Assembly (NCBI GenBank): GCA_018266795.1
Contig: JAFDZV010000052.1
Coordinates: 1-52,071 of the forward strand
DNA length: 52,071 bases
Direction: 5' to 3'
From: Bacteroidota bacterium
GTDB lineage: Bacteria > Bacteroidota > Ignavibacteria > OLB7
Part shown: piece by piece, positions 1 through 52,071 of the stretch
Position numbering within the stretch: the first letter of the stretch is position 1
How the letters are laid out: the number at the start of each line of letters is the position of its first letter
Made by a program: the position numbers and the translations under genes
Notes under the pieces: generated by a model
What the model saw: the letters and a program-made list of their open reading frames with translations, nothing else
Told to the model about the DNA's origin: nothing
The model's database searches: none

Positions 1-84
1 CTACCAACGACTCACTACTGACTACCAACGACTGACTACTGACTACCACCGACTGTCTACTGACTACCAACGACTGACTACTGA
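1..84. repeat. Heptamer-based tandem repeat, 4 x 21 bp
   Basis: Four consecutive 21-bp units, each made of three heptamers (CTACCAA CGACTGA CTACTGA with a few substitutions), run from the window edge to 5 bp before the stop codon of the ABC permease. The array may continue outside the window. The same heptamer vocabulary (TGACTAC, CAACGAC, GACTACT) returns at 7710-7843 and 12406-12469. It resembles the short tandemly repeated repetitive (STRR) sequences of cyanobacterial intergenic regions. No coding or CRISPR character. Confidence 0.9.
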
Positions 85-88
85 CTAT

Positions 89-1084
89 CTACACTACATC
101 CGCAAACGTACGTTCCATGCGCCGGAAGTAGGCCAGTCCTCCGAAGAGGAGAACGGCCACCACAGCGGCGGAGACGAACACCATCGGCCCCGGGCTTCCT
201 CCCCTGCCGAGAAGGGCCCAGCGGAATCCTTCAACAACACCTGCCATGGGATTCAGACCATACAGTGCGCGCCACTTCTCCGGCACCAGACTGCTTGGAT
301 AGGCGATCGGCGTGATGAAGAGCCAGAACTGCGTAATGAACGGTATCGTATACCGCACGTCGCGATACTGAACGTTCAACGCGGAGAGCCAGAGCCCAAC
401 CGCGAGCGCCGTTGCAACGGCCAGCAGTACGAAGAGCGGCAGCGTCACAACGGCAATGGTTGGTATGATGCCGTAGAACAGCATCATGCAGAGAAGCACC
501 ACGAATGCTATGGAGAAGTCCACGAGGCCGGCCAGCACGCCGGCGATCGGTATGGCGAGGCGCGGGAAGTAGACCTTGGTGACAAGGCGCTCGTTCGCAA
601 CCAGGCTGTTGCTTGCCTCGTTCAGCGCGAACGCGAAGAGCTGCCACGGGATGAGCGCGCAGAACGTGAAGACCGGATAGGGAAGCCCGTCGGAGGAAAT
701 CCTGGCAAGCTTCCCGAAGAAGAGGCTGAAGACCACCATCGTGGCGAACGGCTGGATGATCGCCCAGCCTGCGCCGAGGAAGGTCTGCTTGTAGCGCACC
801 TTGATGTCGCGCCACACGAGGAAGTAGAGCAGGTCGCGATAGTCCCACAGTTCCCGCAGGCGGAGCGAGGCCCATCCCTGCGAGGGCTGGATCACGGTAT
901 GCGGCAGACGATGCGCGGCGCGGCGCCCATGCTCCGCTGCATGCCCATGCTCCGCTGCATGCCCGTGCTCCGCCGAATGCTCATGCTCCGCCGAATGCCC
1001 ATGCTCCGCCGGATGTCCCGGCACGGATGGATGCGCTGCAGGCGACGGAGGCCCTGTCTGTGCCGGATCCGGAGTCTGATTCAT
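89..1084 (-). CDS. ABC-2 type polysaccharide export permease (Wzm/RfbA-like)
   Basis: Inner-membrane permease of 331 aa expected to pair with a Wzt-type ATPase to export an undecaprenyl-linked O-antigen or capsule chain. The family core starts near residue 70 ([20 protein letters not shown] is the usual cytoplasmic entry motif) and is followed by about six hydrophobic segments. The ATG at 1084 is chosen because it follows GGAGGGAGCAGG and overlaps the TGA of the GDP-fucose synthase gene as ATGA, implying translational coupling; an upstream in-frame GTG has no ribosome site. Residues 25-54 form five His-rich hexapeptides of the type xAEHGH, unusual for this family. No ATPase is present in the window; it should lie just past position 1. 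The family is secure; the exported substrate is inferred from neighbours. Confidence 0.9.
923..1012 (-). repeat. 5 x 18-bp tandem repeat encoding xAEHGH hexapeptides
   Basis: Five in-frame 18-bp units encode [24 protein letters not shown] and AAEHGR in the cytoplasmic N-terminus of the ABC permease. The spacing of His residues (i, i+2) would allow metal binding, but that is an inference. Confidence 0.85.
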
Positions 1085-2172
1085 CCTGCTCCCTCCTGGC
1101 GCGAACGCGCGCGCACATGCGCCCGGTACCACGCAACGGTGCGCTCCAGGCCGGTGCGGAGATCGATCGATGCGCGCCAGCCCAGATCGTGCAGGCGCGT
1201 CACATCCAGCAGCTTGCGTGGCGTGCCGTCCGGCTTCGACGCATCGTAGCGAATGGCGCCACGATAACCCACGACATCCCCGATCAGCGACGCCAGCTCG
1301 CCGATCGGCAGATCGTTGCCAACACCCACGTTCACGAACTCACCGATCTCGCGATGTGTGTGGCGCTCCATCATGAAGAGCGACGCTGCGGCAAGATCGT
1401 CCGCATGGAGAAACTCGCGATGCGGCGTGCCGGTTCCCCAGAGCACCACCTCATCGGGCGTGACGCCGCGCGCGGCAAGCGCATCGGCAATCTCCGCCTC
1501 GCTCGCGGCATGCAGGTTTTCCGTGCGGCCGAACCCGATCGGCATGGCGCGAATGTCCGCGCGCAACGCCCCGGCATCCCCGGCACGCAGCAGGCGGGCA
1601 AGCTCGAACTTGCGGATGAGTGCCGGGAGCACGTGCGCCGTCTCGAGATTGAAATTGTCGTTCTCGCCGTAGAGATTGGTCGGCATCAAGGAGATGAAGT
1701 CCGTGCCGTGCTGGTCGTTGAACGCACCGCAGAGCTTGATGGCCGCGATCTTGGCGATCGCGTACGGCTCGTTGGTGGGCTCCAGCGGGCCGGCCAGCAG
1801 ATGCTCCTCGCGCATCGGCTGCGGAGCATGCTTCGGATAGATGCAGGATGATCCCAGGTTCAGCAGCTTCTTCACACCGAACCGATGCGCGCACTGGATC
1901 ACATTGAGCGCGATGGCGAGATTGTCGCCGATGAAATCGGCGCGGTAGGTGTTGTTGGCCAGAATCCCCCCCACCCGCGCCGCTGCAAGGAACACGTACT
2001 CCGGGCGCTCCTTCGAGAAAAAGCCCTCCGTCTGATCCTGACGGCGCAGGTCCAGCTCGTCGCTCCCGCGCATCACGATGTTCGTGAAGCCCCTGGCAAC
2101 CAGAGCGCGATGGATCGACGATCCCACCATGCCGCGATGGCCGGCAACATAGATCTTGGAGGATTGCGTCAC
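1081..2172 (-). CDS. fcl: GDP-L-fucose synthase (GMER)
   Basis: NADPH-dependent epimerase/reductase (363 aa) that turns GDP-4-keto-6-deoxymannose into GDP-L-fucose, the second step after Gmd, which lies two genes upstream in the operon. The Rossmann motif GHRGMVG has glycines at 11, 14 and 17. The expected catalytic residues align: Ser108, Cys110, Tyr137, Lys141 and His180. The late substrate motif GTPRKLLDV is present. I place the start at the GTG at 2172 (GAAGG 4 nt upstream; the protein then begins [13 protein letters not shown] as in homologues); an ATG at 2217 would add 15 residues with no ribosome site. The gene ends in an ATGA overlap with the permease. Confidence in the product is high. 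Confidence 0.95.
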
Positions 2173-2274
2173 GAAGCCTTCAGTATGGTTCCTGGAGCGC
2201 TCGCCCCGACTCTGCATCGGGGCTTGCTGTTGTTACGCGGATGGGATGCAGCGACGAACGGCAACAGATACCGC

Positions 2275-3012
2275 CTATCGCGGCACGGCGACGTGCAGAG
2301 AGAACCGCGCATCGTCGACATTGTCGCCCCCCGGGAATACCGGATCGCCCTTCACGACATTCCGGATCGAGTAGCCGCACCCCTCGAGATAGCGACGGAT
2401 CTCCGACGGACGGTTTCCCATGTCGAACGTGGTCTGGCCGAACTCGAAGACACAGCAGGCGATGCGCCGCTCCGCGAGCATCCTGCGCGCGCCCAGCAGC
2501 ACCTGATACTCGGCGCCTTCCACATCGATCTTCAACAGGTCGATCCGCTCGATCCCGTGCTCTGAACAGTATGCGTCCACCGTTGTGGACGGAACATCCT
2601 CGATCGCAACAGGAGCGGCGCTGATGTTGTAGTTCGCCAGAGGACGATCGGCAAGCGTGTTCCATCCGGAGAACTCGTCGCTGTAGACGTGCAGCTTCAA
2701 CGTACCGACCGTGTCCGCCACGGCGCAATGGTTCAGCACCGCGCGCGTGCAGCCGGCAAGCTCGCAGATCCGGCTCAGACGCTCGAACACCCGGCGGCTG
2801 GCCTCGAACGCGTGCACCACTCCGTTGCTCCCGGCAAAGCGCGAGAAGAGAAGCGTAAGCTCCCCCACATTCGCCCCAACATCGAATACCACCATCCCAT
2901 CGCGCAGATACTCGATGTAGAATGTCTGCTCCGCACGCTCCACATCCAGCGCGGCCGCGGGGCGCTTCCCTTTCACCAGTCGTCGCGCTATCGTGCGAAG
3001 TTTCCCGGGCAT
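2275..3012 (-). CDS. FkbM-family SAM-dependent methyltransferase
   Basis: Probable sugar O-methyltransferase of about 245 aa acting on a glycan or nucleotide sugar of this operon. It shows the SAM-binding motif VVFDVGANVGELTLLF followed by the acidic turn (VVHAFEAS) and the FkbM signature DLLKIDVEGAEYQVLLGA. It lies between gmd and fcl on the same strand, so the target is likely a fucose-containing glycan, but the acceptor cannot be read from sequence. The start is uncertain: ATG at 3012 gives a family-sized protein; ATG at 3063 and TTG at 3120 are in frame too, and none has a clear Shine-Dalgarno sequence. Confidence 0.85.
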   Translation of the reverse strand: MPGKLRTIARRLVKGKRPAAALDVERAEQTFYIEYLRDGMVVFDVGANVGELTLLFSRFAGSNGVVHAFEASRRVFERLSRICELAGCTRAVLNHCAVADTVGTLKLHVYSDEFSGWNTLADRPLANYNISAAPVAIEDVPSTTVDAYCSEHGIERIDLLKIDVEGAEYQVLLGARRMLAERRIACCVFEFGQTTFDMGNRPSEIRRYLEGCGYSIRNVVKGDPVFPGGDNVDDARFSLHVAVPR

Positions 3013-3246
3013 GCAGATCGATGTGAGAGACGTGAGGAACGAAGGATACGAACGGCGAGGCATACGATTCCGCACAATGTGCGGATTGGCCGCCGCATGG
3101 CACGAATGCGTAATGAACAATGGATATGAACGGCCGGCATGGGTCGTTGCGAGGGGAGGCAGCCGCGGAGCGGATGCCGACGTGGCAACCTGTACAGGCC
3201 GGCATCACGGTCCGCCCGGCGGAACGGTGTACCCGGCGGGACTGGA

Positions 3247-4260
3247 TCAGTGCTCCCGCTCGCTCGCGATCCTTCCCGAGAGGCGGCGGTCAAGCAGCTC
3301 GATATCCGCCTCCACCATGATCTTCACCAGCTCCCTGAACCCCACGCGCGGCGCCCATCCAAGCAGGCGCCGTGCCTTCGATGCATCGCCGATCAGCAGA
3401 TCCACCTCGGCGGGCCGGAAGTACTTCGGATCGATCTCCACATACTTCTCCCAGTTCAGCCCCGCCAGCGAGAACGCCTCCACAAGAAATTCGCGCACAC
3501 TGTGGGTCTCGCCGGTTGCAATCACGAAGTCATCGGCCTGCTCGTGCTGCATCATCAGCCACATCGCCTCCACGTAGTCCGGCGCATAGCCCCAGTCGCG
3601 CTTGGCATCCAGATTGCCCAGATAGAGCTTCTCCTGCAGGCCGGCGCGAATGCGCGCAACGGCCCGCGTGATCTTGCGGGTCACGAACGTCTCGCCGCGC
3701 CGCGGGCTCTCGTGATTGAAGAGGATGCCGTTGCATGCGAACATCCCGTAGCTCTCGCGATAGTTGCGCGTGATCCAGTAGCCGTACACCTTCGCACATC
3801 CATACGGCGAGCGCGGATAGAACGGCGTCTCCTCGTCCTGCGGCACCGCCATCACCTTGCCGTACATCTCGCTGGACGAGGCCTGGTAGAGCTTCGTCTC
3901 GATCCCCGTTTCGCGGATCGCCTCCAGCAGCCGCACAACGCCCAGCCCGGTGACATCCCCCGTGTACTCCGGGATGTCGAACGAAACACGCACGTGGCTC
4001 TGCGCGCCAAGGTTGTAGATCTCGTCCGGCTCCACATCGCGAAGGATGCGGTTCAGCGCGGAGGGATCGTTCAGGTCGCCGTGGATCAGCTTCAGGCGCC
4101 CCCCCTCGTGCGGGTCCTGATAGATGTGATCGATGCGCCCGGTGTTGAACGAGCTGGAGCGCCGGATGATTCCATGCACCTCGTACCCCTTCGCAAGGAG
4201 AAACTCCGCGAGGTAGGAACCATCCTGGCCCGTGATACCGGTAACGAGTGCCTTCTTCAT
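3247..4260 (-). CDS. gmd: GDP-mannose 4,6-dehydratase
   Basis: First enzyme of GDP-fucose (or GDP-rhamnose/perosamine) synthesis, converting GDP-mannose to GDP-4-keto-6-deoxymannose; 337 aa, family length. The start [20 protein letters not shown] has the nucleotide-binding glycines at 8, 11 and 14; SSSEMYG (Ser129/Ser130, Glu131) and YGCAK (Tyr153, Lys157) match the catalytic set. [15 protein letters not shown] is the typical NADP(H)-binding loop. The ATG at 4260 is chosen because the family begins there; the frame stays open for another 73 codons, but those run through the dispersed repeat. With fcl in the same operon the product is most likely GDP-L-fucose. Confidence 0.96.
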
Positions 4261-4274
4261 TGTTGAATCACTAA

Positions 4275-4412
4275 GAGTTCCCGACAAAACGGCCTCGAAC
4301 ACCATCAGCGGCCATTCAGAACAGGGGCCTGGTTCTTTGTACGCTCGCCTTCGGCTCGCGAGAGTTCCTGGCCAGTTGCCGGAACACGTTGAGCAGATCA
4401 GAACAACATCCC
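4275..4412 (-). repeat. Dispersed intergenic element, copy A
   Basis: On the minus strand this stretch reads GGATGTTGTTCT (4400-4411) through GGAACTCTC to GTACAAAGAACC (4331-4342), an 81-bp core also found at 21168-21249 and 34821-34902. Similarity continues some 50 bp past the core, ending near GAGTTCCCGACAAAAC (4275-4290), which resembles the left end of copy B in the opposite direction. It sits in the leader of gmd, and the gmd frame stays open through it by chance. Confidence 0.8.
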
Positions 4413-4509
4413 GGTGTGTCAGGAACTCCAAGAGATCCAGGCATCTGGCGCTGCGCGACCCGCAGGCGAACAGGTGCAACCCGGTTATGACAGGAACTGT
4501 ACGGCTTGA
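4413..4509. other. Intergenic remainder between rfbB and gmd
   Basis: A short stretch with the block TGCAACCCGGTTATGACAGG (about 4472-4491) that recurs as TGCAACCCGGTTTTGATGG near 31738. A CAGGAACT motif appears twice, echoing motifs in the dispersed element. No gene seen. Confidence 0.5.
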
Positions 4510-5523
4510 TCAGTGAGCAGTCCCGGCATACCAGCGCACGGTGGCGCGCAGGCCGTCCTCGAAGGACGTGGCGCCGCGCCATCCCAGTTCCGATTCGATC
4601 TTCGATGGATCGATCGCATAGCGGGCGTCGTGCCCCGGCCGATCGATCACGAAGGTAATCAGGCTCTCGTAGCCGCCATCGGGTCCGGCGCCGACCTCTT
4701 CATCCAGCAGACGGCAGAGCATGCGGACAAGATCGATGTTGCGCCACTCGTTGCGGCCGCCGACAACGTATGTCTCACCGGCTCGGCCGTTCGTGAACGC
4801 CAGATCCAGCGCGGCGCAATGGTCCGCAACGTACAGCCAGTCCCGAACGTTCAGCCCCCGGCCGTAGACCGGGATCGGCCGATGCGCGAGCGCCGTGGCG
4901 ATCACCGTCGGTATCAGCTTCTCGCGATGCTGGCGCGGCCCGTAGTTGTTGGAGCAGTTCGTGGTGACCACGTTCATGCCGTACGTGTGATGCCACGCCC
5001 GCACAAGGTGATCGCTTCCCGCCTTCGATGCCGAATACGGACTGTTCGGTTCGTAACGGCTCTCCTCGGTGAACGCTCCGGCATCTCCCAGCGAACCATA
5101 GACCTCATCGGTGGAGATGTGGAGGAATCGCTTCGATGCATCCCCTCCCCAGGCCTGCCGCGCCTCCTCGAGGAGATTGAACGTTCCGAGAACGTTCGTC
5201 AGGATGAACTGCTCCGGGCCACGGATGCTGTTGTCCACGTGCGACTCCGCGGCCAGATGGAATATCCCGTCCGGACGAACCTCCTGCACCAGGGCGCGCA
5301 CGGCGTCGCGGTTCACGATGTCGATCTGCCGGAACTCGTAGCGTGGATCGGCCTCCAGCGACGCAAGGTTCGCCGGATCGGCCGCATAGGTAACCGCGTC
5401 CACGTTGACGATGCTCCACGAGGGATGGCGCTCCAGCAGCGCGAGGATGAGATTGGAGCCGATGAAGCCGTAGCCTCCGGTCACGATGATGCGCAGCGAC
5501 TCGCCGCCCGTGGTGCTATCCAT
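4510..5523 (-). CDS. rfbB: dTDP-glucose 4,6-dehydratase
   Basis: Extended SDR enzyme (337 aa from this start) forming dTDP-4-keto-6-deoxyglucose, the branch point to dTDP-rhamnose and to dTDP-amino sugars. Evidence: IIVTGGYGFIGSN nucleotide-binding motif, HLAAESHVDNSIRGP, STDEVYGSLG (catalytic Thr-Asp-Glu set), PYSASKAGSDHLVRAW (Tyr/Lys) and the RfbB signature NCSNNYGPRQHREKLIPT. The ATG at 5523 overlaps the end of the epimerase gene by 8 nt; an ATG six codons upstream is possible. No rfbA, rfbC or rfbD is here, so the product is probably channelled into the aminotransferases next door, unless those genes lie elsewhere. Confidence 0.95.
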   Translation of the reverse strand: MDSTTGGESLRIIVTGGYGFIGSNLILALLERHPSWSIVNVDAVTYAADPANLASLEADPRYEFRQIDIVNRDAVRALVQEVRPDGIFHLAAESHVDNSIRGPEQFILTNVLGTFNLLEEARQAWGGDASKRFLHISTDEVYGSLGDAGAFTEESRYEPNSPYSASKAGSDHLVRAWHHTYGMNVVTTNCSNNYGPRQHREKLIPTVIATALAHRPIPVYGRGLNVRDWLYVADHCAALDLAFTNGRAGETYVVGGRNEWRNIDLVRMLCRLLDEEVGAGPDGGYESLITFVIDRPGHDARYAIDPSKIESELGWRGATSFEDGLRATVRWYAGTAH

Positions 5524-6502
5524 CCGTTCGCCCTGCAGCATGAGTCGCGTTCGGAGTGAACGCTTCCAGGAAGTTGGCGCGGAACCATTCGATGGTCCGG
5601 CCTATCCCCTCTTTAAACGTCACCGCCGGCTCGTAGCCGGTTGCGGCGCGGAACTTTTCGATGGAGGCAAACGAATGGCGAACATCACCGAGACGCGGCT
5701 CCGCATGCAGCGCCGCAACGGATGTACCCAGCCCCTCGTTCAGCGCCTGCACCAGACGGTTCAATGTGATGCGATCGTGGCAGGCAACGTTGAACACCTC
5801 ACCCGCAACGCCGCTCTCAGCCCGGGCTGCAAGGAAGTTGGCGCGTACCACGTTCTCCACGTACGTGAAGTCGCGCGATTGCTCGCCGTCTCCGAATATC
5901 GTGGGGCTGTCGCCTCGGCTGATCGTTTCGATGAAGCGCGGGATCACCGCGGAGTAGAGACTGTTCGGGTCCTGGCGGGGTCCGAAGATGTTGAAGTAGC
6001 GGAGCGCAACGGTCTCGAGCCCGTACAGCCGGAAAAAGACCTGGCAGTAATGTTCGCCGGAAAGCTTGGAGACGGCGTAGGGAGAAAGAGGCGTCGGAGT
6101 CATCTTCTCATGCTTCGGCAGCTCCTCCGTATTGCCGTACACCGAGGAACTGGAGGCGAAGATCACGCGCCCCACCTTGCAGTCGCGTGCGGCCTGCAGA
6201 ACGTTGAGCGTTCCGTTCACCCCGACCTCGTGCGTCGTAATGGGATCGCGAATCGATCGCGGCACCGAAGGGAGCGCTGCCTGGTGAAAGATCACATCCA
6301 TCCCTTCCACCGCCTCGCGCACCAGATGATAGGAACGCACGTCCCCTTCGATCAGTTCCAGCCGATGATCGATGTCGCGAAGGTTCTCGCGCTTGCCGGT
6401 GGAGAAATTATCCAGGACGCGCACACGATCGCCGCGATCGAGCAGAGCGCGCACGAGGTTGGTGCCGATGAATCCAGCGCCGCCGGTGACGAGACATTCC
6501 AT
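5516..6502 (-). CDS. UDP-sugar 4-epimerase family SDR (WbpP-like)
   Basis: NAD-dependent extended SDR of 328 aa, probably interconverting UDP-GlcNAc and UDP-GalNAc or their uronic acids. The Rossmann motif VTGGAGFIGTNLV opens the protein; SSSSVYG and YAVSK supply the catalytic Ser and Tyr/Lys. The segment RYFNIFGPRQDPNSLYSAVI is typical of the group-3 (WbpP/Gne) epimerases rather than of GalE of Escherichia coli. The ATG at 6502 follows AGGGAA and begins right at the family start; a longer in-frame form begins at 6547. It overlaps rfbB, so the two are likely co-translated. The exact substrate is not readable. Confidence 0.85.
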   Translation of the reverse strand: MECLVTGGAGFIGTNLVRALLDRGDRVRVLDNFSTGKRENLRDIDHRLELIEGDVRSYHLVREAVEGMDVIFHQAALPSVPRSIRDPITTHEVGVNGTLNVLQAARDCKVGRVIFASSSSVYGNTEELPKHEKMTPTPLSPYAVSKLSGEHYCQVFFRLYGLETVALRYFNIFGPRQDPNSLYSAVIPRFIETISRGDSPTIFGDGEQSRDFTYVENVVRANFLAARAESGVAGEVFNVACHDRITLNRLVQALNEGLGTSVAALHAEPRLGDVRHSFASIEKFRAATGYEPAVTFKEGIGRTIEWFRANFLEAFTPNATHAAGRTDG

Positions 6503-6521
6503 ATGCCGGTTCCCTGGTTCG

Positions 6522-7646
6522 TTACTGAATCGTGGCGGTTGCGGCAATCGCCTCGCGGAGCGAATCCGCCACGTGGGCGATCATCTCCCGGGTGAGCTCG
6601 GGATACATCGGGAGCGAGAGAAGCGTCCCCATCTGAGCACATGCAACCGGGAAGTCGCCGCACTGCGCATCTCCCAGATAGCTGTACGCCTCGGTGAACG
6701 GCAGCGCTGTTGGATAGTGAATGGAGGTGGCAACGCCGCGCGCCGCCAGCTCCTTCTGCAGATTCTCGCGATCGGCAACCCGCACAACGTAGAGATGATA
6801 CACCGGCACGGCATGCTCCGCAACGGCCGGCGTGGCAACACCGTCGATGCCGGCAAGCAGGCTGTCGTACGCAGCGGCAACGCGCCGGCGCTCCGAGCTC
6901 CAGCTCTCCAGATGGCGCAGCTTCACCGAGAGCACGGCGGCCTGGATCCCATCCAGCCGGCTGTTGCGCCCCTCCATGATGTGCTGATACTTCACCAGGC
7001 TTCCGTGATCGCGAAACGCGCGCGCCCATTCGGCCGCCTTCGCATCGCGAAACGTGATGGCGCCCGCATCGCCGTATGCGCCGAGGTTCTTGCCGGGATA
7101 GAAACTGTAGGTGGCCGCATCGCCGAAGCTGCCAACCATCCTTCCCTTGTAGAGAGCGCCATGGGCCTGCGAGGTATCCTCGATCACCAGCAGATTGTGC
7201 GCCCGCGCAATCGCCATGATTGCGTCCATCTCCGCAGGATGACCATACAGATGCACCGGCATTACCGCCTTCGTACGCGGAGTGATCCGGCGTTCGAAGT
7301 CCGCCGGGTCCAGCCCGTAATGACTCGGCTCGCAGTCCGCAAACACAACCCGCGCACCGGACCACGTAACGCCCTCGGAGGTGGCAATGAAGGTGTTGGC
7401 CGGAACGATCACCTCATCCCCAGGCCCCACACCCAGTGCCCGCAGCGCAATCTCGATTGCATCCGTGCCGTTGCCCACGCCCACGCAATGCGGCGCGCCG
7501 GTATACGCGGCAAACGCAGCCTCGAAACCGGCAACGGCCTTTCCGCCGATGAACGCCGTGTTGGTGATGATCTCCTCGATCGCCGCGTCGATCTCGGGTT
7601 TGATACGCTGATACTGTGCCTTGAGGTCGACAAATGGGATCTGCAT
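6522..7646 (-). CDS. DegT/DnrJ/EryC1 aminotransferase (FdtB/QdtB-like)
   Basis: PLP-dependent sugar aminotransferase of 374 aa. Family signatures: [17 protein letters not shown] at the N-terminus, [14 protein letters not shown], the aspartate region [11 protein letters not shown], and the Schiff-base lysine in [17 protein letters not shown]. The overall pattern most resembles dTDP-3-keto-6-deoxyhexose transaminases (FdtB/QdtB), which fits the nearby RfbB, though no 3,4-ketoisomerase (FdtA) is in the window. The ATG at 7646 follows GGAAG at good spacing. It ends 20 bp before the epimerase start. The class is secure; the 3-amino product is an inference from resemblance and context. Confidence 0.92.
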
Positions 7647-7709
7647 GTTCAACTTCCAAAGGGTAGATGTATCCGGACCGGACACAATTTACACGAATAA
7701 TGGCGAGAT

Positions 7710-7843
7710 GGTTAGTTGTCGGTAGTCAGTTGGGCAGGTACTGACAACGGGCTTCGTTCTTGGTACTTCGTTCTTGGGTCTTGGGCCTTCGACTGTCCAA
7801 GCTCCAAGCTCCAACCCCACTGACCACTACCTACTGACTACCC
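7710..7843. repeat. Heptamer-type repeats flanking a CTTGG-rich core
   Basis: The left arm (7710-7732, GGTTAGTTGTCGGTAGTCAG) is imperfectly complementary to the right arm (7811-7843, ending CTACCTACTGACTACC). Between them, CTTCGTTCTTGG occurs twice and CCAAGCTCC twice. The right arm supplies the TAG stop codon (7838-7840) of the aminotransferase gene that reads into it. It uses the same heptamers as the array at 1-84 and the one at 12406. Confidence 0.75.
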
Positions 7844-9019
7844 CTTCACCACTTCCTCGCGACAGAACTCAGCGATGGATGAGGCGACGTACTCTATCTG
7901 CCCAACCGTCAGTTCCGGGTACACCGGCAAGGCAAGCACTTCGGCGGCGGCCTTCTCCGCAACCGGGAAATCACCATGCTTGTAGCCGAGACCGGCAAAG
8001 CATTCCTGGAGATGGAACGGCACGGGATAGTACACCTCGTTGCCGATGCTCCGCGATGTGAGCCAGCCGCGCAGGTCGTCGCGACGCTCCGCCCTGATCA
8101 CGTACTGATTGAAGATGTGATGATGCTCCACGCCGCTGGCTGCATATCGTTCCACCGGTGCCAGCACAATGCCGTGCGCGCCCAGATCCGATGACGGGGT
8201 CCCATCGTTCAACCCCATCTCCGTGAAGAGAGCGTTGTAGCGTGCTGCGTTGGCCCGACGCGCCGCGCTCCAGCCATCCAGATACGGAAGCTTCACGTTC
8301 AACACAGCAGCCTGGATTTCGTCCAGACGGAAATTGCCGCCGATCACGGAATGGTAGTAGCGGCGTTCGCCGCCGTGCACGCGCATGATCTTCATCCGCT
8401 CGTACAGTGCCGTATCGTTCGTGGTTACCAGACCTCCGTCGCCGAATGCGCCCAGGTTCTTCGAGGGGAAGAAGCTGAAGCAGCCGACGGTGCCGATGCT
8501 TCCTACGCGCCTTCCATCGCGATACCGCACGCCGATTGCCTGCGCCGCATCCTCGATCACCGGCACCCCATGCTCCGCGCCCAGCGCCATCAAGGGATCC
8601 ATGTCCGCACTCTGGCCGTACAGATGCACCGGCACGATGGCACGGGTGCGCGCCGTGATGGCGCGGGCAACGGCCGCCGGATCGATGTTGAGCGTATCCG
8701 GCTCCACATCGACAAGCACCGGCTTCGCACCGAGACGCGCCACCACACCGGCCGTGGCAAAGAAGCTGAAGGTTGGGACGATCACCTCGTCGCCAGCACC
8801 AACGCCCAGCGCCATCAGTGCAAGCAGCAGCGCATCGGTGCCGGAGCTGACGCCGAGCGCGTGGCGCACCTCCAGGTACTCCTCCATGGCGCGCTCCATC
8901 GCCGTTACCTCCGGGCCGAGAATGAAATACTGGCTGGCGGAAACGCGAAGAACGGCATCGTCCAGTTCCTCCTTGAGCGAGGCGTATTGTGCTTTCAGGT
9001 CGAGTAAGGGAACGGTCAT
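7838..9019 (-). CDS. DegT/DnrJ/EryC1 aminotransferase (WlbC/WbpE-like)
   Basis: Second PLP-dependent sugar aminotransferase, 393 aa, first gene of the operon as seen. Signatures: PLLDLKAQYASLKEELDDAV, QYFILGPEV, VSSGTDALLLALMALGVGAG, VIEDAAQAIG and the lysine motif SFFPSKNLGAFGDGG. ILGPEV together with FFPSKNLGAFGDGG resembles the UDP-2-acetamido-3-keto-glucuronate transaminases WlbC/WbpE. It shares only family-level identity with the downstream aminotransferase, so the two probably serve different amino sugars. About 190 bp of repeat-rich DNA separates it from the next gene. The start ATG at 9019 opens the conserved N-terminus. Confidence 0.92.
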   Translation of the reverse strand: MTVPLLDLKAQYASLKEELDDAVLRVSASQYFILGPEVTAMERAMEEYLEVRHALGVSSGTDALLLALMALGVGAGDEVIVPTFSFFATAGVVARLGAKPVLVDVEPDTLNIDPAAVARAITARTRAIVPVHLYGQSADMDPLMALGAEHGVPVIEDAAQAIGVRYRDGRRVGSIGTVGCFSFFPSKNLGAFGDGGLVTTNDTALYERMKIMRVHGGERRYYHSVIGGNFRLDEIQAAVLNVKLPYLDGWSAARRANAARYNALFTEMGLNDGTPSSDLGAHGIVLAPVERYAASGVEHHHIFNQYVIRAERRDDLRGWLTSRSIGNEVYYPVPFHLQECFAGLGYKHGDFPVAEKAAAEVLALPVYPELTVGQIEYVASSIAEFCREEVVKG

Positions 9020-9402
9020 CGGTTCAACGGTTCGAGGATCGTGAAGAGGTGCGCGGAACGGGAAAGGCTCCTACCGCGCCTTGCAGCCTGCAAATATAGG
9101 GAGCGCCGGGGCACCGGCATTCCGAATCGTGCCGGATGATGGTGAGGAATTGAGAACGCGGCCGGTCGGGAACCGGAGGCCCTGCCGCATGAGGGCCCGC
9201 GCGGGCGGCATCGCTTCCGCGCAGAGATACCGATCCGGAATCACCCCGGCTCCGGCGCGCCCGGCATGATGTCGGATCTGCGGAATCATCGCCCCGACCG
9301 CATATCCGTTCCATATCTTTATCATAATGTTTCGTATGTTTGCCGGGCGCTTCCGGGCGCTGAGAACCACTACCCTGTTGTATATTGGACGTCTTGAACC
9401 AC
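9020..9402. other. Divergent intergenic region upstream of tRNA-Leu
   Basis: 383 bp between the minus-strand sugar operon and the plus-strand tRNA. It probably holds the operon promoter and the tRNA promoter. An AT-rich patch lies at 9301-9341, and a direct repeat of CCGGGCGCTT/CCGGGCGCT at about 9343-9361. No gene seen. Confidence 0.6.
9378..9390 (+). promoter_or_regulatory. Probable tRNA promoter -10/-7 element
   Basis: TTGTATATTGGAC ends 12 nt before the tRNA and matches TGTATATTGGAC in front of the SRP RNA (16111-16122). No clear TTTG -33 box is seen at the right distance here, so the call rests on the match and the position. Confidence 0.5.
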
Positions 9403-9487
9403 GCGGATGTGGTGAAATTGGCAGACACGCCAGACTTAGGATCTGGTGCCGCAAGGCGTGTGGGTTCGAGTCCCTCCATCCGCACCA
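9403..9487 (+). tRNA. tRNA-Leu (anticodon UAG)
   Basis: An 85-nt class II tRNA folds fully. The acceptor GCGGATG (9403-9409) pairs with CATCCGC (9477-9483), followed by A and an encoded CCA (9485-9487). The anticodon arm CCAGA-CTTAGGA-TCTGG gives anticodon TAG, reading CUN leucine codons. The variable arm is long as in leucine tRNAs, and the T loop GGTTCGAGTCC is canonical. Confidence 0.97.
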
Positions 9488-9740
9488 GCCGGATCGGACA
9501 GCGCTTCGAGTCGCATGATGCCTCGGGACGGATACGGCCCCGGTCAGGATACGGCGAGCCCCAACCGTACTCGAACGTCCGGCAGGGCGCGGGGCTACAC
9601 GGACAGGCTCGGAACATCGAGGCAGGGAACGGTGGCACGGGCGCGACGGCATTGCCCTGCCCGGCATGTACGCCGCACCTCCACCACCTGGAACAACCGG
9701 TACAAACGATTCAACACATAGAACGTAGTCAGCAAGGATA

Positions 9741-11165
9741 ATGGAATCAACGATCCGCCAGACCAATTCGGTCAAGTTCGAGCTCGATGTGGCTCTCACG
9801 AAGGACGAGCTCAACCCGTATCTCCAGAGCGCATATCGCGAAGCGCAGAAGCATGCCAATCGCCCGGGCTTCCGCAAGGGACATGTCCCCCTGCCGCTCA
9901 TCAAGCAGTTGTATGGTGCCTCGCTGGATAAGGAGGCACAGGAGGAGGCGGTGCAGAAGGAGTTCGCGAAGCTGATGGAGGAGAAGGAGATCCGCCCGGT
10001 GGGGCAGCCGGCAATCACGAAGCTGGACCGTACGGACGATGGCGGCCTCACCTTCACGGTGAGCTATGAGGTGCTTCCTTCGATCGAGGTGACCGACTAC
10101 AAGGGGCTGCCGGCGCGCCGCGTCTATCATGTGGTAGGCGACGAGGAGATCGATACCGAACTGCAGCGCATTCGCGAGAGCCACGCTCAGCAAAGCGAGG
10201 AGCCGGCCGAGTCCGTTGCGGACGAGAATCACTCCGTGAAGCTCACGATGCAGAAGCTGGAAAACGGCGAGCCGGTTGAGGGGAACGTGATGAACGACGT
10301 TCCGGTGTTCCTTGCCCGCCATGACATCAACCCGGAGCTGAAGGCCTCGCTGCTCAATACCAGAGTGGGCGATTCGTTCCGCATCGACCTGCCGACCGGC
10401 GATGACGGTGCCCTGAACAACTACGAGGTTACCGTCCTCTCGATCAACCGGATGACGGTGCCGGAAGTCGACGACTCGTTCGCCGTGCAGCTTCTCGGCA
10501 AGGACGACGCTACCGCGGAGGACCTTCGCAACGCCGTGCGCCAGGGGATCAACGCCGAGTACGAGAAGCGCTACAACGGCTACTTCCGCGACGCGCTGAT
10601 CAATGCCCTCATCGAGCGCAATCCGTTCGAGGTGCCGGACGCATTCGTGGGCGAGGTTCTTCGCTCCTTCATCGAGGATATGAAACGCGGGCCGAAGAAG
10701 GAACTCCCGCCGGACTTCGACATGGCCAAGTTCATCACCGAGACACGCCCGATGGCCGAACACACGGCGAAGTGGGCGCTGCTCCGCGACATGGTTATCG
10801 AGAAGGAGGATCTCGAGGCGGACGACAGCGATTACGAAGGCCTTGCGGAGATCGAGTCGCAGCGCACCGGCATCGATACCGAGACCCTCCTGAACTACTT
10901 CCGCAAGTCGGACAAGATCCGAGACCGCATCCTCGCCGAGAAGGCAATCCAGTTCCTGGAGGACTATGCCGTGATCGAGGATGTCGAGGATCGCTCCATC
11001 CCTGCCCCGGAACCGCATGTCCACACGCATGAGCACGATCACGGGCATGACCACGATCACGCGCATGAGCACGATCACGCGCATGAGCACGATCACGCGC
11101 ATGAGCACGATCACGGGCATGAGCACGATCACACGCATGAGCATGATCACGAGCATGACCAATAG
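9741..11165 (+). CDS. tig: Trigger factor with His-rich C-terminal tail
   Basis: Ribosome-associated chaperone (474 aa) that meets nascent chains at the exit tunnel. The N-terminal ribosome-binding domain carries the signature NRPGFRKGHVPLPLIKQLYG (about residues 47-66, where GFRxGxxP is the L23 contact). An FKBP-like middle domain (about 150-250) looks divergent, and a helical C-terminal domain follows. AAGGATA precedes the ATG. From residue 430 the protein ends in seven hexads of the type HEHDHA plus HDQ, roughly 20 histidines, which is not part of the usual trigger factor. It heads the classic tig-clpP-clpX order. The main call is secure; a metal-binding role for the tail is inference. Confidence 0.95.
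   Translation: MESTIRQTNSVKFELDVALTKDELNPYLQSAYREAQKHANRPGFRKGHVPLPLIKQLYGASLDKEAQEEAVQKEFAKLMEEKEIRPVGQPAITKLDRTDDGGLTFTVSYEVLPSIEVTDYKGLPARRVYHVVGDEEIDTELQRIRESHAQQSEEPAESVADENHSVKLTMQKLENGEPVEGNVMNDVPVFLARHDINPELKASLLNTRVGDSFRIDLPTGDDGALNNYEVTVLSINRMTVPEVDDSFAVQLLGKDDATAEDLRNAVRQGINAEYEKRYNGYFRDALINALIERNPFEVPDAFVGEVLRSFIEDMKRGPKKELPPDFDMAKFITETRPMAEHTAKWALLRDMVIEKEDLEADDSDYEGLAEIESQRTGIDTETLLNYFRKSDKIRDRILAEKAIQFLEDYAVIEDVEDRSIPAPEPHVHTHEHDHGHDHDHAHEHDHAHEHDHAHEHDHGHEHDHTHEHDHEHDQ
11028..11153 (+). repeat. 7 x 18-bp tandem repeat encoding HEHDHx
   Basis: Seven in-frame units of CATGAGCACGATCACGCG with few substitutions, followed by a partial unit and the stop codon. They encode the His/Asp/Glu tail of trigger factor (residues 430-471). 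Three adjacent units (from 11064 to 11117) are identical, suggesting recent slippage or unequal exchange. Confidence 0.92.
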
Positions 11166-11600
11166 GCTCTGACCGATCCGCAGAGGAGGGTTGTGATGAT
11201 GAGCGCTGCCAGGCAGGCTCGTACTTCCATTTCGAAGAGATCGCCACGTCGCGTCTCCTTCGGAGGCGCTCCTCGCGAAGACAACAGCCACATTGAGGTA
11301 TCCGTTGGCAATGCCCCACGATCGTCCTCGCGAGGCGGGCGTAGCGAAGCCGTGGCGAGAGATACTTCTTGCGCCCGGCGGCCGGCATGTGGATAACCCG
11401 CACCCCGGCCGGGCGTTGCAGATAAGTTTGTACAACGGGAACTAAGGGCCCGCCTTGTTCGTCTTTCCTGAAGTTGCCGCCCGATCGAGCCTGCATGTGC
11501 GTCTGCGCCTGCACGCCGCGATCGAACGCGAGAGGGCCACCCCCCGGCGGAAGTCGCGGCACGATGCCAGGACAATCCCGATATCTTTTACGGACGTACC
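11166..11600. other. Intergenic region between tig and clpP
   Basis: 435 bp without a supportable gene. It contains small palindromes (CCTCGCGAGG at 11326-11335; CTCCTTCGGAG near 11257) and an AT-richer patch near 11424 (AGATAAGTTTGTACAAC) that may be part of the clpP promoter. The distance suggests clpP has its own promoter. Confidence 0.5.
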
Positions 11601-12278
11601 ATGATCATTCCACGCATTGTAGAACGCACCGCTCGCGGTGAGGAAGTCTGGGATCCATTCAGCAGGCTCCTGAAGGAGCGCATCATCTTTCTTGACGCTC
11701 CGGTCTCCGACGAGGTCTCCAGCATCGTCATCTCTTCGCTCATCTTCCTCGAGTCCGAAGATCCCGCGAAGGATATCATCATGTACGTCAACTCTCCGGG
11801 AGGCTCGGTGAGCGCGGGCATGGCGATCTACGATACCATGCAATACATCCGCCCGGATGTCTCCACGATCTGCATCGGCATGGCGGCCTCGATGTCGCAG
11901 GTGCTTCTCTGCGCCGGCGCCAAGGGGAAGCGGATGGCGCTCCCCAACAGCCGCATCATGATGCATCAGCCATCCGGCGGCTCGCAGGGACAGACCACGG
12001 AGATCGAGATCTACCTCAAGGAGATGATTCGCATGCGCGAACAGCTCTACAACATCATCTCCGTGCACTCCGGACAGGATGTGGAGAAGATCCGCCGCGA
12101 CGCAGATCGCGACTACTGGATGTCGCCGCAGGATGCCGTGGACTACGGCCTGATCGATCGCGTGCTCAACAGCCGCAAGGAGATCAGCCAGATGCTGCCG
12201 CAGATCCCTTCCACGACGGGAGATCAGCGCCTGCAGATCGAGAACGATTCCGCCGATCGGGCAACATCCCCCCGATAG
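11601..12278 (+). CDS. clpP: ATP-dependent Clp protease proteolytic subunit
   Basis: Serine peptidase (225 aa, S14) forming the tetradecameric chamber that works with ClpX, encoded next. The catalytic triad is visible: Ser97 in GMAASMSQVLL, His122 in IMMHQP and Asp171 in RRDADRDYWMS. MYVNSPGGSV is the usual oxyanion/strand motif. The protein starts MIIPRIVERTARGEEVWDPF, a family-typical beginning without long propeptide. Ser99-Gln100 replaces the common Gly-Ala after the active site, and the C-terminal 25 residues are polar and unconserved. A strong hairpin follows at 12356, so clpX may be transcribed separately. Confidence 0.97.
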   Translation: MIIPRIVERTARGEEVWDPFSRLLKERIIFLDAPVSDEVSSIVISSLIFLESEDPAKDIIMYVNSPGGSVSAGMAIYDTMQYIRPDVSTICIGMAASMSQVLLCAGAKGKRMALPNSRIMMHQPSGGSQGQTTEIEIYLKEMIRMREQLYNIISVHSGQDVEKIRRDADRDYWMSPQDAVDYGLIDRVLNSRKEISQMLPQIPSTTGDQRLQIENDSADRATSPR

Positions 12279-12293
12279 GCTTCGCCGATGAGT

Positions 12294-12316
12294 GCCGCAG
12301 GCTTCGCCGATGAGCG
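12294..12316 (+). repeat. Short direct repeat GCAGGCTTCGCCGATGAG type
   Basis: The block GGCTTCGCCGATGAG followed by T/C GCC occurs twice in tandem just after clpP (the first copy begins near 12278). It is too short to interpret. Confidence 0.4.
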
Positions 12317-12355
12317 CCAGATGCGCTCGTCGCGCTTGAACCCGGACGCGCACAC

Positions 12356-12386
12356 GGCCCGGCATCAGCATTTGTGATGCCGGGCC
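12356..12386 (+). terminator. Hairpin after clpP (12-bp stem)
   Basis: GGCCCGGCATCA pairs perfectly with TGATGCCGGGCC across a 7-nt loop; only GGTTTG follows, so the T-tract is poor. The position after clpP supports a terminator or 3' end stabiliser. Confidence 0.75.
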
Positions 12387-12405
12387 GGTTTGTCGAAGGG
12401 CCGTC

Positions 12406-12469
12406 GGTTGTCAGTCGTTAGTAGTCAGTCGCGCATTCCCACTGACGAATGACAACTGACTATCGACCG
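12406..12469. repeat. Heptamer-type intergenic repeat
   Basis: GTTGTCAGTCGTTAGTAGTCAG and, in inverted sense, ACTGACGAATGACAACTGAC form an imperfect inverted repeat between clpP and clpX. The heptamer words match those at 1-84 and 7710-7843. Confidence 0.7.
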
Positions 12470-12514
12470 GCCAACAAATTTCTCCCCTCGCCACTATAAC
12501 GCTATCTTTGCCGC

Positions 12515-13783
12515 ATGGCCAATGATATTCACTCGATGCCGTCGGACATGGTGCGCTGCTCCTTCTGCGGCCGCACGTCGGACGAAGTAACCTCGATCAT
12601 CGCCGGTCCGAACGTCTACATCTGCGACATCTGCATTCAGAACTCCGTGGAGCTGCTCCGCCAGAACGCACGGCTGTTCCGTCCCGCACAGCCGGAGCGG
12701 CGCCTGTCGCCGAGCAGCATCCGGGCCGCACTGGATGAGTACGTGATCGGGCAGGAGTATGCCAAGAAGGTGCTGGCCGTTGCGGTGTACAATCACTACA
12801 AGCGCATCGAATCGCAGGAGACGCTTGCCGGCTTCGACGATGTTGAGATCGAGAAGTCCAACATCCTGATGATCGGCCCCACCGGCGTTGGCAAGACGCT
12901 CCTGGCGCAGACGCTCGCGCGGCTTCTGGACGTGCCGTTCGCAATTGCCGACGCCACAACGCTTACCGAGGCGGGCTACGTTGGCGATGACGTGGAGACG
13001 ATACTCGTATCGCTTCTGCAGAATGCGGACTACAATGTGGAGCGCGCTGAACGTGGCATCATCTACATCGACGAGGTGGACAAGATCACGCGCAAGAGCG
13101 ACTCCGCCTCCATCACGCGCGATGTCTCCGGCGAAGGAGTGCAGCAGGGCCTGTTGAAGATCCTCGAGGGAACGCGCGCGAACGTACCGCCGAAGGGAGG
13201 GCGCAAGCATCCGGAACAGCCGTTGATCCAGATCAACACGCGCAACATTCTCTTCATCTGCGGCGGCGCATTCGAAGGGCTGGAGAAGATCATCGCGCTC
13301 CGCATGCGCAAAACCACCATGGGCTTCGGAAGCGAGGTACAGGATCGCATCGAGGAGCGCTCCGAGCTCTTCCGCCATGTTGCCCCGGAGGATCTGATCA
13401 AGTTCGGATTGATCCCCGAACTGATCGGCCGCCTTCCGGTTATCGCGCCGCTGGAACCGCTTACCGACGAGGCGATGCGCGAAATCCTGACGTCGCCGAA
13501 GAACTCGCTCGTGAAACAGTATCGCAAGCTCCTCGCAATGGAAGGAGTGGATCTGGAGTTCAACGACGAGGCGATGAGCGAGATCATTGCGCGCGCGAAG
13601 ATTCGCAAGACCGGTGCCCGCGCGCTGCGCGGCGTGATGGAGGAGGCGATGCTGGATGTGATGTACGCACTCCCCGATCAGGAAGGATTGAAGAAGGTGG
13701 TGATCACGCCGGAGGTGATCCGCCGCGAAGGGGACGCGCACTTCGTGTTCGATGACGCCAAGCGGAAGAGCGCCGCAGGCTGA
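12515..13783 (+). CDS. clpX: ATP-dependent Clp protease ATP-binding subunit ClpX
   Basis: AAA+ unfoldase (422 aa) that recognises substrates and feeds ClpP. The N-terminal zinc-binding domain has Cys15, Cys18, Cys37 and Cys40. The Walker A motif GPTGVGKT lies near residues 121-128 and Walker [11 protein letters not shown] near 181-190. ESGEGVQQ-type pore and substrate segments appear as [18 protein letters not shown], and GFGSEVQ is the IGF/LGF-type ClpP-docking region. Full family length. The start ATG at 12515 has no clear Shine-Dalgarno sequence. It lies about 240 bp after clpP, past a hairpin and a repeat. Confidence 0.97.
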
Positions 13784-14222
13784 CCCCATCCATCCCCATT
13801 ATCTGTAGAACGCCCCGGCAACGCTGTATCGTTGCCGGGGCGTTTCGCTTTCACCCATCCCGGCCCACGATGCGTATGTGCAGGCCGTTCAACGAGGTCC
13901 GGCGGTGACCCTGTGCGCGAGGCGTGCCTGCGGGGAATGAAACGGCGAGAAGAGTCCGCGGCTTCCTCCCCTCGCGAAACGCGGCCTGAAAGGTTCTGCA
14001 TGGAGATGACTGTGAACGTTGTTCGTGCAATGTCCCTGCAATCGACGGGTTGACAGGGCAAACGTACGGCACCCGGCCCGCCTCCGGAAGCCCGACGTTG
14101 TACGCATGCAGGCAGCGGAGGGCCATCCGCACGCGTAACGCCCCGGGCATCGCAGCGTGTGCAGCCTGATCGGCCGGTGCCAACCGACGGCGCCGGCATT
14201 CATATCGGCGAGGGAACGAACA
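13784..14222. other. Intergenic region after clpX
   Basis: 439 bp. It begins with the clpX terminator (13809-13844). The rest has no ORF with a plausible ribosome site or recognisable product; it should contain the promoter of the nucleotidyltransferase gene, which I cannot pinpoint. Confidence 0.5.
13809..13844 (+). terminator. Terminator hairpin after clpX (15-bp stem)
   Basis: AACGCCCCGGCAACG pairs perfectly with CGTTGCCGGGGCGTT across CTGTAT, followed by TCGCTTT. It lies 25 bp after the stop codon of clpX. Confidence 0.9.
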
Positions 14223-15026
14223 ATGGAGAACGAGCGGAGAGAACGAATACGGGAACGCCTCCTGCGCCTGGAACATGAGGAACAGGTTCGCATCATTCAT
14301 GCATGCGAGTCCGGGAGCAGGGCATGGGGGTTTCCCTCGCGCGACAGCGACTACGATGTGCGATTCATCTACGTGCGCGGGCGCGACTGGTACCTCTCGA
14401 TCGATGCGGCCGTTGCGCGCGACGTGATCGAGCTGCCGATCGACGACATTCTGGATATCAACGGCTGGGATCTCCCGAAGGCGCTGCGCCTGCTCCGCAA
14501 GTCCAACCCTCCGCTGCTGGAATGGCTCTGTTCGCCGATCGTCTACCGGACGCATGGCCCGCTGGTGGAACGGCTGCGCGCCATGGTGCCCGCCTATTAT
14601 TCCCCCAGGGCCTGCGCATACCACTATCTCCATATGGCCGAGGGAAACTCCCGTGCCTATCTGCAGGGAAGGACGGTATCGCTGAAGAAGTACTTCTACG
14701 TGCTGCGTCCGTTGCTTGCGATTCGGTGGATCGAGGAGGACCGGGGCGTTGCGCCGATCGAGTCTCAGCGCCTGGTGGAGACGATGCTGGAGCCGGGTGA
14801 GCTGCGCGACGCGATCGAACAGCTTCGGCAGAAGAAACTCGTGGATGTCGAGCTGGGAACGGGCCCGCGCATTCCAGCCATCAGCAGCTTCATCGAGAGC
14901 GAGCTTGCCCGCCATGCCAACGGCCTTCGCGTGACGCGGACGCCGGAGCGAGACAACGATGACCTGAACGCGCTGTTCCGGGAGGCGATCGAAGCGGCGT
15001 GGAGCCAGCCGTCCGCGGAAGCATAG
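14223..15026 (+). CDS. RlaP/YcgL-type predicted nucleotidyltransferase
   Basis: Protein of 267 aa in the DNA polymerase beta nucleotidyltransferase superfamily (COG3541-like). The active-site pattern is clear: GSRAWGFPSRDSDYDVRFIY (about residues 32-51), that is G-S followed by S-D-x-D with a further acidic residue later. The C-terminal helical part (HLAEGNSRAYL-like, LKKYFYVLRPLLAIRW) matches the same group, members of which occur with RNA-repair genes (RlaP) but also alone. Here it is alone, so the nucleotide and target are unknown. The ATG at 14223 follows GAGGGAACGAACA. A 14-bp hairpin follows the stop codon. Confidence 0.85.
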   Translation: MENERRERIRERLLRLEHEEQVRIIHACESGSRAWGFPSRDSDYDVRFIYVRGRDWYLSIDAAVARDVIELPIDDILDINGWDLPKALRLLRKSNPPLLEWLCSPIVYRTHGPLVERLRAMVPAYYSPRACAYHYLHMAEGNSRAYLQGRTVSLKKYFYVLRPLLAIRWIEEDRGVAPIESQRLVETMLEPGELRDAIEQLRQKKLVDVELGTGPRIPAISSFIESELARHANGLRVTRTPERDNDDLNALFREAIEAAWSQPSAEA

Positions 15027-15030
15027 TGCG

Positions 15031-15070
15031 GCCCGATGATGCAGCGCCGCAACGCCCTGCATCATCGGGC
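15031..15070. terminator. Bidirectional hairpin between convergent genes
   Basis: GCCCGATGATGCAG pairs perfectly with CTGCATCATCGGGC across 12 nt, 5 bp after the nucleotidyltransferase stop and before the end of the convergent Cys-rich gene. T-tract absent. Confidence 0.75.
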
Positions 15071-15172
15071 ACCGTTTGCATAGCGTTGCGAACCGGACTT
15101 GAACGGATCGCAATACGATAGTACGGCGCCGCCGTCATGCACCGGAGCCGCGTTGCACCGTGCGGTGAACCC

Positions 15173-15619
15173 TCAGTTCACCTCCTGCTGATCCTGTATG
15201 CAGGCCGCGCATGGGCCGGGTCCGTGGCTGAAGTGCAGTTCGTAGCAACCGTTCACGAGCGTGAGGCATGCACGCATACAACAGCCGCTGGGCACCGAGT
15301 AGTTGATGGTACATCCGTTCACCGGAATTGTGGCGTACGTGGGCACGCCGTTGCGGATGCAGACCAGCATCTTGAAGGTGGCGCCGTCGATGCATTCGAT
15401 CCGATAGCTGTTGCCCGGATCAACCTGATAGCAGATTTCGCAGTCGGCCGTGCGCATGCAGAAGTCCGCAGTGCAGACATCCGGATCAACCACGACTGTA
15501 ACCCAGCGGCAGCCGTTGCAGGTAATCTGCGCATGCGCACGCGGTGCGGCCATGAAGGCAGCTGCGGCCAGCAACAATGCCGCGGCCACTGCGAGGCGAG
15601 AGTGTGAAGTGCGAGTCAT
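15173..15619 (-). CDS. Cysteine-rich exported protein, unknown function
   Basis: Small secreted protein of 148 aa that I do not recognise. It has a Sec signal peptide (hydrophobic run LAVAAALLLAAAAFMAAP ending in the AHA-Q cleavage site, about residues 10-32). The mature part of about 115 residues has 15 cysteines, many in CxxC or adjacent pairs (CNGC, CEIC, GCCMRAC, CAAC), so it is probably disulfide-bonded or metal-binding. The ATG at 15619 is set by a strong AGGAGG 8 nt upstream. It is transcribed toward the nucleotidyltransferase gene, with a hairpin between them. No neighbour suggests a function. Confidence 0.8.
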   Translation of the reverse strand: MTRTSHSRLAVAAALLLAAAAFMAAPRAHAQITCNGCRWVTVVVDPDVCTADFCMRTADCEICYQVDPGNSYRIECIDGATFKMLVCIRNGVPTYATIPVNGCTINYSVPSGCCMRACLTLVNGCYELHFSHGPGPCAACIQDQQEVN

Positions 15620-16088
15620 GATCTGAGCCTCCTCGATGATTGAATGAATGATGTGTGGAACGTGCCTGCCGGAGCTGCGCAACAGATGCAGTTCCTGCTG
15701 GCAGGCTTGCTGGATTCATCGGCCGGGCGTATCGGTGCCGCGCAGGCCCGCACCGGCTGTTTCATGGCCCGATGCCTGTGCGCGCAACGGCGCCGGCCGA
15801 TACGGATGCGGGAGGGAATCGGGCGGCGATCCGCCCTGACGGAACGAAGCGGTGTTGGGGAAGACCCCGATGTCCTCCGCTCGAGAGGAGCCGGGCGAGG
15901 GGAACGACGGCGTTTCGGCGGACGCGGCACGCAGAGATCGGCGGGCGCGTTCGGCGGAAGCTCGTCGTTGAACTAAGAGGGTCGGCCGGTTGGAAATTGG
16001 ACATGGCGCCGCACGCCGCTGCATGCTCGATACCTCCGCATGTGCGGGGTACGATTCAACGAAGAGATGCGCGGCTGCGGCAACTTTG
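15620..16088. other. Intergenic region upstream of the Cys-rich gene and ffs
   Basis: About 470 bp with no supportable coding region; short open frames on both strands lack ribosome sites and are arginine-rich in the manner of shadow frames. It holds divergent promoters for the Cys-rich gene and the SRP RNA. Confidence 0.5.
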
Positions 16089-16120
16089 TTTGGTCACGTG
16101 AGGCGGCGGGTGTATATTGG
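16089..16120 (+). promoter_or_regulatory. Bacteroidota-type promoter of the SRP RNA
   Basis: TTTG (16089-16092), 20 nt, then TATATTGG (16113-16120) matches the -33 TTTG / -7 TAnnTTTG pattern of Bacteroidota housekeeping promoters except for one base in the second box. The predicted RNA begins about 18 nt further on. Confidence 0.65.
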
Positions 16121-16137
16121 ACCAACTTGAAAATCTT

Positions 16138-16237
16138 GAGGTCAAGTCCTGTGCGACCATGTCGTACCCAATCCCGTCAGGTCCGGAAGGAAGCAGCGGT
16201 CAGTATTGGCAGGTGCGACACAGTTCAGCTTGACCTC
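16138..16237 (+). ncRNA. ffs: Small signal recognition particle RNA (4.5S type)
   Basis: A hairpin RNA of about 100 nt binding Ffh for co-translational membrane targeting. The universally conserved tip is present: GTCAGGTCCGGAAGGAAGCA (16177-16196), with the GGAA tetraloop and the AGCAG asymmetric side. The outer ends GAGGTCAAG (16138-16146) and CTTGACCTC (16229-16237) pair perfectly and are followed by a T-tract (TTTTTATTT) acting as terminator. There is no Alu domain, so this is the short bacterial form. Confidence 0.95.
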
Positions 16238-16246
16238 TTTTTATTT
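16229..16246 (+). terminator. Intrinsic terminator of ffs
   Basis: The closing stem of the SRP RNA followed directly by TTTTTATTTG; the only clear T-tract terminator in the window that belongs to an RNA gene. Confidence 0.7.
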
Positions 16247-16601
16247 GTTCACTCAGTCCACTAACCGTGGCACGTCTTGGCGCAGATTGGTTGACGCCGC
16301 GCCGGGTGCCGAGTTGGACGTGCGCGCGCCGGGTTCAGCAATGAACATCGATTCGCATCGCGCCCCATCTCGCCGCGCGACAGCGTCACCGCTGCCAGGA
16401 GAAAGGTTGTTGCTTTGCGTTGCCGATCACTGAATCCATCGCGATTCTCCTCCCCCGGGGTATGTCGCGTCGATATACAGCCCCCTCGCCCTCGATCGTA
16501 CGGTCGCCAGCAACCCATTCCCATCGCTCTCCTCGCCGCGTTCCCTCCTCTCTCGCTCCAACACCATCCCGCTGGTTGCCCACGGCCTTTCGTACCCTTC
16601 C
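16247..16601. other. Leader region of the RNase E/G gene
   Basis: About 355 bp upstream of the RNase gene without a recognisable gene. It may include a 5' UTR for autoregulation, as known for RNase E in Escherichia coli, but no specific structure could be assigned. Confidence 0.4.
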
Positions 16602-19600
16602 ATGAAGAAAGAGATAGTTATTAACGCGACCTCGAGCGAGATCCGCGTTGCCATTACCGAGGACGATCGTCTTGCAGAAATTTTCCTCGAAGTTCCCGAC
16701 AAAGAGCGCCATGTAGGCTCCATCTACCTTGGACGCGTCGAACGCGTGGTGCAGGGAATGAATGCCGCGTTCATCGATATCGGTGAGCCGCAGGATGCGT
16801 TTCTCCATTTCTCGGATGTCGGATCGGCGCTCGATGAGTTCAAGGATCTGCTGGACGAGCGCGATGAGGATGACGAGGATGATCAGGATGCGGCCGACGA
16901 GAAGGCCGCCCCGCGAAAGAACGGAAAGGCCGTACCTCCGGGCGATAAGAAGTCCGGCGGCGACGCCAGAAAGAAAGATTCCAACCGCCACGACCGTCGC
17001 GGCCGCGAGCCGCACGATACCGAAAGCACAGGCGAGCGCACCGATGAGGTTGCGCACGGAACGCAGCAGTCCGGACATGCCGAGCCGCTCGACAAGTCCG
17101 CACGCCGCAGTGGTAAACCCGAACCCGGACGCGACGGGCGCAGAGGCGACGAACGCCGAACGGACGAGCGGCGAAGCGATGGACGCCGCACTGGAGATGC
17201 GGACGATGCCGAGGGCTCACGCCGCCCCGACACCGCACCGGACGGTCGCAGACCCGCCGGGCGCGATATGCGCGTTGGCGAGAGCCGCCGGCACGATGAA
17301 CATGAGGAGCCGGACGAGACCGATGGCGAATTGATCGAGGGTGCTGACCCCACGCAGACGGGCGGCGAGGACGGATCGGAGGAACCCAAGCGGCGCAAAC
17401 GCAAGCGCGGACGCCGTGGCGGCCGCGGGCGCAATCGCCGTCGCGACTCGGAGACTCCGGCCGAGGGGTCGCACGAGGAGCCGGAGGGAGAGGAGCGCGA
17501 AGGCGAAGCCGATGGCGATGATGACGCCGCCGCGCGCCGACAACCGGCAGCCGAAGGCGGGCGCGGTGACAACGACCGCGGGCGCGGGCACCGTAATGAA
17601 CCTCCCCGGCACGAACGTGCCGACGCCGGAGACGATGACGATGATGATCGCGAGCAGGATGACGATGACGATCGGGAAGATGGCGCAGGGCATGCCGACG
17701 GCGACGACGATCGTCAGGATAACAGCGAGCAGGGACGCGAAGGCCGCCGCCGGCGGCGTGGACGCAGGGGGGGCAGGAATCGCCGCAAACGCGGAGGCGA
17801 AAACGAACGGCAGGACGGCACGCAGCAGATAGCGACGGACGCTCCACAGCAGCAGGCCGCAGGGAGCGGACGATCCGGTGAGGAACGGCGCACGGATGAC
17901 AGACGGCATCCCTCCGACCGCGATCAGCGCAATGATTCCGGACGCCGCCACGAGGGCGGCGCTCGCGATGGCGCTCGCAGCAGCGGACCCGATCGGGAAG
18001 GGCGCCCGGCACCGGAGTCTCGCCCGCATTCGGACGAACGGCACAGCACCCCGCGGCGCGAGGTTGCCGATCGCGGGCACGAATCCGCCGAGAGCCGTGG
18101 AACGGAACGAGCCGAGCACCGCACGCAGGAGACGAGCCGCACCGGCGGCGAACGCCGCGAGCACGATCGTACAGAGACACCGCAGGGCGCCGAGGCTGAA
18201 CAGATCCCCGCCCGCGCACCGCACCGCGGCAGGCAGGCGGCGGAGAGCCCCGAAGGGGATGCGGCCGCACCGAAGAAGCGCGGCGGATCGCGACGCAAGG
18301 AAGCACCCGTACCAGGCGAGAGCGGTCCGGCTGCGGACGAGGCCGGCGCCGGGAAGGAATCTGCGCCGAAGAAGACTGCGAGCCGGTCCGCGAAGAAGGC
18401 GGCGGCGCCGCGCGCCAAGCGCGGCCGGGCCGGAGACGACGACGTGAAGGGCTCCACGGTTGATGCCAAGCTTCCGACGTTTCAGACGAAGCGTTCCGGC
18501 GAGGTTACCATCGCTCTGGAGAAGGGACAGGATGTCATCGTACAGGTGACGCGTGAGTCGTACGCATCGAAGGGCGTGCGCGTCACCACGAAGGTGAGCC
18601 TCCCCGGCCGATTCCTGGTGTTGCTCCCGCTCGATCCCGCAATCGGCATCTCGCGCAAGGTTCAGAACATGAAGGAACGCCGGCGCCTGCGCCGGATCGC
18701 CAAGAGCATTCTTCCCGAGGGGCATGGATGCATCATCCGCACGGTTGCGCAGGACAAGGATGAGGAGGTGATCAAGCAGGATCTCATGAAGCTGATCGAG
18801 ACCTGGCGCGAGATCGAACAGAAGCTGAAGGTGAACGAAAAGCCTACCCTCCTCTACAAGGATCAGTCCATCGCCAACACAGTGATGCGCGATCTGTTCA
18901 CACCGGATACCAACCGGGTGGTGATCGACAACAAGGCGCTCTACAAGGAGATCCGCGACTACGTGGAGTGGGCGGCGCCCGGGCTTGCGGACAAGGTTGA
19001 GCTGTACACCGGATCGCGGCCCATCTTCGACGAGTTCAACATCGAGCGCGAGATCCAGAAGATCGCCGATCGCCGCGTGTACATTCCTTCCGGCGGCTAC
19101 GTGATCCTGGACCAGACCGAGGCGATGATGGTGATCGACGTGAACTCCGGCCGCTACGCGGGCAAGAAGGATCAGGAGCTGAATTCGCTTCGCACCAACC
19201 TGGAGTCAGCCCGGGAGATTGCCCGGCAGATCAGGCTGCGTGATATCGGCGGGCTGCTGGTGATCGACTTCATCGATCTGTACGACGAGAAGAACCGAAA
19301 GAAGGTCTACGACGAGCTGAAAAAGGAAATGCGCCGCGACCGCGCGAAGTCCGTGGTGCTGCCGATGACGCAGTTCGGCCTGGTGCAGATGACACGCCAG
19401 CGCATCCGCCAGCAGGTTGTGCAGACGATGTCGGAGCCGTGCCCGATCTGCTCCGGCAGCGGACTCGTACAGTCCAAGAGCACGGTTGCACGCAACATCG
19501 AACGCTGGCTGCAGCGCTTCAAGGAAGGCTCGCGCGAGTTCCGGCTCACCCTCACCGCAAATCCGATGATCATCAACTACCTCACAGAGGGAGAGATGAG

Positions 19601-21122
19601 CCGGCTTACGCGGATGATGCTGAAGTACTTCGTACGCATCAAGGTGGTGCCCGACGAGTCGCTTCCGGTATCGGACTTCCGTTTCTTCTCCACCAGGCTT
19701 CAGGCCGATATCACGGAGAAGTTCGCCGAGGATCCGAATGCCCGCAAGAAGGAGGAGAAGGCGCGCAAGCTGGAAGCCAAGAAGGAGGAGGCGCGCAAGG
19801 AGGAGGAACGACGCGAGGCGTCGGGTCGCGAAGGCGATGAGCGCGGTGAAGCGCGGGAGAAGCGCGGCCATGGCGACCGGAAGGAGCGCGGCGAACGTTC
19901 CCTGCGCGATGAGCGCAATGGACACGAGCAGCGCGACAACAGAAAGGATCGCGCTCCGCAGACCGGAACCGCTCGCGAAGGTGAACGTCGTGATACCGAA
20001 CGCCGCGACCGGAACAAACGGGACGGTGAACGGAGCGGCGGCCACGAGCCGAATGCGCACGGCGAGCGCGGCGACCGGCAGAAGGGCCAGCATCGCCACG
20101 GCGAGCCGCCGCAGAAGGTCGAGCGCCGGGCCGACGAGCGCCGAGGCGATGAACGGAGGAACGAGAGCCGCCGCGACGAGGGCCGCGGTGATGACCGTCG
20201 AAGCGACGGCCGCAGGCATGACGAGCATCGAGGTGAGAAGCGCACGCACGACGATGCGCATGCGGGCGAACGCAGAACCGACGAACAACGCAGAACCGAC
20301 GAGCGCCGAGGCGACGGGAGGCGCGGCTCTGAACCGCGCGCGGCCGAACCACGCGGCGCCGGGCCGAGAAGTGACGAGCCGCGGGGCGAACGGCGCGGCG
20401 ATGAGAGACGAGGCGGTGAACGGCGCTCCGATGAACGGAGAAGCGGCCAGCACCACGGTGATGCCCGCCGCGCGGGGGGACCGAATGCCGGCGAGCGACG
20501 GGAGGATGCGGCACGGAATGACCAACGGGACAGTCGGCGTCCGGAGGGACGACCGGAGGAGCGGCGCAACGAAGGCCGGCGACCGGAACGGCGGCACGAA
20601 GGGCAGGAAACGGCGGCGCATGGCGCCGATCAGCCCGCGGCCCGCGGCGATGGCGGTCCGCGCCGGACGCCTGAGCGGCCGGAACGCAGCGTACCGGCGG
20701 TAGAACCGGCACAGACGGAGCAGGCAGCCGCACCGGCGACGCGGAAGAGCACGCGACGTACGCCGGCACCCCGCAAGGGCAGTCACGAGGCGCAGCAGGT
20801 GCTGCCGCTGATTGCACCGGCCCACGACGGTACGGCGGCCGCAGCTTCGGATGAGCAGGCACCGGCAACTCGCGCTCCGCGAAAGGGACGGACTGCTTCA
20901 ACCGCATCGGCAGGCCGCACGAAGCCCATGCCGGCCGAGGGCGCCGCCGTGGAACCGCAGGCAGAGCCGGCACCGCGTCCGAAGCGGCAACCGCGCCGCA
21001 CGGCGGCACCGGAAGGAACCGCTCCGGAGCCCGCAGCCGGCGGCGAAGCGGAACCGAAGACTCGAAAGGCGCGTGCGCCGCGCCGAAGCAAGCCATCAGG
21101 AGATGGCGCCGGCAGCGAGTAG
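16602..21122 (+). CDS. rng: Ribonuclease E/G, giant form with two disordered regions
   Basis: Endoribonuclease of 1506 aa for mRNA decay and rRNA processing. Conserved parts: an N-terminal RNase H-like start (KKEIVINATSSEIRVAITED) and the first half of the S1 domain (GSIYLGRVERVVQGMNAAFI) to about residue 83. A charged low-complexity insertion covers about residues 84-620; the second half of S1 follows (about 623-670), then the 5' sensor and DNase I-like catalytic region with Asp846 (VIDVNSGRY) and Asp889 (LVIDFIDL), spaced 43 apart as in E. coli Asp303/Asp346. The Zn-link is CPIC (Cys947, Cys950). From about 1045 a second disordered tail runs to the end. Both disordered parts share RRxDERR-type motifs. 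Typical RNase G is about 500 aa. No frameshift is needed. Confidence 0.95.
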   Translation: MKKEIVINATSSEIRVAITEDDRLAEIFLEVPDKERHVGSIYLGRVERVVQGMNAAFIDIGEPQDAFLHFSDVGSALDEFKDLLDERDEDDEDDQDAADEKAAPRKNGKAVPPGDKKSGGDARKKDSNRHDRRGREPHDTESTGERTDEVAHGTQQSGHAEPLDKSARRSGKPEPGRDGRRGDERRTDERRSDGRRTGDADDAEGSRRPDTAPDGRRPAGRDMRVGESRRHDEHEEPDETDGELIEGADPTQTGGEDGSEEPKRRKRKRGRRGGRGRNRRRDSETPAEGSHEEPEGEEREGEADGDDDAAARRQPAAEGGRGDNDRGRGHRNEPPRHERADAGDDDDDDREQDDDDDREDGAGHADGDDDRQDNSEQGREGRRRRRGRRGGRNRRKRGGENERQDGTQQIATDAPQQQAAGSGRSGEERRTDDRRHPSDRDQRNDSGRRHEGGARDGARSSGPDREGRPAPESRPHSDERHSTPRREVADRGHESAESRGTERAEHRTQETSRTGGERREHDRTETPQGAEAEQIPARAPHRGRQAAESPEGDAAAPKKRGGSRRKEAPVPGESGPAADEAGAGKESAPKKTASRSAKKAAAPRAKRGRAGDDDVKGSTVDAKLPTFQTKRSGEVTIALEKGQDVIVQVTRESYASKGVRVTTKVSLPGRFLVLLPLDPAIGISRKVQNMKERRRLRRIAKSILPEGHGCIIRTVAQDKDEEVIKQDLMKLIETWREIEQKLKVNEKPTLLYKDQSIANTVMRDLFTPDTNRVVIDNKALYKEIRDYVEWAAPGLADKVELYTGSRPIFDEFNIEREIQKIADRRVYIPSGGYVILDQTEAMMVIDVNSGRYAGKKDQELNSLRTNLESAREIARQIRLRDIGGLLVIDFIDLYDEKNRKKVYDELKKEMRRDRAKSVVLPMTQFGLVQMTRQRIRQQVVQTMSEPCPICSGSGLVQSKSTVARNIERWLQRFKEGSREFRLTLTANPMIINYLTEGEMSRLTRMMLKYFVRIKVVPDESLPVSDFRFFSTRLQADITEKFAEDPNARKKEEKARKLEAKKEEARKEEERREASGREGDERGEAREKRGHGDRKERGERSLRDERNGHEQRDNRKDRAPQTGTAREGERRDTERRDRNKRDGERSGGHEPNAHGERGDRQKGQHRHGEPPQKVERRADERRGDERRNESRRDEGRGDDRRSDGRRHDEHRGEKRTHDDAHAGERRTDEQRRTDERRGDGRRGSEPRAAEPRGAGPRSDEPRGERRGDERRGGERRSDERRSGQHHGDARRAGGPNAGERREDAARNDQRDSRRPEGRPEERRNEGRRPERRHEGQETAAHGADQPAARGDGGPRRTPERPERSVPAVEPAQTEQAAAPATRKSTRRTPAPRKGSHEAQQVLPLIAPAHDGTAAAASDEQAPATRAPRKGRTASTASAGRTKPMPAEGAAVEPQAEPAPRPKRQPRRTAAPEGTAPEPAAGGEAEPKTRKARAPRRSKPSGDGAGSE

Positions 21123-21150
21123 CCGACGGCACGGCATCCCTTGCGGTTTA

Positions 21151-21311
21151 GAGTTCCCGGCAAAACAGGATGTTGTTCTCCTCCACTCGGCTTGTTCCTG
21201 CAACCGACCAGGAACTCACGGCAAGCAGCAGGCGAGTGTACAAAGAACCGGACCTTTGGTTGTGAGAGGCCGCAGGTTACGAGTTCAGCCTGTTGCCAGG
21301 AACTCTCGGAT
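21151..21311 (+). repeat. Dispersed intergenic element, copy B
   Basis: The core GGATGTTGTTCT (21168) to GTACAAAGAACC (21249) spans 82 bp. The flanks GAGTTCCCGGCAAAACAGG (21151-21169) and, inverted, CCTGTTGCCAGGAACTC (about 21290-21306) look like imperfect terminal inverted repeats of 17-19 bp, suggesting a non-autonomous mobile (MITE-like) origin. It lies between rng and dxr. Confidence 0.8.
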
Positions 21312-21409
21312 ATCGATGGCGCCGCGATCGGCCTCCGATCGCGGCGCCCCCCCTTCAACAAACGCTCGCGTCGTTGAGCATCTCTCATCCTTCCGAATTC
21401 GGATCCCGC

Positions 21410-22558
21410 GTGCAGTCCATTACGATTCTCGGCGCAACCGGTTCGATCGGAACGCAGACGCTGGATGTGGTCAGGGCCAACCCTGACCGGTATCGAGCCG
21501 CATGTCTTACCACCAATCGGAACATCGAACTCCTGGCCGATCAGATCGCCGAGTTCCATCCCGATCTGGTGGTGGTGCGCGAGGTGCGTGCCGCCGAGGA
21601 ACTGCGCCGCCGGAATCCCGGCGATGTGGAGATCCTTGTGGGAGACGAAGGTCTCCTCCGGGCGGCGACATACCCGGATGTCGAGGTGGTGATGAGCGCC
21701 ATGGTGGGGTTCGCCGGCCTTGTGCCGACCATCGCCGCCATTCGCGCCGGCAAACGCATCGCGCTTGCGAACAAGGAGACGCTGGTTGTTGCCGGCGAGC
21801 TGATCAACTGCCTGCTGAAGGATCTCGGCGGCTCGCTGATCCCGGTGGACAGCGAGCACAGCGCAATCTTCCAATGTCTGGCGGGCGAATCGCCGTCGGA
21901 GATCGAACGGATCATTCTCACCGCGTCCGGCGGCCCGTTCCGGGAACTCCCCGCGGAGGAGTTCGCACGAATCACGCCGGAACGTGCACTGAAGCACCCC
22001 AACTGGAGCATGGGGCCGAAGATCACCATCGACTCCGCAACCCTCATGAACAAGGGGCTGGAGGTGATCGAGGCGCGATGGCTGTTCGACACGCTCCCCG
22101 GCCAGCTTTCCGTGGTTGTGCATCCGCAGTCGATCATTCACTCCATGGTGGAGTTCATCGACGGATCCGTGAAGGCGCAGCTGGGGCTGCCGGACATGCG
22201 CCTGCCGATCCAGTATGCGCTCGCCTATCCCGAACGGATCGCCAACGCGCACCCGCGCCTATCGCTTTCCGCTCTCGGGACGCTGACATTCTTCGAACCG
22301 GACACCGGCCGCTTCCCCGCCCTGCGCCTGGCCTACGAGGCGCTTGAACGAATGGGAACCGCTCCGGCGATACTCAACGCAGCCAACGAAGTTGCCGTTG
22401 CCGCCTTCCTGGACGGAACCATCACGTTTACCGACATCCCCCGCCTGATCGAGCGAGCGCTCGCGGAGATCCCGGTGCGCGACGCCCCGACACTTGACGA
22501 TATCCTGGAAGCGGATACAACAACCCGAAGGACTGTTCGTTCATATACGGGTTGTTGA
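21410..22558 (+). CDS. dxr: 1-deoxy-D-xylulose 5-phosphate reductoisomerase
   Basis: Second enzyme of the MEP isoprenoid pathway, making 2-C-methyl-D-erythritol 4-phosphate with NADPH; 382 aa, family length. Start of the conserved fold is SITILGATGSIGTQTLDVV; LANKETLVVAGEL, the metal-binding region PVDSEHSAIFQCL, TASGGPFRE and HPNWSMGPKITIDSATLMNKG are all present. I use the GTG at 21410 (VQSITILGATGS), since the frame upstream runs through non-conserved sequence to 21293. A dxr-rseP order is common in bacteria, and rseP follows here after 322 bp. Confidence 0.95.
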   Translation: MQSITILGATGSIGTQTLDVVRANPDRYRAACLTTNRNIELLADQIAEFHPDLVVVREVRAAEELRRRNPGDVEILVGDEGLLRAATYPDVEVVMSAMVGFAGLVPTIAAIRAGKRIALANKETLVVAGELINCLLKDLGGSLIPVDSEHSAIFQCLAGESPSEIERIILTASGGPFRELPAEEFARITPERALKHPNWSMGPKITIDSATLMNKGLEVIEARWLFDTLPGQLSVVVHPQSIIHSMVEFIDGSVKAQLGLPDMRLPIQYALAYPERIANAHPRLSLSALGTLTFFEPDTGRFPALRLAYEALERMGTAPAILNAANEVAVAAFLDGTITFTDIPRLIERALAEIPVRDAPTLDDILEADTTTRRTVRSYTGC

Positions 22559-22880
22559 TCCCTGCCGGACGGCATACCGTACCGCTATTCGAACGGTACG
22601 ACAATGCGTCTGGTTCTTGGGACGCTCGGCTGCGGCGAGCTGTAGTGCTTGGCAATAAGGAGGCGAAAAGTCACAGGTCGCCAAGAACCAAGTCCAAAGC
22701 CGGCGCCCGTTCGCACAAAATCAATGAAACGGAAGCAGGCGGCGGGCGCAGCAACATTTTACCCTGTGGCATTACGGCTCTTCCACTATTTTTACCGGCG
22801 ATCGGTATCCGGCCTCGCGGCCGCATCACCTCGATCGGGCCTCACCCCGAGAACGCTTCGCAGCAGCAATTGCATTCATC
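22559..22880. other. Intergenic region between dxr and rseP
   Basis: 322 bp without a gene. GTACCG/CGGTAC forms a small hairpin near 22578-22598. TGGTTCTTGG (about 22612-22621) and CCAAGAACCA (about 22680-22689) form a 10-bp inverted repeat with a 58-nt interior. The left part (TGGTTCTTGGGACGCTCGGC) resembles the dispersed element read in reverse, so this may be a decayed relative. Confidence 0.55.
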
Positions 22881-24227
22881 ATGGTTTTGATTGAACAGAT
22901 CCTGTCGTTCATCGTCCTGGTTGGCATCCTCGTGTTCATACACGAGCTGGGCCATTTCCTCGCGGCGCGATGGACAGGCATGCGCGCCGACGTGTTCGCC
23001 GTTGGCATGGGCCCGCGCCTTGTTGGATGGAACAAGAAAACCGGCTTCACGTTCGGCAAGCTTCCGGCAAACCTGGAGCTCGAGGGGCATACGGACTATC
23101 GCATCTCGGCCTTTCCCATCGGCGGGTACGTGAAGATTCTCGGGATGGTGGACGAGAGCATGGACACCGATTTCGCCACCCGGCCACCGCAGCCGTGGGA
23201 GTTCCGATCCAAGGGAACGCTTGCGAAGACGTTTGTGATTTCGGCCGGCGTGATTCAGAACATTCTCCTCGCCATCGTGCTGATGTTCTGCCTGAACTAT
23301 TTCGGCGGCAAGGACTATCAGAACACCACCCGCATCGGCGTAGTGACACCGAACGGGCTGGCCGATCGCGTCGGCTTCAGGACCGGCGACCGCATCGTGT
23401 CGGTGAACGGAACGGCTGTACAGTACTTCGATGAAGTGCCCCGCCTGATTCTCGCAGGAGGGAACGAGGCAACCGTGGTGGTTGAGCGCAACGGTACGTC
23501 CGTGCCGCTCTCCGTACGCACAGGCGCCGATACCGGGGCCGCCGCGCTCGATCTGGTGCCGGAGAAGTCCGAGATAGACATCGTAAAGGTGAATGCCGGT
23601 TCACCAGGCGCGGCCGCCGGCATCAAGGCCGGCGACAAGATCGCCACGATCGACGGGCTCCCCGTTGCCTCCGTGGTTCGCGCAACGGAACTGATCAAGT
23701 CGCACAAGGATCGCGACGTGCAGCTCACGGTGATTCGCGGCGGCACCGTAACGCCGATCACCGCACACCCCGGGAAGGACGGCCTGCTCAACATCGAGCT
23801 TGACCAGAAGTATCTCGGCACGATGTATCACCGGAGCTACTCGTTCACCGAATCCATCTCCGCCGGATGGAACGATGCATGGTCGTTCGCCGGTGGAACG
23901 TTCGAGATGATCGGCAAGCTGCTTACCGGACGCGCCAGGCTGAAGGATTCGGTTGGCGGCCCGCTGAAGATCGCCGTCTACGCGCAGCGCGCGGCGAGCG
24001 AAGGTTTCCCGGAGTTCATCAAGCTGATGGCGCTCCTCTCGATGACGCTCGCATGCATGAACATCCTCCCCATCCCCGCTCTCGACGGCGGCCATCTGGT
24101 GTTCATCCTGGTTGAAGGAATCATCCGTCGCGAAGTGCCCATGAAGCTTCGCATGGCCGTGCAGCAGGCAGGATTCGTACTGCTTCTGATCTTCATGGTC
24201 TTCGTTCTCGTCAACGATATCGGTTGA
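22881..24227 (+). CDS. rseP: RIP metalloprotease RseP (site-2 protease)
   Basis: Intramembrane zinc protease (448 aa) that cleaves membrane-bound regulators such as anti-sigma factors after site-1 cut, and remnant signal peptides. The zinc motif HELGH lies near residues 21-25 (FIHELGHFLAARW) in the first membrane segment; the third ligand sits in the LDG motif NILPIPALDGGHLVF near the C-terminus. Two PDZ domains lie between (NGLADRVGFRTGDRIVSVNG and PGAAAGIKAGDKIATIDG). The C-terminal membrane helix is present. The ATG at 22881 has no clear Shine-Dalgarno sequence. Anti-sigma partners are not in the window. Confidence 0.95.
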   Translation: MVLIEQILSFIVLVGILVFIHELGHFLAARWTGMRADVFAVGMGPRLVGWNKKTGFTFGKLPANLELEGHTDYRISAFPIGGYVKILGMVDESMDTDFATRPPQPWEFRSKGTLAKTFVISAGVIQNILLAIVLMFCLNYFGGKDYQNTTRIGVVTPNGLADRVGFRTGDRIVSVNGTAVQYFDEVPRLILAGGNEATVVVERNGTSVPLSVRTGADTGAAALDLVPEKSEIDIVKVNAGSPGAAAGIKAGDKIATIDGLPVASVVRATELIKSHKDRDVQLTVIRGGTVTPITAHPGKDGLLNIELDQKYLGTMYHRSYSFTESISAGWNDAWSFAGGTFEMIGKLLTGRARLKDSVGGPLKIAVYAQRAASEGFPEFIKLMALLSMTLACMNILPIPALDGGHLVFILVEGIIRREVPMKLRMAVQQAGFVLLLIFMVFVLVNDIG

Positions 24228-24280
24228 TCATGGCGGAACCCCATCGGAGCGGTGCACTGTGGGTGCAACGCTATCGCAGT

Positions 24281-24305
24281 GAAGCGCGGTTGATGGCCGC
24301 GCTTC
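24281..24305 (+). terminator. Hairpin after rseP (9-bp stem)
   Basis: GAAGCGCGG pairs with CCGCGCTTC across TTGATGG, about 55 bp after the rseP stop codon; weak T-tract. Possible terminator or mRNA stabiliser. Confidence 0.55.
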
Positions 24306-24363
24306 TCCGTTACGGCAACATCCGCACGCGGCCGCGCGCGCATTCCCCTTCCTCCTTCAGCCT

Positions 24364-25188
24364 GTGAATCCGAATCTCCGCATCCTTGTTTCGAACGACG
24401 ACGGCATCGACGCACCCGGTATCTTCGCACTGGTCACGGCGCTCCGTTCGGTTGGGCACGTGGACGTCGTTGCCCCGATGACGCAGCAATCCGCCGTTGG
24501 GCATGCGCTCACGGTTGCGCTTCCGCTGCGTGCGATTCGCCGCGAACGCCAGGGCCTGCCGTTCGGCTGGGGAGTGAGCGGCACGCCGGCGGACTGCATC
24601 AAACTGGGAACGCAGCATCTGCTGGATGCGCAGCCGGATCTCGTTGTCAGCGGCATCAACCACGGACGCAACACCGCGGTGTCGCTGATCTACTCCGGCA
24701 CGGTCTCGGCCGCCACGGAGGCAGCGGTACTCGGCATCCCCTCCATTGCGATCTCGCTGGACGACGTCTCCGATGAGGCCGACTTCTCCGCCGCGGCGCT
24801 GGTGGCGCAATGGATCACGCCCATCGTTGCCGAACGCGGCCTGCCGCGCGGCGTTCTTCTGAATGTCAACGTCCCCAGGCTGCCGGCCTCGGAGATCCGC
24901 GGCATCCGCGTTGCGCCGCAGGGGGAATCGTATTGGAACGATATCTACGAACGGCGGCTGGATCCGATGGGCCGGCCGTACTACTGGCTGAGCGGCGAGC
25001 ATGTGCTGGTTGGCCCGAAGGAGAGCGACGACGGCCTGCTCTCCGATGGCTATGTGACCCTGACTCCGGTGCACTACCGTCTCACCGAGGAGCCGATGCT
25101 CGCGACAATGCGCGGCTGGGGAATCGAATCGGAGAACGGACTGCTCGGCTCCCTCTCTGCCACCGGCCCGGCGCAGGCCAACCGGTAA
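24364..25188 (+). CDS. surE: 5'/3'-nucleotidase SurE
   Basis: Metal-dependent phosphatase (274 aa) acting on nucleoside 5'/3'-monophosphates in stationary-phase survival and repair. The metal motif ILVSNDDGIDAPGI has the Asp-Asp pair and the downstream PMTQQSAVGHALT supplies the Ser/Asn ligand; GTPADCIKLG, VSGINHGRN and YSGTVSAATEA are family signatures. The start is a GTG at 24364, taken because the conserved strand begins six residues later. It lies 136 bp after rseP and 36 bp before the LptG-like gene, probably in the same operon as the latter. Confidence 0.93.
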   Translation: MNPNLRILVSNDDGIDAPGIFALVTALRSVGHVDVVAPMTQQSAVGHALTVALPLRAIRRERQGLPFGWGVSGTPADCIKLGTQHLLDAQPDLVVSGINHGRNTAVSLIYSGTVSAATEAAVLGIPSIAISLDDVSDEADFSAAALVAQWITPIVAERGLPRGVLLNVNVPRLPASEIRGIRVAPQGESYWNDIYERRLDPMGRPYYWLSGEHVLVGPKESDDGLLSDGYVTLTPVHYRLTEEPMLATMRGWGIESENGLLGSLSATGPAQANR

Positions 25189-25224
25189 TCATCTTCAGAC
25201 TGCGCACACTTCAGGCTTCGTGCA

Positions 25225-26385
25225 ATGTTCGACAGACTGGATCGCTATATCGTTCGCCAGTTCATCCTGACGTTTCTCTTCGGGATGCTGGCGTTCATCG
25301 TGATCTATGTGGCGGTTGATCTGATGGAGCACCTCGGAGATTTCTTCGATCACAAGGTGCCCACCATGGTGATCGTGCAATTCTATCTCTACCAGGTCCC
25401 GGACATCATTCATCTGATTGTCCCGATCAGCACGCTGCTCGGAAGCCTCTTCACCATCGGCCGCCTGGACACCACGCACGAGCTTACGGCAATGCGTGCG
25501 AGCGGGCGCAGCATGCGCCGTGTTGCGCTGCCGCTTCTGCTCTGCGGCCTGTTGATAAGCGGCGGCATGGTCTACTTCGACGGATGGCTGGTTCCGATCT
25601 CGAACAAGCGGCACTATGCGATCAACCGCCAGTATCTGGGGCAGGATCTGATCACCGGCCAGCGGAACGTCTTCCTGCGCATCTCCGCCAACGTGAACCT
25701 TCTGATGGATTACTTCGATCCGGCAAAGGCCGATGCGCACCTTGTCAGCATCGAACGGTTCGATACTGCGTCGCGCATTCCGATCTCGAAGCTACAGCGC
25801 ACCTCCCCCTCCGCATACAACTTCAAGGTTGATACGGCAACCACGATGAAGATCACGGAGCGCATCGACGCATCGGTGATGCACTACGACTCGGTAAAGA
25901 AGATCTGGGTGCTGATAGGCGGCATCAGCCGCAACCTGCAGGATCCGGACAAGGTGGTGGCCACGAGCTTCGATCGCCGGGAACTTCCGTCGCTTCCGAT
26001 CACGCCGCAGGAGCTGAACCTCTCGCAGGAAAACATCAACGAGCTGAGCGTGGAGGAGTTCCGCGAGCGGATCGAACAGGAGGAGCTTGGCGGGCGCGAC
26101 GTGAACCATCTATGGGTGGATTACTACGCAAAGTTCTCCTTCCCCTTCTCCGCGATGATCGTGATCTTCTTCGGCATCCCCTTCTCCAGCGGGCAGCGCA
26201 AGAGCGGTGCGGCCGTTCAGATTGCGATCACCGCTCTTGTGAGCGCAATCTATCTGGTGCTTACCGAGATCAGCAAGACGCTCAGTTACGGCGACGCCGT
26301 GCCGCCGATCGCCGTGGCCTGGCTGGTGAACGTTCTCTTCCTGCTGGTGGGGACGGCGAACCTGTTCCGTGTGGAGCGGGGATGA
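25225..26385 (+). CDS. LptF/LptG-family lipopolysaccharide export permease
   Basis: YjgP/YjgQ-family inner-membrane protein (386 aa) that, with LptB and a partner permease, extracts LPS for transport to the outer membrane. The N-terminus DRYIVRQFILTFLFGMLAFI and the coupling segment RLDTTHELTAMRASGRSMRR are typical. Membrane segments lie at about 10-35, 55-80, 100-125, and three more after 300, with a periplasmic jellyroll region between. The family cannot be split into LptF or LptG securely; I lean to LptG. The end overlaps the upstream open frame of moeA, but the true moeA start is 150 bp later. Confidence 0.9.
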   Translation: MFDRLDRYIVRQFILTFLFGMLAFIVIYVAVDLMEHLGDFFDHKVPTMVIVQFYLYQVPDIIHLIVPISTLLGSLFTIGRLDTTHELTAMRASGRSMRRVALPLLLCGLLISGGMVYFDGWLVPISNKRHYAINRQYLGQDLITGQRNVFLRISANVNLLMDYFDPAKADAHLVSIERFDTASRIPISKLQRTSPSAYNFKVDTATTMKITERIDASVMHYDSVKKIWVLIGGISRNLQDPDKVVATSFDRRELPSLPITPQELNLSQENINELSVEEFRERIEQEELGGRDVNHLWVDYYAKFSFPFSAMIVIFFGIPFSSGQRKSGAAVQIAITALVSAIYLVLTEISKTLSYGDAVPPIAVAWLVNVLFLLVGTANLFRVERG

Positions 26386-26536
26386 CATTCTGCTACGATC
26401 GGAAGCGCTGCATTCGGGTCACAGCACGGGCGCTTCGATTGTCGTTGTATGGCCGGGGTCGGTTGTACAGCATTCCCACGCGGCAGCGGCGCCACGCGAC
26501 CTGGATGGCGCCGGCCGATTCAATCCGATTCCACCG

Positions 26537-27757
26537 ATGATCTCGTACGCCGACGCGCTTCGCATCGTTCTCGAGAACGCAATCCGCCGGATGCCGGAGG
26601 AAACCGTGCCGCTGGTGCTTGCTGCCGATCGCGTGCTTGCCCGGCCGGTTGTTGCAGCCGACGATGTTCCGGCCCAGGCAAACTCCGCGATGGACGGCTA
26701 TGCGGTGCGCGCCGCGGACGTCGCCGGCGCACAGGTCGGCCTCCCCCGGAAACTGCGCGTGATCGGCGAAGCCGCCGCCGGAACCGTGTACACCGGCACC
26801 GTAGGCGAGGGAGAGGCGGTGCGCATCATGACCGGCGCGGTGATTCCGGCGGGAGCCGATGCGGTTGTGGAGGTGGAGGTAACCGATGAGGCCGATGAGA
26901 TCGTGGAGATTCGCCGCGAGGTACGGCAGGGCGAATCGATACGCCAGGCAGGCGAGGATGTGCGCGCCGGAGCAACGGTTATCGAACCGGGGAAGAATCT
27001 TCACAGCGGCGACATCGGGCTGCTGGCAGCCGTTGGAATGGTGAACGTTCCGGTGCGCGTTACGCCGAAGGTGGCGATTCTCTCCACCGGCAACGAGATC
27101 GTGGAAGCCTTTCGCGCGCCCGGCCCCGGCCAGGTACGCAACAGCACCGGTCCCGCGCTCTATGCGGCATGCGCCCGGGCCGGCGCGGAGCCGATCGATC
27201 TCGGGATCGCGCGCGATGCGAGCGGCGAGATCGAGGAGAAACTGGAGGAGGGCCTGCGCTACGACATCCTCCTCACCACCGGCGGCGTCTCCGCCGGTCT
27301 CTACGATCTGGTGCAGACCCTTCTGCCCGCGATGGGTGTGGAGATTCTGTTTCACCGGGTGAACATCCGCCCGGGCCGTCCGATCCTCTTCGGACGCTAC
27401 GGCGACGCCGCGAACAGAACGCTCGTGTTCGGGCTTCCCGGCAATCCGGTCTCCACGCTGGTCACATTCGAGCAGTTCGTGATGCCGGCAATCGCGAGTA
27501 TGCTGGGAAGAAGCGATCGGCCGCGCCGCGTGCGCGCCACGCTTGCCGGGCCGATCCGGAAGAACGATTCCAAACGCCACTTCCTGCGGGGCGTTCTGCA
27601 GACCTCGCCCGACGGCACGCTCACCGTTTCAGCGACCGGCCAGCAATCGAGCGGCGCCATCAGCTCCATGAGCCTGGCAAACTGCCTGATCGTGCTGGAT
27701 GAACAGACAGGTTCGCTGGATGCCGGAAGCCCTGTGAATGTGGAACTGCTGTATTGA
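26537..27757 (+). CDS. moeA: Molybdopterin molybdenumtransferase MoeA
   Basis: Inserts molybdate into adenylylated molybdopterin to finish molybdenum cofactor; 406 aa, family length. Signatures: VPAQANSAMDGYAVRAAD, IMTGAVIPAGADAVV, ILSTGNEIVE, TTGGVSAGLYDLV (the MPT-binding GGxSxG) and GLPGNPVSTLVTFEQFV. The ATG at 26537 begins ISYADALRIVLENA as in homologues; the frame is open upstream into the LptG gene but is unconserved. No other moa/moe genes are in the window. I saw no Moco riboswitch in the 150-bp gap. Confidence 0.94.
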   Translation: MISYADALRIVLENAIRRMPEETVPLVLAADRVLARPVVAADDVPAQANSAMDGYAVRAADVAGAQVGLPRKLRVIGEAAAGTVYTGTVGEGEAVRIMTGAVIPAGADAVVEVEVTDEADEIVEIRREVRQGESIRQAGEDVRAGATVIEPGKNLHSGDIGLLAAVGMVNVPVRVTPKVAILSTGNEIVEAFRAPGPGQVRNSTGPALYAACARAGAEPIDLGIARDASGEIEEKLEEGLRYDILLTTGGVSAGLYDLVQTLLPAMGVEILFHRVNIRPGRPILFGRYGDAANRTLVFGLPGNPVSTLVTFEQFVMPAIASMLGRSDRPRRVRATLAGPIRKNDSKRHFLRGVLQTSPDGTLTVSATGQQSSGAISSMSLANCLIVLDEQTGSLDAGSPVNVELLY

Positions 27758-28138
27758 ACCGGCAGGCGGCATTGAACCGGCAACTGGCCGCGCGCCTCCT
27801 GGGCCGGATTCACTCGCAAATGCCTGAGCCCGCTCACTCATTCGTTCGCCCGTACGATGTACCTGCCCACCGGTACGATGATTTTTCTTCGGCGCTGCAA
27901 CTAATGTGCGCCGGATGGTTTGTTGCTGATGCCGGGATTCGTTCTTGGCAAAATGCCGACGGAGCAGTAGCATGTGCGGGTTCGACGATTCCCTTCACCA
28001 ACGCATCACGCCAGTACGGCGCGAACCGTTGGTGAAACTCTGCTCGCAACCTCACGGCCCCTTCCGCACCCCGTACATGGGCTCGCTCCCGGTTTCCTGT
28101 TGTTCAAGTACTCTCCGATCATCTCTGGACTCTCAGTC
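27758..28138. other. Intergenic region between moeA and the UnbV gene
   Basis: 381 bp. It starts with a short direct repeat (TTGAACCGGCA twice, near 27754-27784). It contains GGCAAAATGCC (about 27948) and the nested hairpin 27994-28036. No convincing gene. Confidence 0.5.
27994..28036. promoter_or_regulatory. Nested inverted repeat upstream of the UnbV gene
   Basis: TTCACCAACG (27994-28003) pairs with CGTTGGTGAA (28027-28036), and inside it CGCC/GGCG (28009-28012, 28018-28021) can pair. It may be a moeA terminator, a regulator site or a leader structure; the sequence does not decide. Confidence 0.55.
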
Positions 28139-31100
28139 ATGCGCAAGTACCTCCGTCTCGCTCTCGCTCTGATCCCTGTCTCGGCAGTGTGCCTCGGCAC
28201 GGTTGCCGCGCAGCCGGCCCAGAAACTCTTCGAGCTCCTTCCGCCGTCGAAGACCGGCATTCACTTCGCAAACAACATCACCGAGTCCGAACAGTACAAC
28301 GGTGTCAGCTACACCAACGCGTACAACGGCAGCGGCGTTGCAGCCGGAGACGTAAATGGCGACGGGCTTGTGGACCTGTTCTTCACCGGAACCCAGGTCA
28401 CAAACCGGCTCTACATCAACAAGGGGAACTGGCAGTTCGAGGATGTCACCGTGAAGGCCGGCGTTGCGGATTCGGCCGGCGTGGGGCGGGGCGCGGTAAT
28501 GGTGGATATCGACGGCGATGGCGATCTGGATATCTACGTCTGCCGCATCAGCCATCCCAACCGTCTCTACATCAACAATGGCGACGGTACGTTCACCGAT
28601 CGCGCCAAGGAGTACGGCCTGGACTTCAGCGGTCACAGTGTGCAGGCGGCTTTTCTCGACTATGATGGCGACGGCGATCTGGACATGTACCTGACGCTTA
28701 CCGGCGCCGGCCTTGGCGAGTACTACGCACGCTACGGCCAGAACGACCGCCTGTTCCGAAACAACGGAGACGGCACGTTCACCGATGTGACCAAGGAGGC
28801 CGGCATCGTTGACCAGGGCTACGGCATGAATGTGCTGGCAACGGACATCAACGACGATGGATGGCCGGACATCTATGTTTCGAACGACTTCGAGGAACAG
28901 GACAAGGTCTACCTCAACAACAGGAACGGCACGTTCACCAACATTCGCGGCCGTGTGATCCGGCACATGAGCCATTCCTCCATGGGATGCGACGCAGCGG
29001 ACTTCAACAACGACGGCCACATCGACATCGTGACTCTGGACATGCTGGCGCGCGATCACACGCGCGAGATGAAGCTCTCGGCGACGCTTTCGGTGTTGAG
29101 CCCCATCTTCGACTCCGCTCAGGTGCCGCGCAATACACTGCAGTTGAATCGCGGCAACGGGTTGTTCAGCGACATCGCCGGCATTGCCGGCGTGGACGCT
29201 ACGGACTGGAGCTGGCCCGCGCTCTTCGCCGACTACGATCTGGATGGCTACAAGGATCTGTTCATCGGCAACGGGATGAAGCGCGACATGACCGATCGCG
29301 ATGCATCCTATCGCGTGGTGCCGGGAACCACGAAGATGGACCTGATCAAACTGTTCCCACAGAACCCGCTTTCGAGTTTCTGTTTCCGGAACAATCACGA
29401 TCTGACATTCAGCGACAGTTCGAGTGCATGGGGATTCGGCGGCAAGTACTTCTCCTTCGGCGCGGTATACGCCGATCTTGACAACGACGGCGATCTGGAT
29501 CTGGTGGTCAACACGGAGGATACCACGGCCCTTGTCTACCGCAACAACGCGGTGGAGCAGCATCGCGGACACTATCTCCAGATTCAGCTGGACGGCACCG
29601 GAAAGAACCGGTTCGGCCTGGGTGCGCGTGTCGAGCTGCGAACCGATGGGAAGTATCAGATGCTGGAGCAGTCGCCGGTACGCGGCTACCTTGGCTGCGT
29701 GGAGCCGAGGCTTCACTTCGGCCTGGGCGCGGACACGGTTGTCGGCGAGCTGAAGGTCAGATGGCCCGGAGGCAAGGTGCAGCGCCTGTACAACGTGCAC
29801 GCCGATCAGGTGATCACACTCCATGCACGCGATGCGGTTGCCGATACGGCGAAACCCGTGTCTCCTCCCACGCCCATCTTCACCATGCTGGATCCCTCCA
29901 AGTGCGTGGCCTACTCGCATCAGGAGAATCTGTACGACGATCTGAAGCGGGAGCGCCTGCTGCCGCGCCGCATGTCGGAGAACGGACCGGGCATGGCTGT
30001 TGGAGATGTTAACGGCGACGGCCTCGAAGATATCTACGTTGGCGGCGCCGCCGATTACAAGGGGCACATCCTGCTGCAGAACCCGAACGGAAAGTTCACG
30101 CTCTCCGCGGACAGCGCCGTGATCGGCAGGGACTCCGCATCGGAGGATATGGGAGCTCTCTTCTTCGATGCCGACGGCGACGGCGATCTGGATCTGTACG
30201 TGGTCTCGGGCGGAAGCGAGTTCGACAACTACTCCCCCGATCTCCAGGACCGCCTCTACATCAACGACGGAAAGGGCCACTTCACCAAGTCGTCCGGCGC
30301 AATCCCTGCGGAGACCACGAGCGGCTCCTGCGTTGTTGCGGCGGACTACGACGGCGATGGCGATCTGGATCTGTTCGTTGGCGGCCGTCTGGTGCCGGGG
30401 CACTATCCGCTGCCGGCAGCCAGCGCAATCCTGCGCAACGACGGCGGCAAGTTCACCGACGTTACGTCGCAGGTATGCCCGGCGCTGAGCAAGCTCGGCC
30501 TTGTATGCTCCACCATCTGGACAGACTTCGACAACGACGGCAAACTGGATCTGATAACCACCGGTGAGTGGATGCCGGTACGCTTCTTCCACAACGACGG
30601 TGATCACTTCACCGAGCTGCACAACACCGGTGTGGACTCCATTCGCGGATGGTGGAACAGCATCGCGGCCGGCGATTTCGACAACGATGGCGACATGGAC
30701 TACATCATCGGCAACGTGGGCGACAACTGGCGCTACAAGCCGTCGCAGGATGCGCCGCTGAAGCTGTATGCAGCGGACTTCGACGGCAACGGCTCCATCG
30801 ATCCCCTCATTACCTACTACGACCGGGCCTACAAGAAGGAGTTCCCGATGTTCGACCGCCTGCGGTTGAACTCGCACATGCCGAAGATCCAGGGAATGTT
30901 CAAGACGTTCTCGCAGTTCGCATCGGCCACGATCAACGACATCATCCCGCGGGCCAAGCTGGACACGGCCTACACGTTGTCCGCCACGGAATTCCGAAGC
31001 TGCTATCTGGAGAATCTGGGCAACGGCAAGTTTGCCATGCATCTGCTTCCGCAGATCGCGCAGATCTCTCCGGTGTTCGGCATCGCCGTGGAGGACTACG

Positions 31101-31585
31101 ACGGCGACGGCAACCTGGACGCGATTCTCACCGGCAATTTCTTCGACGGTCCGGAGCCCACCGTGGTGCGCTACGATGCGAGCTGGGGTCTTGTGTTGAA
31201 AGGAGACGGCAAGGGGAACTTCACGCCCCTCTCGCTGGAGCAGAGCGGCATGGTCGTCAACGGCGACTCGCGCGGTGTCGGCCTGCTGCGTCTCGGCAAG
31301 GGAGTGAGCACCAGGCTGTGCGCGATGGTGGTGAACAACTCCGGCCCGCTGCAGGCATTCCAGGTGGACGTGGCGGCGAACAAAGGCAAGCTCTGGACGC
31401 TGGACCGCGGCATGCATGCCACGCATGCCATCATCACCTTGAAGGACGGGCGGAAGCGGCGCTTCGAGTTCCAGACCGGCAGCGGCTATCTGACGCAGAG
31501 CTCGCCGACGCTTATCGTGACCCCCTCCTTCGAGTCCATGACCGTATACAACGGCAACACCGTTGTCAAGGAAGTGAAGTTCTGA
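28139..31585 (+). CDS. Exported FG-GAP/VCBS repeat protein with ASPIC/UnbV domain
   Basis: Secreted protein of 1148 aa, CRTAC1/RNA-binding-UnbV type, of unknown biochemical role. A signal peptide (MRKYLRLALALIPVSAVCLG ... AAQ, about 25 residues) is followed by calcium-binding-like repeats of the form DxDGDGxxD (for example DVNGDGLVDLFF, DIDGDGDLDIYV, DYDGDGDLDMYL). An ASPIC/UnbV domain lies at about 477-562 (GLGARVELRTDGKYQMLEQS, then SP-V-GYLG and FGLG). A second propeller block covers about 610-1000. The end carries a degenerate UnbV-like strand (RFEFQTGSGYLTQSSPTLIV). No T9SS tail is evident. The ATG at 28139 starts the signal peptide. It is convergent with the metalloprotease gene, with a 21-bp hairpin between. 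Confidence 0.88.
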   Translation: MRKYLRLALALIPVSAVCLGTVAAQPAQKLFELLPPSKTGIHFANNITESEQYNGVSYTNAYNGSGVAAGDVNGDGLVDLFFTGTQVTNRLYINKGNWQFEDVTVKAGVADSAGVGRGAVMVDIDGDGDLDIYVCRISHPNRLYINNGDGTFTDRAKEYGLDFSGHSVQAAFLDYDGDGDLDMYLTLTGAGLGEYYARYGQNDRLFRNNGDGTFTDVTKEAGIVDQGYGMNVLATDINDDGWPDIYVSNDFEEQDKVYLNNRNGTFTNIRGRVIRHMSHSSMGCDAADFNNDGHIDIVTLDMLARDHTREMKLSATLSVLSPIFDSAQVPRNTLQLNRGNGLFSDIAGIAGVDATDWSWPALFADYDLDGYKDLFIGNGMKRDMTDRDASYRVVPGTTKMDLIKLFPQNPLSSFCFRNNHDLTFSDSSSAWGFGGKYFSFGAVYADLDNDGDLDLVVNTEDTTALVYRNNAVEQHRGHYLQIQLDGTGKNRFGLGARVELRTDGKYQMLEQSPVRGYLGCVEPRLHFGLGADTVVGELKVRWPGGKVQRLYNVHADQVITLHARDAVADTAKPVSPPTPIFTMLDPSKCVAYSHQENLYDDLKRERLLPRRMSENGPGMAVGDVNGDGLEDIYVGGAADYKGHILLQNPNGKFTLSADSAVIGRDSASEDMGALFFDADGDGDLDLYVVSGGSEFDNYSPDLQDRLYINDGKGHFTKSSGAIPAETTSGSCVVAADYDGDGDLDLFVGGRLVPGHYPLPAASAILRNDGGKFTDVTSQVCPALSKLGLVCSTIWTDFDNDGKLDLITTGEWMPVRFFHNDGDHFTELHNTGVDSIRGWWNSIAAGDFDNDGDMDYIIGNVGDNWRYKPSQDAPLKLYAADFDGNGSIDPLITYYDRAYKKEFPMFDRLRLNSHMPKIQGMFKTFSQFASATINDIIPRAKLDTAYTLSATEFRSCYLENLGNGKFAMHLLPQIAQISPVFGIAVEDYDGDGNLDAILTGNFFDGPEPTVVRYDASWGLVLKGDGKGNFTPLSLEQSGMVVNGDSRGVGLLRLGKGVSTRLCAMVVNNSGPLQAFQVDVAANKGKLWTLDRGMHATHAIITLKDGRKRRFEFQTGSGYLTQSSPTLIVTPSFESMTVYNGNTVVKEVKF

Positions 31586-31785
31586 GAAGTGAAGGTCTGA
31601 TCGTTCCCGACAACAGACCGATCGCGCAATCTGCGGCCCCTCGCACGTTGGGCCTGAGTTTTACTCGGATCCCTTCCTCCGGATGGAAATCGCGGAGTCA
31701 ACCTCCGCGATAACACGGAAGGCCTGCAGGCAAACGATGCAACCCGGTTTTGATGGAGATGGTTGGAATGCAGCCGGGTAGTAAC
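31586..31785. other. Intergenic region with repeat fragments
   Basis: It contains GTTCCCGACAACAGACC (about 31604) resembling the edge of the dispersed element, a hairpin TCGCGGAG/CTCCGCGA (about 31690-31710) and a block (GCAGGCAAAC ... TGCAACCCGGTT) shared with 4465-4485. No gene. Confidence 0.5.
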
Positions 31786-31830
31786 AACCAGAGCGGCCGC
31801 GCATCATTGTGATGCGCGGCCGCTCTGGTT
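31786..31830. terminator. 21-bp perfect hairpin between convergent genes
   Basis: AACCAGAGCGGCCGCGCATCA (31786-31806) pairs perfectly with 31810-31830 around a 3-nt loop (TTG). The ends give A-tract/T-tract like edges (AAC.../...GGTTTTC). Its place between two convergent genes fits a bidirectional terminator. Confidence 0.9.
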
Positions 31831-31866
31831 TTCGAAGTGCGGTTCGTATCGCGGCACGATACCCCG

Positions 31867-32676
31867 CTACGGATAGAGCGACTTGATCATCGCAATGTCC
31901 TTGTCCGACGGCGTCGTATTCGAGTTGGTTGGCCCGAGCCCGTCGGAGAACAACGCCCCATCGAACGCATAGAGCATGATGGACTTGGGGTCGAACTGTG
32001 TGGCCTTGATTCCCTGCGGCGAATACTTCCCGAGCACATTCTGTTGAATGTCCGCCGGGCTCCAGTAGTTGGGAGGTCCCTGAAAGTACTTGAGTACGGC
32101 TGCCTTGTTCCACACGCGGGAGAAGGTTGGCGACTGGTGCTCGTGGATGCAGCCGAGCGCATGCCCGAACTCGTGCAGCACCACACGCGAGTATTCGCTG
32201 TCCGGCGTGTCGTCGCGCAGCCAGCCGAAGTTCATCGTGGGCTGATGCAGCGGGAAGTAGGATGTGTTGAGAGCATCGCGCCCCACGGCGGACCAGGAGC
32301 CCGCATCCGCATAGAAGGAGATTCTGATCTCCGCCGCGCCCGAGGTTACGAACTTGAACTTGATGTTCGCATACTTCTCCCACTGATGTGCAAATGCCTG
32401 CACCTTGCTCTGCATCTTCGCGCTGCCGTCGAGGAATCTGCAGCGCAGCGTGGAACCGGCCAGCCACTTCTTGGAAGTGATCACCGCCATCCTCGCAACC
32501 TGCCCCATCTGCTCCGCGTTCAGCGTACCGCGCTTCCCGGCCGCCAGAGCCTCGCGCAATGTCCTGCGCACGGACTTCTCCGGATCGAGTTCATCGGGGA
32601 TGATTCGTTCGAAGCAGATGTGAACGGCGTGATCGGGTTCCGGTGCGGTCTCTGCCGACTTCTTTCTCGTAGCCAT
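31867..32676 (-). CDS. Zinc metalloprotease, M12A (astacin)-like
   Basis: Metzincin-type protease of 269 aa. The zinc motif HEFGHALGCIHEH gives His168, His172 and His178 with the following Glu typical of M12A, and the Met-turn KSIMLYAF has Met234. No signal peptide is seen (MATRKKSAETAPEPDHAVHI), so it is either cytoplasmic or exported by a non-Sec route; this is odd for an astacin-like enzyme. The ATG at 32676 follows GAGAGG. It is the last gene of the minus-strand series behind the metal-resistance genes, 251 bp after the SET gene, and may have its own promoter. Confidence 0.87.
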   Translation of the reverse strand: MATRKKSAETAPEPDHAVHICFERIIPDELDPEKSVRRTLREALAAGKRGTLNAEQMGQVARMAVITSKKWLAGSTLRCRFLDGSAKMQSKVQAFAHQWEKYANIKFKFVTSGAAEIRISFYADAGSWSAVGRDALNTSYFPLHQPTMNFGWLRDDTPDSEYSRVVLHEFGHALGCIHEHQSPTFSRVWNKAAVLKYFQGPPNYWSPADIQQNVLGKYSPQGIKATQFDPKSIMLYAFDGALFSDGLGPTNSNTTPSDKDIAMIKSLYP

Positions 32677-32927
32677 ACAAACCTCTCAGAATAATGGAAT
32701 GAAGTGGAAGTGTGCCGGATGAAGAACGTACGTGCCGGCAGCACGGCTGGGGCATCGTTCGGGTCCCCTGCCATCGGGGTGGCAAGGATGGTGCGGAATC
32801 TACAGAATCGCATCGTACCGGCGAACCGGTATCGCAACGGTGCGGCTCCGCAGATGAAATAACCGGGGGAGGAAAATATGAGACGTGAACGATGAAATAT
32901 GACGGCGAGAATCGAATGAAAGATGTC

Positions 32928-33362
32928 TCAGATCATGCCGCGGCACTCCGCACTGCCGCATCTGCATCCAAGCGTTCCTTCGTGATGGGTCTCGCCGTAG
33001 TTGCATGTCAGCTCCTCACCCGGGGCGATATCGCGCAGCGCATAGAACTCCACGTTGTTGCGGATGATGCGCATGTACGAGTTGGGCGCGCACGAGTGAT
33101 TGATGTAGCGAAAGCCGTTGCCGCCAACGGAGGCATCGATGGCGGTGCCGTTTCCCAACTCGACAATGGCAATGCGGCGAGCTCCCTTCGCACGCTTTCG
33201 CGCCGTGCGCTCGCTGATCCGTTCCCCAACGAAGTCGCCCAGCTTCGTGCGCCCGCGGATCGGCTCCGTTGCAAAGAGCCCCAACCCGTCGATGCTGCTC
33301 CTGCGCACCTCCACGCCCACACGCATACCGGCGCTGATCTGCTGCTGATCGATCGATGCCAT
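32928..33362 (-). CDS. SET-domain protein with post-SET-like zinc motif
   Basis: Small protein (144 aa) with a compact SET lysine methyltransferase fold. Visible: the N-terminal RSSIDGLGLFATEPI (SAM loop), YINHSCAPNSY (Asn88-His89-Ser90 pseudo-knot motif), GEELTCNYG with catalytic Tyr122, and CRCGSAECRG (Cys133, Cys135, Cys140), which resembles a post-SET zinc site. The pre-SET part is lacking. The start ATG at 33362 follows AGGAG 8 nt away; an ATG 11 codons upstream exists. Bacterial SET proteins are patchy and often acquired; the substrate is unknown. It lies between a lipoprotein gene and a metalloprotease gene. Confidence 0.88.
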   Translation of the reverse strand: MASIDQQQISAGMRVGVEVRRSSIDGLGLFATEPIRGRTKLGDFVGERISERTARKRAKGARRIAIVELGNGTAIDASVGGNGFRYINHSCAPNSYMRIIRNNVEFYALRDIAPGEELTCNYGETHHEGTLGCRCGSAECRGMI

Positions 33363-33511
33363 ATGAGATGTCTCCTGCTTGGAGTTCATGTCCATCGTCG
33401 CTGCAGGGCGGGAAGGCAGGCTGTTGCCGCACGGTCTGGTTGGGAGCTCTTACCGCTCGCACGGCGCCTCACCATCGCGCGGCGAATCACCGAACCATCG
33501 CCGCACCACGC

Positions 33512-34570
33512 CTACGCTTCCACGTTCAACACGAACGAAGCCGTGATGATGCGGCCCATGTGCTGGAACTGCCCCCAGACCTTGTAGAGCCCGGGGCTCG
33601 GAAAGTTCGTGTGGAAGATCACCTCGGAGACCGGCGTCTTCGGCGCCTCGTCTTCGTCCATCGTGGCCGCGCCATGCCCGTGCCCTGGCGTCATACCATT
33701 CCGCACCGCAGCATGCTCCTCCCCTTCGTGATGCATTCCTCCGTGATCCGCGCCGGGCTCCATTGGATGCGTATGAAGATACGTCCTCGTATCGGCGGAG
33801 AGGAGCACCGCATGCCCCATGGCGCCAAGGTACGGCTCGAGCCCCTTCACCGGCTTCCCCTGGGCATCACGGATCTGGAAGTGCAACATCGCATCCTTGC
33901 CGGCAACCAGCTTCATCGGCATCGGCATCAGCGCCACCCTGTACTCGGCGCCCCCCTTCTCATCCGGCATTCCCTCCGGCTTGGAGGCCACTCCGCGAAC
34001 CATCCATCCTCCCTCGCCGATCGTGTCCGCGGCAAGGCCCGCCGGCGCCTGGTGATAGCTTCCGCCGCCGGTTGCCAGCTCGTACTGCTCAACGTCGTGT
34101 ACACCACCGGCGAGCGTATAGTCGGCATAGAGCTTGTAGGAGCCGGCACGCGGAAGCGCCGTCTGCACCGTGAACACGCCGTCCCCCTTGTACGCCGGAT
34201 GAACGTGATTGAACCACGCGAGATCGCTCGAGACAACGATGAGATGCAGCAGCTTGCCATGCACCGTATCGAAGTCCTTCACCGGCGCGCCGGTTGCACG
34301 GTCGCGAATCGTGAGCGTCCACTCGGCCGGCGTGCCGACAGGAATGGCGGCCGGAGCGCTTCGGAACTCGAGTACGGTACGCCCCGGCGCCCCTGCTTCG
34401 GCATGTTCGTGCGCGGCGGGAGCGGGCCGGAGCGTATCTCCCGTCTCCCCCGAATTCTCCTGCGCTCTGTCGCCGCGCCCGCATCCGGATACCACGATCG
34501 CGATGCAGGCGCATGCCGCCAGCAACGCGCGGCCCATGGCTCTCCGGATTCTTCCATCGAATGCATTCAT
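33512..34570 (-). CDS. Two-module His-rich lipoprotein of the metal-resistance cluster
   Basis: Predicted lipoprotein (352 aa): hydrophobic leader LLAACACIAIVVSGCG with the lipidated Cys at about residue 30. Two related modules follow. The first has HLIVVSSDLAWFNHVHPAY near 108-126; the second has HAVLLSADTRTYLHTHP near 255-271. Both end in a strand PGLYKVWGQF/AGSYKLYADY, suggesting an internal duplication of a YtkA-like beta-sandwich. Between the second HxHP and the last strands is a Met/His-rich loop (DHGGMHHEGEEH). The ATG at 34570 follows GGAGGA. The location behind Cus-type genes suggests periplasmic metal (copper) handling; the exact role is unknown. Confidence 0.8.
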   Translation of the reverse strand: MNAFDGRIRRAMGRALLAACACIAIVVSGCGRGDRAQENSGETGDTLRPAPAAHEHAEAGAPGRTVLEFRSAPAAIPVGTPAEWTLTIRDRATGAPVKDFDTVHGKLLHLIVVSSDLAWFNHVHPAYKGDGVFTVQTALPRAGSYKLYADYTLAGGVHDVEQYELATGGGSYHQAPAGLAADTIGEGGWMVRGVASKPEGMPDEKGGAEYRVALMPMPMKLVAGKDAMLHFQIRDAQGKPVKGLEPYLGAMGHAVLLSADTRTYLHTHPMEPGADHGGMHHEGEEHAAVRNGMTPGHGHGAATMDEDEAPKTPVSEVIFHTNFPSPGLYKVWGQFQHMGRIITASFVLNVEA

Positions 34571-34959
34571 TGAACAGTTCCTCCGATATCATTGATTGAA
34601 CCAGGCCGGCCGCCGGCCCCTTGCGGGCCTGCGCCACCGGCTGCTACCGTTCGTCTCCTTCGGGACGAATCAGCAATCACTCTGCAGTTGTCATTGTCCG
34701 ACTACATCGTAGCAACGAAACGACGCGGGAACCCGCGACGGCACCTCGTCCATCACGATGAGCCACGTACAGAGGGAATCGATCCTCGATACTTCCTGCG
34801 TCCTCGCAAGACTCGGAACGGGATGTTGTTCTCCCGGGTTCGGCTTGTTATCGCAACTGGCCGGGAACTCTCGGCGAGCCGAAAGCGCGCGTACAAAGAA
34901 CCGGGCTCCTGGTCATGAACGGCCAGCGATGGCGTTCGAGACCGTTCCGGCAGCAGCCT
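34571..34959. other. Intergenic region with dispersed element
   Basis: 389 bp between the CusF-like gene and the two-module lipoprotein gene; most of it is copy C of the dispersed element (34811-34955). The remainder should include the ribosome site and perhaps a promoter for the lipoprotein gene. No gene seen. Confidence 0.6.
34811..34955 (+). repeat. Dispersed intergenic element, copy C
   Basis: The core GGATGTTGTTCT (34821) to GTACAAAGAACC (34902) spans 82 bp, exactly as in copy B. The middle AACTGGCCGGGAACTCTCGG is nearly the same as in copy A. After the core, GAACGGCCAGCGATGGCGTT matches copy A (GAATGGCCGCTGATGGTGTT). It lies opposite to the transcription of the neighbouring genes, unlike copies A and B. 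Confidence 0.8.
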
Positions 34960-35385
34960 TTAGTGTTCCTGCCCCTTCTCGTGTCCCGCGTTCACCTTCA
35001 CCACCAGCGCCCGCTCGCCCGCAACGCGAAGCGTCACATGCGTTTCCTTCCCAACGGCAACCTGGTTCAGGATGGCCGGGTCCGCAACAGTGAACGTGGA
35101 GGTGCCGGCCGGACGATAGTCGCCGATCTGCTCGTGCTTCACGGTCAGCGTGCGGGCATCGGGATCGATTGCCGTCGGCGTGGCGTGGAACAGAAAGGTC
35201 TTCACTTCCCCCTGCGGCGTATCCTGCGGCGCAGGATGTGCCGGAGCGGCAGCGGCGCGGCTTCCGGTGGAATCCTGCTGCGCCGGCTTCTCCCGAGTCC
35301 CCCCGGAGCAGGCCCCGATCAAGGCCGCGGCAAGGAGCGCCGCGGCGATGACCGATCGTTCTCCATTCACTCTTCCTGGGTTCAT
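34960..35385 (-). CDS. CusF-like periplasmic metal-binding lipoprotein
   Basis: Predicted lipoprotein of 141 aa: leader AAALLAAALIGACSGG with Cys at about 26, then a short linker and a single OB-like domain. The segment TLTVKHEQIGDYRPAGTSTF corresponds to the CusF pattern (V-x-H-x-I-x-x-x-M-P-A-M-T-M-x-F), but the methionines that bind Cu(I) are replaced by R, G and S. The domain is therefore CusF-like in fold with altered metal chemistry. The ATG at 35385 follows GGAGAT. It sits directly after the RND pump gene, as expected for an accessory of that pump. Confidence 0.75.
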   Translation of the reverse strand: MNPGRVNGERSVIAAALLAAALIGACSGGTREKPAQQDSTGSRAAAAPAHPAPQDTPQGEVKTFLFHATPTAIDPDARTLTVKHEQIGDYRPAGTSTFTVADPAILNQVAVGKETHVTLRVAGERALVVKVNAGHEKGQEH

Positions 35386-35475
35386 ATCTCCATCTCCATG
35401 TGTTTGTTCACGCCGCGAACCGGACGTTCCGCGCGGCGGCTGTCCGCATGCATCGTCTTCTCACCGCACCACCCG

Positions 35476-38400
35476 TCAACGGGAGGCGTTCCCTTCCCCG
35501 CCCGGACCGTTGTTCACCAGATACCGTTGAACCGCCCGGCGTCCGAAACGCCAGAACACTGCCGGCGTCACCACGATATCCAGAAGCGTGGAGGAGATAA
35601 GGCCGCCCAGGATCACCACCGCAACCGGATACAGTATCTCCTTCCCGGGCTCGCTTCGCGCCAGCACCAGCGGAACCAGAGCCAGCGCCGCGGTAAGGGC
35701 GGTCATCAACACCGGCACCAGCCGCTCCAGCGATCCGCGAACAATCATCTCGCGGCTGAAGCTCTCCCCCTCCTCGCGAATCAGATGGAGATAGTGGGAG
35801 ATCATCATGATCCCGTTGCGGGAGGCGATGCCGGTGAGTGTGATGAAGCCGACGATGGTGGCGATGGAGACGGTGCGATCGGTAAGCGCAACGGCGGCAA
35901 CCGAGCCGATCAGCGCCAGCGGAATGTTCAGCAGAATCTGTGCAACGATGACACCGGAACGGAAGTGTGCGTAGAGCACCAGGATCATCCCGGCCAGTGC
36001 AGCGAGCGCGAGAACGATCAACAACTGCTCCGCATCCTGCTGCGATTCGAACTGGCCGCCATACGAGACATAGTATCCCTCCGGAAGCCGTACATCCCGG
36101 CCGATCCGGCTGCGTATCTCCTGCACGACGTCGCCAAGACCGCGTCCGGAGACATTCGCCTGAACAACGATGCGCCGCTGGCCGTTCTCGTGCACGATCT
36201 GATTGGGGCCAACACCCTCGTCCACGCGTGCCACCTCACCGAGCGGCAACTGCACGCCGGACGGCGCCTGCACGAAGATGCGCGCGATATCTCCGCCGGA
36301 TGCGCGCGATGCGGAATCGGTACGCAGCACGATCGGATACGTGCTCTGCCCTTCCAGCACGTCGCCCGCGATGCGTCCGTTGAGCGCGGTCTCCAACTGG
36401 TGCGCCACGGCGCCCGGCGTCAGACCGTAGCGCGCTGCGGCAGCGCGATCCACCACGATCGGAAGCTGCGGTATCAGTGTCTGCTTCTCCACGGAGAGGT
36501 CCACCACGCCGGGTACACCGGCCATGGCGGCGCGAATCTCCTCCGCCTTCGCGCGAAGTGTGGCGAGGTCCGAACCGAAGAGCTTCACCGCGATCTGCGC
36601 GCGAACACCGGAGAGGAGATGATCCAGCCTGTGCGAGATCGGCTGGCCGATATTCACCACGACGCCGGGAAGCAGCGCCAGTTGTTCACGGATGTCGGCA
36701 AGCACGATGTCGCGCGAGCGGCTGGACCTCTTCAGCACGACGTCGATCTCGCTTGAGTGCACCCCCTCGGCATGTTCGTCCAGTTCTGCCCGCCCGGTGC
36801 GCCGCCCGACGGACGCAACCTCCGGCACCTTCAGCAGCAGGCGTTCGGCCACCGTGCCGATTCGGTTGGACTCCGTCAGCGAGGTGCCCGGCTCCTCCAG
36901 CAGATTGATCGTAAGCGAACCCTCGTTGAACTGCGGCAGGAACTCCGAATCGAAGAGCGGGACGGCGGCCGCGGCACAGACGAAGAGGAGAACCGCGCCG
37001 ATGATCGCCCCCTCCGGCCTTCCGAGCGTGCGACTCAGCACCCGTGCGTCCATGGCCTTCAGACGCCGCACCAGCCAGGACTCGCGGTGGTTCCGTTCGA
37101 TGCCGCGCGATCGCGGCAGCAGATACATGGCAAGCGCCGGCGTTACGGTAAGCGATACGGCAAGCGACGCAACGATCGAGGTGATGTAGGCGATCCCGAG
37201 CGGTGCGAAGATCCTTCCCTCGATTCCTCCCATCGCGAAGAGAGGTATGAAGACGAGCACCACGAGGATCGTGGCGAACACGATGGAGTTGCGCACCTCG
37301 CTGGAGGCGGCGAGTATCACCTGCAGCGCCGGACGCGGATCTGCCTGTGCGCGGTTCTCGCGAAGCCGGCGGAACACATTCTCCACATCCACCACCGCAT
37401 CATCCACCAGCTCGCCGATCGCAACGGCAAGACCGCCGAGCGTCATGGTGTTGATGGAGATGCCGAACAGCTTGAAGACGAGCGCCGTGATGACGAGCGA
37501 GAGAGGAATCGCCGTGAGCGTGATTGCCGTGGTGCGGAAATTCAGCAGGAAGAGAAGGAGGACGATGGTGACGAGGATCGCCCCATCGCGGAGTGCGCCT
37601 TCCACATTGCCGACGGCGGCGGTGATGAAGTTCGCCTGCCGGAACAGATCGGCGTTGACCTTCACGTCCCGCGGCAGCGCGCCGCGCAGCTCGTGAAGTG
37701 CGGAATCCACCTGCCCCGTGAGATCCACCGTGTTGGCGCCGGGCTGCTTCTCGATGGCGAGAATCACCGCAGGCCTTCCGTTCACCGATGCGTCGCCGCG
37801 CTTCGCGCCTGCTCCCGGAGCCACATCTGCCACGGCGCCAATGGTCACCGGCACCCCATTGACCTCGCGGATAACCGTGGCAGCAATGTCCGCCGCGCCA
37901 TCGGCGCGCGCAATATTCCGGATCAGGAATTCGCGCGGCCCCTTCTCCAGATAGCCTCCGGTAGTGTTGACGCTCGCATCGCCAAGCGCCTCCTCCACGT
38001 CGCGCATCGTTATGCCGAAGGCCTTCAGCCGGGACGGATCAACGCGTACCTGATACTGCTTTACGTCACCGCCGATCGGTATCACCTGCGCGACGCCGGG
38101 AATCGTCAGCAGTCGCTGCCGGACAACCACATCGGCCAGCCGGCGCAGTTCCATGGGAGCCGTGCTTTCGCCGGACATCCCAACCAGCATGATCTGCCCC
38201 ATCACGGAGGTGATGGGGCCGAGCTGCGGAACGATGCCGCGCGGCAGCTGGCTGGACGCGGCCTGCAGGCGTTCATTGACAAGCTGGCGGTCCAGATAGA
38301 TATCGCTCCCCCATTCGAACTCCACATACACGATGGAGAGGCCGATCCCCGATACCGAGCGAACGCGCTGCACATTCGGCGCGCCGTTCATCGCGGTCTC

Positions 38401-38607
38401 CAGCGGACGCGACACCACGGTCTCCACTTCCTCCGGGGCAAGCCCCTCCGCCTCCGTCATGATCGTCACCGTTGGACGGTTCAGATCGGGGAGCACGTCC
38501 ACCGGCAGGTGCACGAGAACGTAGGTCCCGTACACCAGCAACAGCGCCGCGGCGGCAACCACGAACAGCCTGTTGTTCAGGGAGAAGCGAATGATTCTGT
38601 CGAGCAT
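35476..38607 (-). CDS. Heavy-metal RND efflux pump (CusA/CzcA family)
   Basis: Inner-membrane proton-driven pump of 1043 aa, family length, exporting a metal ion (Cu/Ag most likely by context) via an adaptor and TolC-type channel. The start MLDRIIRFSLNNRLFVVAAA is typical. Two large periplasmic loops follow TM1 and TM7; FSREMIVRGSLERLVPVLMT and the 12 membrane segments match HME-RND proteins. The proton-relay helix reads IGELVDDAVVDVEN with Asp402 and Asp403, a variant of the usual xxVDGAVVMVEN pattern. The gene begins 42 bp after the adaptor gene. Metal specificity is inferred from the P1B ATPase and the CusF-like gene nearby. Confidence 0.93.
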   Translation of the reverse strand: MLDRIIRFSLNNRLFVVAAAALLLVYGTYVLVHLPVDVLPDLNRPTVTIMTEAEGLAPEEVETVVSRPLETAMNGAPNVQRVRSVSGIGLSIVYVEFEWGSDIYLDRQLVNERLQAASSQLPRGIVPQLGPITSVMGQIMLVGMSGESTAPMELRRLADVVVRQRLLTIPGVAQVIPIGGDVKQYQVRVDPSRLKAFGITMRDVEEALGDASVNTTGGYLEKGPREFLIRNIARADGAADIAATVIREVNGVPVTIGAVADVAPGAGAKRGDASVNGRPAVILAIEKQPGANTVDLTGQVDSALHELRGALPRDVKVNADLFRQANFITAAVGNVEGALRDGAILVTIVLLLFLLNFRTTAITLTAIPLSLVITALVFKLFGISINTMTLGGLAVAIGELVDDAVVDVENVFRRLRENRAQADPRPALQVILAASSEVRNSIVFATILVVLVFIPLFAMGGIEGRIFAPLGIAYITSIVASLAVSLTVTPALAMYLLPRSRGIERNHRESWLVRRLKAMDARVLSRTLGRPEGAIIGAVLLFVCAAAAVPLFDSEFLPQFNEGSLTINLLEEPGTSLTESNRIGTVAERLLLKVPEVASVGRRTGRAELDEHAEGVHSSEIDVVLKRSSRSRDIVLADIREQLALLPGVVVNIGQPISHRLDHLLSGVRAQIAVKLFGSDLATLRAKAEEIRAAMAGVPGVVDLSVEKQTLIPQLPIVVDRAAAARYGLTPGAVAHQLETALNGRIAGDVLEGQSTYPIVLRTDSASRASGGDIARIFVQAPSGVQLPLGEVARVDEGVGPNQIVHENGQRRIVVQANVSGRGLGDVVQEIRSRIGRDVRLPEGYYVSYGGQFESQQDAEQLLIVLALAALAGMILVLYAHFRSGVIVAQILLNIPLALIGSVAAVALTDRTVSIATIVGFITLTGIASRNGIMMISHYLHLIREEGESFSREMIVRGSLERLVPVLMTALTAALALVPLVLARSEPGKEILYPVAVVILGGLISSTLLDIVVTPAVFWRFGRRAVQRYLVNNGPGGEGNASR

Positions 38608-38649
38608 GATAACGCGAAGTGCCGCGGCGCGAGAGCCCGCGGCGGGCGG

Positions 38650-39822
38650 CTACAGTCCCGCCATCGATTTGAGCTGATAGTTTCCAACAGTGACCACACG
38701 ATCGCCCGGCTCGAGCCCGGAGACGATCTCCACGTAGTCCGCATCGCCGCGCGGGCCCACCGCCACATCGCGAACCTGAAACTCCTCCGGCAGCGTGTGC
38801 ACGAACACAACGGCCCGCGAGCCGCTTCGAACAATCGCCGCGCGCGGAATCGCCGGCGCCGTGGTGCCGGTGTCGGAGGCGACTGAGACCGCGACACTCA
38901 TGTTCAGCTTCAGGCGTTCGCCCGGATTTGCGAGCGCGAAGAGGGCGTGCAGCGTTCTCGTTGCGGAGTCCATGCCGCTCCCCATGCTGTGAAGCGTGGC
39001 CGTAAAGGTCTGCCCGGGAAGAGACGGCACGCGGACCTGTACCGGGGCCACGCTCCGGACCAGCGGAAGGTCCCGCTCGAAGAAGTCCACCTCGACCCAG
39101 ACGCTCGAGAGATCGGCGATGCGATACGCGAGGCGCGAACCATCCACGCTCTCGCCGGCAACGATCTCCGCGGCAGTGATCACGCCGGAGATCGGCGCGG
39201 ACACCGGCACCGTTGTGCCGTTCCCCGAGAGCTGCGCATCGAGCGCAGCTACCTGTCCGCGTGCGGCTTCCAGCCGGATGTGCGCCTCCGCCGTCTCGCG
39301 CGAGGCCACCACGCCTTCCAGGCGGTCCAGGCGCTGGCTCTCGCGTTCCAGCAGGGAAAGCTCCGATTTCGCCCTGATCAGTTCAGTGCGGAGGGCAGTC
39401 CGCTCCGCGGGCGTAAGCACCTGCGCAATTCGGAAAAGCACCTGTCCGCGCCGCACGTGATCACCAAGGCGCGGAAGGGCGGAGCCAACCACGCGCCCTG
39501 CAATCGGAGGCATCACATCGGCCACGGCATCCGTGCGTGGCACGATGCGTCCGGTTGCCTGAAGGCCGTTCGCCAGGGTGCGCGTATCGACCGGCTCCGT
39601 GAGGATACCGAGCGCGAACTGCTGCTCCACACGCACATGTACGCCGCCCCCAGCCGGAGCCGGGGCCGGCCGGGCAGAGGGTTCATCGTCATCGCCGCCA
39701 TGCGCCAGCAGGCGTCCCGCGAGCAGGGCCGCAACCAGCAGCGACAATGCAATCATCGCCGGCCGTGCATGCGCGCCACGCGCGCGCGCGCGCGTCCACG
39801 TGTTCGTTGATCGAGTCATCAT
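38650..39822 (-). CDS. RND efflux periplasmic adaptor (CusB/CzcB-like)
   Basis: Membrane-fusion protein (390 aa) linking the CusA-like pump to the outer-membrane channel. An N-terminal membrane anchor (PAMIALSLLVAALLAGRLLA, about 22-41) leads to AHGGDDDE and then barrel-sandwich and hairpin domains (GRIVPRTDAVADVMPPIAGR, coiled helices about 130-190, VPVSAPISGVITAAEIVAGE) and a C-terminal membrane-proximal part (VGNYQLKSM). Start: the tandem ATGATG at 39822/39819, with GGAGAG just upstream and the stop TGA of the previous gene overlapping it (ATGATGA), so translation is coupled. The longer open frame upstream is not real coding sequence. Confidence 0.9.
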   Translation of the reverse strand: MMTRSTNTWTRARARGAHARPAMIALSLLVAALLAGRLLAHGGDDDEPSARPAPAPAGGGVHVRVEQQFALGILTEPVDTRTLANGLQATGRIVPRTDAVADVMPPIAGRVVGSALPRLGDHVRRGQVLFRIAQVLTPAERTALRTELIRAKSELSLLERESQRLDRLEGVVASRETAEAHIRLEAARGQVAALDAQLSGNGTTVPVSAPISGVITAAEIVAGESVDGSRLAYRIADLSSVWVEVDFFERDLPLVRSVAPVQVRVPSLPGQTFTATLHSMGSGMDSATRTLHALFALANPGERLKLNMSVAVSVASDTGTTAPAIPRAAIVRSGSRAVVFVHTLPEEFQVRDVAVGPRGDADYVEIVSGLEPGDRVVTVGNYQLKSMAGL

Positions 39823-40547
39823 CTCTCCGTCTGGCTTGTTCCACCCGAACCGTTCTCCTTCCCGGTTCCTCCATCCTTCGCGCCAACGCCCGCCGCCCGC
39901 ACACGCGCAGCGCGACGGCCGAACAGCATGCCACCGAGCAGCAGCAACACACCACCTGCGGCAACAGCAATCCAGGGAATGACGGAGCCCGCCCGCGCCG
40001 GAGCAGCCGGCTCTCCCGCCGCATGCGCGCGGTCCAGAAACGCCTCGGCATGGGCGTGCCCGTACAGGCTCCGCAGTTCCAGGAAGTCCGTGCGGTCGCC
40101 AACCCTCACGGTAACAACGGCGCCATAGATCGTATCGCGATGCATCAGAACGGTTGCGTCGTAGACACCGGGTGCCACCATGCGCGGAGGTTCCTTCAGC
40201 ACTGCATCCCCCGGTTTGAAGGAGAAGGCGAACGCCGCACCGGCGAGCGGGCGATTGGTGGCGTAGTCCGCGAGGTAGAGCCGCAGGTGCGCCGTGCCGT
40301 CTTCCTCCGGCAGCGGATACTTTGCCACCAGTTCGAACTGATCGTTCTGCGCGCCGGCAATCAGCAGACCCGCATCCGCCGCGGGCGGCGGCGCTGCCTG
40401 CCCGGCAGGCTCCGCATGGTCTTCCCCCCCGTGCGCAGCAAGGGATGCCGGCCGGAGGCAGAGGGCGAGCATCACACAGGCCGTCGCGGCGATACGTGCC
40501 GGCGTCCCATGAAGTCCGTATGACCTGGGTGTTGACATCATTCTCAT
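39819..40547 (-). CDS. Exported membrane-anchored protein of the efflux operon
   Basis: Protein of 242 aa with no family I can name with certainty. It has a signal peptide (AATACVMLALCLRPASLAAH), AHGGEDHAEP after cleavage, a beta-rich domain (about 60-165; FELVAKYPLP, LRLYLADYATNRPLAGAAFA, APGVYDATVLMHRD), a His/Ala linker (YGHAHAEAFLDRAHAA) and a C-terminal membrane helix (IPWIAVAAGGVLLLLGGMLF) followed by a basic tail. The same kind of domain precedes adaptors in some metal RND operons. The start codon follows the stop codon of the TolC-like gene directly, and its end overlaps the adaptor start, so it belongs to the efflux operon. Confidence 0.8.
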   Translation of the reverse strand: MRMMSTPRSYGLHGTPARIAATACVMLALCLRPASLAAHGGEDHAEPAGQAAPPPAADAGLLIAGAQNDQFELVAKYPLPEEDGTAHLRLYLADYATNRPLAGAAFAFSFKPGDAVLKEPPRMVAPGVYDATVLMHRDTIYGAVVTVRVGDRTDFLELRSLYGHAHAEAFLDRAHAAGEPAAPARAGSVIPWIAVAAGGVLLLLGGMLFGRRAARVRAAGVGAKDGGTGKENGSGGTSQTER

Positions 40548-41978
40548 TCAGCGGCCGAGTATCCGATCGAACGTTGCACATGCCTCACGATACTCCCGTT
40601 CGGCGGCGATCGAAGTCTCCATGGCCTGGGCCAGTTGTTGTTTCTGCGTAATCACCTGCACCGCGGCAAGCTCTCCCTCGCGATATCCACGCTCCAGCAA
40701 TTCCCGGTTGCGTCTGGCCAGCGGCTCCACATCGTCACGGTAGAGGCGCACTGCATCGGCCGATGCGCGCAGCCGCGCAGCAACCGCGGAGAGTTCCGCG
40801 AACGCAGCCGAGCGAAGGACCAGCCGTTCGGCGGCGACGCCCGCCAGGTCCGCCTCCGCACGTTCGATGTCGCCGGAGCCGAGATCGTACAGGCCGGCGA
40901 TCGGAATCGGCAGTGAGAGTCCGACGCGAACACCGAACGATTTGTCGCTGCTCGAGATGCGGCTGATCGGGCTCGGCCCGGCATCGGCCGGGCTGATGTC
41001 GCCTTCCACGAAGCTCACACGATCGCCGCGCAGCAATGCCCCGAGACGCAGGTTGGGAACCCAACGCCGCCCTCCAAGCGCGAGCTCCGCCGCGGCTCTC
41101 GCGGAATCGCTCCGCAGTGCAAGCAGATCGGGCCGTGCGGCGAACGGAGCATCGTCCCCGGCGGTAGAGGGCGCAAGCGCTTCGCGAACGCGCCGGCTCA
41201 CACTGTCCATGGCAGCGGCATCCAGCTCGCCGCCGCGAATCGTGACGATTGCGGTCGCCGGCGGCGCACCGATCAATCGCTTCAGCTCCGCCTGCGCCTG
41301 CAGGCGATCGGCCTCCGCCATCAGCCGACGGGAGGCCGTCTGGGCGCGATCGATCCGCACCGTGTTCCTGTCAAGTTCCGAGCGTTCCCCAGCTGCGTAG
41401 AGCCGCTCGGCAGCATCTTCCATCGCCGTCGCAAGAAGCAGCATCGTGTCGGCAAGCGCCAGCCGGTCCTCCGCCTCGATCAGGCGTGCAAAGGCCGTGC
41501 GAGTCTCCAGCCGCAACTCGGCAATCGCTCCAAGCCGCTCCTGCTCCGCCCGCCCGATGTCCGCGTCGGCGGCGGCACGCCGCAGCGACCGCTGCCCGCC
41601 GATCTCGAATTCCTGTGTCAACGACAGTTCCCATCCGCCGTCACCGCGTGCCTCGAACGGGGCATCGCTGGTGGTTGAATACTCCAGTTCCGCCGGCGCC
41701 GGAAGAATCGTACCGGCCTTCGTATGCCCCGCCCTGGCGCGACGCAGGGCTGCCTCGCCCCGCGCGAGCGCAGGCGCGGAAGCCGTGGCGCGGGCAACCG
41801 CATCGGCTTCCCCGAGACGAAGCGTGTCCGCGCCCTGTGCGGCGGCAAACACGTGTGCGAGCAGAAAGGCCGGCGCAGCGTACAGCAGAACACGACGTAC
41901 GCGTCGAATAAGGCCTGCAGCCCGATTCGCATCAACCGGCATGCGCGGTCGGATCGCGATATGGCATTCACGGTTCAT
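40548..41978 (-). CDS. TolC-family outer-membrane efflux channel (CusC/CzcC-like)
   Basis: Outer-membrane channel of the metal efflux system; 476 aa from the chosen start. A long signal region (VRRVLLYAAPAFLLAHVFAA, cleaved near AAQGAD) is followed by two OEP repeats: LRLGEADAVARATASAPALA and, in the second half, LALGGRRWVPNLRLGALLRG; ELSAVAARLRASADAVRLY and the coiled regions are typical. The ATG at 41978 is used; ATG at 41942 is also possible and an earlier one at 42101 would overlap the ATPase gene by 53 nt. The next gene starts right after the stop codon. Confidence 0.88.
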   Translation of the reverse strand: MNRECHIAIRPRMPVDANRAAGLIRRVRRVLLYAAPAFLLAHVFAAAQGADTLRLGEADAVARATASAPALARGEAALRRARAGHTKAGTILPAPAELEYSTTSDAPFEARGDGGWELSLTQEFEIGGQRSLRRAAADADIGRAEQERLGAIAELRLETRTAFARLIEAEDRLALADTMLLLATAMEDAAERLYAAGERSELDRNTVRIDRAQTASRRLMAEADRLQAQAELKRLIGAPPATAIVTIRGGELDAAAMDSVSRRVREALAPSTAGDDAPFAARPDLLALRSDSARAAAELALGGRRWVPNLRLGALLRGDRVSFVEGDISPADAGPSPISRISSSDKSFGVRVGLSLPIPIAGLYDLGSGDIERAEADLAGVAAERLVLRSAAFAELSAVAARLRASADAVRLYRDDVEPLARRNRELLERGYREGELAAVQVITQKQQLAQAMETSIAAEREYREACATFDRILGR

Positions 41979-42048
41979 TGTTCTCTGTTCGGCTTCGTGA
42001 ACGCAGCCGCAGCGTCGGAGCGAGGGCATTCCGGGGAACGCAGCCTCG

Positions 42049-44151
42049 TCATCGATGCGCCGCATCATGACGCAGTCGCAATGTGCGGGCGTTGACTGCA
42101 ACGATGATGGTGCTGAGCGACATCAGCACCGCGCCGATCGCGGGGCTGAGAACGATACCGGCGCTCGAGAGCACGCCCGCTGCAAGCGGGATTGCCACGG
42201 CGTTGTATCCGGCTGCCCACCACAGGTTCTGCACCATCTTGCGATACGTGGACCGGGCAAGTTCCACGATGGCCACCACGTCCAGCGGATTGCTCCGCAC
42301 CAGAATCACATCCGCAGTCTCGATTGCAACATCCGTCCCGGCCCCGATGGCGATCCCGACATCGGCCCGCGCAAGCGCCGGTGCGTCGTTCACGCCGTCG
42401 CCGGTCATCGCAACAAGCAGCCCTCGCGCCTGGACATTCTCCACCGCCGCCGCCTTGTCACCCGGGAGCACTTCGGCGAAGAACTCATCCACGCCAACCT
42501 CGCCGGCCACCCACGCCGCCACGTGGCGGTTGTCGCCGGTGAGCATCATCGTTCCGATGCCCATTCCCTTCAACGCCGCAACCGCCTCGCGCGACTCCGC
42601 CCGGATGGTATCCGCCAGTGCAATCGCCCCGCGCAGCGTGCCATCGACAAGCACGAACACCACGGTCTTCCCCTGCTCGCGCAGCTCCGCAGCCCGCGTG
42701 CCGGGCACGTCGATCTTCAACTCGCTCACATACCTCGGACTTGCAACAACAACCTGCCTTCCTTCAACCACGCCCTGCACCCCCTTCCCCGTGATCGACA
42801 CGAAGTCCCGAACGGCGCCTGCGGCTCCCGCGGCGGCAACGATGCCGGTTGCAATGGGGTGCTGCGAACTCCCCTCGACCGCAGCCGCAAGCCGGAGCAA
42901 TTCCTCGCGCGAGAGACCTTCGCCGAACAACTCCACGTCCGTTACGCCGAACGTTCCTTCGGTGAGTGTACCGGTCTTGTCGAAGATGATCGCATCCAGC
43001 GAGCGCGCTCGTTCGAACGCCGCGCGATCGCGAATCAGGAGGCCGCTGCCGGCGGCGATGCCGGTGGAGACGGCCACCACCAGCGGCACTGCAAGGCCGA
43101 GAGCATGCGGACAGGAGATCACCATCACCGTTACCGCGCGTTCGATTGCAAATGCCAGGGGAACATCCCGCTGCAGCCACCACGCAAGGAACGTGACGAT
43201 CCCGCCACCGATCGCAATCACCGTAAGCCAGAGTGCCGCACGGTTGGCAACGTCCTGCGTCCTGGACTGGCTCTGCTGCGCCTGCCGCACGAGGTCTATC
43301 ACCTGGGCGAGGAAGGACTCGCTTCCGGTCTTCTGCACCTCCACCGTGATGGCCCCCTCGCCGTTGATCGATCCGCCGATCACCGTCGCCCCGGCAGCCT
43401 TGCTCACGGGCCTCGATTCGCCGGTCAGCATCGCCTCGTTCACGGAGGTTGTGCCGTCCACCACCACGCCATCGGCAGGGAGCTTCTCCCCCGGCTTCAC
43501 AAGCACACGATCCCCCGCAGCAAGCCGGTCCAGCGGAACATCGTGCACCGAGCCATCGGCACCTACGCGGTGGGCATCCTGCGGCATCAGCCGAGCGAGC
43601 GCCTCCAGCGCCCGCGACGCTCCCATCACGGAACGCATCTCGATCCAGTGCCCGAGCAGCATCAGATCCGCAAGCGTGGCCAGCTCCCAGAAGAATCCCT
43701 CGCCCTTCAGACCGAAGACCACGGCGGAGCTGTAGACGTAGGCCACGGTGATGGCAACGGCAACGAGCGTCATCATTCCAGGCTTGCGATCGCGCAGTTC
43801 GTCCACCAGCCCCTTCAGGAACGGGTAGCCGCCGTATCCGAACAGCAGTGTAGAGAACGCAAGCAGGAGATAGGCATCGCCCGGAAAGCGCAACCGCTCC
43901 CCGAGCCCCGCCCACATCTGCAGCATCGGCGAGAGCACTACGATTGGAACCGTCAGCAGAAGCGAAACCCAGAAGCGCCTGCGGAAGTCCTCCGCCATGT
44001 GTATATGGTCGTGGCCGGCATGGCCATGTGCTCCATGCCCCTGACGATGGTGCCCATGCATGGCATGCTCAGCACCGCCTGCATCCGGACTCCGGTTCAT
44101 GTCCACTTCGGCTTGCTCTTTGTTTCCGCTCACGCGTTCATCCATCATCAT
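42049..44151 (-). CDS. copB: P1B-type copper-translocating ATPase, CPH class (CopB-like)
   Basis: Metal-exporting P-type ATPase of 700 aa. Ion-binding motif is Cys347-Pro348-His349 (VMVISCPHALGLAVPLVVAV), the CPH signature of the P1B-3 class (Cu(I)/Cu(II)/Ag). The phosphorylated Asp391 is in IIFDKTGTLTEG; TGES (LTGESRPVS) and GDGVNDAPALA are present. There is no N-terminal ferredoxin-like metal domain; instead a His-rich segment (HAMHGHHRQGHGAHGHAGHD, about 29-48) is typical of CopB. Start at 44151 within ATGATGATG after GAGAG; the exact one of three is open. First gene of the metal block. Confidence 0.93.
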   Translation of the reverse strand: MMMDERVSGNKEQAEVDMNRSPDAGGAEHAMHGHHRQGHGAHGHAGHDHIHMAEDFRRRFWVSLLLTVPIVVLSPMLQMWAGLGERLRFPGDAYLLLAFSTLLFGYGGYPFLKGLVDELRDRKPGMMTLVAVAITVAYVYSSAVVFGLKGEGFFWELATLADLMLLGHWIEMRSVMGASRALEALARLMPQDAHRVGADGSVHDVPLDRLAAGDRVLVKPGEKLPADGVVVDGTTSVNEAMLTGESRPVSKAAGATVIGGSINGEGAITVEVQKTGSESFLAQVIDLVRQAQQSQSRTQDVANRAALWLTVIAIGGGIVTFLAWWLQRDVPLAFAIERAVTVMVISCPHALGLAVPLVVAVSTGIAAGSGLLIRDRAAFERARSLDAIIFDKTGTLTEGTFGVTDVELFGEGLSREELLRLAAAVEGSSQHPIATGIVAAAGAAGAVRDFVSITGKGVQGVVEGRQVVVASPRYVSELKIDVPGTRAAELREQGKTVVFVLVDGTLRGAIALADTIRAESREAVAALKGMGIGTMMLTGDNRHVAAWVAGEVGVDEFFAEVLPGDKAAAVENVQARGLLVAMTGDGVNDAPALARADVGIAIGAGTDVAIETADVILVRSNPLDVVAIVELARSTYRKMVQNLWWAAGYNAVAIPLAAGVLSSAGIVLSPAIGAVLMSLSTIIVAVNARTLRLRHDAAHR

Positions 44152-44245
44152 CTCTCGAACTGTACGCCCCTCGCCAGGCTCTTCTCCGGTTGCTCGCTAT
44201 CTGGTAGGGGCTCCGTACGTGCGAGGAAGCAATCTGAATTACGTT

Positions 44246-44286
44246 CGGCGATACGCCGGGCCTGAGTGTTGCTCAGACCCTTTTTT
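44246..44286. terminator. Paired hairpins and T-tract upstream of copB
   Basis: CGGCG-ATA-CGCCG (44246-44258) is followed by GGGCCTGAG-TGTTG-CTCAGACCC (44258-44280) and TTTTTT (44281-44286). The larger stem is perfect in minus-strand RNA (with a U-G pair) but has a C-A mismatch in plus-strand RNA, while the T-tract lies on the plus strand. It probably ends the preceding minus-strand gene or structures the copB leader; a plus-strand terminator is also possible. Confidence 0.6.
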
Positions 44287-44310
44287 CGACGGGATCGATC
44301 CCCTCTTTAC

Positions 44311-46077
44311 TCAGTGAATCACGGAGAGGCGAACCGCACCCTGGAAGGTTGTGCCATCCGCTGCACGGGAGACGATCCGGCAGATATAGGTACCCGCGGC
44401 AAGCGCCTGCGTGTCCAGTTGCAGCACATTGGCCCCGGCAGCGGCGTCGCGATCCGGCAGCACCATTGTCTGCACGCCGAGCATGTCGTAGAGCGCAACA
44501 GCAACGCGGGCCGGGCGGGCAAGCATGAAGCCGAGCGCCGTCTGATTGCCGCACGGATTCGGAAGCGCCGCAACCGCGCTCAGCCCGGCCGCTCCGGCCG
44601 ATTCATCCTCGACCGATGCAACCACCGGCGTTGCGAACGTCCAGACCGATGACCACGGAGACCAGCCGGCGTCGTTCAATGCGGAGACGCGCCACCAGTA
44701 GCGGCCGTTGTTCGCAAGCCCGGAAGCGCGCAGCGTTGTGGATGCCGTCAACGAATCCACGAGGAACGGACCGGCGAAGCTCGAGTCGGCCGACAATTGC
44801 ACCCGATACAGATCGGTGCCCGCGGAGGTGTTCCATTGAAGCGACGGCGCAAGGGGGACGTTCCCGCTTCCATCGGCCGGAGCGATAAGTGTCACGGCCG
44901 CAGGGGCCTGCGTGGGCTTCGCGATCTTCAGCACGATCAGGTCGCCGCCGCCGCCGGTCATCAATCCCTGCGAGGCCGTGGAGCCGCAAACCACGAAGCC
45001 GTCGGCAACCTCCAGCGCATCGTATCCGTAGTCCGATCCGCTTCCACCGAATGTCTTCTGCCACTGCAGCGTCCCGTCCGCAGTAGTCTTCACAACGTAG
45101 ATATCCTCCTGCCCCTTGGTCCTGTACGTTGTATAGCCCGCGAGAATGAAGCCGCCGTCAGCGGTCTGCCGGCCGGACCATGCAAACGAGTCCGAGTTCG
45201 GATCGCCGAAGTGCCGGTCAACCAGCACCCTGCCCAGCGTATCGACCACGAGGAGCCACATGGTGCCGATGTTCTGGCGCGAAGCGCTGGACGATCCACC
45301 GATCAACGCATAGTTCCCTTCGCGCGTGGCGAGAATCCTGTAGGGTGAATCGTGATTGTCGTCCGTGCTGCTGTAGGTCTTCTGCCACAGGCGCCGCCCG
45401 CTGGAGTCCACGCGCACCAGCCAGAACTTCTCGTGATCGGCAACATCGGTATGCCCCAGAAGAAGGCAGCCGCCATCCGGTGTCTCAACGCCGTCGTGCG
45501 CATGCTCGCTGGACTGGCCGTCGTAGACGCTGTCCCACAGCTTGTTCCGGCTGGAGTCGCACTTCATCAACCACATGTCACCGCTCGCATCCCCCTTGGA
45601 ATCGGTATGGCCGCCGAAGTAGTACCCCCCTTCACGCCGCTCGAACGCGAAGTGGAAGTGATCGCTCAGCGCATAGTTCACATCGAACTGCCATACAACG
45701 TGCCTGTTGCTGTCGCCGCGATACAGGATGGCGGATTCGGTCCCCGAGAACTGCTGGCCTGTGAAGCCTCCAACAATGAAGCCGTCATCATGAGTTCTGC
45801 TGAATGTGAACATGGTCTCGGTAACGCCGTCCGGCCCGTAACTGGAGTCCCACTTGCGCCCGCCGTTGCTGTCCAGACGCACAACCCACAGATGCTCGAT
45901 CTGGGAACCGTCCGGAACCTGGCTTCCGGCCGTGTAGAAGCCGCCGTCGCTTGTGCGTTCGATGCGATAACCGTACTCGAAGCCTGGCGTGCCGTAAACC
46001 TTCACCCAGGCCTGGGCGCCTGCATCGGAAACGAGCGCGAGAAGAAGCACCATCGTGCAGAGGTAGACTCGGTTCAT
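44311..46077 (-). CDS. Secreted beta-propeller-like/FN3 protein with T9SS tail
   Basis: Secreted protein of 588 aa. Signal peptide MNRVYLCTMVLLLALVSDAG followed by AQ. Residues about 25-390 form repeated blades of the type TSDGGFYTAGS / TPDGGCLLLGHTD / TADGGFILAGYTT with W-x-K-T-Y/F-G between, a delta-60/PQQ-like pattern. A fibronectin type III-like domain follows (LQWNTSAGTDLYRVQLSADS ... NGRYWWRVSA). The last 80 residues (ALPNPCGNQTALGFMLARPA ... AAGTYICRIV) are a type IX secretion sorting tail. The ATG at 46077 follows GGGAGA. The function is not known; it is probably displayed on the surface or released. Confidence 0.87.
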   Translation of the reverse strand: MNRVYLCTMVLLLALVSDAGAQAWVKVYGTPGFEYGYRIERTSDGGFYTAGSQVPDGSQIEHLWVVRLDSNGGRKWDSSYGPDGVTETMFTFSRTHDDGFIVGGFTGQQFSGTESAILYRGDSNRHVVWQFDVNYALSDHFHFAFERREGGYYFGGHTDSKGDASGDMWLMKCDSSRNKLWDSVYDGQSSEHAHDGVETPDGGCLLLGHTDVADHEKFWLVRVDSSGRRLWQKTYSSTDDNHDSPYRILATREGNYALIGGSSSASRQNIGTMWLLVVDTLGRVLVDRHFGDPNSDSFAWSGRQTADGGFILAGYTTYRTKGQEDIYVVKTTADGTLQWQKTFGGSGSDYGYDALEVADGFVVCGSTASQGLMTGGGGDLIVLKIAKPTQAPAAVTLIAPADGSGNVPLAPSLQWNTSAGTDLYRVQLSADSSFAGPFLVDSLTASTTLRASGLANNGRYWWRVSALNDAGWSPWSSVWTFATPVVASVEDESAGAAGLSAVAALPNPCGNQTALGFMLARPARVAVALYDMLGVQTMVLPDRDAAAGANVLQLDTQALAAGTYICRIVSRAADGTTFQGAVRLSVIH

Positions 46078-46289
46078 GTATTCTCCCGGTTGAGATGCTG
46101 AAGCCGGCATTGCGGCATTTGGACTGCACACGCCGGTTGTGCGCCGCCCGTCATGGAACGAATCGCGGTTCGTGCGCTCGCCGCACGCGGCCGCGGTCAC
46201 CAGTTGCCGATGAGCGTCCGGCATGGCCGCACGGGCAACCATGCGATGAATGCTGCGCGACGATATCACGGTTCGAGAGGCAGCAGCCT

Positions 46290-48497
46290 CTACCGGACAA
46301 TTCGAACGGCCGCTGTACGCACGCCCGCATGCATGCGCGAGCGAACCAGGTAGAAGCCGGACGCAAGGCCGGATGCATCCACCGGAACCATGCGGCCCGG
46401 ATGCAGCAGCGTTCCCGATTGCCACACGATTCTGCCGAGCTCGTCGACCAGTTCCAGAGCCGCAGTCGGTTCCACGTCCGGGCCGAGATCGACAAGGATG
46501 CGATCGAGCGCGGGGTTGGGATAGACGTGCAGGCCGGCCGCGGCTTCGGTTGATACCGGATTCTCCACTCCCTGCGTGGAACCGGATGTGCGATATACGC
46601 CGCCACCGATGGTCCCGGCGTAGAGCGTGCCGCCGGCGTCCATTGCGAGTGCGTTCAGCGCGAGAACGCCCAGGCCGTCATTCACGCGGGTCCACGTTGC
46701 GCCGTCGTCCGTGGAACGATAGACTCCGTCCCCTCCCGTTCCGGCGAACAGGTCGCCGCGTGCGTTATGCTCGAGCGCGTAGACATTGGTATCCATAAGA
46801 CCAGCGTTGACGGCCTTCCAGGTATCGCCGTTGTCCTCGGAGCGGAAGACTCCGGCGCCGAACGTGCCAACGAACAGATGGCCATTGGTGGCAACCATGA
46901 TGGCGAACACGCCGCCGCTCTGGAACGACGTCAGGCGCTGCCAGCTGGCACCGCCGTCTGTGGAACGCGCGACACCGCCAAGCGTTCCGCCGAAGATGTG
47001 GCCGGCCGGATTGATCGCCATCGCATGGATGTTGGTATCCAGAAGGCCGTTGTTCATGGCATTCCACAGGTTGCCGACCGGATCGTACTTGTAGACGCCT
47101 CCCTCCGTGCCGGCATACAGCCCCTGTGCGGAATCCACCGCGAACACATTCACTTCCGCACCGAGTTGCGCGCCGAGGCCGTTGCTGGCGGGCGTCCACA
47201 GGTCACCATCGTCCGTGCTGCGATAGATGCCGTAGCCATAGGTGGCCACGAACACCTGTCCATTCGCAAGGGATGCGAACGCACGCGCAGTGTTGTTGAC
47301 GATTGTGCTGTTGACGGTGGTCCAGCTTGTGCCGCCATCCTTCGAGCGGCGGATGCCGGATGCGGGATCGGTTGTGACGCCCGGCGTAGCCGCGAAGAGC
47401 ACACCGTTGCGGGCAACGTGCAGGGCACGTATCTCCGTTGCTGCAAGCCCGTCGTTCAACTGATTCCAGCTTGCTCCGAAGTCCGCGGAACGATAGATGC
47501 CGCTGATGGCGGTGCCGGCAATCAGACCGTGTGTATTGTCCAGCACGAGCGCCTGCACCTGCGGATTGGTCATGCCGGCCGTTACTTCGGGATCCCAGTG
47601 ATCGCCCCGGTTGATGCTTCGATACACGCCGCCGCCGGTGGCAACGAACACCGTGTCCGTTCCAAGCACCGCCACGGCCACCGCGCTCGTGCTGGTAAGG
47701 CCGTCCACCAGGCGGGTCCATGTGGCGCCGCTGTCAACGGACCGGTAGACGCCACGTCCGTTGGAGGCAGCGTAGAGCGCACCGTCCGCGCCGAACGCCA
47801 GATCGGAGACGGGGGCGTTGCGCGAGAGGCCATCGGTGTACTCCGTCCACGTGGCGCCGCTGTCCAGCGACTGATACACCTTGCCGGCATTGGCCCCCGC
47901 ATACAGAATGCCGTCCGGCCCGGCAAGGAAGGTGTTCACCGATGGGCTCAACAGTCCGTTGTCCACCTTGGTCCAGTTGGCGCCGCCGTCCGCTGAGCTG
48001 TAGACGCCGCTGGCGTAGTAGGCGACGAAGAGCGTTCCGTTCGGTGCCGCCATGACATCGGTTACCGCTGCAATCGACGAGACGCCGGAGCCGCGCTGAC
48101 TCCACGTGTCGCCGTGGTCGCCGCTCCGGTAGAGCACGCCGCTCGATGTGCCGGCCCAGACTGTCCCGGTTGCGTCCACCGTCAGGGCGGTAACCGAGGG
48201 GTCGGCAAGCCCGACGCTCTTGCGCAGCCAGTGAGCGGCCCGATCGTCGCTCCGGAACACACCGCCGCGGGTTGCGGCATAGATCGTACCGCTGGTGCGA
48301 TCCACCGCGAGCGCATGGATATCGCCGCCGAACGGACCGGAGGCCTGCTCCCATCCGATGCTCTGCGAGTGAAGAGGCATGGCGGCCATGATCGGCAGAA
48401 GCATGACGAGCATGCACGGCACGAAGGCCCGCAATTTGTTTCCGGTGCACATGGCCCGAAGTGCGAGGCCTCGGGGTGCGAAGTAGAATGTCTTCAT
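46290..48497 (-). CDS. Secreted BNR/Ycf48-like propeller protein with T9SS tail
   Basis: Secreted protein of 735 aa. Signal peptide with hydrophobic run FVPCMLVMLLPIMAAMPLHS. A dozen or more repeats with the pattern GGVYRSxDxGxxWTxxxxGL (such as GGVFRSDDRAAHW, GVYRSVDSGATWTRLVDGL, GVYRSTDDGATWTRVNDGLG) make a multi-blade sialidase/Ycf48-type beta-propeller, probably two propellers given the length. The C-terminus (VYPNPALDRILVDLGPDVEP ... ASGFYLVRSR) is a T9SS sorting tail. The ATG at 48497 follows AGGAACC. Blade number should be tested by modelling. Role unknown. Confidence 0.87.
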   Translation of the reverse strand: MKTFYFAPRGLALRAMCTGNKLRAFVPCMLVMLLPIMAAMPLHSQSIGWEQASGPFGGDIHALAVDRTSGTIYAATRGGVFRSDDRAAHWLRKSVGLADPSVTALTVDATGTVWAGTSSGVLYRSGDHGDTWSQRGSGVSSIAAVTDVMAAPNGTLFVAYYASGVYSSADGGANWTKVDNGLLSPSVNTFLAGPDGILYAGANAGKVYQSLDSGATWTEYTDGLSRNAPVSDLAFGADGALYAASNGRGVYRSVDSGATWTRLVDGLTSTSAVAVAVLGTDTVFVATGGGVYRSINRGDHWDPEVTAGMTNPQVQALVLDNTHGLIAGTAISGIYRSADFGASWNQLNDGLAATEIRALHVARNGVLFAATPGVTTDPASGIRRSKDGGTSWTTVNSTIVNNTARAFASLANGQVFVATYGYGIYRSTDDGDLWTPASNGLGAQLGAEVNVFAVDSAQGLYAGTEGGVYKYDPVGNLWNAMNNGLLDTNIHAMAINPAGHIFGGTLGGVARSTDGGASWQRLTSFQSGGVFAIMVATNGHLFVGTFGAGVFRSEDNGDTWKAVNAGLMDTNVYALEHNARGDLFAGTGGDGVYRSTDDGATWTRVNDGLGVLALNALAMDAGGTLYAGTIGGGVYRTSGSTQGVENPVSTEAAAGLHVYPNPALDRILVDLGPDVEPTAALELVDELGRIVWQSGTLLHPGRMVPVDASGLASGFYLVRSRMHAGVRTAAVRIVR

Positions 48498-48788
48498 TGT
48501 CGGTTCCTGATCGATCGTGAGAGGTTCACAACATCGGCTTGATCGGAAGGAGCACCGGATCGCTCCTCCGAACCGCCGCCGTGCGTCCGATGGGGTGGGC
48601 GCGGCAGCATGCAGCCCGGATTGATTCCGTGGGAAGCGGAGTGATGGTGGCGCGGGCCCGAATGGCGAATCGCATTGCGACCAGGTGTATGCAGGCAGTG
48701 TTTCAGTGAACCGCAAGAGCGATCAATGCGATCGATCATCACGCACGGAAACACCACGTGCAGCCATGGCGCTGCCCGCGGGACTTTC
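48498..48788. other. Intergenic region upstream of the propeller gene
   Basis: 291 bp between two minus-strand genes. It probably holds the promoter of the propeller gene; no structure or gene was identified. Confidence 0.4.
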
Positions 48789-49316
48789 TCAAATCAGGAA
48801 AATGCCGAGACGGAGATGGAGAGGAGGTGAACTGGAGGCGAGGAACGGCGGAGATGCGCCGATCTTGTACGCACCGTATGGTACGAACGATATCAGGCGG
48901 CCTGCATGTTCCGAAGGGATCTGGATCGAGGCCTTGGCGAGGAACTTGATGTGCGAGGTGGGCACGCCGGCGGCTGCAACACGATCGAGCAACGGAACGG
49001 TTGCATGGTCGCAGCAGCAGAACGTCCATTCGGTGTGATACGTCGCCGGTGAGGACGCAGCCTGCAGGCGATCCCCTCCCAAGTCAGGGGCCTGTGCATG
49101 GGAAATGCCGCAGGCGCCGCACTCGCGATCCTCGGCGTCCGCATCGCAATTATGCTCGCAGGCCTCGCAGTGCTCCTCGTGCAGAGCGTTGTGCATGATC
49201 GCCCGCCGCACCCCGTCCTCCCCCGCGCAATGGCGTTCATGCGCCACGAGCGGTGCGGCGGTGGATACCACCAGCGCCACGATTGTGAGGAGCGATATGA
49301 TGCGACGAACGGTCAT
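48789..49316 (-). CDS. Small Cys/His-rich exported protein, unknown function
   Basis: Hypothetical protein of 175 aa. It starts MTVRRIISLLTIVALVVSTA with cleavage near LVAHERH. The mature protein has clustered Cys/His: HEEHCEACEHNC, RECGACGISHA and later WTFCCCDH, suggesting zinc or copper binding. The C-terminal 40 residues (FVPYGAYKIGASPPFLASSS) are apolar and proline-rich. Small proteins with an H-x-C-CC-PP pattern occur beside metal efflux genes in Bacteroidota, which fits the neighbourhood, but I cannot assign it firmly. The ATG at 49316 has no clear Shine-Dalgarno sequence; an upstream in-frame ATG exists at 49358. Confidence 0.6.
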   Translation of the reverse strand: MTVRRIISLLTIVALVVSTAAPLVAHERHCAGEDGVRRAIMHNALHEEHCEACEHNCDADAEDRECGACGISHAQAPDLGGDRLQAASSPATYHTEWTFCCCDHATVPLLDRVAAAGVPTSHIKFLAKASIQIPSEHAGRLISFVPYGAYKIGASPPFLASSSPPLHLRLGIFLI

Positions 49317-49465
49317 CGAGCAATGAACATAGAGAAGAGACGCGTGCCAAACAAACAATTCGCGGCGGACACACCGTCAGCGCACGGTCCGGAACGTGCC
49401 GCCGGCAGGCCGCAGAACGCTCCCGCCGGCAGCGACGTACGCAGCGCCGTGGCCCGCGCAGATGT

Positions 49466-52071
49466 TCACCGCACCACCGTGATCGCCTGAACACCGCTCC
49501 ACCGGCCGGAGGTCACCCGGCAGAAGTACACGCCGGAGGGAAGCCCGTTCAGGTCCGCCCACACCTCGTGGCCGCCCGCGCTCTCCGGCTTCACGGCCTG
49601 CTGCCGCACGGTCTCACCGCGGCCGTCGAGCAGATCGATGCGCGTTGCTCCCTCGGCGCCCAGACGGTACCGCAGCAGCACCTGTCCGCTGGCCGGGTTC
49701 GGCTGAGGAGCCTCCAGCGCGTACCCCGCAACGCTCGCGACACCATCAACGCCGGACGCGCGAGACCCCACCGCCGCGTTCGGCGCGTACACGCCGCGCA
49801 ACTCCAGCACATACTCCCGCGGCCATCCTGCCTCCGTGCTGTCGGCAATCACCGAGGAGTCCGCAACGCCAACCGTGTCACCGCTCCAGACCGGATCACC
49901 GAACCAGACCGGATCACCGAACCAGACCGGATCACCGAACCAGACCGGATCACCGAACCAGACCGGATCACCGAACCAGACCGGATCGCCGAACCAGACC
50001 GGATCGCCGAACCAGACCGGATCGCCGAACCAGACCGGATCGCCGAACCGGAGCGTAAGCGATTCACCGCCCGCGATCACCGCAGCCAGCGAGTCGTGAT
50101 CCTGAACCGCGGCGGCCGCATCCCCCAGACGCGAGTGCTCCGCCGAGACCAGCGGCAGTTCCTCCGCACCGTACGGACGCGTTGTGTCCTCCGTCCACAC
50201 GCCTCCAACCTGGCGCTCTACATGATATCCGCTCCACGCCGTCCCGCCGATCCGCGCATCGCCGGGGTGCGGCAGCGCAAGCAACCGCACATGGTTGAAC
50301 GCGAGCGTCCCGTGCGCCACGCCATCCAGCTCGATCACGTAATGCCCGGCGCTGTCCTTCACCGGGTGGTTGCTCAACAGATGCACGCTCGTCACGTCCC
50401 CCATCGGCTGCGTGACGAAGTCCATTCCGCGTTCGAGATCCCCGTCCGGAATCAGGCCGGACGCCCAGCGCACGCGCACGAAGGACGACGCCGAGTCCAG
50501 CGGCGTGTAGGCCGGATAGTACGGCAGGCTGGTATCCGCTCCCGAGGCATCGTTCACGATGCAGCGCACGCTGAAGGGATGCATCTCCCCCGGTACATAT
50601 CCCGCCCCCGGTTGATAGCCGTTCGTGATCGTGAGCGTCTTCGTGCCAGCGCCGCTCAGCGTGATGGAGGGCGGCGTGTTGTTCGCGATCCATTGATACG
50701 TCGGGTTCACGCGCGTCGTGCTCTCGGCGGTGAGATCATCGTGATGCGAGGGAAGGATGATCGGATGGATCGGATCGCCGCCGCCGCCGCGGATGTCCAC
50801 GCCGCGCAGGCGGATCGATGCCTGCGCGAGCGGGATCGAAAGCTGCTCCGGCACGGCTGCAAGGCGGCGGCATGCCACCACCACATAGTAGTGATCGCCG
50901 GCACCGAGGTACTGATGGTCCACATAGCTGAACGTACGCGGCGGCACAACCGCGATCAACTGGAAGCCGGCATCCAGCCGGCCGTCCAGGATGGCAGGAT
51001 CGTGCGGCGCGAAGAGCGGGCGCGGCACGAACTGAAGTGTCTTCCGCCAGATCACGAACCCCCGTTCGCCGTTGGAGTCCAGGGCGAAGGTCGCCGTGTC
51101 CGCGCCGCTCCCCTCCTGCCGATATTGAATCGCCGAGGGTTCCCGGTTGTCGTTCCAGGTAAGCGTGCGCTGGAACTCGTTGCCGGAAACATTCAGCACC
51201 GTGGGCGTTGCCGAGCGCATCTTCTCCGTGCGTGCGGTGAGATGATCGTACAGGGAATCGATGGACTGGCGGTGGTAGTAATTGGTGAACGGGTACCATG
51301 AGTCCACCCACTCCAGATATCTGCGCCGGTAGACATCAACGAAGGGAGCGCGCCGAACCATCGTGGTTTCATGAAGGGTGACGACGCGATCGTACTGATA
51401 GATATCCTTCAGGGTGTAGAGCAGCCAGGGATGCGGATGACCGCCGCGCGGCATGGTGTAGAGATCGTCGTTGTCGCCGGTGAAGGCGGGGGTGCTTGGG
51501 GCACGAAGCTCCGTGCCGTCCCAGAGGTTGAAGAGGAATCGCGCAACGGCCCCCTCGCAGTCGCCGTGGTTCACCGGCACCTCGCTCAAGAGCCGGTCCA
51601 GGAATTGCTCACGCGGATCACCATGCGCATCAACCTCTCGCAGAGCCGGCTGTTCGCGGGCGTACCAGTACATGTGCGTAGCGGCGGAGAAGAACTCCGC
51701 CCACCCCTCCACCATGGCGCAGGCGTCGTTCGTGATCATCTGCATGTTATGATGATCGCAGTCCGGTGTTTCGGGGAAACGTCCGGCCCCAGCCCAGAGG
51801 AAGTGCGCATAGTGGCCGTACTCATGATATGCGGATTCGGAGTTGGGGATGCCGGGAAAGGTAATGCTTGGCGAGCTGACGAGAGGAAATCCCTGATTGA
51901 AATGGGAGCTGTCGCCGGGGTCGATATCGCAGTCAATCTGGGGCGGCGGCGCAAGCCAGAAGTCCTCGATGGCGAACTGCCGTGCACGCCAAAGGTAGCG
52001 GAGGGCGGTGCCTTCAACAGGTGCGACGATGAAGTTCGCATTTGCAATACTATTGACGTTTAACCTGATTA
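49466..52071 (-). CDS. Secreted zinc metalloprotease with T9SS tail (5' end missing)
   Basis: The frame is open from the stop at 49466 to the window edge, giving about 867 residues without the true start. The zinc motif is in the part upstream of the first ATG: SAYHEYGHYAHFLW, with HEYGH encoded at 51812-51826, followed some 30 residues later by CAMVEGWAEFFSAATHMYWY, whose Glu in EGWAEFF is the likely third ligand of a gluzincin. After a helical domain come beta-rich regions, the nonapartite GDPVWF repeat and a T9SS tail (QPNPASGQVLLRYRLG ... LPSGVYFCRVTSGRW). It is likely an exported protease. An ATG at 51745 would lose the HEYGH motif, so it is not the start. Confidence 0.85.
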   Translation of the reverse strand, partial: IRLNVNSIANANFIVAPVEGTALRYLWRARQFAIEDFWLAPPPQIDCDIDPGDSSHFNQGFPLVSSPSITFPGIPNSESAYHEYGHYAHFLWAGAGRFPETPDCDHHNMQMITNDACAMVEGWAEFFSAATHMYWYAREQPALREVDAHGDPREQFLDRLLSEVPVNHGDCEGAVARFLFNLWDGTELRAPSTPAFTGDNDDLYTMPRGGHPHPWLLYTLKDIYQYDRVVTLHETTMVRRAPFVDVYRRRYLEWVDSWYPFTNYYHRQSIDSLYDHLTARTEKMRSATPTVLNVSGNEFQRTLTWNDNREPSAIQYRQEGSGADTATFALDSNGERGFVIWRKTLQFVPRPLFAPHDPAILDGRLDAGFQLIAVVPPRTFSYVDHQYLGAGDHYYVVVACRRLAAVPEQLSIPLAQASIRLRGVDIRGGGGDPIHPIILPSHHDDLTAESTTRVNPTYQWIANNTPPSITLSGAGTKTLTITNGYQPGAGYVPGEMHPFSVRCIVNDASGADTSLPYYPAYTPLDSASSFVRVRWASGLIPDGDLERGMDFVTQPMGDVTSVHLLSNHPVKDSAGHYVIELDGVAHGTLAFNHVRLLALPHPGDARIGGTAWSGYHVERQVGGVWTEDTTRPYGAEELPLVSAEHSRLGDAAAAVQDHDSLAAVIAGGESLTLRFGDPVWFGDPVWFGDPVWFGDPVWFGDPVWFGDPVWFGDPVWFGDPVWFGDPVWSGDTVGVADSSVIADSTEAGWPREYVLELRGVYAPNAAVGSRASGVDGVASVAGYALEAPQPNPASGQVLLRYRLGAEGATRIDLLDGRGETVRQQAVKPESAGGHEVWADLNGLPSGVYFCRVTSGRWSGVQAITVVR
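49886..50047 (-). repeat. 9 x 18-bp tandem repeat encoding GDPVWF
   Basis: Nine units of CCAGACCGGATCRCCGAA with no indels. The only variable base splits the array: A in the first five units (plus-strand order), G in the last four. In frame it encodes the hexapeptide GDPVWF nine times in the protease, between the beta-rich region and the T9SS tail. Near-identity indicates recent expansion. Confidence 0.95.

Follow-up and report, generated by a model that had tools for sequence, protein, structure and literature searches.

A large disordered and charged insert within the S1 domain of RNase E in an order of Bacteroidota

The window analysed here is the whole 52,071 nt of contig JAFDZV010000052.1 (assembly GCA_018266795.1), from a Bacteroidota bacterium of the class Ignavibacteria and the order OLB7. 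It carries an rne/rng-type gene for a member of the RNase E/G family, and the features of the gene are listed in Table 1. No other RNase E/G gene was found in the 5.97 Mb genome, and the ORF at 16602–21122 is thus the sole copy. A bacterial small SRP RNA gene (16140–16238, + strand) precedes the start codon of RNase E by approximately 360 bases in the same orientation, and a few genes upstream of RNase E there is a gene for RlaP, an RNA repair pathway nucleotidyltransferase (PF10127, E 1.7e-87; 14157–15026, + strand). Elsewhere in the window, the gene for a 1203 aa FG-GAP/UnbV_ASPIC protein (27974–31585, + strand) is covered over nearly its whole length by an antisense frame of 1097 aa (28133–31426, − strand), for which no Pfam match was obtained and which is probably explained by high GC content.

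Table 1. Features of the RNase E/G gene and its product in the window
Feature	Residues	Position	Strand	Remarks
rne/rng-type gene, RNase E/G	1506 aa	16602..21122	+	ATG start; single copy in genome
N-terminal RNase H-like strands and first S1 half	1–77	16602..16832	+	Strands 41–50, 55–59, 66–69; F57, F67 conserved
Disordered insert in S1 loop after third S1 strand	78–620 (~543 aa)	16833..18461	+	Short helix 77–85, then pLDDT <50
Acidic insert start	81–100	16842..16901	+	Net −11 per 20 aa; common to short class loops
Arg-rich microdomain KRRKRKRGRRGGRGRNRRR	263–281	17388..17444	+	Acidic blocks either side
Second Arg-rich microdomain GRRRRRGRRGGRNRRKRGG	381–399	17742..17798	+	After acidic block 341–360 (net −13)
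Conserved LPTFQTKRSG hairpin and second S1 half	621–672	18462..18617	+	Strands 644–651, 660–662; K657 invariant
RNase_E_G catalytic region (5' sensor, RNase H, DNase I parts)		18597..19403	+	Pfam PF10150; Asp846 at 19137, Asp889 at 19266
CPIC zinc-link cysteines and small thioredoxin-like domain PF20833	947–950, domain to ~1032	19440..19697	+	
Disordered C-terminal tail with RRxDERR repeats	1046–1506	19737..21119	+	This genome only

The protein scored 339.7 bits against PF10150 (cut-off 25.5) and 477.3 bits against TIGR00757 (cut-off 325.95), which places it in the RNase E/G family. The Pfam matches were RNase_E_G at residues 666–934 (E 1.6e-101) and RNase_E_G_Thio at 946–1027, and the match to S1 was restricted to the first half of that domain, residues 38–85. 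Two narrower assignments were excluded by score, namely the equivalog for E. coli-type RNase E (NF008074, 258.5 bits with a cut-off of 908) and that for RNase G (NF008689, 372.9 bits with a cut-off of 594). The catalytic aspartates (D846 and D889) and the CPxC zinc-link (CPIC at 947–950) of RNase E/G are present, and in an alignment of 83 sequences Asp846, Asn848 and Asp889 were invariant and P948 nearly invariant. In the S1 domain, F57 and K657 were invariant and F67 nearly so in the same alignment; we take F57, F67 and K657 to correspond to the E. coli S1 RNA contacts F57, F67 and K112. An initial sequence-only reading of this locus had considered the enzyme to be intact, and we agree. Residues 1–77 and 621–1045 make up one normal catalytic domain, and the gene product is probably an intact, active RNase E.

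A phmmer comparison with E. coli RNase E (2bx2) gave two separate blocks, with residues 3–74 of the query matching 9–81 of the chain and residues 637–1029 matching 99–494. Between the blocks, E. coli has only residues 82–98, approximately 20 residues, where the window protein has approximately 560. Homology stops after approximately residue 77 and picks up again at approximately 621, leaving an insert of about 543–558 aa, depending on the boundary chosen. The sequence-only reading had put approximately 540 residues inside the S1 domain, which is borne out, from residue 84, which is a little late as the start is at approximately 78. When residues 1–1045 were modelled with AlphaFold2 using 83 homologues, pLDDT was approximately 93–97 for the greater part of the two S1 halves and of the catalytic core, and approximately 36–49 over residues ~90–622, where no structure was predicted beyond the short helix at the start of the insert. 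In the model the two S1 halves fold together, with three S1 strands before the insert and two after it. Structures of isolated S1 regions aligned with the model straight across the insert. For the E. coli S1 domain (1sn8, 80 residues), 78 residues aligned within the range 39–673 of the model (Z 10.7, rmsd 2.2). For the Caulobacter fragment comprising S1 and the 5' sensor (4oxp), the alignment covered 172 residues in the range 35–756 (Z 20.6, rmsd 2.2). Thus, a single complete S1 domain is built from both flanks, in keeping with the earlier proposal that a charged, disordered insert splits it. The model and the structural alignments rule out an S1 domain that lies wholly on one side of the insert. 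The second S1 half is preceded by an LPTFxTKRSG hairpin (residues 621–636; 18462–18509), to which AlphaFold gives two extra strands. This hairpin is common to the order and, as variants, to several families of the class (f6, f14, f15 and f22), and it is not found in others.

The insert is made up of 18% Arg, 13% Asp, 12% Glu and 13% Gly, and includes two aromatic residues in 550. Its charge is arranged in alternating acidic and Arg-rich blocks, as in scaffold and BR-body regions, with net charges per 20 aa of −11 (residues 81–100), −10 (231–250), +12 (261–280), −10 (291–310), −13 (341–360) and +11 (381–400). Charge segregation exceeded that of shuffled sequences (z 4.0). The two basic peaks coincide with the microdomains KRRKRKRGRRGGRGRNRRR and GRRRRRGRRGGRNRRKRGG, and RRGRRG-type motifs occur four times in the insert compared with 0.29 times in shuffles, none of 500 shuffles having as many. 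Short degenerate repeats aside, no sign of an origin by tandem duplication was detected in the insert or the tail.

The sequence-only reading had also described a second disordered part that runs to the end of the protein and is of the same kind as the first. The extent is as described, and the 461 aa tail contains no F, W or Y. Together, the insert and tail account for approximately two thirds of the protein. The likeness in kind is partial. R[RK]x[DE]R[RK]-type motifs, the DERR repeats, occur seven times in the tail compared with 0.68 times in shuffles (0/500 as high), but the RRGRRGG microdomain and the large charge blocks are missing, and the tail does not have the block design of a scaffold or BR-body region. 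The tail is also unique to the window genome, as the other members of the order end 3–27 residues past the same point. As these four of the five members are almost tail-less, they have no long disordered region other than the insert.

When related genomes were searched for the two disordered parts, as the sequence-only reading had proposed, the tail was found in one of the five genomes of the order and the insert, at the same site, in all five. These genomes represent one family and three genera, and the identity of the catalytic part among them goes down to 70%. Measured between conserved blocks, the inserts are 558 (window), 661, 556, 576 and 374 aa. One of the five is a public metagenome-assembled genome of the same genus as the window, 'Chlorobiota bacterium RYN_334' (JAQBOZ010000008.1). 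All five have the same gene order, rne-dxr-rseP-surE. In two genomes of another genus (G003 and G004), the inserts are 64% identical with a dN/dS of 0.30, compared with 0.018 for the catalytic part, and the indels that separate them are multiples of three, apart from one 14 + 7 pair. We conclude that this insert is translated and under weak purifying selection. A frameshift, a chimeric assembly or a mobile element fused into the gene could in principle have produced such a protein, but an open frame at one site in five genomes, including JAQBOZ010000008.1, the conserved gene order and the in-frame indels rule out an assembly or frameshift artefact, and we regard an artefact of any of these kinds as extremely improbable.

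Composition differs between the genera, with R/D/G/E predominating in the window insert, S/K/E in G002 and Q/A/P in G003 and G004. Charge segregation is stronger in G003 and G004 (z 7.8–8.5), and the insert of G001, like the window tail, showed none beyond that of shuffles. The Arg-rich microdomain has been kept more widely. Near-identical motifs are found in the same-genus insert (RKRRRKRGRRGGRGRNRRR) and in the G003 and G004 inserts (KKKKRRRGRRGRG), and the RRGRRGG motif is absent from the G002 insert. Outside the order, a near-identical motif (KRRRGRRGGRGRNR) is present in a remote family, f59. In all, the RRRRGRRGGRGR-type microdomain occurs in four of the five inserts of the order and in f59, and a similar one occurs in family f54.

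In other families of the class, the position of the insert is occupied by a loop of 38–131 aa, which nearly always opens with an acidic run and often ends in arginines. The window insert also opens with an acidic run (−11 over residues 81–100), and it looks like the extreme growth of a pre-existing short, acidic-to-basic class loop that follows the third S1 strand. For the phylum, 24 further genomes were followed up from a frame-length listing of at least approximately 150 rows, and the examples they gave are occurrences rather than a frequency estimate. Inserts at the same site were found in f33 (285 aa), f54 (597 aa), f55 (264 aa) and f59 (410 aa). When the catalytic parts were compared in a maximum-likelihood tree, the members of the order grouped as a clade (support 100/99) far from all four of these families. 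The well-supported branches require an insert of at least 200 aa to have been gained or lost at least three times, one of these changes involving Methylobacterium (248 aa insert), which the tree places among long branches. Judged from these sequences, at least one separate large S1 expansion (264–597 aa) is present elsewhere in the phylum, and the giant insert of f54 is independent of that in the order. The f54 RNase E (L100, G254) combines its 597 aa S1 insert, which consists of degenerate KPKRTRSRxKKK and acidic repeats, with a 148 aa tail. A different arrangement was seen in f36, f52 and f57 (L050, L071, L072, L073, L074 and L076), where disordered C-terminal tails of 387–448 aa accompany ordinary S1 loops of 52–55 aa; these enzymes also exceed the 503–570 aa listed for Bacteroidetes/Chlorobi (PMC3071783).

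S1 inserts as such are not new. The sequence-only reading had stated that the disordered scaffold of known RNase E is exclusively C-terminal, but this is incorrect. Voss et al. 2014 (PMC4245959) described S1 inserts of approximately 50–150 aa in alphaproteobacteria and plants that are highly diverse, charged and predicted to be disordered. An insert of approximately 50 aa in Wolbachia was termed typical of alphaproteobacteria (PMC5436854), and the classification review of Ait-Bara and Carpousis 2015 is cited there for inserts of that length. In Caulobacter, the S1/5'-sensor fragment that bears the insert binds the helicase RhlB, and a helix of the insert with Asp129, Glu131 and Glu132 protrudes into the RNA channel, for which RNA mimicry was proposed (PMC4245959). 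Deletion of the S1 insert in Arabidopsis was reported to lower activity (cited in PMC4245959). Thus, the site, the charge and the disorder of such inserts are already known. The insert of the order is, in the model and in sequence, a charged, disordered insert at the position found in Caulobacter crescentus RNase E (4OXP; PMC4245959), beside the RNA channel, where the Caulobacter insert is likewise charged and disordered or partly so. It falls outside the length range described, with 374–661 aa compared with approximately 50–150 aa reported for alphaproteobacteria and 142, 163 and 248 aa measured by us in three of them. S. meliloti was left out of these measurements, as the same frame did not yield its N-terminal S1 half. 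The 248 aa insert of Methylobacterium bullatum (L097) itself exceeds the range in the literature. Alphaproteobacterial enzymes also carry a long C-terminal scaffold, which is missing in four of the five members of the order. Plant chloroplast RNase E shares the presence of an S1 insert and differs in that its inserts are within 50–150 aa, a comparison made by description rather than by sequence. With the RNase G-like enzymes of Bacteroidota, the enzymes of the order share the catalytic family and, in members of the class, the 38–131 aa acidic-to-basic precursor loop, but those enzymes are usually only ~520–600 aa in total.

The design of the insert recalls a region found elsewhere in RNase E. 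Like the Proteobacterial C-terminal scaffold or BR-body disordered region (PMC10412687), it is disordered with alternating charge blocks and Arg-rich microdomains, but it lies inside S1 and not after the catalytic domain, and partner motifs are known for the Proteobacterial region. Motifs like RRGRRGG are present in alphaproteobacterial C-terminal tails, in Methylobacterium (RRRRRGRRGGRGRDR) and Sinorhizobium (KRKRRRRGKRGGRR), and the Methylobacterium tail has a RRRRRGRRGGRGR motif similar to that of the insert. In Nonomuraea gerenzanensis (L107), a long non-catalytic extension includes a similar Arg/Gly-rich microdomain (RRRRRRGGRGRGK), but this 600 aa extension precedes S1 and the S1 loop is only approximately 16 aa. 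The KRKRGRRGGRGRNRRR microdomain of the insert thus resembles, at the level of motifs, one in alphaproteobacterial C-terminal tails and one in an actinobacterial N-terminal extension. As these motifs are simple Arg/Gly strings, convergence is a safer reading than common descent. No name for the RRGRRGG motif came out of a literature search, which returned a single, unrelated match. New with respect to PMC4245959, PMC3071783 and PMC5436854 are the size (374–661 aa) and the lineage, and also, as far as sequences reveal, the separate expansion in the phylum (264–597 aa) and the acidic/Arg-rich block design with its microdomain.

What the insert does is a matter of weighing several readings. A surface loop in S1 may simply be a site where slippage can grow low-complexity sequence harmlessly, with no job beyond solubility. 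The strongly different compositions between genera, the far faster evolution of the insert than of the enzyme (dN/dS 0.30 versus 0.018) and the degenerate DERR-coding repeats in the DNA are all consistent with this. However, at least 374 aa have been kept in 5/5 genomes despite deep divergence, the insert is under purifying selection, four of the five share the Arg-rich microdomain with remote families, and the site has been expanded repeatedly. We therefore consider harmless growth unlikely, though not negligibly so. An autoinhibitory gate, in which the acidic stretch just behind the third S1 strand acts as an RNA mimic over the channel until released by the basic parts or a partner, would match the helix and RNA mimicry proposed in Caulobacter (PMC4245959), the short helix that AlphaFold places at 77–85, and the acidic run that opens every loop in the order and most of those in the class. 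Such a gate would account for only the first approximately 30 residues, which are already present in loops of 40–100 aa, and not for growth to 374–661 aa, and it seems improbable as an explanation of the whole. We give a similarly low chance to an insert whose main role is to bring a DEAD-box RNA helicase to the catalytic domain. Caulobacter RhlB does bind the S1 and 5'-sensor fragment containing the insert (PMC4245959), and alignment of the model with 4oxp puts the two inserts at the same site, but the Caulobacter insert is far shorter and charge is the only likeness in sequence.

The reading we prefer, to which we give about an even chance, is that of an intact RNase E in which the class loop has grown into a disordered arm of 374–661 residues that serves as a degradosome- or condensate-type scaffold and RNA tether. 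Caulobacter BR-bodies have been attributed to Arg-rich charge blocks in the disordered C-terminal region, together with RNA and acidic blocks (PMC10412687). As this design is present in the window insert, and as four of the five members of the order have no other long disordered region, a scaffold in the S1 loop is the most economical explanation, and by analogy we infer that the arm does the job of the Proteobacterial C-terminal scaffold. The Arg-rich blocks would hold RNA beside the S1/5'-sensor channel, attraction between blocks of opposite charge would bring several tetramers together in BR-body-like condensates, and short motifs within the arm may be docking sites for partners, for example PNPase or a DEAD-box helicase. 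The tail specific to this species would supply more of the same. In favour of a scaffold, all five genomes of the order encode PNPase. Against it, all five also encode RNase Y, and RNase E may therefore not be the main decay enzyme and need not be the only initiator of decay. The drift in composition between genera, the lack of RRGRRGG in G002 and of charge segregation in the G001 insert and the window tail also count against it, as does the fact that no known partner-binding motif was identified in the insert. The suggestion in the sequence-only reading that the insert could form RNA- or partner-binding bristles next to the active site is thus upheld for the presence of a disordered, charged insert beside the substrate channel, and its binding role is plausible. 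More tentatively, and in our view less likely than not, the order may represent a third scaffold layout, beside those of Proteobacteria (scaffold after S1) and Actinomycetota (before it), with a phase-separating Arg-rich region inside S1 that arose repeatedly in a phylum believed to be scaffold-less, and with condensation physically coupled to cleavage via RNA-binding arms beside the active site.

In bacteria, RNA decay and condensates are organised by RNase E scaffolds, which textbooks put after the catalytic domain in Proteobacteria. The kind of feature seen here has been described before, and for the specialist the points worth testing are its size, its repeated expansion and the shared microdomain. 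An earlier survey, from 2011 (PMC3071783), reported Bacteroidetes/Chlorobi enzymes of 503–570 aa, without a scaffold, and predicted no degradosome from this size. If the S1 arm is a scaffold, degradosome-like RNase E would extend to lineages of Bacteroidota that this survey scored negative on size, and the position of the scaffold would not be fixed by mechanism. The same kind of Arg-rich microdomain would then lie before, inside or after the enzyme according to phylum, making a clean test of what a scaffold requires possible.
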